Position numbers and translations under genes: made by a program. A stretch of DNA of 64,000 nt, taken from Hyphomicrobiales bacterium (GTDB lineage: Bacteria > Pseudomonadota > Alphaproteobacteria > Rhizobiales > Xanthobacteraceae). The DNA lies in NCBI GenBank assembly GCA_009377695.1, contig WHTP01000006.1, positions 1 through 64,000 of the forward strand, written 5' to 3'. Every line of letters starts with the position of its first letter. The first letter of the stretch is position 1. Below, piece by piece: positions 1 to 64,000 of the stretch. The notes under the pieces were generated by a model. That model made no database searches. It was not told where the DNA came from and was given only the letters and a program-made list of their open reading frames with translations.

Positions 1-105
1 CGTCATTCCGGGGCCGGAGCGTAGCGAGGGAGCCCGGAATCCATAACCACGGACTGGGGTTATGGATTCCGGGCTCTCGGCCTTCGGCCTCGCCCCGGAA
101 TGACG
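1..105. repeat. Palindromic intergenic repeat (nested stem GGAATCCATAACC / GGTTATGGATTCC; outer cgtcattccgg / ccggaatgacg)
   Basis: Outer and inner arms are reverse complements by eye; related copy at 58720-58834. Confidence 0.8.
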
Positions 106-136
106 CCCATAGGATTCGAATTTTGGAATTGCAGGA

Positions 137-1162
137 CTAGTCCACACGCAGCTTGAGCTTCCTGATCAGCGCCGACCACTTCGTCTCCTCGCGGTCGATG
201 CCCTGTGCATACTCCTCGGGCGTTGATGTCATGACGTCACCGCCCTCCGCTTGCACGCGTTGTTTGACCAGATCGGTCTGCGCCATCGCGCGCAGTTCTT
301 TGTTCAAGCGGTCGACGATGTCCCGCGGCATGCCCGCCGGCCCGATCAATCCGTAAAGCAGCACCGATTCGAAGCCCGGCAGGCCAGATTCTGCGGCCGT
401 GGGCACATCGGGCAATAAGCTGAAACGCCGGGTCCCGGTGACGGCGATGGCACGCAGCTTGCCGGCCTGGAGCATGCCCATGGCCGGGGGCAACACGCCG
501 AACGAGACCGGCACATGCCCGCCGATCAGGTCGTTCATCAGCGGCGCCGTGCCGCGATACGGCACGATCTGCATCTGCAAACCAGCGGCGGATTTGAAAT
601 ATTCGGCGGTGAGATTGCCGCCGGTGCCGATCGCCGAGGTGCCGAAATTCAGCTTGCCCGGCTCCTTCTTTGCGATCGCGATCACATCGGCGACGGTCTT
701 CGCGGGAAACGACGGATGCGCGATCAGTGCGACCGGCATCGAGGCGATCATCCCAATGGCGGTGAAGTCCCTGCGCGGATCGTAGCCGGCATTCGCGTAA
801 AGGCTCGGGTTGATCGAGATGGTCCCGGTATGCGCCAGCATCAGCGTGTACCCGTCGGGCGCCGCCTTTGCGACCGCGCGCGTGCCGACGGTGCCGCCGC
901 CGCCGGGGCGGTTCTCGACCACGACCGTCGCCTTCATGTTGGCCGACAGCCGCTCGGCCGCGATACGCGCCAGCACGTCGACACCACCGCCGGGCGGGAA
1001 TGGCACCACGATCGTCACCGTGCGCGACGGCCAGGACGACGATGAAAACTGCGCTTCGACCGCGGTTGGCGCGCCGAGCGCAAGCGCAGTCAAGACACAT
1101 GCCGCCGCCATTCCCAGCTTGGGCGTCATCGTTTCCTCCAATGTTTGATTGTCCGACAGCAA
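137..1162 (-). CDS. Bug/TctC-family tripartite tricarboxylate transporter substrate-binding protein
   Basis: Signal peptide followed by WPSRTVTIVVPFPPGGGVDVLARI...VVENRPGGGGTVG...APDGYTLMLAHTGT, hallmark Bug family motifs. Confidence 0.9.
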   Translation of the reverse strand: MLSDNQTLEETMTPKLGMAAACVLTALALGAPTAVEAQFSSSSWPSRTVTIVVPFPPGGGVDVLARIAAERLSANMKATVVVENRPGGGGTVGTRAVAKAAPDGYTLMLAHTGTISINPSLYANAGYDPRRDFTAIGMIASMPVALIAHPSFPAKTVADVIAIAKKEPGKLNFGTSAIGTGGNLTAEYFKSAAGLQMQIVPYRGTAPLMNDLIGGHVPVSFGVLPPAMGMLQAGKLRAIAVTGTRRFSLLPDVPTAAESGLPGFESVLLYGLIGPAGMPRDIVDRLNKELRAMAQTDLVKQRVQAEGGDVMTSTPEEYAQGIDREETKWSALIRKLKLRVD

Positions 1163-1234
1163 CGACCAAACCGTCTCGACCGCACGGTGGCGGTCGAGCG
1201 GCTCGGTCGGAGAGAATTCTACAAAAAGGCCGCG

Positions 1235-1414
1235 CTAATGAACGCTGGCATCCTGCCGCAGGCGCGCGATCTCGTCTTTTAGTAGCAATTTACGGCGCTT
1301 CAATTCCGCCACTTTCAGGTCATCCGCCGAAGGATGCGCGAGCGCGTCGTTGATTTCGTCTTCGAGCGCCCGGTGCCTTTTTTCAAGTTCCGCAAGATGC
1401 GCTTGGATCGCCAT
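1235..1414 (-). CDS. YdcH/DUF465 family small protein
   Basis: 59 aa MAIQAHLAELEKRHRALEDEINDALAHPSADDLKVAELKRRKLLLKDEIARLRQ; start set to internal ATG at 1414 rather than the longer ORF. Confidence 0.8.
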   Translation of the reverse strand: MAIQAHLAELEKRHRALEDEINDALAHPSADDLKVAELKRRKLLLKDEIARLRQDASVH

Positions 1415-1628
1415 TCGCTTCTCTCCTTGTGTCAGATCGGCTACCTGACCTGGAAAGTGTACACCACCTCGACGCAAACTTCGACGCTCGCGATGATTGT
1501 GCGGCGCAGCAATCCCCGGATGCATTGCCGCCCGCGGCCAGCGTGCTCCGCTTGAATCGAAGAGAAAAAATCGGGATAATTTCCCAAGGTTGTGGCGCCG
1601 GTTGAGGGGGCGCTCCTTCGGCCCAACG

Positions 1629-1841
1629 ATGGCGATGACCCCAGAGGAAGAACAGGATCTGCGCGAACAACTGGCGCGGCTCCTACAGGAACACCGCGAC
1701 CTCGATTCCGCCATCGAGGCGCTGCAGGACGCACCGGGATCCGATCTGCTCCAGGTGCAGCGGCTGAAAAAACGCAAACTCTATCTGCGCGACCGCATCT
1801 CGTTTATCGAGGACCAACTCACACCCGACATCATCGCGTGA
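1629..1841 (+). CDS. YdcH/DUF465 family small protein
   Basis: 70 aa MAMTPEEEQDLREQLARLLQEHRDLDSAIEAL...QRLKKRKLYLRDRISFIEDQLTPDIIA. Confidence 0.8.
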   Translation: MAMTPEEEQDLREQLARLLQEHRDLDSAIEALQDAPGSDLLQVQRLKKRKLYLRDRISFIEDQLTPDIIA

Positions 1842-1845
1842 GACG

Positions 1846-1919
1846 AGTGTGGCGGTTCAGAAGTCCGCATCATTCTCGCGGCGAATCCGACATGCGGACT
1901 TCTGAACCTAAGCCACACT
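1846..1919. repeat. CTAGTG-type palindrome, type A (agtgtggcggttcagaagtccgcat ... atgcggacttctgaacctaagccacact)
   Basis: Direct inverted repeat; related copies near 10551, 39520 (left arm) and 46181. Confidence 0.85.
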
Positions 1920-1933
1920 CGATTCAAAGAGTT

Positions 1934-2010
1934 GCTAGTGTCCTTCGATTCCGAAGTTCGTATAAAACCTCGCTGCGAAATGGTACGAACTTCGGAATCG
2001 GGACACTAGC
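1934..2010. repeat. CTAGTG-type palindrome, type B (gctagtgtcc...ttccgaagttcg ... cgaacttcggaatcgggacactagc)
   Basis: Perfect 10-bp termini gctagtgtcc/ggacactagc; related copies at 10639 and 43996. Confidence 0.85.
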
Positions 2011-2044
2011 GGATAGCGCACAAGCCGAAGCGGGCTGCAGCCCG

Positions 2045-3052
2045 CTATTTGCCTTTTTTCCCCTCGGCCGTAATCCCCGCGCGCTTGATCACCTCACCCC
2101 AGCGCCGGGTATCCTCCTGGATCAGCTTGCGCATATCGCCGGGGCTGCCGCCGACCTTGATGATCTGAAGCTCTGCGAACCGCTTCTCGGCCTCGGGATC
2201 GTTCATGGCGTCGTTGATCGCCTTGTTGAGCTTGGCGATAACGGCCGGCGGCGTTCCAGGCGGCGCGGTGACCGCGTTCCATGTGTTGGAGACAAAATTC
2301 GGAACGCCGGCTTCGATCATGGTCGGCGTGTCCTTGAGGACGTCGATGCGCTTGTCGGCCGTGACCGCGAGGATGCGCGCGCGCTTCGCCTCATGCAGCT
2401 TCAGCGCCGACGACAATTGCATGAAGATCAGATCGACATGGCCGGCCACGATGTCATTGAGCGCAGGAGCCGTGCCGCGATACGGCACGTGCACCATCTT
2501 GGACCCGGTCAGCGCGTTGTAGAGCTCGGCGGTCAGGTGCGACGTCGTGCCGATGCCCTGCGAGGCATAATTGACCTTGCCCGGGTTGGCCTTCACATAG
2601 GCGATGAACTCCTGCACCGTCTTGGCCGGGAAGTCGTTCTTTACCAGAAGGGTATTCGGAAAGGTGCCGAGCACCCCCACAGGCTCGAGCTTCGCCGGGT
2701 CGAAAGGCAGCTTCTTATACATGAAGGTGTTGGTCGTGAGCGGCGCCGGCACAGAGGCGAGCAGCGTGTAGCCGTCGGGTGCCGAGGTGTAGACGGCCTC
2801 TGCGCCGATGTTGCCGCCGGCTCCGCCGCGGTTCTCGATGACCACAGGCTGCCCAAGCTTCCGGGTGAGCGAGTCGCCCACGATGCGCGTGACCGTATCG
2901 ATGCCACCGCCCGCCGGGTTCGCGACGATGATCTTGATTGGCCGATTCGGAAAGTCGGCCGCAGGATCTTGCGCCACAGCTGGCGAGAATGCCAGCAATG
3001 AGCCGACGGCTGCGAGCAGTGCGAACTGTTTCAGCATCAAAACCTCCATCAA
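2045..3052 (-). CDS. Bug/TctC-family substrate-binding protein (tandem paralogue 1)
   Basis: FPNRPIKIIVANPAGGGIDTVTRI...VVIENRGGAGGNIGAEAVYTSAPDGYTLL. Confidence 0.9.
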   Translation of the reverse strand: MMEVLMLKQFALLAAVGSLLAFSPAVAQDPAADFPNRPIKIIVANPAGGGIDTVTRIVGDSLTRKLGQPVVIENRGGAGGNIGAEAVYTSAPDGYTLLASVPAPLTTNTFMYKKLPFDPAKLEPVGVLGTFPNTLLVKNDFPAKTVQEFIAYVKANPGKVNYASQGIGTTSHLTAELYNALTGSKMVHVPYRGTAPALNDIVAGHVDLIFMQLSSALKLHEAKRARILAVTADKRIDVLKDTPTMIEAGVPNFVSNTWNAVTAPPGTPPAVIAKLNKAINDAMNDPEAEKRFAELQIIKVGGSPGDMRKLIQEDTRRWGEVIKRAGITAEGKKGK

Positions 3053-3125
3053 AGCGGATGCGCCTTCGGAAAAGGTCGAGTACTGAACGTACCTCTTGAA
3101 CTATTCCGGCTGAATGCCGGTTGGA

Positions 3126-4121
3126 CTATTCCGGCTGAATGCCGGCCTTCCTGATGACATCGCCCCAGCGTTGGGTATCGTTCTTGATCAGCTTGCGCAT
3201 GTCGGCAGGGCTGCCACCGACCTTGATGATCTGGAGATCGGCGAAGCGCTTCTCGACCTCGGGATCGTTCATGACGTCGTTGATCGCCTTGTTGAGCTTG
3301 GCGACGATCGCCGGCGGCGTTCCGGGCGGCGCGGCGAGCGCACTCCAGGTATCGGAAACAAAGTTTGGAACGCCAGCCTCGATCATGGTCAGCGTATCCT
3401 TGAGGACGCCGAGACGCTTGTCGGTGGTGACCGCGAGGATACGCGCACGCTTGGCTTCGTGCAATTTTAGTGCCGAAGACAGCTGCATGAAAATCAGATC
3501 GACATGACCCGCGACAATGTCATTAAGCGCAGGAGCCGTGCCGCGATACGGCACGTGCACCATCTTGGCGCCGGCCAGCGAGTTATAGAGCTCGGCCGTG
3601 AGGTGCGAGGTCGTGCCGATACCCTGCGACGCAAAGTTGACCTTGCCGGGATTGGCCTTCACGTAGGCGATGAACTCCTGCACGGTCTTTGCCGGAAAAT
3701 CATTCTTCACGAGGAGTGTGTTCGGGAACGTGCCCAGCACCGCTACCGGCTCAAATTTGGCGGCGTCGAAATTGAGTTTCCTGTACATGAAGGTGTTGGT
3801 CGTGAGCGCCGCCGGCACTGCCGCCAGCAGCGTGTAGCCATCGGGCGGCGAGGTGTAGACGGCCTCCGCGCCGATGTTGCCACCGGCACCGCCCCGATTC
3901 TCGATAACGAACGGATGGCCGAGCTTCCGGGTGAGCGCTTCGGTCACGATGCGGGTGACCGTGTCGAGCCCGCCGCCGGCGGGATTGTTAACGATGACTC
4001 GAACCACCCGATTGGGATAGTCGGCGGCGGGACCCTGCGCCCGGGCCGGCAGGAAGGCCAGCAGCGAGCCGGCGACGGCGAGCAGGGCCAGTCCCCTGGC
4101 ATGTTGCTGTTTCAGCATCAA
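3126..4121 (-). CDS. Bug/TctC-family substrate-binding protein (tandem paralogue 2)
   Basis: Highly similar to the adjacent 2045-3052 product; YPNRVVRVIVNNPAGGGLDTVTRI. Confidence 0.9.
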   Translation of the reverse strand: MMLKQQHARGLALLAVAGSLLAFLPARAQGPAADYPNRVVRVIVNNPAGGGLDTVTRIVTEALTRKLGHPFVIENRGGAGGNIGAEAVYTSPPDGYTLLAAVPAALTTNTFMYRKLNFDAAKFEPVAVLGTFPNTLLVKNDFPAKTVQEFIAYVKANPGKVNFASQGIGTTSHLTAELYNSLAGAKMVHVPYRGTAPALNDIVAGHVDLIFMQLSSALKLHEAKRARILAVTTDKRLGVLKDTLTMIEAGVPNFVSDTWSALAAPPGTPPAIVAKLNKAINDVMNDPEVEKRFADLQIIKVGGSPADMRKLIKNDTQRWGDVIRKAGIQPE

Positions 4122-4336
4122 AAAACCTCCATTCGGCGGAAAGCATTTGGGGCTTCCCGATAGTCGATATCATTCATCTTGCGAATGCGGCACATTGTGC
4201 CGTTATCGGAAATCAATGTGGGCATGGTCGGCACGGCGTACGAGGCACTGAGAAGCATTCATCACGTCGGGAGACGTGCCTCCAGCGCGGGCACCGAGCG
4301 CGCACCGGAGGCATGAGCCGCGACGCGGGGCGTCAA

Positions 4337-7300
4337 CTACGCGGCTGTCCTGGACCGGCGGAACGATGGCGTCCACCGGCGCAGCCGCGCCACCCAGCGA
4401 ACGCGCCATTCGCGCATGTTTTCGATCGCCATCAGCATTGCGGGCGTAACGACCAAGGTGAGTATGGTCGCGAAGCCGAGGCCGAACACAATGGCGGTCG
4501 AGAGATTGACCCACCATTGCGTCGCCGGTGCACCGACAGTGATCTCCCGCGTCAGGAACTCGATGTTCATGCCGAACGCGATCGGCAGCACACCGAGGAT
4601 CGCCGTCACCGCCGTGAGCACCACCGGCCGTGCGCGCTCGCGGCAGGTTTCCAGGATGGCGTCGTAGGCCGGAACGCCTTCGCGCCGCAGCCGGTCATAG
4701 GTGTCGATCAGGACGATGTTGTTGTTCACGATCACGCCCGCGTTCGCGATCACGCCGATGCCCGCCATGACCACGCCGAACGGCTGCCCCATGATGAGCA
4801 TGCCGAGCATGACGCCGAAAGTAGACAGCACCACCGCGGTGAGCACCAGGCCGACCGACGTCAGCCTGTTGAACTGCGCGAGCAGGATCGCAAAAATCAG
4901 GAAGATCGCGGTACCGAACGCCTTGAGCAGGAACGCCGACGCCTTCTCGCGCTCTTCGTCCTCGCCCTTGAGCTTGAAGTAAACGCCGGAGCCGAGATCG
5001 GCATTCGCAAGCTCCTGCTGGACCTCCTGCTGCACGCGCGCGGTCTGCACGCCTTCGGCGATGTTCGCTGACACCGTCGTCACCCGGTTGCCATTGACGC
5101 GGTGGATGAAGCCCACGCGCTGCGACGGCACCCGCTTGACGAAATTGCCGATCGGCACATGCCCGGACTCGGTCTGGATGTGCAACGCGTCGATCTGGTC
5201 GAGGCTGCGCCGCTCGGGCGGGAAACGCACCAGGATGTCCACGGCCTTGTCGCTGTCGGCGGGGCGATACTCCGTCGCCTTGAGACCGTTGGTGACGAGC
5301 TGCACGGCGGCGCCGACGGTGTTGACGCCGGCGCCGTACTTGGCGGCCTCTGCCTTGTCGACCTGGATGGTCCAATCGATGCCGGGAAGCGGCTGGCCGT
5401 CGTCGAGATCGCGGATGTCCGCGCGCGCCGACAACAATGCAGCGACCTTGCGGGCCGCCGTCGGCAACACAGCCGGATCGAGGGCGGCGAGCTGTACCTG
5501 GATCGGCTTTCCGGTCGGCGGGCCGGCGCGCGGCGCCGTGACTTCCACCTGGATGCCGGGAATGTCGGCGGTGCGCTCGCGGATCGCATCCATGATCTCG
5601 TGCACGGGCGGCCGCGTCTGCCAGTTTGCGAATTCGAACTGGATCACGCCGATCGTGTCCTCGGTCAGCTCGCCCATGCCGCGCGGCTGCTCGCCGATAC
5701 GCGCGTAGACCGTGGCGAGGCCCGGGAACTCGAGCACGCGCTTCTCGACGTCCGCGATCAGCCGGTCTTTCTCGTCGAGCGAGAGATTGCCGCGGCCATG
5801 CACGACCACCTGGCCGTAGTCGGGCTCGACATTCGGGAAGAACTCGACGCCGCGGCCAAACTTGCCGTAGGCGACCTGCACCGCGACCAGCACCAACAGG
5901 GCGAGCGCCATGGTCATGCCGGGCCGGCGCAAGGCGAGCTTCACCGTGCGCATGTAAGGTCCGGTGTCCTTGGCGCGCTCGTCATGCCCGACCGGCGCCG
6001 CCTTGCCGAGCAAGGCGCCAAGCGTCGGCGTGAAGAACAGCGCCACCACCAGCGACGCCGACAGCGTGGCGATCAACGTGATCGGCAGATATTTCATGAA
6101 CTGGCCGACGACGCCGGGCCAGAACAACAACGGCGAGAACGCCGCGATGCGGGTGAGCGTCGCCGCGATCACCGGGCCCGACATACGCTTTGCGGCAAGC
6201 GAATAGGCCTCCTTCGGCGCCATGCCCTCGGCCATCCGCCGCTCCGCGAATTCCGAGACGATGATGGCGTCGTCGACCAACATGCCGACGGCGAGGATCA
6301 GCGAGAACAGCACCACGATATTGACGGTGAGACCGGCGAGCTGGAGCCCGAGCACGCCCGCCAGGAACGAGGCCGGAATCGCGATGCCGATGAACAGCGA
6401 GGCGCGGAAGCCGAGCGCGAACAGGATGATCACCGCGACCAGGATGACGCCGGTCGCCACTGAATTCTGCAGATCACCCAGCATCTGCCGGATCACCTTC
6501 GACTTGTCCTGCGTGAAGGTGACGTGAACGGCCTCTGGCCAAGTCCGCTGCAATTGGGTGACGATGTATTTCACCCGATCGACGACTTCGATCAGGTTGG
6601 CGCCGGTGCGCTTCGACACCTCGATGGTCATGGCGGGGCGGCCGTTGACCCGCGTGATCGAGGTCGCGTCCTTGAAGGTCGGCTTGATCTGCGCGATGTC
6701 CGACAGCGTCACCGTCGCATTCTGCGACGCGACCAGCGGCACCTTGAGGATATCCTGCGGTCGCTCGAACAGCGACGGGACCTTGACCGAAAAACGTCCG
6801 CTCTGGCCCTCGAGCGCGCCCGCGGCGATCAGCGTGTTAAACGACTGCGTGATCTGACCAAGCGTATCGAGCGAAATGCCGTAGCTGCGCATCTGCATCG
6901 GATCGATGATGATCTCGACCGATTCGTCGCGCGCGCCGCGCAGCTCTGCCGAAAGAACACCGGGCGCCTGCTCGATCACGTTCTTGGCCGAGCGCGCAAT
7001 GCGCAGCAGCGTTCGCTCCGGCACCTCGCCCGACAGCCCGACCACGATCACCGGATAGAGCGAGAGATTGACCTCCGTGACCTGCGGCTCGTCGACATCG
7101 CTCGGAAGATCGTGCTTGGCGTTGTCGACCTTGGCGCGGACGTCGGCGAGCGCGGCATTGGAATCGAAGCCGGCATCGAATTCGAGCAGCACGTAGCCGC
7201 CGCCCTCATAGGCGGTCGAGCGCATCTCTTTGACGTTGGCGACCGACTTCAGTTGGGTCTCGACCGGCCGCAGCAGCAACCGCTCCGAATCCTCCGGGCT

Positions 7301-7465
7301 GATCCCGCGCTGCGTCAGCTGCACGAAAATGATTGGAATACGGACGTCGGGCTCCGCTTCCTTCGGGATCGTTACATAGGCGACTGCGCCCGCCACCAGC
7401 AGGAACACCAGTGTCGCGATCGTCAGGCGCGCGTGACTGATGGCGTAATCGATGAAGCGGGACAT
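4337..7465 (-). CDS. Efflux RND transporter permease subunit (AcrB/MdtB-like)
   Basis: 1042 aa, multiple TM segments; RND motifs such as FALGFRASLFIGIAIPASFLAGVLGLQLAGLTVNIVVLFSLILAVGMLVDDAIIVSE. Confidence 0.93.
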   Translation of the reverse strand: MSRFIDYAISHARLTIATLVFLLVAGAVAYVTIPKEAEPDVRIPIIFVQLTQRGISPEDSERLLLRPVETQLKSVANVKEMRSTAYEGGGYVLLEFDAGFDSNAALADVRAKVDNAKHDLPSDVDEPQVTEVNLSLYPVIVVGLSGEVPERTLLRIARSAKNVIEQAPGVLSAELRGARDESVEIIIDPMQMRSYGISLDTLGQITQSFNTLIAAGALEGQSGRFSVKVPSLFERPQDILKVPLVASQNATVTLSDIAQIKPTFKDATSITRVNGRPAMTIEVSKRTGANLIEVVDRVKYIVTQLQRTWPEAVHVTFTQDKSKVIRQMLGDLQNSVATGVILVAVIILFALGFRASLFIGIAIPASFLAGVLGLQLAGLTVNIVVLFSLILAVGMLVDDAIIVSEFAERRMAEGMAPKEAYSLAAKRMSGPVIAATLTRIAAFSPLLFWPGVVGQFMKYLPITLIATLSASLVVALFFTPTLGALLGKAAPVGHDERAKDTGPYMRTVKLALRRPGMTMALALLVLVAVQVAYGKFGRGVEFFPNVEPDYGQVVVHGRGNLSLDEKDRLIADVEKRVLEFPGLATVYARIGEQPRGMGELTEDTIGVIQFEFANWQTRPPVHEIMDAIRERTADIPGIQVEVTAPRAGPPTGKPIQVQLAALDPAVLPTAARKVAALLSARADIRDLDDGQPLPGIDWTIQVDKAEAAKYGAGVNTVGAAVQLVTNGLKATEYRPADSDKAVDILVRFPPERRSLDQIDALHIQTESGHVPIGNFVKRVPSQRVGFIHRVNGNRVTTVSANIAEGVQTARVQQEVQQELANADLGSGVYFKLKGEDEEREKASAFLLKAFGTAIFLIFAILLAQFNRLTSVGLVLTAVVLSTFGVMLGMLIMGQPFGVVMAGIGVIANAGVIVNNNIVLIDTYDRLRREGVPAYDAILETCRERARPVVLTAVTAILGVLPIAFGMNIEFLTREITVGAPATQWWVNLSTAIVFGLGFATILTLVVTPAMLMAIENMREWRVRWVARLRRWTPSFRRSRTAA

Positions 7466-7498
7466 TCCGACGCTCTCTTTAACTCAGCCTCGTGCGGA

Positions 7499-8593
7499 CT
7501 ATTTCACGGTGGCGGTGACCTCTGCCGCCAACACCGGATCGACGATCTGGCCTTCGCGGACGAAATCCTGGCCCTGCACGATCACCCGAGCGCCGTCGCG
7601 AAGTCCCGCAACCCACATGTAGGTTTGCTCGTCCTCGACAATATTGACCCGATTGAAGGCGACGATGCCGTCTTCTCCCACCGTACGCACGCCGATGTCG
7701 CCGGTCGATGCGATGGTCAACGCCGAGCGCGGCACCCGCACCGCCGGCGTCGACGCCACCGGGATGATGACCTCGGCGGTAATGCCGTCGGGAATCTCGC
7801 CGTCGGGATTGGAAAGCTCGACCTCGACGCGATAGGTGCGCGTGGTCTGGCTCGCGGTCTTGGCGACGAAGCGGATCTTGCCTTTGACAAGCTCGCCGGT
7901 GACGAGTTTGACCTCGGCCGGCTCACCCTGGCGCAGGCCGGCGAGCCGACGCTCCGATACCTCGACCACCGCCAGCATCGGATCGAGCGCGACGACAGTC
8001 CCGATCTCTCGGCCCGTCATCGGCAGCGACGAGCCACCGACCTCGACCGTCAGGTCATTCACGATACCGCTGAATGGTGCCCGGATGAATCCACGCTCGA
8101 GTTCAGCTTGGGCCGCGGCCAGCGACGCTTCGGCTGCCGCAAGCTGAGCCTCGAGATTGACGAGCTCGAGCTTCGGCACTGCGCCTGACACAATCAGCTT
8201 GCGCTTGGCCTCCAGCTCGGTCCGGCGCTGGATCACGAGTGATGCCGCTTGCGCCACCTGCGACTTGCGCGCATCGTCGGAGAGCACGGCGATGATGTCG
8301 CCCTTCTTGACGCGGGTGCCGCGGCGCACGCGCAATTCGGTCAGGACGCCGCCCGAACGCGCGGTCACGGTCACGCGCCGATCGGCTTCGGTCCGGCCGG
8401 CCAGCACGAGCTTGCGGGCGTGATCGATCACTTGCGCCTCGATGACGGCGACCCGGAACGGCTTCTTCGCCGCAGCGTCGCTGCGAATGGATGCGCGGCC
8501 TTGCGCCGATTCGTGCGGCAGGAAGTGTCCGGACGCGATCCAGAGCCCCGTGGCGGCGACAACGCCAACCGCGGCAATACGACTTGCTTTCAT
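7499..8593 (-). CDS. RND efflux periplasmic adaptor (HlyD/MFP family)
   Basis: LVLAGRTEADRRVTVTARSGGVLTELRVRRGTRVKKGDIIAVLSDDARKSQVAQA...ELERGFIRAPFSGIV; start MKASRI at 8593, overlapping the upstream regulator stop (ATGA). Confidence 0.9.
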   Translation of the reverse strand: MKASRIAAVGVVAATGLWIASGHFLPHESAQGRASIRSDAAAKKPFRVAVIEAQVIDHARKLVLAGRTEADRRVTVTARSGGVLTELRVRRGTRVKKGDIIAVLSDDARKSQVAQAASLVIQRRTELEAKRKLIVSGAVPKLELVNLEAQLAAAEASLAAAQAELERGFIRAPFSGIVNDLTVEVGGSSLPMTGREIGTVVALDPMLAVVEVSERRLAGLRQGEPAEVKLVTGELVKGKIRFVAKTASQTTRTYRVEVELSNPDGEIPDGITAEVIIPVASTPAVRVPRSALTIASTGDIGVRTVGEDGIVAFNRVNIVEDEQTYMWVAGLRDGARVIVQGQDFVREGQIVDPVLAAEVTATVK

Positions 8594-9246
8594 CCCGTCC
8601 CCTCTTTGACGCATACGCGATCGTGAGTACGGCCACCCAGCATGTGTCGCGTGATATCCATGAAGATCGGCAGCAGCGCCTTGGCGTCGTAGCCTGGCTC
8701 GAGCGCGCGGCGCCACCAGACGCCGTCGGCGATGACCATCAGCATGGTCGCGCTGGCGTCGAAGTCGAGGTCACGCGCGATGTCGCCGCGCTCCGCACCG
8801 GCGCGCATGAGATCGATCAGCCATTTCTTCACATCGGCATCGAAGCTGGCCAGAATGCGGGCGATCTCCGGATGGCGGCGGGCTTCGGACATGACTTCGG
8901 TACAGAGCTTCACCTGTTCGTCCGAGCGTTCCGAAAAGTGGTGATAGGCCAAGCCTTCGAGCACTGGGAAGAAGCCACGCGAGAGATCGATGCTGGCGAA
9001 TTCCTGGGCGACTTCGGCGCGGTCGCGTTCGGCAATGCCGGCGATCAGCGCCTCCTTCGAGGGGAAATAGCGATAGAGGTTACCCGGGCTCATGCCGGCC
9101 TCGTTGCAGATGTCTTGCATCGATGCCCCATGGAAGCCAGAGCGCACGAAGCAGCGCTGGGCAGCGGCAAGAATCTCCGAACGGCGATCGGATTTGGGCC
9201 GGGTCTGTTTGACCCCGGCCGCAGCGCGCGGCAAGGCGCGTGGCAT
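8590..9246 (-). CDS. TetR/AcrR family transcriptional regulator
   Basis: RRSEILAAAQRCFVRSGFHGASMQDICNEAGMSPGNLYRYFPSKEALIAGIAERDR, classic TetR HTH. Confidence 0.92.
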   Translation of the reverse strand: MPRALPRAAAGVKQTRPKSDRRSEILAAAQRCFVRSGFHGASMQDICNEAGMSPGNLYRYFPSKEALIAGIAERDRAEVAQEFASIDLSRGFFPVLEGLAYHHFSERSDEQVKLCTEVMSEARRHPEIARILASFDADVKKWLIDLMRAGAERGDIARDLDFDASATMLMVIADGVWWRRALEPGYDAKALLPIFMDITRHMLGGRTHDRVCVKEGTG

Positions 9247-9290
9247 GATGGCGAGTCCCCCTCACCCCGGCTATTGCACAGCAATTATAA

Positions 9291-9310
9291 GAGAACGAAC
9301 GTTCATTCTC
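9291..9310. promoter_or_regulatory. Candidate TetR operator (20-bp near-perfect palindrome gagaacgaacgttcattctc)
   Basis: Inverted repeat with one mismatched pair, 45 bp upstream of the TetR start. Confidence 0.6.
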
Positions 9311-9910
9311 AGAGAATCGGGACGGTGTCAATCCCCGCCGGATACCATTACCGCATGGGAAACCCGACGGGCCCCAGCCACTGCGCAAAAATACTGGGCA
9401 AGAATCGGGCTGAGGAAAACGCCGCGGAAAGCAGCGGAAAACAAATGCGGTCAACGACGCTGAGCGTCCTCTGTCAGTTGGTTAGCCTAGGCGGGATCGA
9501 TCGACGATCTCTACGCGAAGAAGCTGCAGGTCGGTTCGCTCGGCTCCGGCGCGGGTGGCAACCATCGATCCGCTCGCCCTTGCGGCGCTGCTCGGTTCGC
9601 CGCCCGACCTGTCGCCGGCGGCGACATGCGATGCTGCCGTGCGCATGAAACACACGGCCGCAACAACGGCGATTTCAAACAAGGACAAGGTGGTTGACCT
9701 GACCAAGTAGCGCGCGCTGGCGCCTACGACCGCAAGGCGTGATTCCTGAACGAACGTTTAGGTCATCCTGAATTGATTGTCAGAAAATGCGCCGCATTCG
9801 GCACCTCTTGCGATTCAGGAAACGGTTTAACGATTCATACCGTAATGTTTCTGCTAGCATTCGCTCAGGATGGGGGAGTCTAAATTCGTAGTCGTGAATG
9901 GAGGACACCC

Positions 9911-10457
9911 ATGAGAAAGGCTTTGTTGTCGCTCGCCGCCGCTGCGATCGTGGTTGCGGCCAGTATTGACACCGCAGATGCGCAACGACGCGGAGGTCCT
10001 GGATTCCACGGCGGAGGTGGCTTCCGCGGTGGCCCTGCATTCCGCGGAGGCGGTGGCCCCGCATTCCGGGGCGGTGGGCCCGTATTCCGGGGCGGCGGTG
10101 GCCGCGTATTCCGAGGAGGCGGCGTCGCATTCCGCGGTGGCGGACGAGGTATCCGTCGCGCCGGATGGGTCGGCAGACCGGCCTTCCACGGCCGCCGCTG
10201 GGCCGGCGGACCGCGGTGGGTCGGCGGCCATCGGTGGAACCGTCATCGCTGGCGGGGACCGCGGCGCTTCGTGCGCTTTGGTATCGGAGCCGGATTTGTC
10301 GGTGCGTATCCCTACTACGCGAGCTACTACGGCGGCTGCCGCCGGTGGCGGCTCCTCCCCACGCCGTGGGGAACCGCAGTGGCGGCTGGTCAATGTCTGC
10401 TATGCGCCGATCGCCTACGGCCCATATCCCGTCGGATTCTACGGCGCCGCCTGGTGA
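9911..10457 (+). pseudogene. Gly-rich secreted hypothetical protein, probable +1 frameshift near 10369-10374
   Basis: Signal peptide MRKALLSLAAAAIVVAASIDTADAQ then RGGGG repeats; frame 1 ends PTPWG|TAV..., while the next frame continues PQWRLVNVCYAPIAYGPYPVGFYGAAW* ending at 10457, before the terminator; unshifted ORF reads through the terminator to 10516. Confidence 0.6.
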
Positions 10458-10486
10458 GAGTGCGACAGTATCGCCGCACATTCGAC

Positions 10487-10514
10487 CCGCCGGGCGTTGC
10501 CCGGCGGTTTTTTT
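10487..10514 (+). terminator. Rho-independent terminator (ccgccgggc-gtt-gcccggcgg-ttttttt)
   Basis: Perfect 9-bp stem plus T-run. Confidence 0.85.
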
Positions 10515-10550
10515 GAATCCATAAGTCGCCCGCCAAGACGCCGACAGACC

Positions 10551-10714
10551 AGTACTGCGATTCAGACCTCTGCGACATTGTTGCAGCGAGTCTGACATGC
10601 GGACGTCTGAACCAAAGCCACACTCGATTCAAAGAGTTGCTATGTCCTTCGATTCCGAAGCTCGTATACGAGGCAGTTGCGAAACCGTACGAGCTTCGGA
10701 ATCGGGACACGAGC
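10551..10714. repeat. Composite A+B CTAGTG-type palindromes (A degenerate, B at 10639-10714)
   Basis: Shares atgcggac-tctgaacc-aagccacactcgattcaaagagttgct and ttccgaagctcg/cgagcttcggaatcgggacac with the 1846-2010 block. Confidence 0.75.
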
Positions 10715-10733
10715 GCGGCGGCTTGCTCGGGTG

Positions 10734-11141
10734 ATGCTGATGGTGATGCTCCTGGGATTCCTGATTTCGCTCGCCGCCGGCTGGACGATCGCGGCCGCCG
10801 ACGCATTATTCCGCGCCGAGGAACGGCCGGGCATCTTCCGTGGGACAGCGGGGATGATCCTGCTGCTAATCACCGCGGCGGTCGGCGGCCTGACCATTGC
10901 TGGCGCAGTGATCTGGTTCCTGCAGTCGATGATCTCAGCGGCGGTGGTGGTCATCCTCGCCGGCGGCTTGGTGGTTGGTGGCGCGGCCTCCAAGAAGCTG
11001 CATGTGAATGCAGCGGGAGATGCCAACCGCATGATGCTGGGCTTTGCCGTCCTGCTCGTCCTTTACGCCCTGGTCTGGACCTATCTGCCGCCGCCACCGG
11101 CTCCGCCGGAAGCGCCGGCCGCCGTGCCTACCTCAAAATAG
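10734..11141 (+). CDS. Small membrane protein of unknown function
   Basis: Several hydrophobic segments; start placed after the repeat (MLMVMLLGFLISLAAGW). Confidence 0.6.
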   Translation: MLMVMLLGFLISLAAGWTIAAADALFRAEERPGIFRGTAGMILLLITAAVGGLTIAGAVIWFLQSMISAAVVVILAGGLVVGGAASKKLHVNAAGDANRMMLGFAVLLVLYALVWTYLPPPPAPPEAPAAVPTSK

Positions 11142-11278
11142 CATCCTGAAAATAGCGTCCTGGTGGACTTCCCAAGGGCTTTCTGCTATTGGCGCGCTCC
11201 AGAAGCGGCGCTTTGTGGCTTTATTCCACTCCGCCGCACCCAGGAACTCAACTCGTTCGATTTGAAAGGGAACGCCGC

Positions 11279-11548
11279 GTGCAGGTTCTCGTCCGTGATA
11301 ACAACGTCGACCAAGCTCTCAAGGCGCTTAAGAAAAAGATGCAGCGCGAGGGCATCTTCCGCGAGATGAAGCTTCGCGGCCACTACGAAAAGCCTTCCGA
11401 GAAGAAGGCCCGCGAACGGGCGGAAGCGATCCGCCGGGCCCGCAAGCTCGCCCGCAAGCGTCTGCAGCGCGAAGGCCTGCTGCCCATGAAGCCCAAAGTG
11501 GTCCCCGGTGGACCGGCCCGCGGCGCTCCGCGCCGGCCGAGCTTCTAA
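11279..11548 (+). CDS. rpsU: 30S ribosomal protein S21
   Basis: GTG start, [56 protein letters not shown]. Confidence 0.96.
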
Positions 11549-11576
11549 CCCGTTTTCCTATTCGGCATTTTTTGAA

Positions 11577-11603
11577 GCGTGGGCCCCTGGCCCGCGCCTT
11601 TTT
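11577..11603 (+). terminator. Rho-independent terminator downstream of rpsU
   Basis: gcgtgggcc-cct-ggcccgcgc followed by ctttttg. Confidence 0.75.
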
Positions 11604-11613
11604 GCTTTGGGCA

Positions 11614-12420
11614 TCAGTTGAATTTTTCCGCCACAAAAGCCCTGGCCGTTGCGACTGCGCCAAACGAGCCCAGGTCTTCGTGCTGGCCGCCAGCGATACG
11701 CACGAAGCGCTTGGGCGACGTGATTACTTTGTAGAGATTTTCCCCGGACGCGATTGGCACGATCTCGTCGAGGTCGCCGTGCATGATGAGGACCGGCGCC
11801 TTAACTTTGGCCACGCGCAGGTCGGAACGGAACTGGTCCTTCATCAGAAGCCGTACCGGCAGGAACGGATAGACGCCGGCGGCGATATCGACCGCCGAGA
11901 GAAATGGCGCTTCGAGCACGACGCGCGCCACCGGACGCTCCGACGCCAGCGCGATCGCGACGCCGGAGCCAAGCGACTCGCCCCACAGCACGGTCCGCTC
12001 GGCACCATAGCGCTTCACGGCGAAGTCATACGCGGCGCGCGCATCGTCGATCAGGCCGGCTTCGCTCGGGCGGCCGGTCGAGCCGGCATAGCCTCGATAG
12101 CTCAGCGCCACGAGCCCCTCGCCCTGTGCCGTCAATTCGCGGAAGCGATCGACGCGGTAGCGCAGTGCGCCGCCATTGCCGTGGAAATAGAGCCAGACCG
12201 GACGGCCGCCGTCGCGCGGCGGGATGTGCCACACGATAACGCGTGCGCCGCCTGCCGCGTCGAGCACCACCTCCTCCGCCTGCGTCAGGCCAGCGTCGGC
12301 AGGCAGCGTGCGGAAGGTCTCCGGGAAATACATCAGCCCACGCTGAGCCACGTACATCAGCGCCATCAGAGCGATGTAACCGGTCGCCAGGAAAATCAGG
12401 AACCACTTCCATCCGGCCAT
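11614..12420 (-). CDS. Alpha/beta hydrolase, membrane-anchored
   Basis: N-terminal TM MAGWKWFLIFLATGYIALMALMYVAQ; GNGG and GESLGSG nucleophile-elbow motif; C-terminal H (GGQHEDLG). Confidence 0.88.
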   Translation of the reverse strand: MAGWKWFLIFLATGYIALMALMYVAQRGLMYFPETFRTLPADAGLTQAEEVVLDAAGGARVIVWHIPPRDGGRPVWLYFHGNGGALRYRVDRFRELTAQGEGLVALSYRGYAGSTGRPSEAGLIDDARAAYDFAVKRYGAERTVLWGESLGSGVAIALASERPVARVVLEAPFLSAVDIAAGVYPFLPVRLLMKDQFRSDLRVAKVKAPVLIMHGDLDEIVPIASGENLYKVITSPKRFVRIAGGQHEDLGSFGAVATARAFVAEKFN

Positions 12421-12526
12421 GAGGCGTCCATTGCGGCGTCCGTGCGACACCCCCGGGTCGCCCGGGAACCGGTTCCCGAGCGTGGGCGTTGGCTTGTCAG
12501 TTCTCGCTTCTGAAGAGGACGATGCC

Positions 12527-12760
12527 ATGGCGACGATGGTGAAGGGAACGGAAGAGCAATTGAAGCACGCCCTGGGGGCGGGAGTGGTGCAGATCTGGAG
12601 CTACCTTCCACCGGACGTCCAGCACGAGCTGTTCGAGGAGGCGATCACCTGCCTCGGCGAGCCGATGCGACACCCGCTGGCGCTGTTCCTGCACGACCAT
12701 CATGTCCGCACGGATTTTCGGACTCGAGGCATGCTGGAGCCGGACAGCCTCGGAGGCTAA
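12527..12760 (+). CDS. Hypothetical protein (77 aa)
   Basis: MATMVKGTEEQLKHALGAGVVQIWSYLPPDVQHELFEEAITCLGEPMRHPLALFLHDHH, coherent polar/hydrophobic pattern, divergent from the hydrolase. Confidence 0.55.
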   Translation: MATMVKGTEEQLKHALGAGVVQIWSYLPPDVQHELFEEAITCLGEPMRHPLALFLHDHHVRTDFRTRGMLEPDSLGG

Positions 12761-12945
12761 TTGCAAAATGACGACGCGTCCGTGACGGCGCCGACCCTCG
12801 CGGCCCGTCAATGGCCAAATTTCCCCTCAAAATTCTGCAAAGAATTTATCCGACCATGTCGATTCCGCCGATCTCCCTTCGTCGTGACGACGGAGCCCGG
12901 CCTCTCGCCACTCCATTCCGGGCCGCAACACAAAGGAGATTGGCA

Positions 12946-13356
12946 ATGCGCTTCATGATCTTGGTCAAAGCCAGCAAGGAATCCGAAGCCGGCGTCATGC
13001 CGTCACAGGACCTGCTCACCGCCATGGCGGACTATCACGAGCAACTGGCCAAAGCCGGCGTGCTGCTCGACGGCAACGGACTGCACCCGTCATCCAAGGG
13101 ATGGCGGTTCACCTGGTCCGGCGGCAAGAAGACCTACACCGACGGCCCCTTCACCGAAGGCAAAGAGCTCGTGGCCGGCTACACGATGATCCAGGTAAAG
13201 TCGAAGGAAGAGGCGTTGGAATGGACCAAGCGCTTTCCCAATCCCGGCGTCATGGACGGTGGGATCGAGGTCCGCCCGATGTTCGAGCTGGAAGATTTCA
13301 CGCCCGGGGAAGCCATCGACCGCTTCCGCGAGATGGGCCTCGCGACGACGAAATAG
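12946..13356 (+). CDS. YCII/DGPF-domain protein
   Basis: MRFMILVKASKESEAG...YTDGPFTEGKELVAGYTMIQVKS: DGPF motif. Confidence 0.92.
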   Translation: MRFMILVKASKESEAGVMPSQDLLTAMADYHEQLAKAGVLLDGNGLHPSSKGWRFTWSGGKKTYTDGPFTEGKELVAGYTMIQVKSKEEALEWTKRFPNPGVMDGGIEVRPMFELEDFTPGEAIDRFREMGLATTK

Positions 13357-13475
13357 CGACAAACAGAAAATCGAACGACATGTCGACCGACCGGACCGTC
13401 GTTCGACGTGACAGCGGAAGCTGCTGCTGACATGGCAGCAAGCCCGCCTTGCAACCGAACCATCAGGAGAGAGAC

Positions 13476-13910
13476 ATGCGTATCTTGGGAATGCTGAGAG
13501 CCGATGCTTCGTCCGAAGCCGCCGCACCACCGAGCAAGGAGCTCATGGAGCGGATGGGCACCTTCATCGAGGAAGTCATGAAGGCCGGAGTGCTGCTTTC
13601 GACCGACGGGCTGCTTCCGAGTTCAAAAGGCAAGCGGGTGAAGCTCGCGAACGGCAAGGTCACCATCACCGATGGTCCCTTCACGGAATCGAAGGAGCTG
13701 GTCGCCTCTTATGCCCTATTCCAGGTCAACTCGATGGACGAGGCGATCCTGTGGACGAAGCGCTTCCTCGAGGTGCTGGGCCAAGGCGAGTGCGAGCTGC
13801 GCCCGATCTTCGATGCCACGGATTTCTCACCCGACGTCTTCTCGCCGGAACAGGCGGCGCGCGAGGAAGCCTGGCGCCAGGAGATGGATCGGAAGCTGAC
13901 GAAACAATAG
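13476..13910 (+). CDS. YCII/DGPF-domain protein
   Basis: MRILGMLRADASSEAA...TITDGPFTESKELVASYALFQVNS: DGPF motif. Confidence 0.92.
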   Translation: MRILGMLRADASSEAAAPPSKELMERMGTFIEEVMKAGVLLSTDGLLPSSKGKRVKLANGKVTITDGPFTESKELVASYALFQVNSMDEAILWTKRFLEVLGQGECELRPIFDATDFSPDVFSPEQAAREEAWRQEMDRKLTKQ

Positions 13911-13952
13911 GCGGCATTGCCGACGGCCGCGTGCCTGCGCTTCGACGATGGT

Positions 13953-13981
13953 GTATCGGTAGCCGCCATGGCTACCGATAC
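13953..13981 (+). promoter_or_regulatory. 12-bp-arm hairpin overlapping the sigma factor start codon
   Basis: gtatcggtagcc-gccat-ggctaccgatac, perfect arms; ATG at 13968-13970 lies at the loop/stem junction. Confidence 0.55.
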
Positions 13982-15296
13982 GACCGATACACTAACGGCC
14001 GAGATTCATCGCGCGATCGACGCGGTCTGGCGGATCGAACAGGCGAAGCTGATCGCCGGACTCGCGCGCATGGTGCGCGATGTTGGCCTCGCCGAGGAGC
14101 TGGCGCAGGATGCGCTGGTCGCCGCCCTCGAACAGTGGCCGGCGTCGGGCATTCCGGATAAGCCCGGCGCGTGGCTGATGACCACCGCGAAGCATCGGGC
14201 GATCGACCGGCTGCGACGGCACAAGCTCGCGGAACGCAAGCACGCCGAGATCGGCCGCGAGCTTGAAGGGGAGCAGGATACGCCCCTGCAGCAGATCGAC
14301 GAGGCGCTCGACGATGATATCGGCGACGACCTCCTGCGCCTCATGTTCACCGCGTGCCACCCGGTGCTGTCGACCGAGGCGCGGGTTGCGCTGACGCTCC
14401 GTCTGATCGGCGGCCTCACCACCGATGAGATCGCACGCGCGTTCCTGGTGCCGGAGCCGACGGTCGCGCAACGCCTGGTTCGCGCGAAGCGCGCCCTCAC
14501 CGAGCAACGCATTCCGTTCGAAGTGCCGCGCGGCGCTGATCGCGTGGAGCGGCTCTCGTCGGTGCTTGAAGTCCTCTATCTCGTATTCAACGAGGGCTAT
14601 ACCGCGACCGCGGGCGACGACTGGATGCGGCCGCAGCTCTGCGAGGAGGCGTTGCGTCTTGGCCGCATCCTCGCCGGCCTCGCTCCCGGCGAGCCCGAGG
14701 TGCATAGCCTGGTGGCGCTGATGGAAATCCAGGCCTCGCGTCTTGGCGCGCGGACGGGTCCGTCGGGCGAGCCGATACTCCTGCTCGACCAGAACCGCGC
14801 CCGCTGGAATCAGCTCCTCATCCGCTGCGGTCTTGCCGCGCTGGAGCGAGCCGAGGACTGTGCGCGCCCGCAGGGACAAGCTCCTGGCTCCTACGCGTTG
14901 CAGGCCGCGATCGCCGCCTGCCATGCGCGTGCGCGTACACCGGAGGAGACGGATTGGCTGCGGATGGTCGGGCTTTACGGCGCGCTCGCCGAACTGGCGC
15001 CCTCCCCGGTCGTCGATCTCAACCGGGCGGTGGCGCTCTCGTTCGCCTTCGGTCCGGAGGCCGGGCTCACGCTGGTCGACGCGATCGGCGCCGAGCCGGC
15101 GCTGAAGAATTATCATCTGCTGCCGGGCGTGCGTGGCGACCTGCTGGTGAAGCTCGGCCGCCATCGGGAGGCGCGCGCCGAGTTCGAGCGCGCCGCATCA
15201 CTGACGCGCAACGAACGCGAGCGCGCCTTGTTGCTCGGTCGGGCCGCCGAATGCGAGAAAAACGCAGCGGCCGCGCAGCAGGACGATACGCGATGA
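13968..15296 (+). CDS. ECF RNA polymerase sigma factor, ECF42-like (sigma-70 region 2/4 plus C-terminal TPR-like extension)
   Basis: RIEQAKLIAGLARMVRDVGLAEELAQDALVAALEQWP...AWLMTTAKHRAIDRLRR...LTLRLIGGLTTDEIARAFLVPEPTVAQRLVRAKRAL; long C-terminal domain; adjacent to DGPF genes. Confidence 0.9.
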   Translation: MATDTTDTLTAEIHRAIDAVWRIEQAKLIAGLARMVRDVGLAEELAQDALVAALEQWPASGIPDKPGAWLMTTAKHRAIDRLRRHKLAERKHAEIGRELEGEQDTPLQQIDEALDDDIGDDLLRLMFTACHPVLSTEARVALTLRLIGGLTTDEIARAFLVPEPTVAQRLVRAKRALTEQRIPFEVPRGADRVERLSSVLEVLYLVFNEGYTATAGDDWMRPQLCEEALRLGRILAGLAPGEPEVHSLVALMEIQASRLGARTGPSGEPILLLDQNRARWNQLLIRCGLAALERAEDCARPQGQAPGSYALQAAIAACHARARTPEETDWLRMVGLYGALAELAPSPVVDLNRAVALSFAFGPEAGLTLVDAIGAEPALKNYHLLPGVRGDLLVKLGRHREARAEFERAASLTRNERERALLLGRAAECEKNAAAAQQDDTR

Positions 15297-15871
15297 CCCG
15301 GCAGACTAACCACAAAGGCGGATCTTGACTCCAACGCCATCGAAGCCCGCTGGAGCGACACAAAAAAGGCCATCGAAAAGGTCCGCTTTTGCGGCCAATC
15401 CTCGGCTGGGCCAAAGCCGGCCTTCAAAAAGCTGCAGGATTTCGAATGCAGGATCGCGCACGAGGGTAGGAATGCTAATTTTCTTAATTTTGGCAGAAAA
15501 ATGCGCTGTTCGATTGTCGACCAATGCGGAACGCGGCCGGAGTGTTCGTACAACTACCACGCAACAGTTGCGGATGCCGCGTCAAAACGCCACTGGCTAA
15601 CCTCCCGACATAAGCAATCCAGGCCGGGCCCCTCTGGCAGCTCAACACGAGCTGCGATGTCGGACTGGACGTCAGGGAGTGGCCCGGTTGACCCCCATTC
15701 GCAAGACGCAGGAAGCGTCCAAAAATAATACGACGACGGTGTTGCACGGCTGCGCACGCCGTCGGTGAGAACGTTCGTCAACTGAGCACTCGCTCTGGCT
15801 GCTTCAATCCTGCCTGATCGTCGATTGCTTGATCGACGATTCGATCCGTTGGGAGCCAAGGAAGAGCGCTC

Positions 15872-18793
15872 ATGAACGTGCAATCGAATCCGGCCCGCTT
15901 TGAATCGGGACACGGCAGTCCGCAACCGGCTCAGAACGGTACAGTAGCCTCCGCCAATCCCCACAGCAAACCTGCCGAAACCGTCTTGCTGGAGCTTAGC
16001 TCCGACGCTGCGCGTGGCTTGAGCCGCGACGAGGCGAGACGACGGCTTGAGCAATGCGGCCCGAACGAGCTCAAGAGCGCTCCGGAAACGCCGTGGTGGA
16101 AGCGGCTCCTCGAGCAGTTCGAAAATGTCCTGGTTATCATCCTGCTCGTCGCCATCGTCATCTCGGTGATCGAATGGCTGCTGCAGGACCCGCGTGAATC
16201 CGCGCTGCCTTATGAAGCGATCGTAATCACGATCATTGTTGTGCTCAACGCGATCCTCGGCTACGTACAGGAGTCACGCGCCGAAAAATCGGTGCGTGCC
16301 CTGATGGCGTTGGCGGCTCCCGAGGCAACTGTCGTACGCGACAGCGAACGCCAGCGCATCCCCGCGCGCGACATCGTTCCCGGCGAGGTCGTCCTCATTG
16401 AAGCGGGCGACAAGGTCCCGGCGGACGCGCGCCTCATCGAAGACGCCAATCTCCACACCGACGAGGCGCCGCTGACCGGTGAAAGCATGCCAGTCACCAA
16501 GAATCCGCGCCCCTTGAGCGCAGACATCGGCCTGGGCGACCGCGTCAACATGCTGTTCGCCGGCACCGTCGCGACCTACGGGCGTGGCCGTGCCGTGGTC
16601 GTCGCCACCGGCATGCAGACCGAAGTCGGTAAGATTGCGGGATTGCTCGAAGCAGCGGAGAACGAGCCGACACCGCTCCAGCAAGAGCTCGACCGTACCG
16701 GTAAGCGCCTGACCGTCGTCATGCTGGGCATCTGCGCCCTGGTGTTCGCCGCCGGCTTGTTAAGCGCTAAAGCGTTCACGCTCAATGTTGTGCTGAGCAT
16801 GTTCCTGTTCGCCGTTGCCCTGGCGGTTGCCGCCATTCCGGAGGCACTGCCGGCCATCGTTACGATCGGCTTGAGCCTCGGTGTACGGCGGATGGCTGCG
16901 GCCCACGCCATCGTGCGCAAGCTCCCGGCGATCGAGACACTCGGCGCCGCAACCGTCATTTGCTCGGATAAGACCGGCACGCTCACGCGCAACGAGATGA
17001 CGGTGCGCGCGATCTTCTGCGCCGGCTCCGTGATCGAAGTGGGCGGTTCGGGCTACATCCCAGAAGGCGCTTTCACCTGTGAGGGCAAGCCGCTCCCCGC
17101 CGACGGATTCGTTCGCCGTGGCGTCGAGCAGACCCTGATGGCGGCAGCGCTCGTGAACGACGCGGCGCTCACTAACAGCGAGGGCCGCTGGAGCGTGCAA
17201 GGCGATCCGACCGAAGGTGCGCTGGTGGTCGCCGCGCGCAAGTTCGGCATCACCGAACAGACCTTGGCCCTGCATCGGCGCGTCGCGGAAATTCCGTTCA
17301 CCTCCGAGCGGAAGCGCCACACGACTGTTCATGCTGATCCGGAGAGAAACAACGATCTCCGGATCATGGTCAAGGGTGCGCCGGAGATCATGTTGTCGCG
17401 GTGCCGCTTGGTGATGCAGCAAGGCCGGCCGGTCGCGCTCAGCGACGAGGCGCGTGCCGACATCGCGAAGCGCAATGACGCGCTTGCCAGCCAAGCACTG
17501 CGCGTGCTCGCGATCGCGACCCGCAGCATACCGGCCGCTACCCTGGGCATCGACCCGAAGATGCCGGTATCGGATATCGAGCTGCCGGAATCGATCGAGG
17601 AGGGTCTCATCCTGCTCGGCCTGATTGGCATGATCGATCCTCCGCGCACGGAGGTGAAGGATGCCGTCGCCGTCGCACGGCGGGCTCACATCCGCACCGT
17701 CATGATCACCGGCGACCATCCGGCGACTGCGGCGGCGATTGCGTGGGAACTTAACATCCTCGAGCAAGGATCGCGGGTCGTGACCGGCACGGACCTGCGC
17801 AATATGGACGACGCACAGCTCGATAGCATCGTCGAAGACGTGCGCGTGTTCGCCCGCGTCGACCCCGACCACAAGCTTCGTATCGTTCAGGCGCTGCAGC
17901 GCAAAGGCCATATCGCCGCCATGACCGGCGATGGCATCAACGATGCCCCTGCCCTGAAGACCGCCAATGTCGGTATCGCCATGGGCATCACCGGAACGGA
18001 TGTCTCGAAGGAAGCCGCCGATATCGTGCTCACCGACGACAACTACGCCAGTATCGTGAGGGCTATCGAGGAAGGCCGTGGCGTCTATGACAATATCCAG
18101 AAGTATCTGCTCTACCTGCTCTCAACCAACTCCGGCGAACTGATGACGATGTTTGCCGGCGTGATGTTTGCCGCAATGCTTGGTCTCATCTCGGCCGATC
18201 TCGGGCTGTTCCTGCCGCTGCTCGCAGCACAACTGCTATGGATCAACCTCGTCACCGATGGGCCGCCGGCGCTGGCTCTCGGCATCGACCCCAAGGATGG
18301 CGAGGTCATGAAAAGGCCGCCCCGCAGACACGGCTCGGGCATCCTCCTGAACGAGGACTGGGTGCGCCTCGGCTGCGTCGGACTCCTGATGATGATCGGA
18401 ACGGTTGCGGTTCTCGACGCCTATTATCCGGGCGGATTTTTCACACTGTTCGCCACCGGAACGGGACCCAACGCCTACGACGAGGCACACGCTCGTACCA
18501 TGGCATTCACGACGCTGATGATGTACCAGCTCTTCGACGTCTACAACTGCCGCTCGCGCAGGCGCAGCGCCTTTAGCGGCTTCCTCGAAAACAAATGGTT
18601 GCTGGTCGCGATCGCCTTCGCGCTGGGCGTCCATGTTCTGGTGGTGTACGTGCCGTTCCTGCAGGCGGCATTCCATACGGTGGCGCTCACTGCGCGAGAT
18701 TGGGTGATCGCGGCCACCGTCTCGGCGTCGTTACTGGTTGCAATGGAGATCGCGAAGCTGTTCTTACGCCGACTGCGGCCGGTACCGGCCTGA
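15872..18793 (+). CDS. Cation-translocating P-type ATPase (type II, Ca2+/monovalent cation-like)
   Basis: DEAPLTGESMPVTKN, ICSDKTGTLTRNEMTV, MTGDGINDAPALKTANVGIAMG. Confidence 0.95.
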   Translation: MNVQSNPARFESGHGSPQPAQNGTVASANPHSKPAETVLLELSSDAARGLSRDEARRRLEQCGPNELKSAPETPWWKRLLEQFENVLVIILLVAIVISVIEWLLQDPRESALPYEAIVITIIVVLNAILGYVQESRAEKSVRALMALAAPEATVVRDSERQRIPARDIVPGEVVLIEAGDKVPADARLIEDANLHTDEAPLTGESMPVTKNPRPLSADIGLGDRVNMLFAGTVATYGRGRAVVVATGMQTEVGKIAGLLEAAENEPTPLQQELDRTGKRLTVVMLGICALVFAAGLLSAKAFTLNVVLSMFLFAVALAVAAIPEALPAIVTIGLSLGVRRMAAAHAIVRKLPAIETLGAATVICSDKTGTLTRNEMTVRAIFCAGSVIEVGGSGYIPEGAFTCEGKPLPADGFVRRGVEQTLMAAALVNDAALTNSEGRWSVQGDPTEGALVVAARKFGITEQTLALHRRVAEIPFTSERKRHTTVHADPERNNDLRIMVKGAPEIMLSRCRLVMQQGRPVALSDEARADIAKRNDALASQALRVLAIATRSIPAATLGIDPKMPVSDIELPESIEEGLILLGLIGMIDPPRTEVKDAVAVARRAHIRTVMITGDHPATAAAIAWELNILEQGSRVVTGTDLRNMDDAQLDSIVEDVRVFARVDPDHKLRIVQALQRKGHIAAMTGDGINDAPALKTANVGIAMGITGTDVSKEAADIVLTDDNYASIVRAIEEGRGVYDNIQKYLLYLLSTNSGELMTMFAGVMFAAMLGLISADLGLFLPLLAAQLLWINLVTDGPPALALGIDPKDGEVMKRPPRRHGSGILLNEDWVRLGCVGLLMMIGTVAVLDAYYPGGFFTLFATGTGPNAYDEAHARTMAFTTLMMYQLFDVYNCRSRRRSAFSGFLENKWLLVAIAFALGVHVLVVYVPFLQAAFHTVALTARDWVIAATVSASLLVAMEIAKLFLRRLRPVPA

Positions 18794-18840
18794 AGCGAAT
18801 CCATTGCGATAGGCGAGCGCGCGATGGAACTCGTCGGTGC

Positions 18841-19031
18841 CGACGTGACCGGCACCTGCAAAGGCTATTTTGCCAAGACGACACCGGCGATACGCGCCGA
18901 TCCGAGCTTCGACCACGGTGCGTTGGTGTACCTTGTCGATACCGACGGGCAATATATCGGCTTCTTCCCGCCCGGTACCCCGGCCGAACGCATAGTGGAG
19001 GTGCTTCGGCCGAAACTCGCCGCCCCGACGC
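18841..19031 (+). pseudogene. SCO1/SenC C-terminal fragment (duplicated copy of the 3' part of the 20375-21004 gene)
   Basis: Ungapped alignment with 20806-20996 at an offset of 1965 bp, about 16 differences by eye; translation YFAKTTPAIRADPSFDHGALVYLVDTDGQYIGFFPPGTPAERIVEVLRPKLAA. Confidence 0.8.
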
Positions 19032-19128
19032 GGATGTCAGTGGCCCATGCAACCTCAATAGAAGTCATTGGCGCAAATTTCCCATGAGCGGAACGGGGCT
19101 GGCGCCGCGCGTATTTGCCCGACACTTC

Positions 19129-19170
19129 TTAGTACCCAAGTCCTGGTTATTAGTACGCAAGTCCTGGTTA
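19129..19170. repeat. Tandem 21-bp repeat, 2 copies (ttagtacSCaagtcctggtta)
   Basis: Two adjacent copies differing at one base. Confidence 0.8.
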
Positions 19171-19249
19171 TTTGCCCTGGACAAACATAGTGCGCAGGGA
19201 CCAGTCTTTGCGAACGTTCTTTTGTCATCCCGTCGCCTGGGAGGCTGAT

Positions 19250-20353
19250 ATGATCGATTTCAAGCGACGTGAATTCCTGAAAGCGTCAGCGGCTATTGCC
19301 GCAGCGTCGGCAGCGGGTGGTTTCTCCTGCATCGAGATTGCGAGCGCGGCACCGATCTCTCCGCCGGTCGTTGATCGGGTTGCACTGCGCGTGCTCGTGG
19401 ATGGTGCGAACAATCTGTTCCTGCGCCCTGGCGAAGTAAACGGCGTCAAGATCGAGCCGCCCCCGCGCGGCCAAGATTATCGTCGCACCCTCCATAACCA
19501 GTGGGGCCTGTCGCTGTATCTCGTATCGAGCGTCCGGAACGAGCAACACACAGTGATGGTTGATTTCGGCTATACGCCCGAGGCCGTGATCAACAACATG
19601 GAACTCGTTCGTGCCGACCCGAAGAAGATCGAAGCGCTGATCGTTAGCCACGGTCACTTCGATCATTACGGCGGCTTGATCGGGCTACTGGAAAAGTATC
19701 GTAGCATGCTGCCTGCTGACCTCACCCTCTATGCCGGCGGCGAGGACAATTTTTGCCGTCGGCTCTCCGGACCGCCAGGCAATCTGACCGAGTTCGGTGC
19801 GCTCGACCGGCGCGAGCTAGCCGCGCGCAACGTCAAGACCGTGCTAGCGGAGAATCCCGTTGTCGTCGGCCATGCGTTCACTACCGGAAAAATCAAGCGC
19901 ACCAGCAAAGAGATGGTGCTGCCCAACACCCGCGTCGAGTTCGCCATGAAAGACGGACTCGGCTGCAATGCGGGCCACTATACGCCCGCGGAACTGCAGG
20001 GAAAGATCGTGCCGGACGAGCATCTGCACGAACACGCGACCTGCTTCAATGTGAAGGACCGTGGGCTTGTGGTCATCAGTTCCTGTGGCCACGTCGGCAT
20101 CGTCAATTCGGCGCGGCAGGCGCAGGAAGTCTCCGGCGTGCAAAAGGTGCACGCACTGGTAGGCGGATTCCACCTTGGTCCGGCGCAGCCTGCCTACCTC
20201 AATCAAGTGATCGGCGAGATCAAGGCGCTCAACCCGGACGTGATCGTGCCGATGCATTGCAGCGGCGAGAACTTCATCCGCGCCGTGCGCGAGAGCATGC
20301 CGGACAAGCTCTTGGTCTCCTACACCGGCGCGCGCGTGACCTTCGGCGCGTAA
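19250..20353 (+). CDS. MBL-fold metallo-hydrolase with Tat-like signal
   Basis: RREFLKASAAIAAAS leader; VSHGHFDHYGGL metal-binding motif; C-terminal PMHCSG. Confidence 0.88.
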   Translation: MIDFKRREFLKASAAIAAASAAGGFSCIEIASAAPISPPVVDRVALRVLVDGANNLFLRPGEVNGVKIEPPPRGQDYRRTLHNQWGLSLYLVSSVRNEQHTVMVDFGYTPEAVINNMELVRADPKKIEALIVSHGHFDHYGGLIGLLEKYRSMLPADLTLYAGGEDNFCRRLSGPPGNLTEFGALDRRELAARNVKTVLAENPVVVGHAFTTGKIKRTSKEMVLPNTRVEFAMKDGLGCNAGHYTPAELQGKIVPDEHLHEHATCFNVKDRGLVVISSCGHVGIVNSARQAQEVSGVQKVHALVGGFHLGPAQPAYLNQVIGEIKALNPDVIVPMHCSGENFIRAVRESMPDKLLVSYTGARVTFGA

Positions 20354-20374
20354 CGCGTTCCAGCAGGCGGCGCA

Positions 20375-21004
20375 ATGAGCAAGCTCCTGCTTTCGGCCTT
20401 TGTCGGCGGCATTTTGGTCAGTGCCGCCGGATGGCTGTTGTGGCCTGTGCCCAGGGAACAGGAGCGAACTGCCGCCGAGCTGATGGACGTGGTCATGTGG
20501 GGAAGGGAGCCGATCGGCGGTCCCTTTACGTTGATCGACCACAATGGTCAGCGGCGCACCGACGCCGGCTTTCGGGGCAAGCTGCTCCTGATCTATTTTG
20601 GATTCACGTTTTGCTCCGATAGCTGCCCGACCGATCTCCAGGCGATTGCCGGCGCGGTCGACAAGCTCGGGCCGTTGGGCGAGGCCGTGCAGCCGTTATT
20701 CATCACCGTTAATCCGGAGCTGGACACGCCGGAGCAGTTGAAATCCTACGTCGCGTTGTTCCATCCTCGGATGATTGGGTTGACCGGAGATCGAAAACAA
20801 ATCCGCGACGTGACCCGCGCCTACAAAGTCTATTTCGCCAAGACGACGCCGGCGATACGCGCCGATCCGAGTTTCGATCACGGTGCTTTGGTGTACCTTG
20901 TCGATATCGACGGGCAATATATCGGCTTCTTTCCGCCCGGTACCCCGGCCCACCGCATGGTGGAGGTGCTTCGACCGAAACTCGCCGCCCTGACGCAACC
21001 ATAA
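20375..21004 (+). CDS. SCO1/SenC family protein
   Basis: LIYFGFTFCSDSCPTDLQAIAGAVDKLG: CxxxCP motif; FDHGALVYLVD. Confidence 0.92.
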   Translation: MSKLLLSAFVGGILVSAAGWLLWPVPREQERTAAELMDVVMWGREPIGGPFTLIDHNGQRRTDAGFRGKLLLIYFGFTFCSDSCPTDLQAIAGAVDKLGPLGEAVQPLFITVNPELDTPEQLKSYVALFHPRMIGLTGDRKQIRDVTRAYKVYFAKTTPAIRADPSFDHGALVYLVDIDGQYIGFFPPGTPAHRMVEVLRPKLAALTQP

Positions 21005-21123
21005 AAGGTCCAAGAATTTGCGACGTCCACTCCGGGTCAAAGCGGAAAGTCTCGAACTGAGAAATGCCTTCCGGTTTGCCAATGCGGGCTCCGACGTCTG
21101 CGTTAATGAGTAGCCCGCCGGCG

Positions 21124-22611
21124 CTATCGCCGCCCAGTCGTTTTCGCGATCTCGTCCGCCCACTTCTCCTCGACCGCCTTGCGGCGGTCGGGGCTGGCGG
21201 ATGCCACCTCCGGAAACTCGTGCCGCCAGGACCATGGTCGGCACGCGTTCACGATGGCGCGGGTGCTCTCCCACGGCGGCTCGCGCAGCATCGGATCGAG
21301 CGGCGTCGACCAGGCGCGCTTGATGGTTTCGATATCGACCACCGGGTCGCAGCGCGTCGACATCGCCCAGATCACGTCGTCGAGGTTGGTCGGGTCGATG
21401 TCGCTGTCGACCACGATGATCCAGCGCCCGGCGTAGTTGCCGGAGTGGCAACCCGCGACCAGCATGCCGGCCTGCTGCGCATGGCCGGGATGCATCTGCT
21501 CGACAGACACCACCACGAACATGCGGATGGCGCCGGCTTCGTGGCACCACACGCCCTTCACGCCGGAGAGCCCTGCGCTTTCGATCTCGTCCCAGATCAT
21601 GCCGGACTGCACGATGCATTTGGCGAACGAAACATCCGTGGGCGGCCGCATCGGCGACGCCATCGTGAGGATCGGATCGTTGCGGTGATAGACGCGGCGC
21701 ACGCGCACCACAGGCTCGTCGCGCACGTGGCTCGCGTAGTAGCCGGTGAACTCGCCGAACGGGCCTTCCGCACGCGTCTCGTCGGGGCGAAACTCGCCCT
21801 CGAGCACGATCTCGGCGTTCGCCGGCATTGGCAGCCCGTAGAGCTCGCTCGCAACCGTCTCGTAGGGACGGCCGCGATGGCCGCCGGCATAGGCGTATTC
21901 GGTGGTGCCGTGCTTGATCTCATGGCTGCCGGCGAGAAACAGCACGGGGTCGAGGCCGCAGCAGATCAGCACCGGGCACGGCTTCCCTTGCTTAAAATAT
22001 TTCTCGCGGATCAGCCGGCCATGCTTGCCAGGCGACATCCAGACGCCGGCGTTGTGCTTGTCATGCGCCACCGTGCGATAGGTGCCGAGATTGACCCAGC
22101 CGGTGTCAGGGTCCTGCATGATCACCACGCAGTAGGTGCCGATGTATCGGCCGCCATCCTTCTCATGGACCATCGGCACCGGAAACTTGAACAGATCGAC
22201 GGCGTCGTCGCGGTCGATATTTTCGAGGATCGGCCCGCGCGCCACCGCCACCGGCGGGATCAGTTGGAAGCTGCTCTTCATCCGGTCGCGATAAGCCTTC
22301 ACGATCGTGGTCGGATCATCGCTGTCGGGAAAGCCGAACGAATAGGCGACACGCCGGCAGGAATTGTGCAGGCCCGAAACGATGCGCATCCCCGGTGGAT
22401 AGTCCTTGACCTTATCGAACAGCACCGCCGGCGAGCGGCCCGGATTGGAATGCGCGAAAATCTCCGCCAGCACGCCGATCTCGATATTCCAGTCGGCGCC
22501 GTCGATGCGCGCGAGTTGGCCGATGCGGTCGGCATAATCGATGATATCGCGCACGTCCGGCTGTCGCTCGTTTGATCGAGGCCGGTCTTTGGTGACGTCC
22601 GGGTTCAGCAT
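21124..22611 (-). CDS. UbiD family decarboxylase
   Basis: 495 aa; GTYCVVIMQDPDTGWVNLGTYRTVAHDKHNAGVWM, EGPFGEFTGYY, IIVVDSDIDPTNLDDVIWAMSTRCDP. Confidence 0.92.
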   Translation of the reverse strand: MLNPDVTKDRPRSNERQPDVRDIIDYADRIGQLARIDGADWNIEIGVLAEIFAHSNPGRSPAVLFDKVKDYPPGMRIVSGLHNSCRRVAYSFGFPDSDDPTTIVKAYRDRMKSSFQLIPPVAVARGPILENIDRDDAVDLFKFPVPMVHEKDGGRYIGTYCVVIMQDPDTGWVNLGTYRTVAHDKHNAGVWMSPGKHGRLIREKYFKQGKPCPVLICCGLDPVLFLAGSHEIKHGTTEYAYAGGHRGRPYETVASELYGLPMPANAEIVLEGEFRPDETRAEGPFGEFTGYYASHVRDEPVVRVRRVYHRNDPILTMASPMRPPTDVSFAKCIVQSGMIWDEIESAGLSGVKGVWCHEAGAIRMFVVVSVEQMHPGHAQQAGMLVAGCHSGNYAGRWIIVVDSDIDPTNLDDVIWAMSTRCDPVVDIETIKRAWSTPLDPMLREPPWESTRAIVNACRPWSWRHEFPEVASASPDRRKAVEEKWADEIAKTTGRR

Positions 22612-22966
22612 GTTTTTGTCTCTTGCTTATCCATCGTGGTGACGCACTGCGGAGCATAGCACGCTAGGGCAATGTGTGCGCCCGCGCCGGGACGGAGACG
22701 TGGTGGCTCGCAGGTCGAGCGCATCCTCGATATCTCGTTCGTGGAGCGCGCACTAAGAATTGCGGCCGCAAACCCGCGCGGAATGTGATGGTGCTCGTTG
22801 CCTGCGCTGCCACGGCAAGAAGCCTCAGAAACGCCGGCGCGATTCCCGATCTGCGGGAGCTTGGTCAGAACGAAAAGCAGCTCAAATGCAAAGCACCGCG
22901 GCCGGACCTCAGTGGGTCGCGCGCCGCGGTGCTGCAAAGGCGTCCTTATTGGCAGCGGCCTGACAT

Positions 22967-23209
22967 TCAGCGCCGCAGCCTCGGACCCTGGTACCACGGG
23001 TTCGGCTGGCAAGAGCCGCCGGCCCCGCTAGCCGTGTCGAGGCATTGCTGCATCGAGTAGTACGAACAATCCCACATGCCCGGGCCGGCCACTCCGTCGC
23101 GCAGGCAGTAAGGCCGCGTGGGATTCCCCGGGAACTGTGCACTGGCGGTCTCAACATTGACCGTCACGATCGAGATCGCGGCGGCCAGGCTCGCAAGAAT
23201 CAGGCGCAT
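22967..23209 (-). CDS. DUF3551 domain-containing small secreted protein
   Basis: MRLILASLAAAISIVTVNVETASAQ...YCLRDGVAGPGMWDCSYYSMQQCLDTASGAGGSCQPNPWY. Confidence 0.85.
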   Translation of the reverse strand: MRLILASLAAAISIVTVNVETASAQFPGNPTRPYCLRDGVAGPGMWDCSYYSMQQCLDTASGAGGSCQPNPWYQGPRLRR

Positions 23210-23428
23210 GTCGTCCTCTACGGTCGGGTTCACATCATCAGCAATCGCGCCGCGTTAGTTTCTCCGGAGCGAACTTGGTTCAATCCGGTTGACGTTCTGC
23301 AGGACGATTGTTGAGCACCTGTCTACGTGCGCCCTCCAAGGCAGGCTGTGATGCTCGTCACATTTTGCGCCGTTGACAAGATCGCAGGCTTGCAACAATG
23401 AGCTAGGGTTGCGGAATGATTTTCAGCT

Positions 23429-23602
23429 ATGACGAACTTGTCATCACATTGCGTGTATTCGGGCCTCGTGCTGTTCGGCTGCTTGATCGGCATGGAGCGC
23501 ACGTTCCACGATCGCCCGGCCGCTTTCTTTACGCATGTCCCGGTCTCCTCTGCGATGCTGCCGCAGGCGGGCGAGTTCCGCATCTCCCCGACGGGCAATT
23601 GA
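23429..23602 (+). CDS. Possible 57-aa small protein immediately upstream of the MFS gene
   Basis: Translated by hand: MTNLSSHCVYSGLVLFGCLIGMERTFHDRPAAFFTHVPVSSAMLPQAGEFRISPTGN; below the ORF-track length cutoff. Confidence 0.35.
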   Translation: MTNLSSHCVYSGLVLFGCLIGMERTFHDRPAAFFTHVPVSSAMLPQAGEFRISPTGN

Positions 23603-23608
23603 CATCAG

Positions 23609-24799
23609 ATGCCTTCAAAAACGCGTTGGGGTGCCGTCTTCGTTCTGGTTCTCGCCGGCGTCATCACGGCGTTTCAGATCGGGAAAGCGGCGATCGCGGT
23701 TCCGGTTCTGCAGCGCGAGCTCACCCTTACGTTGGTGGCCGCATCGTGGATTGTCGGAGCGTATGGCCTGATTGGCGCCGTCGCCGGCTTGCCGGCCGGT
23801 ATTCTCAGCTCATTGCTTAGCGCCCACGTCACCCTGATCGCAGGCCTTACGGTTGCCGGCATCGGCAGCCTCGCCGGCGCATTCGCGGACAGCGGCGCCA
23901 TATTGATCGCAACGCGCGTGCTGGAAGGTTGCGGATCGCTCGCTGCTTCGCTTGCGGTCCCACGACTGCTGCGCGCCGTTACGGCGCCGAAAGATCTCGA
24001 GCCCGTGCTGGCTGTGTTTGCCGCGCATCTGCCGTTCGGATCGGTGGTCATGATGCTCGCCGGGCCATACGCGATGACGTTCGGCTGGCAGGCGCTCTGG
24101 CTCATCAACGGCGCGATCGTGCTCGGATACGCCCTGGTGGTCGCCCGCATGCAGTTCGATGAAACCGCAACCACACAAGCCGCAGCGCCGTCCGTGCTGA
24201 GCAATCTCGGCGCGGTGCTGGGCGCTCCGGGGCCGGTGTTGTTGGCGCTGGCGTTCGGCACTTACACCTTTCAATACCTGGCGCTGGCGGGACTGCTGCC
24301 GGCGTTGCTGGTTGACCGCATGGGACTGTCGATCGCGGCAGCGGGAACGGTGAGCGCGATCGCCGTCGCCGCCAACGCGGTCGGTAACATGTCGGCGGGG
24401 GCGCTGTTGCGGTTCGGCGTGCCGGTCTGGAGCATCATGGCCGGTGCGTTTACCTTCGTCGGATTGGCCGCGGTTGGAATTTTCTCCAGCGCCGCGCCGG
24501 TTATGCTGGTTGCAATCCTGGCCGCCGCGAGCCTTGGGCTCACCGGCCTCGTTCCGGGATCGATCTATGCGGCAGCGCCGCGGCTTGCCCCGACCTCGGC
24601 GGTGCTCGCCATCGCGCTTGGCCTGATCAATCAGGTGACCAATCTCGGAAACCTCGCCGGTCCCACCTCGATGGCATTCACCGTGCAGGCGCTGGGCTGG
24701 AGCGGCGCGCCCTTGCTGTTCGCCGGCGTGGCGATCGCAGGCGTAACGATCGCGCTGCTGCTTCGCGCCGTCCTGCGACGCGCGAGTCACTCCGGCTGA
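23609..24799 (+). CDS. MFS transporter
   Basis: 396 aa, about 12 TM segments, WIVGAYGLIGAVAGLPAGILSSLLS. Confidence 0.88.
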   Translation: MPSKTRWGAVFVLVLAGVITAFQIGKAAIAVPVLQRELTLTLVAASWIVGAYGLIGAVAGLPAGILSSLLSAHVTLIAGLTVAGIGSLAGAFADSGAILIATRVLEGCGSLAASLAVPRLLRAVTAPKDLEPVLAVFAAHLPFGSVVMMLAGPYAMTFGWQALWLINGAIVLGYALVVARMQFDETATTQAAAPSVLSNLGAVLGAPGPVLLALAFGTYTFQYLALAGLLPALLVDRMGLSIAAAGTVSAIAVAANAVGNMSAGALLRFGVPVWSIMAGAFTFVGLAAVGIFSSAAPVMLVAILAAASLGLTGLVPGSIYAAAPRLAPTSAVLAIALGLINQVTNLGNLAGPTSMAFTVQALGWSGAPLLFAGVAIAGVTIALLLRAVLRRASHSG

Positions 24800-25770
24800 A
24801 TACCAACTTCCTTGATCAGGCCGGTCCACTTCACGAGCTCGGACTTGACGTAGGCATCGAATTCCTTCGGCCCGGTGTAGAAGACCTCGACGCCGACGTT
24901 GAGCATCCGCTGCTTCACTTCCGGCTTCGAGAGCATCGTCTGCAATTCGCCGGAGATGCGCTCCGCGATCGGCGCCGGCAGACCGGCCGGCGCGAACAAG
25001 CCGGCCCAGGCCAACAAATCGAAATCCGGCATCACGGTCTCATGCAGCGTCGGCACGTCCGGCAACGTGCTGCTGCGCTCCTTGGTGAGCACGGCGAGCG
25101 GACGGATCTTCTGCGTCTTGAGCTGCGGCAGCGCCGTGCCGAAGTCCGGCACCATCAGCGGAACATGTCCCGCGATCAGGTCCGTCATCGCCGTCGGATT
25201 GCTGCGGTAGGGCACGCGGCTGATGTCGATCTTGGTCCGCTGCTTGAGCGCCTCGCCTGCAATGTGACCGGTGCTGTTGCCATGCGCGAAACTAAGCTTG
25301 CCAGGTTTGGCTTTGGCATAAGCGACGAGCCCCTGCATCGACTTGATCGGCAGGTTTGGGTTGACCGCGATCAGGGAGGGAAAGCTGCCGATCCGCGCCA
25401 CCGGCGTGAAATCCTTGATCGGATCGTAGGGCACAACCTTGAACAGGCCGGGCGCGGCGGAATGAGTGGAATTGGTGGTGATCAGAAGCGTGTAGCCGTC
25501 GGGCGCCGCCTTCGCCACGGCGCTCGCCGCCAGCATGCCGCCCGCACCAGCGCGATTCTCAACGACGAACGGCTGGCCGAGAGTCTCCTGGAGATGCGCT
25601 GCGATCGAGCGCGCCGTCGCGTCGGTGACGCTGCCGGCCGCGAACGGCGTGACGATGGTAACGGGGCGGGTGGGATAGTTTTGCGCGTCGGCGCGTGAAA
25701 TCAATGCAGCGAACATTGCGAAGACCGCGAATGCGCCGATCCCGGACCTACAAATAGATTTCTGCATCAT
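24787..25770 (-). CDS. Bug/TctC-family substrate-binding protein
   Basis: YPTRPVTIVTPFAAGSVTDATARSIAAHLQETLGQPFVVENRAGAGGMLAASAVAKAAPDGYTLL. Confidence 0.9.
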   Translation of the reverse strand: MMQKSICRSGIGAFAVFAMFAALISRADAQNYPTRPVTIVTPFAAGSVTDATARSIAAHLQETLGQPFVVENRAGAGGMLAASAVAKAAPDGYTLLITTNSTHSAAPGLFKVVPYDPIKDFTPVARIGSFPSLIAVNPNLPIKSMQGLVAYAKAKPGKLSFAHGNSTGHIAGEALKQRTKIDISRVPYRSNPTAMTDLIAGHVPLMVPDFGTALPQLKTQKIRPLAVLTKERSSTLPDVPTLHETVMPDFDLLAWAGLFAPAGLPAPIAERISGELQTMLSKPEVKQRMLNVGVEVFYTGPKEFDAYVKSELVKWTGLIKEVGIQPE

Positions 25771-25844
25771 TGATCAACCTCCCCGCTCGCCGGCGTTAGC
25801 TCCCGGCGTAACAATAGCAACCGCTCCGCAATGCGGAAGCGCAA

Positions 25845-27239
25845 CTACATCGCCTTGACGATGCTCTCGGTCATCTTCTTGGCGTCGCCGAGCAGCATCA
25901 TGGTGTTGTCGCGATAGAACAGCGGGTTGTCGATGCCGGCATAGCCGGATGCCAGCGAGCGCTTGACGAACATCACGGTGCCGGCCTTCCATACCTGCAA
26001 CACCGGCATGCCATAGATCGGCGATGACTTGTCCTCTTCGGCGGCGGGGTTGGTGACGTCGTTCGCACCGATAACGAAGGCGACGTCGGCCTGCGCAAAT
26101 TCGGAATTGATGTCCTCGAGCTCGAACACCTCGTCGTAGGGCACGTTGGCTTCCGCGAGCAGCACGTTCATATGACCGGGCATGCGGCCGGCGACCGGAT
26201 GGATGGCGTATTTGACCTCGACGCCTTCCTTCTTGAGGTGGTCAGCCATCTCTCGGAGCGCGTGCTGCGCCTGCGCCACCGCCATGCCGTAGCCCGGCAC
26301 GATGATCACCTTGGACGCGTTCTTCATAATGTAGGCGGCATCTTCCGCCGAGCCGATCTTCACCGGCCGCTGCTCCGCCGCGCCGACGGCCGCCGCCACC
26401 TCGCCGCCGAAACCGCCGAGGATCACCGAAATGAAGCTGCGGTTCATGCCCTTGCACATGATGTAGGACAGGATCGCGCCCGAGGAGCCGACCAACGCGC
26501 CGGTGATGATCAACGCGGAATTGCCAAGTGTGAAGCCGATGCCAGCCGCCGCCCAGCCCGAATACGAGTTGAGCATCGAGATCACGACCGGCATGTCGGC
26601 GCCGCCGATCGGGATGATGATCAGAACGCCAAACACGAAGGACGCGAGCGCCAGCAGCCAGAACGCGATGTAGCTTTCGGTGCGCGCGAACCAAATGACC
26701 AGCAGCACGATCGCGAGTGCGAGCGTGATATTGATGACGTGGCGCGCAGTCAGCAGGATCGGCGCGCCGCTCATGCGGCCGGAGAGCTTCAGGAATGCGA
26801 TGACAGAGCCGGTGAAGGTGACGGCGCCGATGGCGGTACCGAGCGACATCTCGACCAGGCTTCCGGTGTGGATATGGCCAACCAAGCCGATGCCGAAAGC
26901 GGCGGGCGCGTAGAGCGCGCCGGCCGCGACCAGCACGGCCGCCATGCCGACCAGCGAATGGAACGCCGCGACCAGTTCCGGCATCGACGTCATCGGCACG
27001 CGCCGCGCGATCACCGCACCGATGCTGCCGCCGATGCCGACGCCGAGCCCGACCAGGACCCAGGCACCGATGCCGGCGGGCGGATGCGACGCCAGCGTGG
27101 TGCCGATCGCGATCGCCATGCCGAGCATGCCGAACAGATTGCCCTGGCGGCTGGTCACCGGGCTCGACAGCCCGCGCAGCGCCAGGATGAACAGGACGCC
27201 GGCGACGAGATAGAGCAGCGCAGTGATGTTGGCCGTCAT
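25845..27239 (-). CDS. pntB: NAD(P) transhydrogenase subunit beta
   Basis: YGMAVAQAQHALREMADHLKKEGVEVKYAIHPVAGRMPGHMNVLLAEANVPYDEVFELEDINSEF; membrane domain. Confidence 0.96.
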   Translation of the reverse strand: MTANITALLYLVAGVLFILALRGLSSPVTSRQGNLFGMLGMAIAIGTTLASHPPAGIGAWVLVGLGVGIGGSIGAVIARRVPMTSMPELVAAFHSLVGMAAVLVAAGALYAPAAFGIGLVGHIHTGSLVEMSLGTAIGAVTFTGSVIAFLKLSGRMSGAPILLTARHVINITLALAIVLLVIWFARTESYIAFWLLALASFVFGVLIIIPIGGADMPVVISMLNSYSGWAAAGIGFTLGNSALIITGALVGSSGAILSYIMCKGMNRSFISVILGGFGGEVAAAVGAAEQRPVKIGSAEDAAYIMKNASKVIIVPGYGMAVAQAQHALREMADHLKKEGVEVKYAIHPVAGRMPGHMNVLLAEANVPYDEVFELEDINSEFAQADVAFVIGANDVTNPAAEEDKSSPIYGMPVLQVWKAGTVMFVKRSLASGYAGIDNPLFYRDNTMMLLGDAKKMTESIVKAM

Positions 27240-27249
27240 CGGCGCGTCC

Positions 27250-27672
27250 CTATTTCTTTTTCTTTTGGTACATGGCGAGCATGCGTTGCGTCACCAGGAA
27301 GCCGCCGAAGATGTTGATCGAGGCGAAGACGAGCGCAATGAAGCCGAGCGCGCGCGCCCAGAATGGTCCGGAGTCGTTTGCGACCAGCGCCACCCCGACT
27401 GCCAGCAACGCGCCAACCACGATCACCGACGAGATCGCGTTGGTGACCGACATCAGCGGTGTGTGCAGCGCGGGCGTCACCGACCACACCACGTAGTATC
27501 CGACGAACACCGCCATCACGAAGATGGAGAGCTGGAACACGAAGGGATCGATGGCGTCGGCGCCGACCGCCTGCATGGCACCTCCGGTCGCGACCTTGAT
27601 GATATCAAGCTGCGCAATTACGACATCGCCGGCTGCCGCTTTTGCGAGGCCGGCGGGTACGATCATCGGCAT
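27250..27672 (-). CDS. pntAB: NAD(P) transhydrogenase alpha-2 subunit (membrane part)
   Basis: [46 protein letters not shown]. Confidence 0.94.
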
Positions 27673-27683
27673 AATGGAACTCC

Positions 27684-28817
27684 TCAGGCCGCGCTTTTGG
27701 GCGCGAAGCTCGGATGGACGACGGCGCCGTCGCGCGTGAGCACGGTTGCCTTCACGATCTCGTCGTCCCACGGCACCGCGAGCGACTTCGCGGGCTTGTC
27801 GATCATCAGGTCGAGAAACGTCAGGAGGTTCTTGGCGTAGAGCGCGGACGCGGAGGCGGCGAGACGTCCCGCCACGTTCAAATGGCCGACGATCTTGACG
27901 CCGTTGACCGCAGCGACTTCGCCGGGCTTTGCGCCTTCGACATTGCCACCGCGCTCGACCGCGAGATCGACGATGACCGAGCCCGGCCGCATCGAAGCCA
28001 CCATGTCCTTGCTCACCAGGCGCGGCGCCGGGCGGCCCGGGATCAGCGCGGTGGTAATGACGATGTCCTGCTTCTTGATGTGATCGGCGACGAGCGCGGC
28101 CTGCTTCGCCTGGTACTCCTTCGACATCTCCTTGGCGTAGCCGCCGGCGGTCTCGGCCTGCTTGAATTCGTCGTCCTCGACCGCAATGAACTTCGCGCCG
28201 AGGCTCTGCACCTGCTCCTTCACCGCCGGGCGCACGTCGATCGCGGTGACGACGGCACCGAGCCGGCGCGCCGTGGCGATGGCCTGCAGGCCCGCGACGC
28301 CCACGCCCATCACGAAGACCTTGGCGGCCGGGACCGTGCCGGCGGCGGTCATCATCATCGGCAGCGCGCGGCCATATTCGGCGGAAGCATCGATGACCGC
28401 GCGATAGCCGGCGAGGTTCGCCTGGCTCGACAACACATCCATCGACTGCGCACGGGTAATGCGCGGCATCAGCTCCATCGCAAAGGCGCTCACGCCGGCA
28501 TCGGCCATCGCCTTGAGCGCGGTCTCGTTTCCGTAAGGGTCCATGATGGCGATGACGATCGTGCCCTTCTTGTATTTTGCGAGCTCGATCGCATTCGGGC
28601 GGCGCACCTTGAGCACCACATCGGCGTTGGCCACAGCATCGGCCGCGACCATCGCACCGGCGGCCGTGAACTCACCGTCGGGGATGCCGGATTTAGTACC
28701 GGCGCCGGGCTCGACGGCAACGTCGGCGCCCAGGCTCTTCAGCTTCTTGACGGTATCGGGTGTTGCGGCGACCCGATCCTCGGCCGGATCGGTCTCACGC
28801 GCGACTGCGATGCGCAT
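27684..28817 (-). CDS. pntAA: NAD(P) transhydrogenase alpha-1 subunit
   Basis: [36 protein letters not shown]...[31 protein letters not shown]. Confidence 0.95.
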
Positions 28818-28864
28818 ACTCCCCGCCTCCTTGGTTTGACGGCGAACGCAACGATAGCCTGTTG

Positions 28865-29158
28865 CTAGCCGGCAGCAGTCAGCGCGAGAGCAAGCAGCGA
28901 AACCACCAGCATGACCATGCTGGGCGCCCTGGTCCCGGTGGCGAGGCCGTGGATGGCCACGATGCTCGCCAAGATCATGAGACCGACAGCAACGAGCCAA
29001 TGGGACGTGGTACCGACGATCGCAAGCGCGATCACGATGCTCGCGACGTGGCAGCAGCCGACATAGGCCAGCAATACGAAATTCTTGTAGGTCGACTCGT
29101 GCGCGGGCAGGTCGTTGCCCGTCGCAGCCGCGTATTCGACCTGGCCATGGTCAGCCAT
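28865..29158 (-). CDS. aa3-type cytochrome c oxidase subunit IV
   Basis: MADHGQVEYAAATGNDLPAHESTYKNFVLLAYVG plus TM segments. Confidence 0.85.
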   Translation of the reverse strand: MADHGQVEYAAATGNDLPAHESTYKNFVLLAYVGCCHVASIVIALAIVGTTSHWLVAVGLMILASIVAIHGLATGTRAPSMVMLVVSLLALALTAAG

Positions 29159-29249
29159 CGCGTCCTCCGATCATGTTCCGGCGCGCGGGAATTACCGCAA
29201 ATAGGGAGCAAGGGCAACGGCCAGACCCGATTGCATGGGTATTGCAAGC

Positions 29250-30617
29250 CTAGCTGGAAGAAGCAAGGTCAAGCCGCGCGGCCGCAAGCGCAGTCGCCTG
29301 CTGCGTCGCCACCCGCTCGACCGAGAAATTCTCGATTGCTTCGTTGAACAACCGATAGAAATTGAGCTCCGCGCGCAGATGCAGGAACACCGAGCCGAGC
29401 CCGATCGCGGCGCGGTCCATCAGGACGAACTCCCGCGGCACCGTGACCGGCCCCTTCTCCCTGAGCGCGGTGTGGACCAGATAGGCTTGGCGGCGGCCGT
29501 ATTCGGACGGCTTGACGCCGTCGGCGATGGTGCGCACCCGGTCGTCCATCAGCGGCCCGTAGATGAAGCGCGCCCAGATGTTGAGGGTCTCGATCAGGTC
29601 GCGATTGAGCCGCTTGAACCCCCAGGTCTCGTAGGCGTGGACGATGCGGGCGTCGTCGCCTGTCATCAGGCCGTGATAAAGGTCGACCACCGCACCGACG
29701 AACGATGGCGGGAAGATGCGGATGCAGCCGTAATCGAGCAGATTGATGCCGCCGGGCTCACCATCGCGCGTGAACACCGAATAATTGCCGAGGTGCGGGT
29801 CGCCGTGGATCACGCCGACGCGGCTGAAGGGAAACCACCAGGCCGTAAACATCGCCTGGGCAAGCCGGTTGCGGATCTCCAGCGCGTCGTCCTTGTGCGC
29901 AAGCATCCGGTCCCCATCGAGCCAGTCGAGCGTGAGCAGCCGCCTCGTCGACAGCTCCGGCCATGGCCGCGGCACGCGGATGAGATCGGTGCCCGCGAGC
30001 ATTGTGCGGTAGAGCGCGACGTGCTTCGCCTCGCGCTCGTAGTCGAGCTCCTCGCGGATACGTGCGCCGATTTCCTGCGCGATCTCGGTGGTGTCGATCG
30101 CCGGATCCATGCGCCGGTGGATGGCGAAGATCAGGTTAAGCTGCCCGAGATCAGCTTCGACCGCCGACTGCATGTCGGGATATTGCAGCTTGCAGGCCAG
30201 CGCGGAGCCGTCGTGCGCCTGCGCGCGATGGACCTGTCCGAGCGACGCCGCCGCCGACGGATGGTGCTCGAAATCCGCAAACTTCTGCTGCCAGTCCGAT
30301 CCAAGCTCGGCGACCATACGCCGCTTCACGAAGGCCCAGCCCATCGGCGGCGCCTGGCTCTGCAGCTTGCCGAGCTCTTCGACATATTCCGGCGGCAGCG
30401 CATCCGGGACGGTGGCCATGAGTTGCGCCACCTTCATGATCGGTCCCTTGAGGCCGCCGAGAGCCGCCGCGAGCTCCATCGCGTTGCGGCCGCGGTCGAG
30501 GGTGAGGCCGAAGAAGCGCGCACCGGCGATGCGGGCCGCAACTCCGCCCACATTGGCGCCGACCCGCGCGTAACGGGTGGCGCGGGCTGAGAGCCGGTTG
30601 CGTTCGGTGTCTGTCAT
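29250..30617 (-). CDS. ABC1/UbiB (AarF) family atypical kinase
   Basis: KVAQLMATVPDALPPEYVEELGKLQSQAPPM...ASLGQVHRAQ...VIHGDPHLGNY. Confidence 0.93.
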   Translation of the reverse strand: MTDTERNRLSARATRYARVGANVGGVAARIAGARFFGLTLDRGRNAMELAAALGGLKGPIMKVAQLMATVPDALPPEYVEELGKLQSQAPPMGWAFVKRRMVAELGSDWQQKFADFEHHPSAAASLGQVHRAQAHDGSALACKLQYPDMQSAVEADLGQLNLIFAIHRRMDPAIDTTEIAQEIGARIREELDYEREAKHVALYRTMLAGTDLIRVPRPWPELSTRRLLTLDWLDGDRMLAHKDDALEIRNRLAQAMFTAWWFPFSRVGVIHGDPHLGNYSVFTRDGEPGGINLLDYGCIRIFPPSFVGAVVDLYHGLMTGDDARIVHAYETWGFKRLNRDLIETLNIWARFIYGPLMDDRVRTIADGVKPSEYGRRQAYLVHTALREKGPVTVPREFVLMDRAAIGLGSVFLHLRAELNFYRLFNEAIENFSVERVATQQATALAAARLDLASSS

Positions 30618-30722
30618 GACCGAGAGATAATGCGGCGGCAGGGCTAAAGCGAGGCCACGCGCGCCGCCATCAAAGCGCCCCGACGCCAAAAGATGATCGA
30701 GCCCATGCAAGGAGACACGACG

Positions 30723-31418
30723 ATGCGGATTGCCGCTGCCTTGATGATTGCGATGACCGCCTGCACGGCGTACGCCCAGACACCACCGCCGCGCGAGGCC
30801 TTCATCTCGGTCGCCGGCGAAGGCCGTGTAAATGTCGCGCCGGAATATGCCGAATTCTTCGCCGACGTCTCGACCCGCGCCGAGACCCTCGAAGCCGCGA
30901 CCAAGCGGCACACCGACCGCGCGGCCAAGGCCGTCGCGGTGCTGCGCGCCTTGAGCAAGCAAGGGGTGAGTGTCGAGCGCTCGTCGTTTCGCCTGGACCA
31001 GTACCGTCCGCCGCGCCCGACCGGGCCGAAGCAACCGGCGCCCGAATATCGCGCCACGACGACATTTGCGGTCAAAGCCGATCAGCTCGCGTCGCTCAAC
31101 GAGGTCATTTCGTCAATCGCTGCTGCCGGCCTGTTCGAGGTGAGGACCATCCGCTACGGCATCAAGGACGAGCAGCGCGCAATCGACGACGCGCGCCGCG
31201 CTGCGGTGAAGAATGCCCGCCGTCAGGCCGAGGTCTATGCCGACGCTGCCGGAGTCAAACTGGCCGAGATCCTCGAGATCTTCGACGGCATGGCGCAGAA
31301 TCTCGGTTCTGAAGCGGCCCTGCGCGCGGCGACGCCCAATGTTCAGGTCGCACCGCCCGCCACGATCCCGTTCCGGGCCGGGATCAACATCAAATGGCGG
31401 ATCGTTTCGCAGCCTTGA
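30723..31418 (+). CDS. SIMPL (DUF541) domain-containing secreted protein
   Basis: Signal peptide; FISVAGEGRVNVAPEYAEFFADVSTRAETLEAA. Confidence 0.9.
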   Translation: MRIAAALMIAMTACTAYAQTPPPREAFISVAGEGRVNVAPEYAEFFADVSTRAETLEAATKRHTDRAAKAVAVLRALSKQGVSVERSSFRLDQYRPPRPTGPKQPAPEYRATTTFAVKADQLASLNEVISSIAAAGLFEVRTIRYGIKDEQRAIDDARRAAVKNARRQAEVYADAAGVKLAEILEIFDGMAQNLGSEAALRAATPNVQVAPPATIPFRAGINIKWRIVSQP

Positions 31419-31421
31419 CGG

Positions 31422-31829
31422 TCAGGGTTGAATGCTAGGCGCGTCAAGCGGCTGAATATTGTCCGCGATCCAGCGCGCGAGCACGTCTTCACCGATCTCT
31501 CCCGCCGCAAGAGCGAGCACGATTGCGGTTGCCGCCTCCTGCGGCGCATCCAAGTCAAACTTGTTGAGATTAAGAAACACGATCACTGATGCCAGCGCAG
31601 TTCGCTTGTTTCCGTCAACGAACGGATGATTACGAGCAATCCCGAAGCCATACGCAGCCGCAAGCACGGCGAGATCGGTCTCGCCGTATGAATATTTGTT
31701 TTGCGCTCTGGCCAGGGCCGACTCGAGAAGTCCCAAGTCGCGAATGCCGTCGGCGCCGCCAAACAGCGCCAGTTGCTCAGCATGGAAATCAAGGACGATA
31801 CCTAGCTCGAGCCAACGCGGCTCGGTCAC
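31422..31829 (-). CDS. doc: Death-on-curing (Doc/Fic-fold) toxin
   Basis: ARNHPFVDGNKRTALASVIVFLNLN: HPFxDGNKRTA Doc motif. Confidence 0.93.
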   Translation of the reverse strand: MTEPRWLELGIVLDFHAEQLALFGGADGIRDLGLLESALARAQNKYSYGETDLAVLAAAYGFGIARNHPFVDGNKRTALASVIVFLNLNKFDLDAPQEAATAIVLALAAGEIGEDVLARWIADNIQPLDAPSIQP

Positions 31830-32086
31830 TTCGCAAGCGCCTTGTAGGTGTCGGCGTATTTCCGGAACGAACGGCGCGCGAATTCCATCGCTTCCGCGTG
31901 CTTCGGATCGTAGGGACTGAGCTTGATCCCGCGCTCGGTCTGCTCGACGACATGCAGCTTGTCGCCTTCCTTGAGTTTGAGGCGCGCGAGCAAGTCCTTC
32001 GGCAGGATCAAGCCGACCGAATTGCCAATTTTCTTGACCTGAAGGACGTATCCTTCGATTTCAAAATCGCGGGGCTTTTGATTCAC
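31826..32086 (-). CDS. AbrB/MazE-type antitoxin
   Basis: VLQVKKIGNSVGLILPKDLLARLKLKEGDKLHVVEQTERGI; 4-bp overlap with doc; GTG start. Confidence 0.9.
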   Translation of the reverse strand: MNQKPRDFEIEGYVLQVKKIGNSVGLILPKDLLARLKLKEGDKLHVVEQTERGIKLSPYDPKHAEAMEFARRSFRKYADTYKALAK

Positions 32087-32099
32087 AGGGGGCCTCTCC

Positions 32100-32130
32100 A
32101 ATCACGTTATACAAATTGTATAACGTGATT
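32100..32130. promoter_or_regulatory. 31-bp perfect palindrome, candidate TA autoregulatory operator
   Basis: aatcacgttatacaa-a-ttgtataacgtgatt, symmetric about 32115, 14 bp upstream of the antitoxin GTG start. Confidence 0.8.
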
Positions 32131-32179
32131 GAGCACCATGTTCAATCATTGTCTTACCTGCGCTAAGCCACTGGAGAAG

Positions 32180-34042
32180 CTATTCTAACCGCTCCAGCTC
32201 GTCGATCAGCCGCTCGATCACGCCCAGGCCGCCCTGCCAGAACGCCGGATCGCGGGCATCGAGACCGAAGGGCGCGAGCAATTCCGAATAGATCTTGGTG
32301 CCGCCGGCGGCGAGCATCTGGAGGTAGCGCTCGGCGAAGCCCTGGTTCGAGTGCTCGTAGACCGAATAGAGCGAGTTCACGAGGCAATCACCGAAGGCAT
32401 AGGCGTAGACATAGAACGGCGAATGCACGAAGTGCGGGATGTAGGCCCAGAACGTCTCGTAGCCGGGCCGCAGGTCGATGGCGGGACCGAGGCTCTCGCG
32501 TTGCACGTCCATCCAGAGCTCGTTGATGCGCTCGGTGGTCAGCTCGCCCTTACGTCGCTCGGTGTGGAGCTTGTGCTCGAAGGTGTAGAACGCGATCTGC
32601 CGCACCACGGTATTGATCATGTCCTCGACCTTGGCGGCGAGCATCGCCTTACGCGCCTTGCGCTCGGTGATGCCGGCGAGGAGCTTGCGGAAGGTGAGCA
32701 TCTCGCCGAACACGCTCGCGGTCTCCGCCAGCGTGAGCGGTGTCGGCGCCATCAAGGGACCGTTCGGGGCCGCCAGCACCTGGTGCACGCCGTGACCGAG
32801 TTCGTGCGCGAGTGTCATCACGTCGCGCGGCTTGCCCTGATAATTGAGCAGCACGTAGGGGTGCGCCGACGGAACGGTCGGATGCGAGAAGGCGCCGGGC
32901 GCCTTGCCGGGCCGCACCGGCGCGTCGATCCAGTTGTTCTTGAAGAATTTCTCCGCGATCTCCGCCATGTCGGTCGAGAACGCGCCATAGGCGGTGAGCA
33001 CCGTCGATTGTGCCTCGGTCCAGGTGATGGTGCGGGTCACGACCTTCGGCAGCGGCGCGTTACGGTCCCAATGCGCCAGCCGCTTCTTGCCGAACCAGCG
33101 CGCCTTGAGCGCGTAGTAGCGATGAGAGATCGCCGGATAGGCGGCGCGCACGGCCGTCACCAGCGCGTCAACCACCTCGGGCTCGACCCGGTTGGACAGA
33201 TGTCGCGAATCCGCGACGTCGGCGAAGCCGCGCCAGCGGTCGGAAATCTCCTTGTCCTTGGCAAGCGTGTTGGTGATGTGCGTGAACTGGCGGATGTTCT
33301 CCTTGAACGTCACCGCCATCGCCTGAGCCGCCGCCTTGCGTTTCTCTTCCCGCGAGTCCTGCAGCAGGTTGAGCGTCGGCTCGATCGCGAGCGATTTCGT
33401 GCCGACCTTGAAGCGCAGCCGCGCGATGCTCTCGTCGAACAGCCGATTCCAGGCGGAATAGGCCGTCATCGATTTTTCGTGGAAGAGCTGCTCGATCCGG
33501 TCCTCGAGCTGATAGGGCTTGTCTTTGCGGATGTCCTCAAGCCACGGACGGTAGTGGCCGAGCTCGGGATCGGCCATCGCCGCTTCGAGCTTGGCGTCGT
33601 CGAGGCGGTTGAGCTCCAGCGTGAAGAACAAAAGATGTGTCGATGCCCCGGTGAGGCGCTCCTGCACGTCGCCGTAGAATTTCCCACGCACGGGATCGAC
33701 CGTGTTCTGCGCGTGGACCAAACCGGCGTACGAAGCAAGCCGCCCGAGCAGGTCGTCGAGCTGCTCATAGCGTTTGACCGCTTCGGATAGCTTCTTGCCG
33801 GCTTCGGGATTGTCCACGAAGGCGGCGAGCTTGCCTTTGAAATCTTCCTCGAAGGCGATGCTGTAGCGTTCGGCGCGGTCGAGATCGCGCTTCACCGCGG
33901 GATCGTCGATCCCGGCATAGAGCGCGGTCAGATCCCATTCAGGCAATTTGCCCAGGCCTTTGAGGGCATGCTTGTTTGCCACTGCCTTGTTCGCGGCAGG
34001 CTTGGTGGTCTTTCGGGCGGCGCGGTTCGATCGTGCGGGCAT
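32180..34042 (-). CDS. M3 family oligoendopeptidase (PepF-like)
   Basis: VMTLAHELGHGVHQ zinc motif; 620 aa. Confidence 0.93.
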   Translation of the reverse strand: MPARSNRAARKTTKPAANKAVANKHALKGLGKLPEWDLTALYAGIDDPAVKRDLDRAERYSIAFEEDFKGKLAAFVDNPEAGKKLSEAVKRYEQLDDLLGRLASYAGLVHAQNTVDPVRGKFYGDVQERLTGASTHLLFFTLELNRLDDAKLEAAMADPELGHYRPWLEDIRKDKPYQLEDRIEQLFHEKSMTAYSAWNRLFDESIARLRFKVGTKSLAIEPTLNLLQDSREEKRKAAAQAMAVTFKENIRQFTHITNTLAKDKEISDRWRGFADVADSRHLSNRVEPEVVDALVTAVRAAYPAISHRYYALKARWFGKKRLAHWDRNAPLPKVVTRTITWTEAQSTVLTAYGAFSTDMAEIAEKFFKNNWIDAPVRPGKAPGAFSHPTVPSAHPYVLLNYQGKPRDVMTLAHELGHGVHQVLAAPNGPLMAPTPLTLAETASVFGEMLTFRKLLAGITERKARKAMLAAKVEDMINTVVRQIAFYTFEHKLHTERRKGELTTERINELWMDVQRESLGPAIDLRPGYETFWAYIPHFVHSPFYVYAYAFGDCLVNSLYSVYEHSNQGFAERYLQMLAAGGTKIYSELLAPFGLDARDPAFWQGGLGVIERLIDELERLE

Positions 34043-34215
34043 CGGGTCAATTGCTCCGGCAAGATGGCGTGTGCACAAAAACCCGCGCCTGTGGCGAAGC
34101 CATGACCGGGCAGCCACGGATTGTGGACGGGCAACGTCACCATATCGTGTCGACGGCTCGCCGGATCAACTGCGGTGCCGCACCGTGCGAGATATCGCGC
34201 GGCCGGATGCGCCGC

Positions 34216-35244
34216 TCACTTGTCGGCCTTGAGCCCAGCCGCCTGGAGTCCAAGCGTCTTCGCCACAGTCGCGGCTTGATCCGCTTGCTGGCGGAGCGTC
34301 TGCACCAATTCCTCGGGCCCGCCGGTGCGCACCGCCTGACCGGTGGCCACAAGCCGCTTGGTGATCTCGGGCTCGGCCACCACGGCGATCACATCCTTCG
34401 CAATCCGCTCGCGCAGCTCCCGCGCCATGCCGCGCGGACCATAGAATCCGGCGGTGGTCTCCACGTTGAGCGTCGGAAAGCCGGCCTCATGGACGGTCGG
34501 GATATTCGGCGCGAACGACGGGCGCTCTCGGCCGCCGACGGCGAGCACCCGGACGGTTCCCGCCTCCGATGCGGCACGCACCACCGCATAGGACGACACC
34601 AGAAATTGAATCTGCCCGGCGCTGAGGTCGGTCGCGGCCTGCACCACGTCCTTGTACGGCACCCGCGTCACATCAAGGTTCTCGACCTTCAGGAAATAGC
34701 GGAGCGTGAAGTCGGGCACGCCGGCGGCACCGGCGGCGTTGAACTTGCCGGGCTGCGCCTTGGCGAGCGCAACGAAGTCCTTGAGCGTGTTTGCCTTCAC
34801 CGCTGAATTCACCGCAACCGACAGGATCGTGTCGGTGACGCGCGCGATCGGCGCGAAGTCACGATCGAGATTGTAGGGCATTTTTTCAAGGGTATAGGGA
34901 TGCGCCATGAACGACGCAGTCGATGCGTAGAGCAGCGCATGGTCGTCGTTGGCCGAGATGAAGGCGTTGATCGCGAGCAGCCCGTCAGCGCCGGGGCGGT
35001 TCTCAATCACGATCGGCCGTCCCCAGCGCGCCGACAACTTCTCCGACATCAAGCGGGCCGCAACATCGGTCGCGGTGCCTGCGCCGAACGGCAGGATGAA
35101 GCGTACCGGCCGCTGCGGCCAGCTCGGCGCAGACGATTGGGCTGACGGCTCTGCCGACGCCGCCGGAATCAAAGCGACAAGCGATGCGGTGAGTCCAAGG
35201 ACCGTGACGAGAGCGCGGCGCCCGCGCGGTCCAAGTCTGCCCAT
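34216..35244 (-). CDS. Bug/TctC-family substrate-binding protein
   Basis: WPQRPVRFILPFGAGTATDVAARLMSEKLSARWGRPIVIENRPGADGLLAINAF. Confidence 0.9.
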   Translation of the reverse strand: MGRLGPRGRRALVTVLGLTASLVALIPAASAEPSAQSSAPSWPQRPVRFILPFGAGTATDVAARLMSEKLSARWGRPIVIENRPGADGLLAINAFISANDDHALLYASTASFMAHPYTLEKMPYNLDRDFAPIARVTDTILSVAVNSAVKANTLKDFVALAKAQPGKFNAAGAAGVPDFTLRYFLKVENLDVTRVPYKDVVQAATDLSAGQIQFLVSSYAVVRAASEAGTVRVLAVGGRERPSFAPNIPTVHEAGFPTLNVETTAGFYGPRGMARELRERIAKDVIAVVAEPEITKRLVATGQAVRTGGPEELVQTLRQQADQAATVAKTLGLQAAGLKADK

Positions 35245-35405
35245 ACGTTTTCCCCCTCTGCCTTTCGCCGTTCCAGCTTTGCGTGACTGTTCAATCGAGA
35301 ACCGCGACGAATTGCAGTCCATCCGGACCGGCGGCCCGGGCTTAACATCCCGTTAAACCTGGTGCGGCACAGTGCCCCAAATCGGTACATGAGTAGGTGG
35401 CGCAC

Positions 35406-36953
35406 ATGGTTGAGCGAATCCTCATCGTCGACGACGATCCGGTACAGCGCCGCCTTCTTCAAAGCATGCTCGCGCGCAGCGGCTATGACGTCGTCATCGC
35501 CGAAGGCGGCGACGCAGCCGCGGCGATGCTGACCGGCGGCGATGCCGGTCCGATCGATGCGGTGGTGCTTGATCTCGTGATGCCCGATCTCGACGGCCTC
35601 GGCGTGCTCGCCCGCATCCGCGACGCCGGGCTGACCGTCCCGGTGATCGTGCAGACCGCGCACGGCGGCATCGACAACGTCATATCGGCAATGCGCGCGG
35701 GCGCCACCGACTTCGTGGTCAAGCCGGTTGGGGCTGAGCGCCTCGAAGTGAGCCTGCGTAATGCGCTCGCTACCAAGGCGCTGGAAACCGAAATTCAAAG
35801 GCTCAAGCGCAGCCACGCCGGCACGCTGACGTTCAAGGACATCATCACCCGGAGCCCGCGCATGCACGCGGTGTTGCGCCAGGCCGAGAAGGCGGCGGGC
35901 TCCACGATCCCGGTGCTGATCGAAGGCCCCTCGGGCGTCGGCAAGGAGCTCATCGCGCGTGCGATCCATGGTGCCGGCGAACGGCGCGCGAAACCCTTCG
36001 TCGCGGTCAATTGCGGCGCCATCCCCGACAATCTCGTCGAGTCGATCCTGTTCGGACACGAGAAAGGCGCGTTCACCGGCGCGACCGACCGCCATACCGG
36101 CAAGTTCGTGGAAGCCCATGGCGGCACCCTGTTCCTCGACGAAGTCGGCGAGCTCCCGCTCTCCGCACAGGTCAAGCTCCTGCGCGCGATCCAGGAGGGT
36201 GAGGTCGAGCCGGTCGGGGCGCGCAAGCTCGTGAAGGTCGACGTGCGGCTGATCTCCGCCACCAACCGCGACCTCATCGCCGATGTGAAGAACGGCCGCT
36301 TCCGCGAAGACCTGTTCTACCGTCTGCATGTCTTCCCGATCAGCGTGCCCCCGCTGATCGATCGGCCCGAGGACATTCCCGAGCTTGCGCGCCATTTCCT
36401 CGCGCGCTTTGCTGCCGAAGAGGGCAAACGCATCCGCAGACTCGATGGCGACGCCATAGCCTTGCTGTCCAGTTATCGCTGGCCCGGCAACGTGCGCCAG
36501 CTCGAGAACGCCGTGTTTCGCGCCGTGGTCCTTGCCGACCGAGACGAGGTCGGCATCACCGATTTCCCGCAGATCGCTGCGCTCGCACAACGTCAGCCCG
36601 CCCCATCGCCGGTCATCGAATCACCAGCGATCGCGCCGCGCGCCACAGAGACCCCGGAGCCCGTCGATCCCGCCCCCCTGCAGGAAACCGCCCCTGTCAG
36701 TAGCATTGCACCGCAGCAGCAGCCAGAACCTAGGGCCGCGCTGTCGCTCCTCGATGCGCACGGCGACGTTCGGCCGCTCGATGAGATCGAAGCCGAAGTG
36801 ATCCGGTTCGCGATTTCGCATTATCACGGGCAGATGTCGGAAGTCGCCCGGCGGCTCCAGATCGGCCGCTCGACGCTATACCGCAAGCTCGACGCGCTGG
36901 GATTGCAGCAGCGCGCGAACGAAAGCGATACAGACCCCGTTGTGACCGGGTGA
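35406..36953 (+). CDS. Sigma-54-dependent response regulator (NtrC family)
   Basis: Receiver [14 protein letters not shown]...[15 protein letters not shown]+ [22 protein letters not shown] loop, [11 protein letters not shown]-terminal Fis-type HTH. Confidence 0.95.
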
Positions 36954-37118
36954 CACACGCGTAACAATCGATCAAAATCCGCGTGATCTTGCCCCGCTTC
37001 ATGTTGCATGATCGAGAAAATTGGAGTCAGGTCGGAACCGTGCTCGTTGGGTGGACTTTTGACATGCGGAGGAGCCGCTTAGCCGGCTGCTCCGATCGGC
37101 ATTCGGGAGATTTTTGCA

Positions 37119-39353
37119 ATGCGCGGCCCTCGCTTTGACCGCTTGATGAGTGGCGTAGCCCTGGCTCTGCCCCTGTTGGTCTTCCTAGCCATTCCCTCAT
37201 CCGACGCTCAAGCCAGTACCGAGACACCAGCGGCGATCGAATCGGCCGTTCCAATGCCGGAGAGCACGACACTCCCGCCCCCAACAGCTTCCGATGCGGC
37301 CACGCCGTCCGAAACTGAGGGTATCGGCAGTTCCACCGAACCGCCGGCCACTGTGACGGCGCCAGCCGAAAACACTGAATCCGCTCCGACCGAAGCCGCT
37401 CCCGCTGAAACCGCGACCACGCCGCCGCCAGCTGCACCTCTCGCGCCGGCAGAAACCACGACCACGACGCCGGCTGCCCAGCCTGATGCGGCGCCGTCCG
37501 ACACCGCCACCACGGCGCCGGCTGCCCAGCCTGACGCTGCGCCGTCCGATGCCGCCACCGCGGCGCCGACTGCGCAGCCCGATGCTGCGCCGGCAGAAAC
37601 CACAACCACGGCGCCGGCTGCTCAGCCTGACGCCGCGCCGGCCGAAACCACAACCGCTGCGCCGGCCGACGCGCCTCCAGTTGACCCGCTGGCGTCGCTT
37701 GATCCGGCCGACCGGCCGGTCGCCGAACAGTTGCGCGACATGCTGCCGAACGCCGACCGCACATTCGCGAGCCGCAAGGAGCGGCAGGTGGTCGAGGCGT
37801 TCTATCAGAAGCGCAATTTTGCACCGGTATGGTTCGAGCGCGGCGCACTCAGTGCGCGCACCAGTGCCGCCATCACCCGAATCCACGCGTCGGCTGCCGA
37901 CGGCCTGATCCCGGCCGAGTACAAGATTCCGGATATGGCAGCGGCGACGTCCCCGGAGGCGCAAGCCGACGCCGAACTGCGGCTCACCGCGACGCTGATC
38001 ACCTTTACGCGTCACCTGCAGGCCGGCCGCTTCCCGTTTGCCCGCATGGGCGGCGAGATCCAGATGCCGCAAGAGCCGCCGGATGTGACCGCCGCGCTCA
38101 CCAAGCTCGCGGAAGCGACCGACGTCGCCGCCGCGATCGACGAGTTCAGCCCGCCGCAACCGGGTTATCGCGCCCTCAAGGCCAAGCTCGCCGAACTCCG
38201 CGGAAACACCGGCGATGAGACGAAAATCGTGCAGATTCCGGACGGCCCGATGCTGCGGCTGGGGATGGAGGATGCGCGCGTTCCGCTGCTTCGCCAGCGG
38301 CTCCAAGTGGCGGGCGACGAGACGAACCTGCACTACGACGATGCGCTCGTCACCGCGGTCAAGGCGTACCAGAAATCCAACCGCATGAATGCGGACGGTA
38401 TCGTCGGACCGGGCACGCTACGCAGCCTCAACGGAGTTTCGGCCCCGCGCCGCGCCGACGTGATCGACATGGTCATCGCCAACATGGAGCGCTGGCGCTG
38501 GACGCCGCGCGATCTTGGCAACGCCCACGTGATGCTGAACATTCCGAACTACACCTTGCGCGTGATGCACAACGGCAAGGAGGTCTGGCAGACCCGCGTC
38601 GTCGTCGGCAAGCCGTCGACCGCGACGCCGCAGATCACCGAGACGATGAAGTTCATCACGGTCAACCCGACCTGGAACGTGCCGCCGTCGATCGTCCGTA
38701 ACGAATACCTGCCGGCGCTCGCGCAAGACCCCACCGTGCTCGCGCGCATGGGCCTTAAGGTCACCTATAGACGCGATGGCAGCGTGCACATCTACCAGCC
38801 GCCCGGCGCAGCCAACGCGCTCGGACGCCTGCGCTTCAATTTCCCGAACCGCTTCCTGGTCTACCAGCACGACACCCCGGACAAGCATCTCTTTGCTCAT
38901 GAGCGGCGCGCATACAGCCATGGCTGCATGCGGGTGCAGGACCCGGCGAAGTACGCGGAGGTATTGCTCTCGATCGCCCTGCCGAACGCGGGCTACACCG
39001 AGCAGCGCATCCGCTCGATGTTCGGCTCGGCGGAGCAAAACATCAACTTCCCGACGCCGATTCCGGTGCACATCGCCTACCAGACGGCGTTTGTCGACGG
39101 CGCCGGCGAGTTCCAGATACGCCCCGACATCTACGGTATCGATGCCAAGACCAGGAACCTGATCCGCAGCGAGCGCGGCGTGGTCGAGCCGATAGCGGAA
39201 CGCAGCCCAGTGGTTGCGAGCAACACGACGCCCGTCAGGCGCGCGCGTCCGCGTGAGCGGGAGCAGCAGCAACCGCGCACCGTGGGCTTCTTCGAAGCCC
39301 TGTTCGGCGGCTTCAGCAATGCCGCGCCGGTCCCGAAGGCACGAATCCGCTAG
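37119..39353 (+). CDS. L,D-transpeptidase (YcbB/LdtD-like) with PG-binding domain and Ala/Pro/Thr-rich N-terminal linker
   Basis: PG_binding (YQKSNRMNADGIVGPGTLRSLN); WNVPPSIVRNEYLPAL; catalytic HERRAYSHGCMRVQDP. Confidence 0.93.
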   Translation: MRGPRFDRLMSGVALALPLLVFLAIPSSDAQASTETPAAIESAVPMPESTTLPPPTASDAATPSETEGIGSSTEPPATVTAPAENTESAPTEAAPAETATTPPPAAPLAPAETTTTTPAAQPDAAPSDTATTAPAAQPDAAPSDAATAAPTAQPDAAPAETTTTAPAAQPDAAPAETTTAAPADAPPVDPLASLDPADRPVAEQLRDMLPNADRTFASRKERQVVEAFYQKRNFAPVWFERGALSARTSAAITRIHASAADGLIPAEYKIPDMAAATSPEAQADAELRLTATLITFTRHLQAGRFPFARMGGEIQMPQEPPDVTAALTKLAEATDVAAAIDEFSPPQPGYRALKAKLAELRGNTGDETKIVQIPDGPMLRLGMEDARVPLLRQRLQVAGDETNLHYDDALVTAVKAYQKSNRMNADGIVGPGTLRSLNGVSAPRRADVIDMVIANMERWRWTPRDLGNAHVMLNIPNYTLRVMHNGKEVWQTRVVVGKPSTATPQITETMKFITVNPTWNVPPSIVRNEYLPALAQDPTVLARMGLKVTYRRDGSVHIYQPPGAANALGRLRFNFPNRFLVYQHDTPDKHLFAHERRAYSHGCMRVQDPAKYAEVLLSIALPNAGYTEQRIRSMFGSAEQNINFPTPIPVHIAYQTAFVDGAGEFQIRPDIYGIDAKTRNLIRSERGVVEPIAERSPVVASNTTPVRRARPREREQQQPRTVGFFEALFGGFSNAAPVPKARIR
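37455..37670 (+). repeat. In-frame ~48-bp tandem repeats coding (A/P)AQPDAAP(S/A)(D/E)TxTxAP
   Basis: Protein repeats AAQPDAAPSDTATTAPAAQPDAAPSDAATAAPTAQPDAAPAETTTTAPAAQPDAAPAETTTAAP. Confidence 0.85.
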
Positions 39354-39354
39354 T

Positions 39355-39431
39355 CTAGCGGTCCGATTCTAACATTCGCATCCCTTCTCAGCGGGCGACT
39401 TTGCGAATGTTAGAATCAAAGGACCACTAGC
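39355..39431. repeat. CTAGTG-type palindrome, type C
   Basis: ctagcggtccgattctaacattcgc ... gcgaatgttagaatcaaaggaccactagc; copy at 43812. Confidence 0.85.
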
Positions 39432-39442
39432 AAATATAAGCT

Positions 39443-39524
39443 GCTAGTGGAGTTTTGGATTTGACATTCGCTTTGCGAGCCTGCGGTCAACGGGGGTAGC
39501 GAATGTCAAATCCACTCCACTAGT
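39443..39524. repeat. CTAGTG-type palindrome, type D
   Basis: gctagtggagttttggatttgacattcgc ... gcgaatgtcaaatccactccactag; copy at 43902. Confidence 0.85.
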
Positions 39525-39592
39525 GTGGCGGTTCAGAAGTCCGCATCGTTCTCGCTGCGAAGCGGTACGTACTTCGGAATCAGGACACGAGG
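39520..39592. repeat. Hybrid CTAGTG element: left arm of type A, right arm of type B
   Basis: ctagtgtggcggttcagaagtccgcatcgttctcgctgcgaagcggtacgtacttcggaatcaggacacgagg. Confidence 0.75.
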
Positions 39593-39815
39593 CTGGATTT
39601 AGCGAGCGGCGGCCCACCAGAATCCACGGTTCGGGGCCGCCGTTATCCACCGCTTCTCACAAGACACGTTCGCTTAACCATCGGACCCGTCATTAGGATT
39701 ACCGCGGCCACTTTTCGCCATAGTCCCCCTGTACTCCTGAACTCATCGGGGGGGACGGGGCTAATCACGCGCGCTTACCGCGCATTAACCCATCCCCATT
39801 AAGTCTGCGTTCACC

Positions 39816-41417
39816 ATGCCCGCCACGGCAACTATCCGTGGCGGGCGGGACTGTGTGCAACTTTTTGGCGAGATGCTAGTGCCGGTTAGTCACGCGCGCA
39901 CGGATTCTACGCTATTGAGGACCTTTCGGGCCGGCTGCTGCGGTGGAGCCGCCGCCCTCATCGTTGTTTTCGGTGTCGAATCGCTGCAGAACGCAACCGC
40001 TAACGGCGATACCCGCACCATCACCTTCCATCATATCCACCTGAAGGAAGACACCACCATCACCTTCAAGGTGAATGGCAAATACGACCAGGCCGCCCTT
40101 CAGAAGATCAATCATGCGCTCCGGGACTGGCGCACCGGCCAGCCCATCAACATGGACCCCCACCTGATCGACGCCCTTTGGGAGGTGTATCGGGCGACCG
40201 GAGCGAAAGAGCCGATCCACGTCATTGGCGGCTACCGCTCGCCGGCCACCAACGCCATGCTCCGCCGCCGCTCGAGTGGCGTCGCCAAGTTCAGCCAGCA
40301 TATGCTCGGCAAGGCGATCGATTTCTACATCCCGGATGTCGAGCTTCAGGCGATCCGCGACGCCGGACTGCGCCTGCAACGCGGCGGCGTCGGCTTCTAT
40401 CCCTCATCGGGCGCGCCTTTCGTGCACATGGACGTTGGCAGCGTGCGGCATTGGCCGCGCGTGCCGGAGGCGCAGCTCGCCCGCATCATGTCCAAGGGTC
40501 CGCTGACGCGGGTGGCATCCAACAGCGCGGCGCAGAGGCGAAAGTCCCGGCCGACCGTCGTCGCATCACGCAGCACCCGCGACGCGGACGAGGATGCCGA
40601 GGTCCTACGGCCCGCGTCGCGCTCGCGCGTGACGGCGTCGGTTGCCCCGCAAGAGACTACAGCGGCGATCCCGATGCCGAGGTCACGCCCCGGCGCGGTG
40701 GCCGAGCCGACCGCGTCCGGTTTCAATCTCGCCGCTGCCTCTTCGCAACCCGTTCGTCCGGCCGCGCCGCGGCCCTCGCAGGCTGCGAGCCTCGTTCCGC
40801 AGCAGCAGGGGACGGTTTCGGCAGTGGCAGTGTCGGCCAACGACGTCATCAACGAGCGCGGCTACTGGGAGGGCCTGACCGATACGCCGGCGCATCCGGT
40901 GCCGCCGGCTGATATTCCCGAGACCCGCACCGCTGCCGCGGAAGCGCCGATCGCCGGCAGCGTCGCAGCCGGCAGCCTGGCGCCGTGGCCGATGCCCGAC
41001 CGTGCCGCCACGCGCGACGCCCTCGCCTACGCGCCGCCCGGCCAGCCGGTCGAATCCCGCCGTCCGACCGGGAAGGCTCGCGTCGTCGCGCGCCTTCCCC
41101 AGCGGCGCGTCACCGGCACCGCCAAGCCGCCGGCCCGCCCGACGGTCCCAACCGTCAAGGTCGGAGAGCGATTCAACAATCCGTGGATGCGCGCGATGAT
41201 CGTGTCGCCAAGCGCGGTCGAGTTCATGAACACGTCGCTCTACGGAGCGCCTGATATCGCCGCGCTGCGGCCACAGTTGCAGAAGCCGGCTTCCACCGTG
41301 ATGATGACGTTCTGCGATGATCCCCATCTCGGCATGTCGTCCGAGGAGTTCCGGGGCAACGCGGTCGTGTTCGTTGCGACCGTGACCTTCCGGCAGCGTA
41401 CCGCGGCGCTACACTAA
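39816..41417 (+). CDS. DUF882/YcbK-like (peptidase M15-fold) protein with extended C-terminus
   Basis: RTITFHHIHLKEDTTITFKVNGKYDQAALQKINHALRDWRTG...IHVIGGYRSPATNAMLRRRSSGVAKFSQHMLGKAIDFYIPDV; start could be later (39873). Confidence 0.88.
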   Translation: MPATATIRGGRDCVQLFGEMLVPVSHARTDSTLLRTFRAGCCGGAAALIVVFGVESLQNATANGDTRTITFHHIHLKEDTTITFKVNGKYDQAALQKINHALRDWRTGQPINMDPHLIDALWEVYRATGAKEPIHVIGGYRSPATNAMLRRRSSGVAKFSQHMLGKAIDFYIPDVELQAIRDAGLRLQRGGVGFYPSSGAPFVHMDVGSVRHWPRVPEAQLARIMSKGPLTRVASNSAAQRRKSRPTVVASRSTRDADEDAEVLRPASRSRVTASVAPQETTAAIPMPRSRPGAVAEPTASGFNLAAASSQPVRPAAPRPSQAASLVPQQQGTVSAVAVSANDVINERGYWEGLTDTPAHPVPPADIPETRTAAAEAPIAGSVAAGSLAPWPMPDRAATRDALAYAPPGQPVESRRPTGKARVVARLPQRRVTGTAKPPARPTVPTVKVGERFNNPWMRAMIVSPSAVEFMNTSLYGAPDIAALRPQLQKPASTVMMTFCDDPHLGMSSEEFRGNAVVFVATVTFRQRTAALH

Positions 41418-41583
41418 CTCCAGCACGGTTCTCTCCCGCTCGTCCCCGCGAAGGCGGGGACGTAGTCTTTTGAAGGATGCTGGATTCCCGCTGACGCGCG
41501 CTGACGCGGGATGAGCGGAATTGAGCACGTCATGCGTGGGGCTTGGCCCGGTCATGACGAGACAGCTTGGTGTGACGCTGGGA

Positions 41584-41862
41584 TCAATTCAGCATGCCGA
41601 GCGCAAGCATATAGGTCTCGAGGATCGCCTCGTGCTCCTTGCGCTCGTCGGTGTCTTCCTTGCGCATCCGGATGATGGTGCGCAGCGCCTTGACGTCGAA
41701 GCCCATCGATTTGGCCTCGCCGTAGACGTCCTTGACGTCGTCGGCGAGCGCCTTCTTTTCCTCTTCCAGTCGCTCGATCCGTTCCACAAAGGCCTTCAAA
41801 TGGTCCTTCGCGAACCGAGTTGCGGGCTGATCCTGTTCTTGTTCAGCGGCAGCGGTCGCCAT
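41584..41862 (-). CDS. DUF2312 / GapR-family DNA-binding protein
   Basis: [74 protein letters not shown]. Confidence 0.93.
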
Positions 41863-41983
41863 CGATAACTCCTCCGTCCACGCAACATTGCTGGACTAAG
41901 GACGGGGAGTCGGGCTCTTGGGTCAAGGGTGGATGGTTTTGTCCACCCGATCATCCACAAGGGTGGGCGATAGCTTTGGACAA

Positions 41984-42280
41984 TCAGTGTTTGTGGCTTG
42001 CCTTTTCGAACGCAGCCTTCTGCTCGGCCGAGGCTTCCTTTTGGTATTTCGCCTTCCATTCCTCGAACGGCATGCCGTAGATCACTTCGCGGCTCTGATC
42101 CTTGCTCATCGGCACGCCCTTCGCGTCGGCCGCGTCCTTCATCCAGTTGGAGAGGCAGTTGCGGCAGAAGCCGGCAAGATTCATCATGTCGATGTTCTGC
42201 ACATCGGTACGCGTGCGCAAGTGATCGACGAGGCGCCGAAAGGTGGCGGCTTCAAGTTCGGTGCGGGTCTTGTCGTCCAT
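41984..42280 (-). CDS. DUF1244 domain-containing protein
   Basis: TFRRLVDHLRTRTDVQNIDMMNLAGFCRNCLSNWMKDAADAKGVPMSKDQSREVIYGMPFEEWKAKYQ. Confidence 0.92.
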   Translation of the reverse strand: MDDKTRTELEAATFRRLVDHLRTRTDVQNIDMMNLAGFCRNCLSNWMKDAADAKGVPMSKDQSREVIYGMPFEEWKAKYQKEASAEQKAAFEKASHKH

Positions 42281-42485
42281 GGCTGGTTCCTCGCAGGTGC
42301 ATTCATTGCGAAGATAGACATCGCAGGCGCCGGGTTGAAGGGCCTGGCTGGCTATCGGAAATTTCCGTGTTTGACTCGTGACTATCCACACCGGGCCCTT
42401 ACAGACGGCCCGCACTCAAGAAAATTATTGGCAATTCCTTCTCGGTATGGAGTAGTCGCGCAGTCGAAGCGGCAGGATATCCATC

Positions 42486-43778
42486 GTGGCAGTGTCAGGC
42501 CGCGCGTTCCTCGAAGACCTGTTCAACACCGCTGTCGCGGCGGCGCATCCCAGCAACTGCTTACCACCACACCTGCCGGAGCCGCCCCGGTCTGGGCGGT
42601 TGCTGATCCTCGCCGCCGGTAAATCGGCCGGCGCGATGGCCGAGGTCACGGAGCGGCACTATCTCGATGACCTGGGCTTGCCCGCAAGCCGGATCGGCGG
42701 CCTTACTGTCACACGGCACGGCTATGCCCGTCCGACTCGCTCCGTGCGGATGATCGAAGCCGGCCACCCAGTGCCCGATGCAGCCGGGCTGGCCGCCACA
42801 TTCGAGGCGCTGGCGCTCGCCGACGCGGCGGGCCCGGACGATATTGTCATCGTGCTGATGTCCGGCGGCGCCTCGGCCAACTGGATCGCGCCGGCAACCG
42901 GCCTCTCGCTCACCGAAAAGCAGGCAATGACCCGGGCCTTGCTCGCATCGGGCGCGTCGATCTCCGAAATGAACGCAGTCCGCAAACATCTGTCGCGCAT
43001 CAAGGGCGGCCGCCTCGCTGAGCGGATCAATCCGGCACGGCTGGTCACAATCGCGATTTCCGATGTCCCGGGGGACGATCCGGCCGTCATCGGTTCAGGA
43101 CCGACCGTGGCCGATCCGACGACGCTCGCGGATGCGCAGGCGACGATCCTGCGCTATCGCCTCGATGTGTCATCGGCCATCGCGAAAGCGCTTGCCGATC
43201 CCGCCAACGAAACGCCGAAACCGGGCGACCCGGTGTTCTCGAATTCGTCGTTCGCATTGGCGGCCCGTCCGTCGGATGCGTTCAGCGAGGTCGAGGCTGC
43301 CGTGCGCGCCGCCGGGAAGGAGTGCATCCTGCTCGGGACGAGAGTCGAAGGTGAAGCCCGCATCGTAGCCGCGGAGCATGCGCGCCTTGCGCGCGATCTT
43401 CGCGCGCAAGGCAAGACCGCGGTGATTCTATCGGGCGGCGAATTGACGGTGACGCTGCGTGGCAAAGGCCGCGGTGGCCCGAACCAGGAATACATGCTGG
43501 CCTTGGCAATCGCCCTCGACGGCGCTGCCGGGATCGCGGCGCTGGCCGGCGATACCGACGGTATCGATGGCGGCGGTGGCAAAAGCGAGGATCCCGCCGG
43601 GGCGATTATCGATTCCACGACGCTCGCCCGCGCGCGCCAGCAGGGTCTCGATCCCGTTGCCTATCTCGACGCCAATAATTCGACGGAATTCTTTGAAAAG
43701 CTTGGCGATCTACTGAAACCGGGCCCAACATGCACCAACGTCAGCGACTTCCGGTCTATCCTCGTTGACAGCACCTGA
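42486..43778 (+). CDS. Glycerate 2-kinase / hydroxypyruvate reductase-like (DUF4147, TtuD family)
   Basis: AAGKSAGAMAEV, EAGHPVPDAAG, VLMSGGASANW, EMNAVRKHLSRIKGGRLA, GGPNQEYMLALAI, DTDGIDG. Confidence 0.93.
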   Translation: MAVSGRAFLEDLFNTAVAAAHPSNCLPPHLPEPPRSGRLLILAAGKSAGAMAEVTERHYLDDLGLPASRIGGLTVTRHGYARPTRSVRMIEAGHPVPDAAGLAATFEALALADAAGPDDIVIVLMSGGASANWIAPATGLSLTEKQAMTRALLASGASISEMNAVRKHLSRIKGGRLAERINPARLVTIAISDVPGDDPAVIGSGPTVADPTTLADAQATILRYRLDVSSAIAKALADPANETPKPGDPVFSNSSFALAARPSDAFSEVEAAVRAAGKECILLGTRVEGEARIVAAEHARLARDLRAQGKTAVILSGGELTVTLRGKGRGGPNQEYMLALAIALDGAAGIAALAGDTDGIDGGGGKSEDPAGAIIDSTTLARARQQGLDPVAYLDANNSTEFFEKLGDLLKPGPTCTNVSDFRSILVDST

Positions 43779-43811
43779 AACTTCACGCGATATCCCGGGC
43801 TCGTGTGGCAC

Positions 43812-43890
43812 GCTAGTGGTCCGATTCTAACATTCGTATCCCTTCTCAGCGGGCGACTTTGCGAATGTTAGCATCATAAGGACCACTAGC
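43812..43890. repeat. CTAGTG-type palindrome, type C (second copy)
   Basis: gctagtggtccgattctaacattcg ... gcgaatgttagcatcataaggaccactagc. Confidence 0.85.
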
Positions 43891-43901
43891 AAATATAAGC
43901 T

Positions 43902-43981
43902 GCTAGTGGAGTTTTGGATTTGACATTCGCTTTGGGGGTCTGCGGTCAACGGGGTAGCAAATGTCAAATCCACTCCACTAG
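43902..43981. repeat. CTAGTG-type palindrome, type D (second copy)
   Basis: gctagtggagttttggatttgacattcgc ... gcaaatgtcaaatccactccactag. Confidence 0.85.
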
Positions 43982-43995
43982 AATGCTCATGCTTG

Positions 43996-44070
43996 CCAGT
44001 GTCCATTTGAAGCCGAAGTTCGCGAGCGTCTTGCCGCACGGGTGTGCGAACTTCGGATTCGGGACACTGG
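43996..44070. repeat. CTAGTG-type palindrome, type B variant
   Basis: ccagtgtccatttgaagccgaagttcgc ... gcgaacttcggattcgggacactgg. Confidence 0.8.
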
Positions 44071-44087
44071 CGGAGCCACGGGTACTA

Positions 44088-44666
44088 ATGACCGAGAAGC
44101 CTACCCTTGCGTGTACGCCGCCCAACAAGCTACGTCGACGCATGCTCGGCATCCGCGCCGGCATTCTCGGCAGCCTGATCGCGGGTACGACGCTGTTGCA
44201 GGCCGACATCGCGGCTGCGGATTTCCGAATCTGCAACAATACCGGCAGCCGGGTCGGCATTGCGCTCGGCTACAAGGACGCCGAGCACTGGACCACCGAA
44301 GGATGGTGGAACCTGTCGGCGCGGACCTGCGAGACGATTCTGCGGGGAACGCTCGCCGCTCGTTATTATTACATCTACGCGGTCGATTACGATCGCAGCG
44401 GCGAATGGGCCGGCAAGGCATATATGTGCACGCGTGAGAAGGAATTCACGATCCGTGGCACCGATGATTGCCTCGCGCGGGGTTATGACCGCACCGGCTT
44501 CTTCGAAGTCGACACCGCGGAACAGCCGTCGTGGACGGTGCAACTCACTGATTCCGCGGACCAGGCGCCGCAGCAACCATTGCAATCCCGGGTGCCACTG
44601 ATGCCCCTCCCTTCGACCACTGGCGGCAAGAACACAGCACCGTCATTTCCGGCGCGTAAGAATTAG
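44088..44666 (+). CDS. DUF1036 domain-containing protein
   Basis: ADFRICNNTGSRVGIALGYKDAEHWTTEGWWNLSARTCETILRGTLAARYYYIYAVDY. Confidence 0.9.
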   Translation: MTEKPTLACTPPNKLRRRMLGIRAGILGSLIAGTTLLQADIAAADFRICNNTGSRVGIALGYKDAEHWTTEGWWNLSARTCETILRGTLAARYYYIYAVDYDRSGEWAGKAYMCTREKEFTIRGTDDCLARGYDRTGFFEVDTAEQPSWTVQLTDSADQAPQQPLQSRVPLMPLPSTTGGKNTAPSFPARKN

Positions 44667-44669
44667 CTG

Positions 44670-46106
44670 ATGCGTCGTCTGCGCCGTACCAAGATCGTCG
44701 CCACGCTCGGACCATCGTCCTCGGAGCGTTCGGTCATCGCTGCGTTGTTCCGCGCCGGCGCCGACGTGTTCCGCATCAATATGAGCCACACCTCGCATGA
44801 GCGCATGCGCGAACTGGTATCGACCATCCGCTCGGTCGAGGAGGAATTCGAACGGCCGATCGGCATTTTGGTCGATTTGCAGGGCCCGAAGCTCCGGGTG
44901 GGACAATTCGAGTCCGGTCCGGTATTGCTCTCGAAGGGCGCAACGTTCACGCTCGATCTCGATAAGACGCCGGGCGATGTTTCGCGCGTGCACCTGCCAC
45001 ATCCCGAAATCTTCCAGTCGATTGAGCCCGGACACACCCTCCTGCTTGATGACGGCAAGGTGCGCCTGACGGCGACGGAGATCAGCGAAGGAAAGATCGC
45101 AACCCATGTCGAAGTCGGCGGCAATCTGTCGGATCGGAAGGGTGTGAGCCTGCCCGACACGATGATCCCGTTCTCGGCGCTGGCACCGAAAGATCGGTCC
45201 GACCTTGAAGCCGCGCTCGACACCGGCATCGACTGGGTGGCGCTGTCCTTTATCCAGCGGCCGGAAGACATCGCCGAAGCCAAGAAGATCACGCGCGGCC
45301 GCGCCTCGGTGATGGCGAAGATCGAAAAGCCGCAAGCGGTGACCCGCCTGGACGAAATTCTTGATGTCGCCGACGCACTGATGGTGGCGCGCGGCGACCT
45401 CGGTGTCGAGATGCCGCTCGAACGGGTGCCAGGTATTCAGAAATTCATGACGCGGAGCGGGCGTCGCGCCGGCAAGCCGGTCGTCGTCGCGACGCAGATG
45501 CTGGAGTCGATGATCAACAGTCCGGTGCCCACACGCGCCGAAGTGTCGGACGTGGCAACCGCCATTTTCGAAGGCGCCGACGCCGTGATGCTGTCGGCGG
45601 AATCGGCTGCCGGCAAGTTTCCGGTCGAAGCGGTATCCACCATGAACCGCATCGCCGAAGAGGTGGAAAACGATCCGATCCATCAGACCATCATCCAGGC
45701 GCAACGCGCCGATCCGGAGCCGACCGGCGCCGATGCGATTGCCGCAGCGGCGCGACAGATCGCCGAGACGCTCGAACTGTCGTCACTGATCTGCTGGACG
45801 TCCTCCGGCTCGACGGCGTTGCGTGTCGCGCGCGAGCGGCCGCGCCCGCCGATCGTCGCCATCTCGCCGAATGTCGCAACGGCACGACGGCTGTCGCTGG
45901 TCTGGGGCGTGCACTGCGTAGTAGCGGAAGACGCCCATGACCAGGACGACATGGTCGAGCGCGCCTGCCGGCTGGCGTTCAAGGATGGCTTCGCTCACGC
46001 GGGGCGACGTGTGATCGTGGTCGCCGGCGTGCCACTCGGAACCCCGGGCGCCACCAACATGCTGCGGATTGCATTCGTCGGCGCCGACGCCGGCTCGGGG
46101 CTCTAA
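44670..46106 (+). CDS. pyk: Pyruvate kinase
   Basis: RRTKIVATLGPSS, FRINMSHTSHE, LVDLQGPKLRVG, VMAKIEKPQA, MVARGDLGVEMPLERVP, VATQMLESMI. Confidence 0.97.
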   Translation: MRRLRRTKIVATLGPSSSERSVIAALFRAGADVFRINMSHTSHERMRELVSTIRSVEEEFERPIGILVDLQGPKLRVGQFESGPVLLSKGATFTLDLDKTPGDVSRVHLPHPEIFQSIEPGHTLLLDDGKVRLTATEISEGKIATHVEVGGNLSDRKGVSLPDTMIPFSALAPKDRSDLEAALDTGIDWVALSFIQRPEDIAEAKKITRGRASVMAKIEKPQAVTRLDEILDVADALMVARGDLGVEMPLERVPGIQKFMTRSGRRAGKPVVVATQMLESMINSPVPTRAEVSDVATAIFEGADAVMLSAESAAGKFPVEAVSTMNRIAEEVENDPIHQTIIQAQRADPEPTGADAIAAAARQIAETLELSSLICWTSSGSTALRVARERPRPPIVAISPNVATARRLSLVWGVHCVVAEDAHDQDDMVERACRLAFKDGFAHAGRRVIVVAGVPLGTPGATNMLRIAFVGADAGSGL

Positions 46107-46180
46107 TTCACCTGCTGGGGTTCATTCGTTCCGCGCAAGCGGGAATCCAGTGTCGCAATGACCAGCAACTTATTGAATCG

Positions 46181-46255
46181 AGTGTGGCTTGGTTCAGAGG
46201 TCCGCATGTCGGACTCGCCGCGACAATGATGCGGACTTCTGAACCGCCACACTAG
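46181..46255. repeat. CTAGTG-type palindrome, type A (opposite orientation)
   Basis: agtgtggcttggttcagaggtccgcat ... atgcggacttctgaaccgccacactag. Confidence 0.85.
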
Positions 46256-46357
46256 GCCCCCGCCGGAGTTGAGTTAGCCCCGACTTGATCAGGGCCGAGG
46301 ACGAGCGGCACCTAGGACCATCACCTACTGGGAAACGCCCGGGCGGCGCGCCCGCGA

Positions 46358-47008
46358 TCAGATATCGCGGCCGTCGACGGTCTCGGTGAGCCGCTTGATC
46401 AGGTCAGGAACCCGTTCCATGCGAGGATACAACTCGACCGCGCGGCGGAGCGCGGTGAGCGCGCGGCGTTCATCGCCGACATCCTTGAGGATCATGCCAA
46501 CGCCTGCCCATGCCCCGAAGTGCCGGGGCTCGCGCTGGAGTACCACGCGCAGATCAGCCATCGCCCCTTCGTAGTCACGCTTCAGAAAGTATAGAGTCGC
46601 GCGCCGGTTCCAGGCTTCGATGTAGTCCGGCTTGATGTCGATGATCGCCGTGAGGAGCTTGATCGCGAGATCAAAATCCTTGCCCTCGGTCGCGGTCCGC
46701 ACCCGGGTCATCAGCAGCGTGGCGGTATCGCCGCCCTGTGCGGCCCAGGTCGCCCAGATACGGCGCTCGATGTACTTCGCGCTCTCCTCGGTCGGCGCGG
46801 CCCGTAGCGCGGCGAACAGGCGGTCGAGATTTTGCTCGGGGTCGCCGCGGTGCACGCGCGGCAGATCGGCCGGCGGCTCGACCGGCTGCATCGGCTCTTT
46901 GCCGGGCGGCGACAGTTCGGGCGCCGGCTGTGCCTGCGATCGCACACCCGCGGTCACGGCCAAAGCCATGACCGCAAAGGCGAGAAGCAAGTGGAATCGA
47001 TGCTTCAT
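46358..47008 (-). CDS. Tetratricopeptide repeat secreted protein
   Basis: Signal peptide; AIIDIKPDYIEAWNRRATLYFLKRDYEGAMADLRVVLQREPRHFGAWAGVGMILKDVGDERRALTALRRAVELYP. Confidence 0.9.
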   Translation of the reverse strand: MKHRFHLLLAFAVMALAVTAGVRSQAQPAPELSPPGKEPMQPVEPPADLPRVHRGDPEQNLDRLFAALRAAPTEESAKYIERRIWATWAAQGGDTATLLMTRVRTATEGKDFDLAIKLLTAIIDIKPDYIEAWNRRATLYFLKRDYEGAMADLRVVLQREPRHFGAWAGVGMILKDVGDERRALTALRRAVELYPRMERVPDLIKRLTETVDGRDI

Positions 47009-47181
47009 GGGCGCGGAGTCTAGCGTTTCACCGCCGGCCAGCAAAGCCTCGGATCAAGGCATGGTGACGGCAAACCCGGCCGTCAAACGGGTTTCGGTTC
47101 CGATCAGCCGTGGCGCGCGAAGCCCTGGCGCGCGAAGCCCTGGCCCGATCAGCCGCGACCTCGATCAGCCGCGACCCCCCA

Positions 47182-47307
47182 TCAGCCTTGGCGGGCTTTG
47201 AAGCGCCGGTTGGTCTTGTTGATCACGTAGAGCCGGCCCTTGCGCCGCACAAGGCGATTGTTGCGGTGACGGCCGCGCAGCGACTTCAATGAATTACGGA
47301 CTTTCAT
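47182..47307 (-). CDS. rpmJ: 50S ribosomal protein L36
   Basis: Hand translation [41 protein letters not shown]; too short for the supplied ORF track. Confidence 0.96.
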
Positions 47308-47520
47308 AACGTGCTCCGGTAGTCCCCGCGCGGCAGGGGCTCGGGTTTGTTTTGTGAGGTGGGCGATACTTAAGAGGGCCGCGCCGCCGCGTCAATTGCA
47401 GGGAATCCCGGAGCCCATCTCTCTCCTCTCAGGCACTGCCGCGCGCGGGCCTGGATTAATCCCGTCGGCAGGTCCGCCAGATCCGATTGACAGCCATGAT
47501 CAATTGCGCGACGTTATGAA

Positions 47521-47537
47521 ATGTAACATTATAACAT
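47521..47537. promoter_or_regulatory. AT-rich imperfect palindrome (atgtaacattataacat), candidate Fur/Zur-family box for the TonB receptor
   Basis: Dyad symmetry with 2 mismatched pairs in a GC-rich context, just upstream of the receptor coding region. Confidence 0.4.
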
Positions 47538-47557
47538 ATCAGTACTTTGGGGGTGTC

Positions 47558-49882
47558 ATGGTGGACGGTTGGGGTCGGGGTATCGTTCTCGGCGGGATGG
47601 CGGTTTCGGTTGCGGCGGGCCCCGGCGGGCACCCGGCGACGGCTCAGGAGCAACAGCTTCCGGAAATCGTGGTCACTGCGCCGAGCCCTATCGTACGGGC
47701 GCCACGGCCGCGACCCCGCCCCCCCGCTCGGGTGGGGAGAGCCCCCGCACCGGCACCAGCCGCGCCGGCCGCTCCAGAAGCCCCTCCGGCCACCGTTCCA
47801 ACCGCACCACCGCCCGGTTGGCTCCCGATCGTCGCCGACCAGTTCGCCACCGTAACGGTGGTCACCCGCGACGAGCTTGAGCGCACGCCCGGTGGAACGT
47901 TGGGCGACGTCCTGTTTGCCAAGCCCGGGATCACCGGCTCGAGCTTCGCGCCCGGCGCGTCGAGCCGTCCGATCGTGCGCGGCCTCGATAACTACCGCGT
48001 GCGCATTCAGGAGAACGGGATCAGTTCGAGCGGCGTGTCGGATTTCGCCGAAGACCACGCCGTACCCGTTGATCCGCTCGCCGCTGAAAGGGTCGAGGTG
48101 GTGCGCGGGCCCGCAACCTTGCGCTGGGGCTCACAGGCGATCGGCGGCGTAGTGAACGCGACCAACAACCGGATTCCCGACGCGCTGCCCTGTCCACCGC
48201 AGGCGCCGGGCGCCGCTCCTTTCCCCGTGAAGGCCATTGGGCCGGCAGCGATGGCCGGGCCGTGCGTGAAATACGAAATGCGCGGCGCCTTCAACACTGT
48301 CGATCGCGGCGTGGACGGCGCCGTCGTACTCGATGCGGGCGCCGGCAATTTCGCCTTCCATGCCGACACCTTCGGCCGGCACGCCGACGACTACCGCATC
48401 CCGAACTATCCCTATCTGCCGCCGCGCGACCAGACGCTGCCGTTCAACGGCCGCCAGCCCAACTCCGCGATGCGGGCGGACGGTCAATCGGTCGGCGGCT
48501 CTTACGTCTTCGACAGCGGGTTTGTCGGAATGGCGGTGACCCGCAACGCAGCCTTCTATCGATTGCCGGGGCTGGAACCGACCGAGACCAACACCCGCAT
48601 CGACATGGAGCAGATCAAGGTCACCAGTCGCGGCGAATTCCGCCCCCAGGCGAACGGCATCGACGCGGTTCGGTTCTGGTTCGGGCACACCGATTACAAG
48701 CACAACGAGCTTGCAGATGAAGGGGGCTTCGACGGCATCCAGCAGACCTTCACCAACAAGGAGCAGGAAGGCCGCCTCGAGGTTCAGCTCCTGCCGTTCG
48801 ACCTGCGCTTCGCAACGCTTACGACAGCGCTCGGCGTGCAGGGCATGAACCAGCGGCTCACTGCACCAGGCGTCGAAGGCGGTCTGTTCGACCCCAATCG
48901 CACCACCAGCGTGGCGGGCTTCATGTTCAACGAGTTCCGCCTGAGCGAGACCTTGCGGGCGCAGGTTGCTGGCCGCATCGAGGAGTCGCATGTGCGCGGC
49001 TCGGTGCCTGACCTCTTCGTCGATCCGCTCCTCAATATCGAGCGCGATCGCCGCTTCACGCCCAAGAGCGGTGCTATCGGCTTCCTCAAGGACCTGCCCT
49101 GGGACCTCGTCGGCAGCGTCACCGCGCAATACGTGGAGCGCGCGCCCCGCGCGCCGGAGCTGCTGTCGCGCGGCGTGCACGAGGCAACCGAAACCTTCGA
49201 CATCGGCAACCCGAACCTCAAGATCGAGACCGCGAAAACTGTCGAGATCGGCATCCGGCGCCCGCGCGGCCAATTCCGTTTCGAAGCGACCGCCTACTAC
49301 ACGCGCTTTTCCAATTTCATCTTCCGCAACCTGACCGGCTTTACCTGCGAGGAGACGATCGACACCTGCGACGACCCCATCAACAATGGGCCGGGCGGCG
49401 ATCTCAGCCAGGCGATCTACTCACAGCGCGACGCGACCTTCCGCGGCGGCGAGTTCCAAAGCCAGTTCGACGTCGCGCCGCTTTGGGGCGGCATCTTCGG
49501 AATCGAAAACCAGTTCGATGTCGTCCGCGCCACCTTTAGCGACGGCACCAACGTTCCTCGCATCCCGCCGGTGCGTGTCGGGGGCGGCGTGTACTGGCGC
49601 GACGCGAATTGGTTTGCGCGCGTCAACCTGTTGCATGCGTTCGACCAGGACAATATCGCGACGACAGGCGAGACGCCGACCGCCGGCTACAACCTGCTCA
49701 AGGCCGAGCTCGTCTACACCACGCCGCTGCGGCCGAACGACTTCGGCGCCCGTCTCCTCACCGTCGGCATCGTCGGCAACAACCTGTTGAACGAAGACAT
49801 CCGCAACCACGTGTCGTTCCGCAAGGACGAGGTGCTGATGCCCGGCCGTGGCGTGCGCTTCTTCGCGACGCTGAAGAATTAG
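47558..49882 (+). CDS. TonB-dependent outer-membrane receptor
   Basis: Plug domain VTVVTRDELERTPGGTLGDVLFAKPGITGSSFAPGASSRPIVRGLDNYRVRIQENGISSSGVSDFAEDHAVPVDPLAAERVEVVRGPATLRWGSQAIGGVVN; C-terminal F-containing beta strand; start uncertain (ORF opens at 47354). Confidence 0.93.
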   Translation: MVDGWGRGIVLGGMAVSVAAGPGGHPATAQEQQLPEIVVTAPSPIVRAPRPRPRPPARVGRAPAPAPAAPAAPEAPPATVPTAPPPGWLPIVADQFATVTVVTRDELERTPGGTLGDVLFAKPGITGSSFAPGASSRPIVRGLDNYRVRIQENGISSSGVSDFAEDHAVPVDPLAAERVEVVRGPATLRWGSQAIGGVVNATNNRIPDALPCPPQAPGAAPFPVKAIGPAAMAGPCVKYEMRGAFNTVDRGVDGAVVLDAGAGNFAFHADTFGRHADDYRIPNYPYLPPRDQTLPFNGRQPNSAMRADGQSVGGSYVFDSGFVGMAVTRNAAFYRLPGLEPTETNTRIDMEQIKVTSRGEFRPQANGIDAVRFWFGHTDYKHNELADEGGFDGIQQTFTNKEQEGRLEVQLLPFDLRFATLTTALGVQGMNQRLTAPGVEGGLFDPNRTTSVAGFMFNEFRLSETLRAQVAGRIEESHVRGSVPDLFVDPLLNIERDRRFTPKSGAIGFLKDLPWDLVGSVTAQYVERAPRAPELLSRGVHEATETFDIGNPNLKIETAKTVEIGIRRPRGQFRFEATAYYTRFSNFIFRNLTGFTCEETIDTCDDPINNGPGGDLSQAIYSQRDATFRGGEFQSQFDVAPLWGGIFGIENQFDVVRATFSDGTNVPRIPPVRVGGGVYWRDANWFARVNLLHAFDQDNIATTGETPTAGYNLLKAELVYTTPLRPNDFGARLLTVGIVGNNLLNEDIRNHVSFRKDEVLMPGRGVRFFATLKN

Positions 49883-50925
49883 CGCGCGTCGATAAACGCC
49901 GGCGCGGCGCCGAGCCACGGCAAGCCGTTGAGCGACAGCTCGACCGCCAGCACGAGGAAGCTTCCCGCGGACGGCGCGCCGATGGCAGCGGTGAGCGGAT
50001 AACTGCCGATACAGCTCTCCGCCGTCGCGTTGCGTAGCATCGCGTCCGGCAGTTCCTTGAGCCGCGCCTGAAGCTGCGCAGCGAGCGACTGTCCAGGCTC
50101 GATCGAGGACGCGACTCGCGCGAGCCACGCATCAGCATCGGCGTAGGCGCGGCGTGCAGCCTCATCATGCGCAAAGCTCCGCGTCCGCCGCACCCATGCG
50201 CCCTTGTAGGCCACCGACGCGCGCACCGCGAAACGGCCGGCGAGCGGCAGCGTGCCGGCAACGCGAATCATGCGCAGGTCGGAATCGAGATCGGCCGCGA
50301 TCGCGATGTAGGCCTCTTCGGCGCCGCCGAGCCGCGCCTGCTTCTCGACCAGCCCCGCGACCTCGCCCGCATCCGTCGCCTTGTCCGCATCGATCTGATC
50401 AAGCGCACCGCGGGCGAGCGCGTCGGCGCGTCCGATGAGGCCGCGCTCGGCGTCATCGATCACGCGCCGGGTGTCGGCGAACACGCTGCCCAGGTCAGCC
50501 AGCTCGACATGCCGCGCCGCGCCCGCGATCTCGTCGTACAGGCCCGCCGGCAACGCGTCATACTCCAGGACGCCGACACGCTTGCAGCCCGCCTCCGCGA
50601 TGCGCTTGCCGACGGCGACGCCCGGCTTTGGCGTGTTGACGATCTCGCTCAGCGTGTCGGTGGTGCGAATCCAGTTGGCGACGCGCTTCGACAGCGCAGT
50701 CGCGAACACCGGTGCGCCCTCGCGCGGCAGCAGCAGCATGCCGTCGGACCAATAGGGCGTGAATCCGGTGAGCCAGGTCACCGCGCTCGGCTGCACCAGA
50801 TTGGTGTAGAACAATGCGGCATCGAAGCCATTGCGCTGCATCGCAACGCGCAGCCGCGCGATGCGTGCGTCAAGCGCAGCCCTCGGCAATTCCTCTGCAT
50901 TCCATCCCATCAAGCCGCGGCGCAT
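49879..50925 (-). CDS. M24-family (creatinase/Xaa-Pro peptidase fold) protein
   Basis: RRGLMGWNAEELPRAALDARIARLRVAMQRNGFDAALFYTNLVQPSAVTWLTGFTPYWSDGMLLLP: creatinase N-domain. Confidence 0.75.
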   Translation of the reverse strand: MRRGLMGWNAEELPRAALDARIARLRVAMQRNGFDAALFYTNLVQPSAVTWLTGFTPYWSDGMLLLPREGAPVFATALSKRVANWIRTTDTLSEIVNTPKPGVAVGKRIAEAGCKRVGVLEYDALPAGLYDEIAGAARHVELADLGSVFADTRRVIDDAERGLIGRADALARGALDQIDADKATDAGEVAGLVEKQARLGGAEEAYIAIAADLDSDLRMIRVAGTLPLAGRFAVRASVAYKGAWVRRTRSFAHDEAARRAYADADAWLARVASSIEPGQSLAAQLQARLKELPDAMLRNATAESCIGSYPLTAAIGAPSAGSFLVLAVELSLNGLPWLGAAPAFIDAR

Positions 50926-50935
50926 CGTTTCACCC

Positions 50936-52033
50936 TCACGCCGGCATGCTGAAGAGCTCGCGCGCGGTCTCGGTGAAGACCTCGCAGCCGGTCTTGGTCA
51001 CCGCAACCACGTCGCCGAGCACGAGATAGCCGACCACCGGATGGTAGGTGTTCGGATGCACGATCAGCGTCATCCCTTCGTCGATCCGCGTCGTCACGTC
51101 TTCGAGGATGTGTGGCTTGGTATCGGCGAACAGCCCGACGCCGTGACCCCGCACGCGGGTGTATTCGTCGGTGACGTAGATTCCAAGGCCCTCGCGGCGG
51201 AAGATATCGTTCTCCGCGCGCGCGATGTCGGCGGCGGTGACACCGTCGCGTACGGCGGCGATGCCCGCCTCCATCGCCTCGCGATAGAGCGCAAACGCTT
51301 GTCTCTGCTCGGCATTAGGCTCGCCGACCACCAGCGTGCGGCAGATCTGGGCATAATAGCCGTCGACGCAGGGCGTCAGCTCCGTGGTCACCATGTCGCC
51401 GGCCTTGAGCCTCTTGCCGCTCGGCGGTGCCATGCCGCGCACCTCGGGTCCGCCGACGCCGATGATCTGGAAATTGTCGTCGACGCCCTTGGAGCGGAAG
51501 AACGCCTCGGCTTCGGCGATCAGCTCGTAGTCGGCGCGGCCGGGACGCGCGGCATCCCGAAACACCGCATAGCCTTCGTCCGCGACCTTGCAGGCGCGGC
51601 GAATGGCGTCGACTTCCGACGCAAGCTTCCCCATCAGCAAGCGGTCGAGGAAGGCTGTGCGGTCGCCCAGGTTGAGGTCCTTGGCCCGCGCAGCGAGCCG
51701 GCGCGGGATCAAGCGCGCCGGCGCGGTGCCGATACGGCGGTTGCTCAGGCGGCTCAGCGCCTTGTCGACCTCGCCGAGCAGATCAGGCGCATGCACGACC
51801 TCGATGCCGGAGCATTCCAGCGTCGCGCGGTCGGCCTCCAGCGCATGGTCGAGATAAAGCGTGATGCCATCCTCGCGCACGACCGCGAGCGCCTGGCCTT
51901 CGAGGATGCCGAAATCGGTGGCGTAGCGCAGGTAATCGTTCTGCCACGCGTTACCGTAGAGCAGGAGGACGTCGATGCCCTCGCCCGCCATCTCTTGTAA
52001 CAGCCGCGCCCTGCGGTCAGTAAACACCGTCAC
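50936..52033 (-). CDS. M24 family metallopeptidase (Xaa-Pro dipeptidase-like)
   Basis: RRARLLQEMAGEGIDVLLLYGNAWQNDYLRYATDFG...VTTELTPCVDGYYAQICRTLVVGEP...RVRGHGVGLFADTKPHI; GTG start inferred at 52033. Confidence 0.88.
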   Translation of the reverse strand: MTVFTDRRARLLQEMAGEGIDVLLLYGNAWQNDYLRYATDFGILEGQALAVVREDGITLYLDHALEADRATLECSGIEVVHAPDLLGEVDKALSRLSNRRIGTAPARLIPRRLAARAKDLNLGDRTAFLDRLLMGKLASEVDAIRRACKVADEGYAVFRDAARPGRADYELIAEAEAFFRSKGVDDNFQIIGVGGPEVRGMAPPSGKRLKAGDMVTTELTPCVDGYYAQICRTLVVGEPNAEQRQAFALYREAMEAGIAAVRDGVTAADIARAENDIFRREGLGIYVTDEYTRVRGHGVGLFADTKPHILEDVTTRIDEGMTLIVHPNTYHPVVGYLVLGDVVAVTKTGCEVFTETARELFSMPA

Positions 52034-52098
52034 GTGTGTCTCTTCACTGGGGCCTCCCCATTTGGGCCTCCCCATTGGGCCGCCCATCTGGCCTCCCG

Positions 52099-52851
52099 TC
52101 ATTCCTTCCAGCGCGAGAAGCGGGCCTCAATCATACGCACCAGCTCATTGAGAATGATTGCCAGTAGCGCGAGTGTGAGAACCAGCGCGATCAGCGCAGC
52201 CGGGTTGAACGTCTCGGCGTAGAGCAGCGTGAAATACCCGATTCCGCCCTGCGACACGAACAGTTCCGCGAGCAGCACGCCGAGCAGTGTCATGGTCATC
52301 GCCAGCCGCAATCCCGTGAATACCGCCGTCACCATGTGCGGGAACATGACGTAGCGCAATTGCTCGAATTTTGTCGCGCCCATGGATGCGGCCCCGCGCA
52401 TCAGCAGCGGATTAACATTGCGCATGCCGGCGATGGTGTTGACGATGACGGGGAAGACGCCGTGGGTGAACCCGAAGGCGATCTTGCTCGCCGGGCCGAG
52501 ACCGAACACGAGGACGAACAGCGGCAGCAGAATCGCTTGAGGGATGCCGTAAAGCAGCAGCACGATCGGGTAGAAGCTGCGTCTCCCAATGTCCGAGAGC
52601 CCGACCAGCACGCCGATCAGCATCCCGAACACCACTGACATCACGAAGGCAACCACGAGCTCGATCAGCGTGATTCCGATGGCGAAACGAACGTTTGGCT
52701 CGCCCAAGACCTTCGGCCAGAGCTGCGCCAGCACCTGGCTCGGCGCAGCCGAGAACGACGAGGTCGCGACCATCCGCGCGTACAGCTCCCACAGCAGGAT
52801 GACGCCGAGGATCAACAGCAGCCGGACCAGGCGGATGGCATTGGACGACAT
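52099..52851 (-). CDS. ABC transporter permease (NitT/TauT family)
   Basis: LILGVILLWELYARMV...YGIPQAILLPLFVLVFGLGPASKIAFGFTHGVFPVIVNTIAGM; EAA-loop region RGAASMGATKFEQLRYVMFPH. Confidence 0.92.
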   Translation of the reverse strand: MSSNAIRLVRLLLILGVILLWELYARMVATSSFSAAPSQVLAQLWPKVLGEPNVRFAIGITLIELVVAFVMSVVFGMLIGVLVGLSDIGRRSFYPIVLLLYGIPQAILLPLFVLVFGLGPASKIAFGFTHGVFPVIVNTIAGMRNVNPLLMRGAASMGATKFEQLRYVMFPHMVTAVFTGLRLAMTMTLLGVLLAELFVSQGGIGYFTLLYAETFNPAALIALVLTLALLAIILNELVRMIEARFSRWKE

Positions 52852-52868
52852 GTTGGGTGACACGGCGC

Positions 52869-53639
52869 TCACTCCCGCTCGCTGCGCGTCTCGACGGCGA
52901 GCGCGAGCAGGTTGAGCATGACCGACATGCAGACGACGAAGGCGATCCAGGCGTAAAGCCTGGCGGTCTCCATCAATTCCGCTGCCAGCGCGGTGGCACG
53001 GCCGACCCCGGCGGTGGCGGCGAGCGTCTCGCCGCCCAGCACCGAGGCGATGCAGATGAAGAAGCCGATGCGCAGGCCGGTGAGCGTCACCGGCAGCGCC
53101 GCCGGCATGTAGACATAGCGGAACTGCTGCCAGGATGACGCGCCCATCGCGCGCGATGCGCGCAGATAGAGGTCGTCGACGTTCGAAAAGGCCGCGATCG
53201 TGTTGAGCGCGATCGGAAAGAAGGCATAGGTCGCGCCGTACGCCACTTTCGAGTCCGGGCCGATGCCGAAGAATAAGACGAACAGCGGGAAGAACATCGT
53301 CAACGGCACTGCGAACATGCCGGACAGCACCGGCTCGAACAGGCGCACCAGCGTCCGCGACCGCGCCAACACGAAGCCGACCGCAATGCCCGCGACCGCC
53401 GCGATCATATAGGCCTTGACGATCGAGCTGATCGTCACCGAGAGCGACGCCCACAATTGCCCCGACCGCGCCAGCACGCCCATTTCGCGCCAGACCAGTT
53501 CCGGCGCCGGCAGGAACAGCTTCAACGTGCCGCCGGCGCGCGTCGCGATGAACCAGGCACCGAACAAAGCCACGAGCACCCCGACCTGGATGGTGCGGAT
53601 GACGAGCTTGTCCTGCGCGATCATCGCGGCATCCTTCAA
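52869..53639 (-). CDS. ABC transporter permease (NitT/TauT family)
   Basis: FAVPLTMFFPLFVLFFGIGPDSKVAYGATYAFFPIALNTIAAF; LRASRAMGASSWQQFRYVYMPAALP. Confidence 0.92.
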   Translation of the reverse strand: MKDAAMIAQDKLVIRTIQVGVLVALFGAWFIATRAGGTLKLFLPAPELVWREMGVLARSGQLWASLSVTISSIVKAYMIAAVAGIAVGFVLARSRTLVRLFEPVLSGMFAVPLTMFFPLFVLFFGIGPDSKVAYGATYAFFPIALNTIAAFSNVDDLYLRASRAMGASSWQQFRYVYMPAALPVTLTGLRIGFFICIASVLGGETLAATAGVGRATALAAELMETARLYAWIAFVVCMSVMLNLLALAVETRSERE

Positions 53640-53660
53640 GCAACGAGCGCGGTGCGCGCG

Positions 53661-53825
53661 ATTGCGCCCTCTCCCCTTGAGGGAGAGGGCAACTCAAGCA
53701 GGTCAACGGATACGATTGGGTGAGGGGGTCTCTTCACAAGAAGCATATCACCAAGAGGACCCCTCACCCTCCTCATTACGCTGAAAAGCCACGCAGCCCT
53801 CTCCCTCAAGGGGAGAGGGCGCAAT
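53661..53825. repeat. Palindromic element with 30-bp perfect terminal inverted repeats
   Basis: attgcgccctctccccttgagggagagggc (53661-53690) / gccctctccctcaaggggagagggcgcaat (53796-53825); inner gggtgagggg / cccctcaccc. Confidence 0.85.
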
Positions 53826-53882
53826 AATGCGCGCTCATTTCCGCGCGCCATTCTGACTGCAATCAGGTGCACCATCATCGCA

Positions 53883-54758
53883 TCACGCCTGCGCGTCGCG
53901 CGCCTGCCGCATCGCGGCAACGGTCTGCCTGATTTCATCGCGCAGCAGGCCGTAGAGCTCCTTGCGGATGTCCTGGAACGCGTCGGTCAGCATGAAGTCG
54001 GGCGAGCGCGGATGTGCTTCGGGCACTTCGATGCTCGCCTTCACTTTCCCGGGGCGAGCGGTCATCACCACGATCCGGTCGGCCAGGAACACCGCCTCGG
54101 CGAGCGAATGGGTGACGAAGACAATCGTCTTGCCCCGACGTGCCAGGAGGATCGAGAGGTCCTCGCCCAGCACCATGCGGGTCTGCTCGTCGAGCGCCGC
54201 GAACGGCTCATCCAGCAGCATCACCTCCGATCCGACGCAGATCCCGCGCGCGAGATTGATGCGCTGCTTCATGCCGACCGAGAGCTGCTTCGGGTAGTGG
54301 CTGGCGAACTGCTCCATGCCGACCGCGGTGAGCGATTGCATCGCACGGTCGCGCCAGCCCGCGTCCTCCGTGCCGCGGAATTTCAGCGCCAGGCGAAAAT
54401 TCTCGAGCACCGTGAACCACGGAAACAGCGTGCTCTCCTGGAACACATAGGCGATCTCGTTCGGGCGCGGGCTCGATACCGGCGTCCCGTTGACGGTGAC
54501 GGTGCCCGAGGTCTGTTCGAGCATGCCGCCGATGATGTTGAGCAGGGTGCTCTTGCCGCAGCCGGAAGGGCCGAGCAGACAGACGAATTCGCCCTTGCGG
54601 ATATCGAGCGAGACGTCGTCGAGCGCGATCACGCGCTGGCTCGCGTCGCGGCCCGGAAAATCCATCGACACATGATCGACGACGACCGCTGGCGCTTGCG
54701 CCCCTGATAGCCGTGCCGATGCGGTCGTCCCCCCGCCTGCGGTACCCCCGTCGCTCAC
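53883..54758 (-). CDS. ABC transporter ATP-binding protein (NitT/TauT family)
   Basis: Walker A LLGPSGCGKSTLLNIIGG; LSVGMKQRINLARGICVGSEVMLLDEPFAALD. Confidence 0.95.
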   Translation of the reverse strand: MSDGGTAGGGTTASARLSGAQAPAVVVDHVSMDFPGRDASQRVIALDDVSLDIRKGEFVCLLGPSGCGKSTLLNIIGGMLEQTSGTVTVNGTPVSSPRPNEIAYVFQESTLFPWFTVLENFRLALKFRGTEDAGWRDRAMQSLTAVGMEQFASHYPKQLSVGMKQRINLARGICVGSEVMLLDEPFAALDEQTRMVLGEDLSILLARRGKTIVFVTHSLAEAVFLADRIVVMTARPGKVKASIEVPEAHPRSPDFMLTDAFQDIRKELYGLLRDEIRQTVAAMRQARDAQA

Positions 54759-54759
54759 G

Positions 54760-55728
54760 TCAGAGCTTCACCGGCACGAACTGGTCGTTGTAGAGGGTCC
54801 GCGCATCCGGCACCGAGTCGAGGATGCCGAGCTGCTTGAGCGATTTGCGGATTACCTCGATTGCTTTGGGATCCCATGATCCGTCGGGCGAGAAGCCGCC
54901 GACCTGTGCGTCGTAGACCCGCGACACGATGCTCTCGCGCACGTCGATCGCCTTGGCGGTGATCTTGACGGTCGCATCCTTGTTGGCGCGGATAAACGCG
55001 ATGGTCTTGAACCAACCGCGCAGGAAACGCCGCAACACGTCGGCGCGCTTCTGCACCATGTTGTCGGTGGCGAAGATGACATGGGTGTAGAAATTTTTTT
55101 CGATGTCGCCGAAGTTGATCAGGATGCGGCCTTTTTTCAGCTCTTCGAGCTCGAAGCCGCTGGCGGACTCGACCACCATCGCGTCAAGGTCGCCGCGCTC
55201 CATGGCAGCGAGTCGCGCCTGCATCGCGCCCAGCGGCATCACCTGCATGCCGTCTCTGCCCCAGCCCTGCTGACGCGACAGCTCGCGGCTCAGCCAGTCG
55301 GTCAGCGAGCCGCCGGAGGTAACCCCGATGCGCTTGCCCTTGAGGTCCGCGACCGTCTTGATCGCCGACTTGTCGAGCACCACCACCGCGAGATTGCGTG
55401 GTGCGCCGTACATCGCCGCCACGCCGATCGCCGGCACGCCTTTGGCGCGAAAGCCCAGTCCCGGACCGGAACCAAGCGCGACGTCGACCGCACCGGCGGT
55501 GAGGCCGGCCTGCATCTGCGCGTCGCCCCTGAAGCTTGAGATCGCGAGCTCTATGCCTTCCTGCTTGAAGATGCCGGACTGCACGCCGACATTGGTCGCG
55601 GCGAAGGCCCACGAATTCGGCACCGACTTGCCGATGCGGAGCTTGTCCTGCGCCAGCGCGGGATCAGCGAGCAGAATCGGCACGAGCAGCGCCGCGGCAA
55701 CCGACCACTTTTCGGGAATCCTGAGCAT
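54760..55728 (-). CDS. ABC transporter substrate-binding protein (NMT1/SsuA-like)
   Basis: LRIGKSVPNSWAFAATNVGVQSGIFKQEGIELAISSFRGDAQMQAGLTAGAVDVALGSGPG. Confidence 0.9.
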   Translation of the reverse strand: MLRIPEKWSVAAALLVPILLADPALAQDKLRIGKSVPNSWAFAATNVGVQSGIFKQEGIELAISSFRGDAQMQAGLTAGAVDVALGSGPGLGFRAKGVPAIGVAAMYGAPRNLAVVVLDKSAIKTVADLKGKRIGVTSGGSLTDWLSRELSRQQGWGRDGMQVMPLGAMQARLAAMERGDLDAMVVESASGFELEELKKGRILINFGDIEKNFYTHVIFATDNMVQKRADVLRRFLRGWFKTIAFIRANKDATVKITAKAIDVRESIVSRVYDAQVGGFSPDGSWDPKAIEVIRKSLKQLGILDSVPDARTLYNDQFVPVKL

Positions 55729-55821
55729 GAAATTGCCTCCGAAGATGTGCGTGCAGCCAAAGCGGCGAGCGCGTCGGCGTTTCCTGATTTTTGCGGGATT
55801 ATAGGGACGATCCGGTGAAGA

Positions 55822-56850
55822 TCAAATCGCTGGTGCCGGCGCGACCGATCGCAATTCCGGCATGACTGCGCGCGCGAACAGCGCGATCGACCGCTGCGTC
55901 TCGTCGGGCGACAGATCGCCGAACGCGAATTGCCCGACGCAATAGTTGCTGCCGGCCGCGGCAAGCTGCTCGCGCAGGAATGCCGCCACAGTGCGCGGCG
56001 AGCCCGCGACACCCTGCCCCACCTCCACGATGCCGTCGAACGTCGACGGCCGAGGATGCATGGCGGCGAATTTGTGCAGCCGATGCAGATACGTAAAGCT
56101 GTCGTGCCAGCGCGGGTAGGCGCGGCGCGCGAGCGCGAGCGCCTCGGCGTCGGTTTCCGCGACGACGATGAAGCGGCCGAGCCCCATCAACGGCAGTGGG
56201 ATATCGCCCCACGCCTCCCGCCACGACGCGCGGAACACGTCGAACGACGCGCACGTTGCCGGAACGGAATCGAGGCTGATCACCCGCAGCCGCTTGTGTG
56301 CGGCGCGCTTCGCGCTTTCGGGCGCGTGCAGGCCATACCACACCGGTGGATACGGCTTCTGCAGTGGCGTCAGTTCCATCGGCACATGATCGAAGTTGAA
56401 GAAACGGCCGTGAAAGGTGAGCACCGGCTCGGTCAGCCCTTTGAGGACGAGTTCAAGCGCCTCGGCATAGACCTCTTGCGCGAGCTTCGGGTCCTCGCCG
56501 TAATAGGCAAGTTCGACGCCCACTGAGCCGCGGCCGAAACCCATTTCGAGCCGGCCGCCGCTCATCTGGTCGAGCATGCAGATTTCCTCGATCATCCGGA
56601 TCGGATGGTAGAGCGGCAGCGCATAGACCATCGGCCCGAACCGCAACCGCTGCGTGCGCTGTGCGACGGCCGAGAGAAACACGCTCGGGCTCGGCGCCAG
56701 GCCGATCGGCGTCGAGTGATGCTCGGCCACGTGATAGGCATAGAAGCCGAAGCGGTCGTAGGACTCGATGATCTTGAGCCGCGCCTCGTAATACGTGGCG
56801 AGCGGCAGATCGTTGCGATCGAGATGGTCGAAAACGCCGAACTGCATCAT
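55822..56850 (-). CDS. LLM class flavin-dependent oxidoreductase (luciferase-like)
   Basis: MMQFGVFDHLDRNDLPLATYYEARLKIIESYDRFGFYAYHVAEHHSTPIGLAPSPSVFLSAVAQRTQRLRFGPMVYALPLYHPIRMIEEICMLDQMSGGRLEMGFGRGS. Confidence 0.93.
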   Translation of the reverse strand: MMQFGVFDHLDRNDLPLATYYEARLKIIESYDRFGFYAYHVAEHHSTPIGLAPSPSVFLSAVAQRTQRLRFGPMVYALPLYHPIRMIEEICMLDQMSGGRLEMGFGRGSVGVELAYYGEDPKLAQEVYAEALELVLKGLTEPVLTFHGRFFNFDHVPMELTPLQKPYPPVWYGLHAPESAKRAAHKRLRVISLDSVPATCASFDVFRASWREAWGDIPLPLMGLGRFIVVAETDAEALALARRAYPRWHDSFTYLHRLHKFAAMHPRPSTFDGIVEVGQGVAGSPRTVAAFLREQLAAAGSNYCVGQFAFGDLSPDETQRSIALFARAVMPELRSVAPAPAI

Positions 56851-57671
56851 TCGTCGGTCACATCGATCCACACGCCGCCGGGGTCGGCCATCTGGAATTT
56901 GCCGCCCGCCTCCCTGGCGAAGAACGCCTTGCGCGCATCGGCCTCCTTGCTGCCGCCGAGCCGCATCGGCGCGACATAGGGATTCATGCCGGAGGTCGCC
57001 TCGACATGCTGCTTGAACGCCTCGATGTTCTCGACTTTGAAACCAATGTGATCCGGCCCGGGGCGCTTGATCGACATGTTCTCGAAGATCGAGATCGACC
57101 ATGGCAGGATCGACAGGGTTACGCGGCCGTCGGTCAGGTGATGACCGGTCCCGCCGCCGTTCCGGTTCACCGGCTTGAGCTCGAACACATCCTGATAGAA
57201 GTCCGCGCACATCCGCGGCTTCATGGTGCGGATCGCGAATTTGCTCAAATAGCGGTCCTGGCTCCAGCCCGCCGTCGCCTGCTCGGCATAGACGCCGACA
57301 AGCTTGTCGCCTTCGTCCTTCTGCGCGAGATCGAAGACATTGCCGTCGGGGTCATGGGCGCTGTAGTTTGCGAACGGCCGCGTCGACGGCCGCTTGACGA
57401 TATTCGCTTGCGGAAATTTTTCTCTCGCGCGCGCAAGCACGGCGTCTATGTCATCCACCACCAGCCCAAAATGATCGAGCCCGCCGACATAGCCGTCGCG
57501 CAGCGGATTGATGTTGAGCCCGACATAGCCGTCGCCCACCGTCATCGCATTGAGCGGACGGCTGGTCTTGCCCGAGCGCTTGAGCCCGAAATAGGCCTCA
57601 TAGAAATTGGCCAGCATCGGATAGATCGGGCTGATCATCGCCATGTGATTGATCCTGGCGAACATGCTCAC
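56847..57671 (-). CDS. VOC family protein (glyoxalase/extradiol dioxygenase-like)
   Basis: Two VOC modules: INHMAMISPIYPMLANFYEAYFGLK...LDHFGLVVDDIDAV; MKPRMCADFYQDVFELK...PDHIGFKVENIEAF. Confidence 0.88.
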   Translation of the reverse strand: MSMFARINHMAMISPIYPMLANFYEAYFGLKRSGKTSRPLNAMTVGDGYVGLNINPLRDGYVGGLDHFGLVVDDIDAVLARAREKFPQANIVKRPSTRPFANYSAHDPDGNVFDLAQKDEGDKLVGVYAEQATAGWSQDRYLSKFAIRTMKPRMCADFYQDVFELKPVNRNGGGTGHHLTDGRVTLSILPWSISIFENMSIKRPGPDHIGFKVENIEAFKQHVEATSGMNPYVAPMRLGGSKEADARKAFFAREAGGKFQMADPGGVWIDVTDE

Positions 57672-58696
57672 GGCCTTGCCAACGAGATCGAACGCGTCAC
57701 GATGTCAGGCGAGACATCGAGCGTCTTCCCGATCAGCTTTTGCAGCTCATCGCCCGACATCGGACCGAACTCGAGATTGCGCTTGTCCATCTCCGCCTTG
57801 AAGGCAGGATCGTCAAACATCGCCGCCACCGCGCGGCGCAGCACGGCGAGGCGATCAGCCGGGACATCCGGCGGCGTCATCAGCGCGCGGCCGACTTCGG
57901 CCGTGCTGCCGAACAGGTTGAGCACCTGCTTGTCCTCCTCGGTCTTGCCGAACTCGACCATCGCCGGCACGGTCGGGAACTGCGGATGCCGGCGTTGCGC
58001 ATATTGCACCAGAACGTTGACGGTCTTTTCACGCAGCCATTGCGGTTTACCGAACAGCAAATTCTCCAGGGTCGCATGCGCGCCCTCGGTCTCGCCGCGC
58101 TCCATCGCCAGGATCGTCCCGGTGGTGCCGCGATAACCCTTCACGATCTTGAAGCGCGTGCCGGCGAGCTTGTTCATCATGGTCGGCATGATGTCCGTGG
58201 TGGCGCCGGCGCTGGTCGCGGCCATCACGGTCTCGCGCTGCATGGCGTCGTTGATCGTCTTGGTCGGCGAGGTGTGCCAGGTGAGCGACACCTCGATGAT
58301 CGGCGTGAAGCGCCCGAGCCAGGCGAACTTACGCATGTCATAGGCGACCGCCGGATCGCGCAGCGCCTGCGTCAGCGCAAGCTGCTGGCCGATCATGCCG
58401 ATGGTCGATCCATCCTTAGGCGCCTGCTGGAAGAGATAGTTCGCCGCCTTGACGCTGGCGACGCCGGGCATGTGCTTGACCGCGATCACCGGCTTGCCCG
58501 GCAGGTATTTCGGCAGCAGTTGCGCCGCGAGCCGGGAATAGACGTCATAGCTGCCGCCGGGATTGTACCCGACGATCAGCGACATCTGCTTGCCCTTGAA
58601 GAAATCCTCCGCGCTCTCACCACGCGCATGGGGCGCAAACGCAACGGCGGCCAGGATGATGACGGCGAATTTGCAGGTCAGTGACGTATTAGGCAT
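57668..58696 (-). CDS. Bug/TctC-like substrate-binding protein
   Basis: FFKGKQMSLIVGYNPGGSYDVYSRLAAQLLPKYLPGKPVIAVKHMPGVASVKAANYLFQQAPKDGSTIGM. Confidence 0.87.
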   Translation of the reverse strand: MPNTSLTCKFAVIILAAVAFAPHARGESAEDFFKGKQMSLIVGYNPGGSYDVYSRLAAQLLPKYLPGKPVIAVKHMPGVASVKAANYLFQQAPKDGSTIGMIGQQLALTQALRDPAVAYDMRKFAWLGRFTPIIEVSLTWHTSPTKTINDAMQRETVMAATSAGATTDIMPTMMNKLAGTRFKIVKGYRGTTGTILAMERGETEGAHATLENLLFGKPQWLREKTVNVLVQYAQRRHPQFPTVPAMVEFGKTEEDKQVLNLFGSTAEVGRALMTPPDVPADRLAVLRRAVAAMFDDPAFKAEMDKRNLEFGPMSGDELQKLIGKTLDVSPDIVTRSISLARP

Positions 58697-58719
58697 CGGC
58701 TAGGTCTCTCACTCGGCCT

Positions 58720-58834
58720 CATTCTGGGGCCAGCCGAAGGCCGGAGCCCGGAATCCATAACCCCAGACTTCTAATTTCACGAACATCGCAGAGTATGGAT
58801 TCCGGACAGCCGCTTCGCGGCTTCCGGAATGACG
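58720..58834. repeat. Palindromic intergenic repeat related to 1-105
   Basis: cattctgggg...cccggaatccataacc...tatggattccgg...ccggaatgacg. Confidence 0.7.
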
Positions 58835-58856
58835 AAGGAGAGGCCCGCGTCATGTG

Positions 58857-60050
58857 CTACCGCCCCTGCGCGACGCCGCCGCGATTCCAGCCCCGCGCGC
58901 CCTCTCCGTAGATCTCGTAGCCGGTGTCGGTGACGGCGATGGTGTCCTCGAGCTTGATGAAACCGCGCTTGGGATGCAACAGCGTCGTCTCCACCGACAC
59001 TACCATGCCGGTCTCGAGCGGCCGCGTCGCGTCATAGGCGTCGTACGGCACCGGTCCGGTTGCGGTCAGCCGCGGCGCCTCGTGGCTGACGAGCCCCATC
59101 CCATGCGCCAGGAAATGCATGTGATTGTGCTGCTTCGACTTGGCGAGCAGCGCCTCGGCCGATGCATAGATCTCGCCGCCCATGACGCCCGCCTTCACCG
59201 GCTTCATCGAGGCGCGCTGAATGTCCTCGATCTCGCCCAGCACGTCCACAAGCTCCGCGTCGGGTTCGCCCAAGATCGCCATGCGGGCGAGGTCGCCGAT
59301 ATAGCCGTGGAAATTTCCACCGGAATCGAGCGAGAGCACATCGCCCTCCTCCCAGCGCTGATCGGACGGCGCGCGGTTGTGGCTCGCTCCGGCGGCGATC
59401 AGGCAATATTCGAACGTGAGCCCGCGATTTGTCTCCTCGACCTTGAGCGCATCCGCCAGCTCCTGCTTGGTGGTACCGGCGCCGTGGTTCGCGATCACCG
59501 CCTGCATGGAGTCGATGACGCGCTCGGACGCGATCCGCACCATCTCAAGCTCGGCCGGAGATTTGCGCGCGCGCAATCGCTCCAGTACGAACAATGCATC
59601 GACGATATCGGCGTCGGGCAGCGTAGCGCGCAGCGCCGCCGCCGCATCCATCGGCAGGAACGCCATCTCAACGCCGACGCACCGTACGTTGCCGATCTTC
59701 TTGATATGCTCGACCGCCTTCTTCATCACGTCGACCGAGCCCGACGACGTGCAATTCGCTTCCGGCGTCCAGAACGGCGTCACCTCCCGCTGGAAGTTTT
59801 CGAGCCGGTGGCCGAAGAATGCCGCCTTGTCGGGCGCGCCTTTCGGGTAGACGACGATCGGCAGGTAACGGCTGAGCCCCATCGCGTCCATGTAGTCGAA
59901 GAAGAACGCGCGATGGCCGCCGAGCAGGTATTGCACATTGTGCTTCGAGGTCGCGAGCAGCACGTCGATGCCCGCTTCTTCCATGAGGCCATCAAGCCGT
60001 TTGGTATCGAACGGAATAGACGACGCAGCCGGCTTTGCGGATGTGAGCAT
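58857..60050 (-). CDS. M24 family metallopeptidase (Xaa-Pro peptidase)
   Basis: LDGLMEEAGIDVLLATSKHNVQYLLGGHRAFFFDYMDAMGLSRYLP...LSLDSGGNFHGYIGDLARM...MHFLAHGMGLVSHE. Confidence 0.92.
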   Translation of the reverse strand: MLTSAKPAASSIPFDTKRLDGLMEEAGIDVLLATSKHNVQYLLGGHRAFFFDYMDAMGLSRYLPIVVYPKGAPDKAAFFGHRLENFQREVTPFWTPEANCTSSGSVDVMKKAVEHIKKIGNVRCVGVEMAFLPMDAAAALRATLPDADIVDALFVLERLRARKSPAELEMVRIASERVIDSMQAVIANHGAGTTKQELADALKVEETNRGLTFEYCLIAAGASHNRAPSDQRWEEGDVLSLDSGGNFHGYIGDLARMAILGEPDAELVDVLGEIEDIQRASMKPVKAGVMGGEIYASAEALLAKSKQHNHMHFLAHGMGLVSHEAPRLTATGPVPYDAYDATRPLETGMVVSVETTLLHPKRGFIKLEDTIAVTDTGYEIYGEGARGWNRGGVAQGR

Positions 60051-60242
60051 GATCGAAGCTCCTGGAGTTCCTCATGGTGCCGCGCAGGACACCGCTATTA
60101 GACCGGATGGTGGGCCGGACTCGCGGCGAAGACAAGCCCCGCGGATTGGAATGCCACCCCACCTGATTAGCCGCACCGTGTCTTACTTGACGCTTGCAGG
60201 CGCGATTGGCAACGTCGCGTCAAACGTCAAGGGAGGAAATGC

Positions 60243-61310
60243 ATGCGCGCCATTCGTCCGGCGCGGGAGCTGATGGCGCCCGCGCTTCTTGGTCTCGCGT
60301 TCTTAAACATCGCCTTTCCCACATCGGCCCATGCCCAAGCCGATTTCTACAAAGGCAAGACCGTGGAAATCATCATCTCGAGCGGCGCCGGCGGCGGCCT
60401 CGACACCAACGGACGAATTGTCGCGCGCCATCTCGGCAATCACATCCCGGGCAATCCGACCGTGGTGGCCAAGAACATGCCGGGCGCCGGCCACATCCGC
60501 GCGGCGAACTATGTGTTCAGCCAGGCACCGAAGGACGGCACCACGATCGGGACCTTCATTCCGATCTTCGTGATGGCGCATGTGCTCGAACGCAGCAAAG
60601 GCATCCAGTTCAATCCCGCGAATTTCCAATGGCTGGTCTCGACCTCGTCGAGCAATTCGACGGTCTATGTCTGGCATACGACCGGCGTGAAATCGCTGGA
60701 GGACGCCATGCAGCGCGAGGTGCTGATGGGCGGCACCGGCGTCAGCTCCTACAACGTCATCTATCCGACCGTGCTCAACAGTTTGGTCGGCACCAAGTTC
60801 AAGCTCGTCACCGGCTACAAGAGCACGACCGAGATCGCGATCGCGATGGAGCGCGGCGAGGTGCAGGGCCGCGCCGGCAACAATTTCAACAGCCTGACCT
60901 CGGAACACGGCGACTGGCTCAAGACCGGCAAGATCAACCTGCTCGCGCAGGTCGGGCTTGAGCGCGATCCCGACTTCCCGAAGGTCCCGCTCATCACCGA
61001 ATTCGCCAAGACCGACGAGGCACGCCAGATCCTGCGTTTCTTCTCGACCGACGTCGTGATCGGCCGCCCGTTCGTGACCTCGCCGGGCGTGCCGGCCGAG
61101 CGCGTCGTGCTGCTACGTCAGGCCTTCGACCGCATGTTGAAAGACAAGGCCTTCCGCGAGGACGCCAAGAAGGCCGGCATCGAGATCTCGCCCGTCGGCG
61201 GGGTCGCGATCCAGAAGATCGTCGCCGACTTCATGAACACGCCGGCGGACGTCGTCGCGAAGGCGAAGGCCGCGATGGAGCCTGGAGACACGACCGAGCG
61301 CAAGAAATAA
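60243..61310 (+). CDS. Bug/TctC-like substrate-binding protein
   Basis: FYKGKTVEIIISSGAGGGLDTNGRIVARHLGNHIPGNPTVVAKNMPGAGHIRAANYVFSQAPKDGTTIG. Confidence 0.88.
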   Translation: MRAIRPARELMAPALLGLAFLNIAFPTSAHAQADFYKGKTVEIIISSGAGGGLDTNGRIVARHLGNHIPGNPTVVAKNMPGAGHIRAANYVFSQAPKDGTTIGTFIPIFVMAHVLERSKGIQFNPANFQWLVSTSSSNSTVYVWHTTGVKSLEDAMQREVLMGGTGVSSYNVIYPTVLNSLVGTKFKLVTGYKSTTEIAIAMERGEVQGRAGNNFNSLTSEHGDWLKTGKINLLAQVGLERDPDFPKVPLITEFAKTDEARQILRFFSTDVVIGRPFVTSPGVPAERVVLLRQAFDRMLKDKAFREDAKKAGIEISPVGGVAIQKIVADFMNTPADVVAKAKAAMEPGDTTERKK

Positions 61311-61316
61311 CGAGCA

Positions 61317-62306
61317 ATGAAGAAACTGCACCTGACGATCGCCACCCAGGACTACGATCACTTCCGCGATTTCCGTACCGGCGAGGTCCGCGCCGAAGGC
61401 ATCGAGCACACCTGGCTGATGCCGGAACTGCACGAGATTTTCGCGCGTTTCACCGCCAACCGCGAATGGGACGTAAGCGAATTGTCGTTCGCGAAGTTCG
61501 CCGCCCAGGTAACGCGCAAGAACGCCGACATCCTCGCGCTGCCGGTGGTCTGCTCGCGGCATTTCCGGTTCTCGGCGTTCTTCGTCAACAAGAACAGCAA
61601 GATCAAAAGCGCGAAAGATCTCAAGGGCAAAACGATCGGCTCGCCGGAATGGGCGCACACGGCTGCCGTCTACATGCGCGGCTGGCTCGGCGACGAGTGC
61701 GGCGTCGGCCTCAAGGACGTGCACTGGTACCAGGCGGGCTTGAACCAGCCTGGCCGTGCCGAGAAGGTCGAGCTCTCGATCCCGCCGGGCGTGACGCTGA
61801 CGCGCGTCGAGGACAAATCGCTCTCCGACATGCTGGCGACGGGCGAGATCGACTGCGCGCTGGTGGCGCGGCCGCCCGACTGCTTCATGCGCGGCCATCC
61901 CGACGTCGAGCGGCTGTTCCCGAACTACCTTGAAATGGAAGAGGACTACTACGCGCGCTCCAAGGTCTGGCCGATCATGCACGTGATCGCGATCAAGACG
62001 TCGATTCTCGACCGAGATCCCTGGGTGGCTGGCAGCCTCTACAACGCCTTCGTCGAGTCCAAGGAGCGCAGCATCCGCCGGCTCACCGACGTCACGGTAT
62101 CGCGTTATCCGCTGCCCTGGCTCACGACCTATGCGCGACGGATGCGCGATGCGTTCGGCGGCGATCCGTTCCCCTACGGGATCGACGAGAACCGGCCGAC
62201 ACTGGAGCAGTTCATGCGCTACACCTACGAGCAGGGCATCGCCCACCGCCATGCCAAGGTCGATGACATCTTCCCGCAGGGGATGATGGTTGAGCACCTG
62301 ACGTGA
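61317..62306 (+). CDS. 4,5-dihydroxyphthalate decarboxylase-like / periplasmic-binding-fold protein
   Basis: KLHLTIATQDYDHFRDFRTGEVRAEGIEHTWLMPELHEIFARFTANREWDVSELSFAKFAAQ...KGKTIGSPEWAHTAAVYMRGWL. Confidence 0.8.
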   Translation: MKKLHLTIATQDYDHFRDFRTGEVRAEGIEHTWLMPELHEIFARFTANREWDVSELSFAKFAAQVTRKNADILALPVVCSRHFRFSAFFVNKNSKIKSAKDLKGKTIGSPEWAHTAAVYMRGWLGDECGVGLKDVHWYQAGLNQPGRAEKVELSIPPGVTLTRVEDKSLSDMLATGEIDCALVARPPDCFMRGHPDVERLFPNYLEMEEDYYARSKVWPIMHVIAIKTSILDRDPWVAGSLYNAFVESKERSIRRLTDVTVSRYPLPWLTTYARRMRDAFGGDPFPYGIDENRPTLEQFMRYTYEQGIAHRHAKVDDIFPQGMMVEHLT

Positions 62307-62384
62307 TGCGGCGGCCGGTAGGCGCGACCACCGTGATGACCGCGGCGATTCGGTTTGCGCCAGAGACCGGGCAGCCCGCGAGCG

Positions 62385-62430
62385 GCAGCCGGTGCCTGCC
62401 AGATCATGCAGCCGGTGCCTGCCAGATCAT
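62385..62430. repeat. Tandem perfect 23-bp repeat x2 (gcagccggtgcctgccagatcat)
   Basis: Two identical adjacent copies. Confidence 0.9.
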
Positions 62431-62565
62431 TATGCGTGATTTTTTCATCTAATCGGTAATTTACTGCCGTTATAGATGCTACCCGCCCCCTTTTCGTCGT
62501 TATCGGCCATTACGTCCGCACCCCATCGGTATCGTAAGAGTTGTAAGCGGAGGACGGGGGTGCGT

Positions 62566-62796
62566 ATGACGGCATCAAACGACAATCGACGTGTCCGCAA
62601 GAAGCGCAGTGGAGCCAAGGTACCGAAGTCGCTGGCCACGATGACTCGGGTCCTCGCGGATATCTACGCCCACCCGCCTAAGCACACAGTCAATCGCGAG
62701 GACGAGTCACTCGCCTGGCTTGGAGACGAACGGCACGTGCCTGCAGTCGATACTGGTGGGCACAACGCGTCGCCGGTGGGCGAGACGGAAAGATGA
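62566..62796 (+). CDS. Hypothetical protein (76 aa)
   Basis: MTASNDNRRVRKKRSGAKVPKSLATMTRVLADIYAHPPKHTVNREDESLAWLGDERHVP; upstream purine-rich sequence gcggagga. Confidence 0.4.
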   Translation: MTASNDNRRVRKKRSGAKVPKSLATMTRVLADIYAHPPKHTVNREDESLAWLGDERHVPAVDTGGHNASPVGETER

Positions 62797-63490
62797 TCTG
62801 ACCGCTCTTGGTATAGCGAGCAGGACGACCGTCAATCGCAGACACCAGTTGCGCAAGCCGAGCACTCGTCCGGCGGCGGATGCCCAATGGTGTCCGGCGA
62901 AGCCTCTAACCGCCGTGAGTAGAACGCGAGATCGAACGCGCGGGCACCGACCGTTTAAAAAAGCCGACGCGTTAAAAGCTGACGCGGCCAGGCCCCGCCG
63001 GGACAAACTCGCGCGAACCATCTTGCAAGACACGACGACCGCACTCGAAATGGATCGCCGAACCATCGGCGGCAATGTCGGCCTGCGCGTGGTGTGGTGA
63101 TCGGCTTTCCGCTGCCCGCCAGCAGTCGCATGCGCGGATCATGTTACTGCTGTCTCTTCTTACAAGGTACTCATCTACTGCTTTGATATTCGCCGATATA
63201 CAGTAACATCTTATGACCGATAAATAATACGGCTTGTTGATATGGTCTTTTATACTTTGCAATTTGACCGATTCATGTTTTCATTTTGATGCTCGCGTCA
63301 CACATGAGCTCTGCTGAGCGGTTCGTGACGAATGCCAGTCAATGGATCAACAGCGATGGCGAGGCGCGGCAGAAAGCTCATCGTTATGGGACGTGGAGGG
63401 TCGAGTTCGCGCGCACTTCGTTAGGCTGCTGTTCTGTAACCGGTCGAATCGAACGAAGCGCCCGCATCCGTCCCCCCGGCGGCTGGGGAA

Positions 63491-64000
63491 ATGCGATTCA
63501 AAGTGCGCGAGGTGCTGCAGAACGCGGCTGTGGTGCGCGGGGTAGCGGCTGCCTGGAGCGCCGGCTGCCCTCATCGTCGGCGCGGGAATTCGCCCGTAAC
63601 GACATCGGCATTGGCGCTCGCCTCGGCGCTGACGGCCATGACCGGGCCTGCTGCGGCGCAGAACTGGATCGGCATGACCAGCACAGACTGGACGGTTGGA
63701 AGCAATTGGGACAGTGGCGTGGCGCCGACGAGCACCACCGACGCCTTTATCGACACGACAGCATTCAACCGGACCGTGATCGGCGTCTCGGGCGCGGTGA
63801 ATGCCACGAGCGGCATTATCCATATCGGCGACGCCAACGGTTCGTCGGGCAACCTGACCATTCAGAACGGCGCCACGCTGACAACGAGCGGCTCGCGCGG
63901 CGTGATCGCTGCGAACCCCGGCTCTAACGGCGTCGTAACCGTGACCGGCGTCAACTCCAGCTGGACCATTTCCGGCATTCTCTCCGTCGGAAGCGAGGGC
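63491..64000 (+). CDS. N-terminus of autotransporter-like outer-membrane/secreted beta-helix protein (runs off window)
   Basis: Hand translation, open to 64000: MRFKVREVLQNAAVVRGVAAAWSAG...LALASALTAMTGPAAAQNWIGMTSTDWTVGSNWDSGVAPTSTTDAFIDTTAFNRTVIGVSGAVNATSGIIHIGDANGSSGNLTIQNGATLTTSGSRGVIAANPGSNGVVTVTGVNSSWTISGILSVGSEG. Confidence 0.8.
   Translation, partial: MRFKVREVLQNAAVVRGVAAAWSAGCPHRRRGNSPVTTSALALASALTAMTGPAAAQNWIGMTSTDWTVGSNWDSGVAPTSTTDAFIDTTAFNRTVIGVSGAVNATSGIIHIGDANGSSGNLTIQNGATLTTSGSRGVIAANPGSNGVVTVTGVNSSWTISGILSVGSEG

Follow-up and report, generated by a model that had tools for sequence, protein, structure and literature searches.

Families of short intergenic repeats are seldom traced to a transposase, RUP of Streptococcus pneumoniae having been noted as the exception by Delihas (PMC2229807). 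RUP is 107 bp long, occurs in about 100 copies and has IS630-Spn1 as its proposed mover (PMC2229807). IS630 and ISY100, members of the IS630 family in the Tc1/mariner superfamily, insert into TA and duplicate it (PMC2170065), and Tenzen and Ohtsubo (1991), as cited in PMC2170065, described a preference for the TA in 5'-CTAG-3'. The Correia (NEMIS) elements of Neisseria are MITEs with a length of about 107-155 bp that carry terminal inverted repeats, have TA at their termini and duplicate their target (PMC2229807). REP, BIME and REPIN elements, which are associated with RAYT, are high-copy extragenic palindromes arranged in inverted pairs.

Here we compare these systems with hairpin pairs found in a window of 64,000 nucleotides, that is, the whole stretch of DNA analyzed, and in the genome of the soil bacterium to which it belongs. 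RUP and Correia are the nearest known kinds. Like RUP, our elements are short, gene-less and intergenic, with IS630-family-like ends and a TA in the target (PMC2229807). RUP, however, is reported as a simple 107-bp repeat, whereas our elements combine a pair of hairpin modules whose inner arms are inverted and bulged, and there are many stem families, about 451 hairpins and nesting at CTAG. Correia differs in sequence and host, and its two size classes result from an internal 50-bp piece rather than from two hairpin modules. With members of the IS630 family the elements share the terminal sequence and the CTAG preference, and their tip variation favors the TA duplication known from that family. 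They lack a transposase gene, and each of their ends is folded onto an inner arm, a feature absent from the IS ends that we examined. We conclude that the hairpin pairs are very probably non-autonomous IS630-type (Tc1/mariner superfamily) MITEs whose transposase acted in trans and is missing from the assembly as far as we could find, a reading to which we assign a probability of roughly 0.87. On this reading, the Xanthobacteraceae/Bradyrhizobium group has a MITE family of IS630 type that is very abundant, known in kind, new in detail and unusual in its two-hairpin design. Our search for an earlier description of this two-hairpin family covered the open-access literature, with subscription papers outside its scope, and found none.

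Organization of the elements in the window

The composite at 1844-2009 consists of hairpin A (78 bp; 1844..1921, + strand), a 13-nt spacer, ATTCAAAGAGTTG (1922..1934, + strand), and hairpin B (75 bp; 1935..2009, + strand), and thus shows the two adjacent, spacer-joined hairpins of one design recognized in the preliminary description. Hairpin A provides the left outer end (CGAGTGTGGCGG...) and hairpin B the right outer end (...GGGACACTAG). The tip of B reads CTAGTG..CACTAG and that of A reads CGAGTG..CACTCG, its CTAG apparently having decayed to CGAG. As a single DNA strand, 1844-2009 is predicted to fold with -61.5 kcal/mol versus -20.9 +/- 2.9 kcal/mol for shuffles (z = -14). The composite had been reported to recur in decayed form, and an AB copy complete with spacer is indeed located at 10549..10713 on the + strand (A 10549-10626, spacer 10627-10639, B 10640-10713).

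Two CD elements are present, with all parts on the + strand. The first comprises hairpin C (39355..39430), a 13-nt spacer, CAAATATAAGCTG (39431..39443), and hairpin D (39444..39523); the second comprises hairpin C (43813..43889), the same 13-nt spacer (43890..43902) and hairpin D (43903..43981). A solo A/B hybrid hairpin (39520..39591, + strand) has one CTAG in common with hairpin D of the first CD element. It joins outer arm A to outer arm B and appears to have arisen from an AB element by internal deletion; a few solo hairpins have this make-up of two outer arms, A and B, and the same apparent origin. The second CD element is adjoined by CTCGTGTGGC (43800..43809, + strand), a probable A-type outer-end remnant, and is followed by a 14-nt spacer, AATGCTCATGCTTG (43982..43995, + strand), and by the B-like hairpin G (43996..44070, + strand), which is probably the right partner of the element that took in the second CD element. 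A partial AB element lies inverted at 46166..46255 (- strand), with hairpin A at 46179-46255, a 13-nt spacer at 46166-46178, a CCAG tip at 46162-46165 and hairpin B missing. The inverted A copy had been noticed before together with part of the spacer, which turns out to be present in full and to adjoin the CCAG tip. The window contains eleven hairpins in total, at the five loci already recognized (AB; AB; CD plus A/B hybrid; CD plus G-type; A), and the former count of nine has to be revised accordingly.

A common plan with many stem families

A typical element is about 165 bp long and is built from two imperfect hairpins of 75-80 bp, inverted around a spacer of 12-14 nt. We found 112 hairpins in 60 clusters in 785 kb sampled from the same genome, mostly as inverted pairs (AB, CD, EF and others). 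Each pair type has its spacer, ATTCAAAGAGTTG in AB, CAAATATAAGCTG in CD and CACCAACGAGTT in EF, and further types occur in relatives. The stems had been described as divergent between types, with shared tips. The outer arms of all types do align, however, with the common consensus CTAGTGtccCGattccgAagTTCGya, and a single matrix fits all of them, which makes the stems homologous. Being inverted and homologous, outer arms A and B amount to terminal inverted repeats. Among 105 hairpins measured, 97 have 2 or 3 extra nt in the inner arm, and 33 of 44 paired units have both inner arms on the side of the spacer. A GCNGC-like motif is common to the hairpin loops. Among 40 AB copies the median pairwise identity is 95.2%, with the nearest neighbor mostly at 97-99%. 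A comparison with Rfam 15 returned no match at gathering score, only sub-threshold look-alikes of miRNA hairpins.

One relative (G003; contigs C58, C113, C179 and C251) has its own amplified hairpin pair, CTAGTGCCCGGTTTTCGAAG with CTAGTGCCGCCGATTTGAAATTCC, built on the same two-hairpin plan. Different genomes have thus amplified different stem families.

Copy number and insertion sites

The genome containing the window (5.85 Mb in 235 contigs, about 95% complete) has 451 matches to CTAGTG-N50-80-CACTAG, the pattern of an exact-tip hairpin. The repeats are thus far from confined to the five loci of the window; confinement to them, with no insertion polymorphism in relatives, had been named in the preliminary description as a result that would tell against its proposal. 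The same pattern is found 95, 93, 48, 40, 1, 0 and 0 times in seven other genomes of the genus, the two zero-copy genomes being 99% and 93% complete; copy numbers of 451, 93-95, 40-48 and 0 within one genus offer a natural series on the control of a MITE burst. A composite search of the genome yielded at least 42 near full-length AB copies, 41 of them with 93-100% identity (40 of 426 first-look candidates were scored). In 30 aligned copies the similarity stops abruptly at CTAG, and the flanks are unrelated. The public genomes among the matches listed for the A tip are drafts labeled Xanthobacteraceae, Bradyrhizobium or Pseudolabrys, or with higher alphaproteobacterial or proteobacterial ranks. 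The AB element itself has no match in the plasmid collection searched.

Elements contain about half of the CTAG sites present in the sampled 785 kb and account for a large share of the intergenic hairpins, and CTAG is rare elsewhere. This rarity may explain why elements have frequently inserted into one another. An AB element is found inside DC at C4:36097-36426 and a CD element inside BA at C25:22428-22757. When the insert is removed together with one CTAG, the outer element is restored intact and in exact register, with 165 of 168 positions identical in the AB-in-DC case. A triple nesting, EF inside CD inside BA, is located at C8:13786-14190. At the site of the window AB element, two relatives (G001 and G007) have no element in the orthologous position, and C14:15821 and C25:68278 likewise correspond to empty sites in G001; with their diverged flanks, these orthologous sites are approximate rather than base-exact. 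The empty sites in relatives amount to insertion polymorphism, and the nested insertions reveal a duplicated target.

CTAG is duplicated at insertions, and, the target being CTAG, a duplication of TA and a duplication of CTAG look the same at most sites. Among outer ends, the G inside the TA is invariant in 214 of 216, and the C, T and A outside are conserved at 87-91%, which is the pattern expected if TA is duplicated and CTAG is the preferred target. One-sided tip variants (CCAG, CTCG and CGAG) are frequent and may be attributed to decay.

Conserved pairing of the hairpin arms

We assessed arm pairing in twelve representative hairpins. Of 309 cells, 304 are paired, and compensatory change on both sides is seen at 18 of 26 stem positions, counted after the two B rows had been re-gapped by hand. 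The inner arms co-vary with the outer arms in every family, which reflects either selection for folding or replication-based correction of palindromes. Such co-variation would be expected if the hairpins were kept as functional RNA or DNA structures, for example as bidirectional terminators or RNase III sites, and if their mobility were incidental or past. Correia and ERIC hairpins affect mRNA stability (PMC10969869; PMC2229807). In addition, the elements tend to avoid long open frames: with the element removed, an open frame of at least 250 aa spans 23 of 52 element sites, whereas the share is 85% for random positions and 62% for other CTAG sites. This intergenic bias exceeds that of CTAG itself, but avoidance of genes is predicted by purifying selection alone, and correction of palindromes in the course of replication could likewise account for the similarity of the arms. 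Moreover, no T-run follows the hairpins in aligned copies, a separate GC hairpin with a T-run is found directly beside the window copy, and G001 and G007 retain the same gene pair without the element. We consider it unlikely that the hairpins are maintained for a function of this kind.

Inverted hairpin pairs with a conserved bulge and tip also resemble the design of REPINs and BIMEs, and pairing conserved through two-sided changes would suit REP/REPIN elements moved by a RAYT, a Y1 HUH transposase with single-stranded hairpins as its substrate. The repeats that belong to RAYTs, however, bear a GTAG or CGTC tag and measure 20-40 bp (PMC3733652), whereas our units have a CTAG tip, measure 75-80 bp, have no associated RAYT and end like DDE transposons, with a match to IS630 instead. 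We sought Y1 transposases in the genome itself and in six relatives. The genome yielded a sole Y1 gene, which has GTAGGGTGGGC repeats and not CTAG hairpins on its flanks. CTAG-element ends are absent from the flanks of all five Y1 loci that we examined in relatives, and G003, G004 and G005 contain elements but no Y1 match. We thus reject a RAYT/REP origin as very improbable; the RAYT flanks, which the preliminary description had proposed to inspect for CTAG tips, have GTAG repeats alongside the only such gene found. This Y1/RAYT-type transposase (L046 1360-1890; G000:C25:11251-11547) has GTAGGGTGGGCAAAGGCGC-type repeats on its flanks and points to a separate GTAG-REP/RAYT system beside the CTAG elements.

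Element ends resemble IS630 termini

IS630-family elements of relatives, about 1150-1215 bp in length (L121, L118, L131, L132, L136, L147 and others), have the sequence CTAGTGTCCtGA..C.GAAgTTCG at both ends, and the termini of many IS630 elements across the taxonomic family share the same ~26-nt sequence. L121 and L118 come from the same-genus genome G005, a draft with 90% completeness and 6% contamination; both ends of each match the outer arms, the left tip of L118 being AGAG and not CTAG. The transposases match IS630 in NCBIfam (E about 1e-85 and 1e-81). Plasmid IS copies with the same ends are found in Bradyrhizobium (B. barranii and B. guangxiense), Acidovorax, Caballeronia and Pseudomonas, and the annotation of five of the six reads IS630 family transposase. 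At the ends of the better-matching IS elements the outer-arm matrix reaches 21-37 bits, compared with a maximum of 11.9 bits in 200,000 random 26-mers. Beyond CTAG, 16-18 of 22 positions agree with an IS end in outer arms A, B, E, F and G, more than in any of 2,000 shuffles, whereas agreement in outer arms C, D and H is just 14-15 of 22, no better than in the top shuffles. One IS630 subgroup (L141-L146) has CTAGTGGATcGA ends. Families other than IS630 also insert at CTAG-like sites, and the target-site data, taken by themselves, are compatible with MITEs from a different DDE family with a CTAG/YTAR target, for instance IS5, whose tip became the same by convergence. The likeness to IS630 ends, however, continues ~20 nt past CTAG at either terminus of numerous independent IS630 elements, far more than in random sequence, and leaves little probability for such convergence.

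The elements are short, have no coding capacity, are dispersed in high copy number and end sharply, as is characteristic of MITEs. The preliminary description had proposed non-autonomous MITEs served by one type of machinery, and it is well supported in this by the dispersal, exact ends, CTAG target, nesting and empty sites and by the termini shared with IS630, which name a transposase family as a candidate for mobilization. The genome itself contains no PF13358 or IS630 transposase match, and G005 has an IS630 transposase together with 40 hairpins. Since no IS630 gene was found in the assembly, the elements appear to have been moved in trans, by an enzyme that was transient, has been lost or is unassembled. 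In the 785 kb, no two unpartnered hairpins face each other at a distance of 0.2-5 kb, as they would in an autonomous two-hairpin transposon; a named MAG contig (L264) has two outer arms at a distance of 1.1 kb as a candidate pair.

For an IS630-type MITE we envisage the following mechanism. The two outermost arms, about 26-30 nt each, would be the terminal inverted repeats bound by an IS630-family DDE transposase, which we infer to be the mover. Supplied in trans, the enzyme would cut at these ends and insert the element at the TA within CTAG. TA rather than the full CTAG would be duplicated on insertion, and the CTAG tip would hence partly represent the target site. The insert of 2-3 nt may prevent the inner arms from serving as transposon ends, in which case the pair would move as a unit.

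A plain IS630-type MITE needs its outer ends only, and the model thus leaves the co-varying inner arms unexplained, raising the question of why the ends of a DNA transposon stay folded. We can imagine, although we think it rather improbable, that the folded hairpins are a working part in addition to the outer ends. In this case the paired-hairpin architecture, with its bulge and GCNGC-like loop, would be kept by compensatory change because folding is needed for mobilization, for an RNA function or for silencing the inner ends, so that the two hairpins always move as one. The elements would then represent a distinct fold-dependent class of IS630-type element diversifying into new stem families.

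Other repeats and structures in the window

Several further features were observed in the window. Positions 1-105 contain a long CGTC-tagged palindrome, CGTCATTCCGGGG...CCCCGGAATGACG, which is similar to CGTC-tagged REPs described in PMC3733652. Contig C9 begins with the same 140 bp in reversed orientation, indicating that contigs C78 and C9 overlap at their ends. A perfect 16-bp inverted repeat, CAATCACGTTATACAA/TTGTATAACGTGATTG, with a 1-nt center is located at 32099-32131 and is possibly an operator. Nested palindromes at 53654-53832, CCCTCTCCC...GGGAGAGGG, represent another repeat type. Five 48-bp tandem repeats at 37395-37682 encode an Ala/Pro-rich segment within a 744-aa open frame (37119-39353). 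Finally, a terC RNA (RF03067) scores above gathering at 15616-15672.
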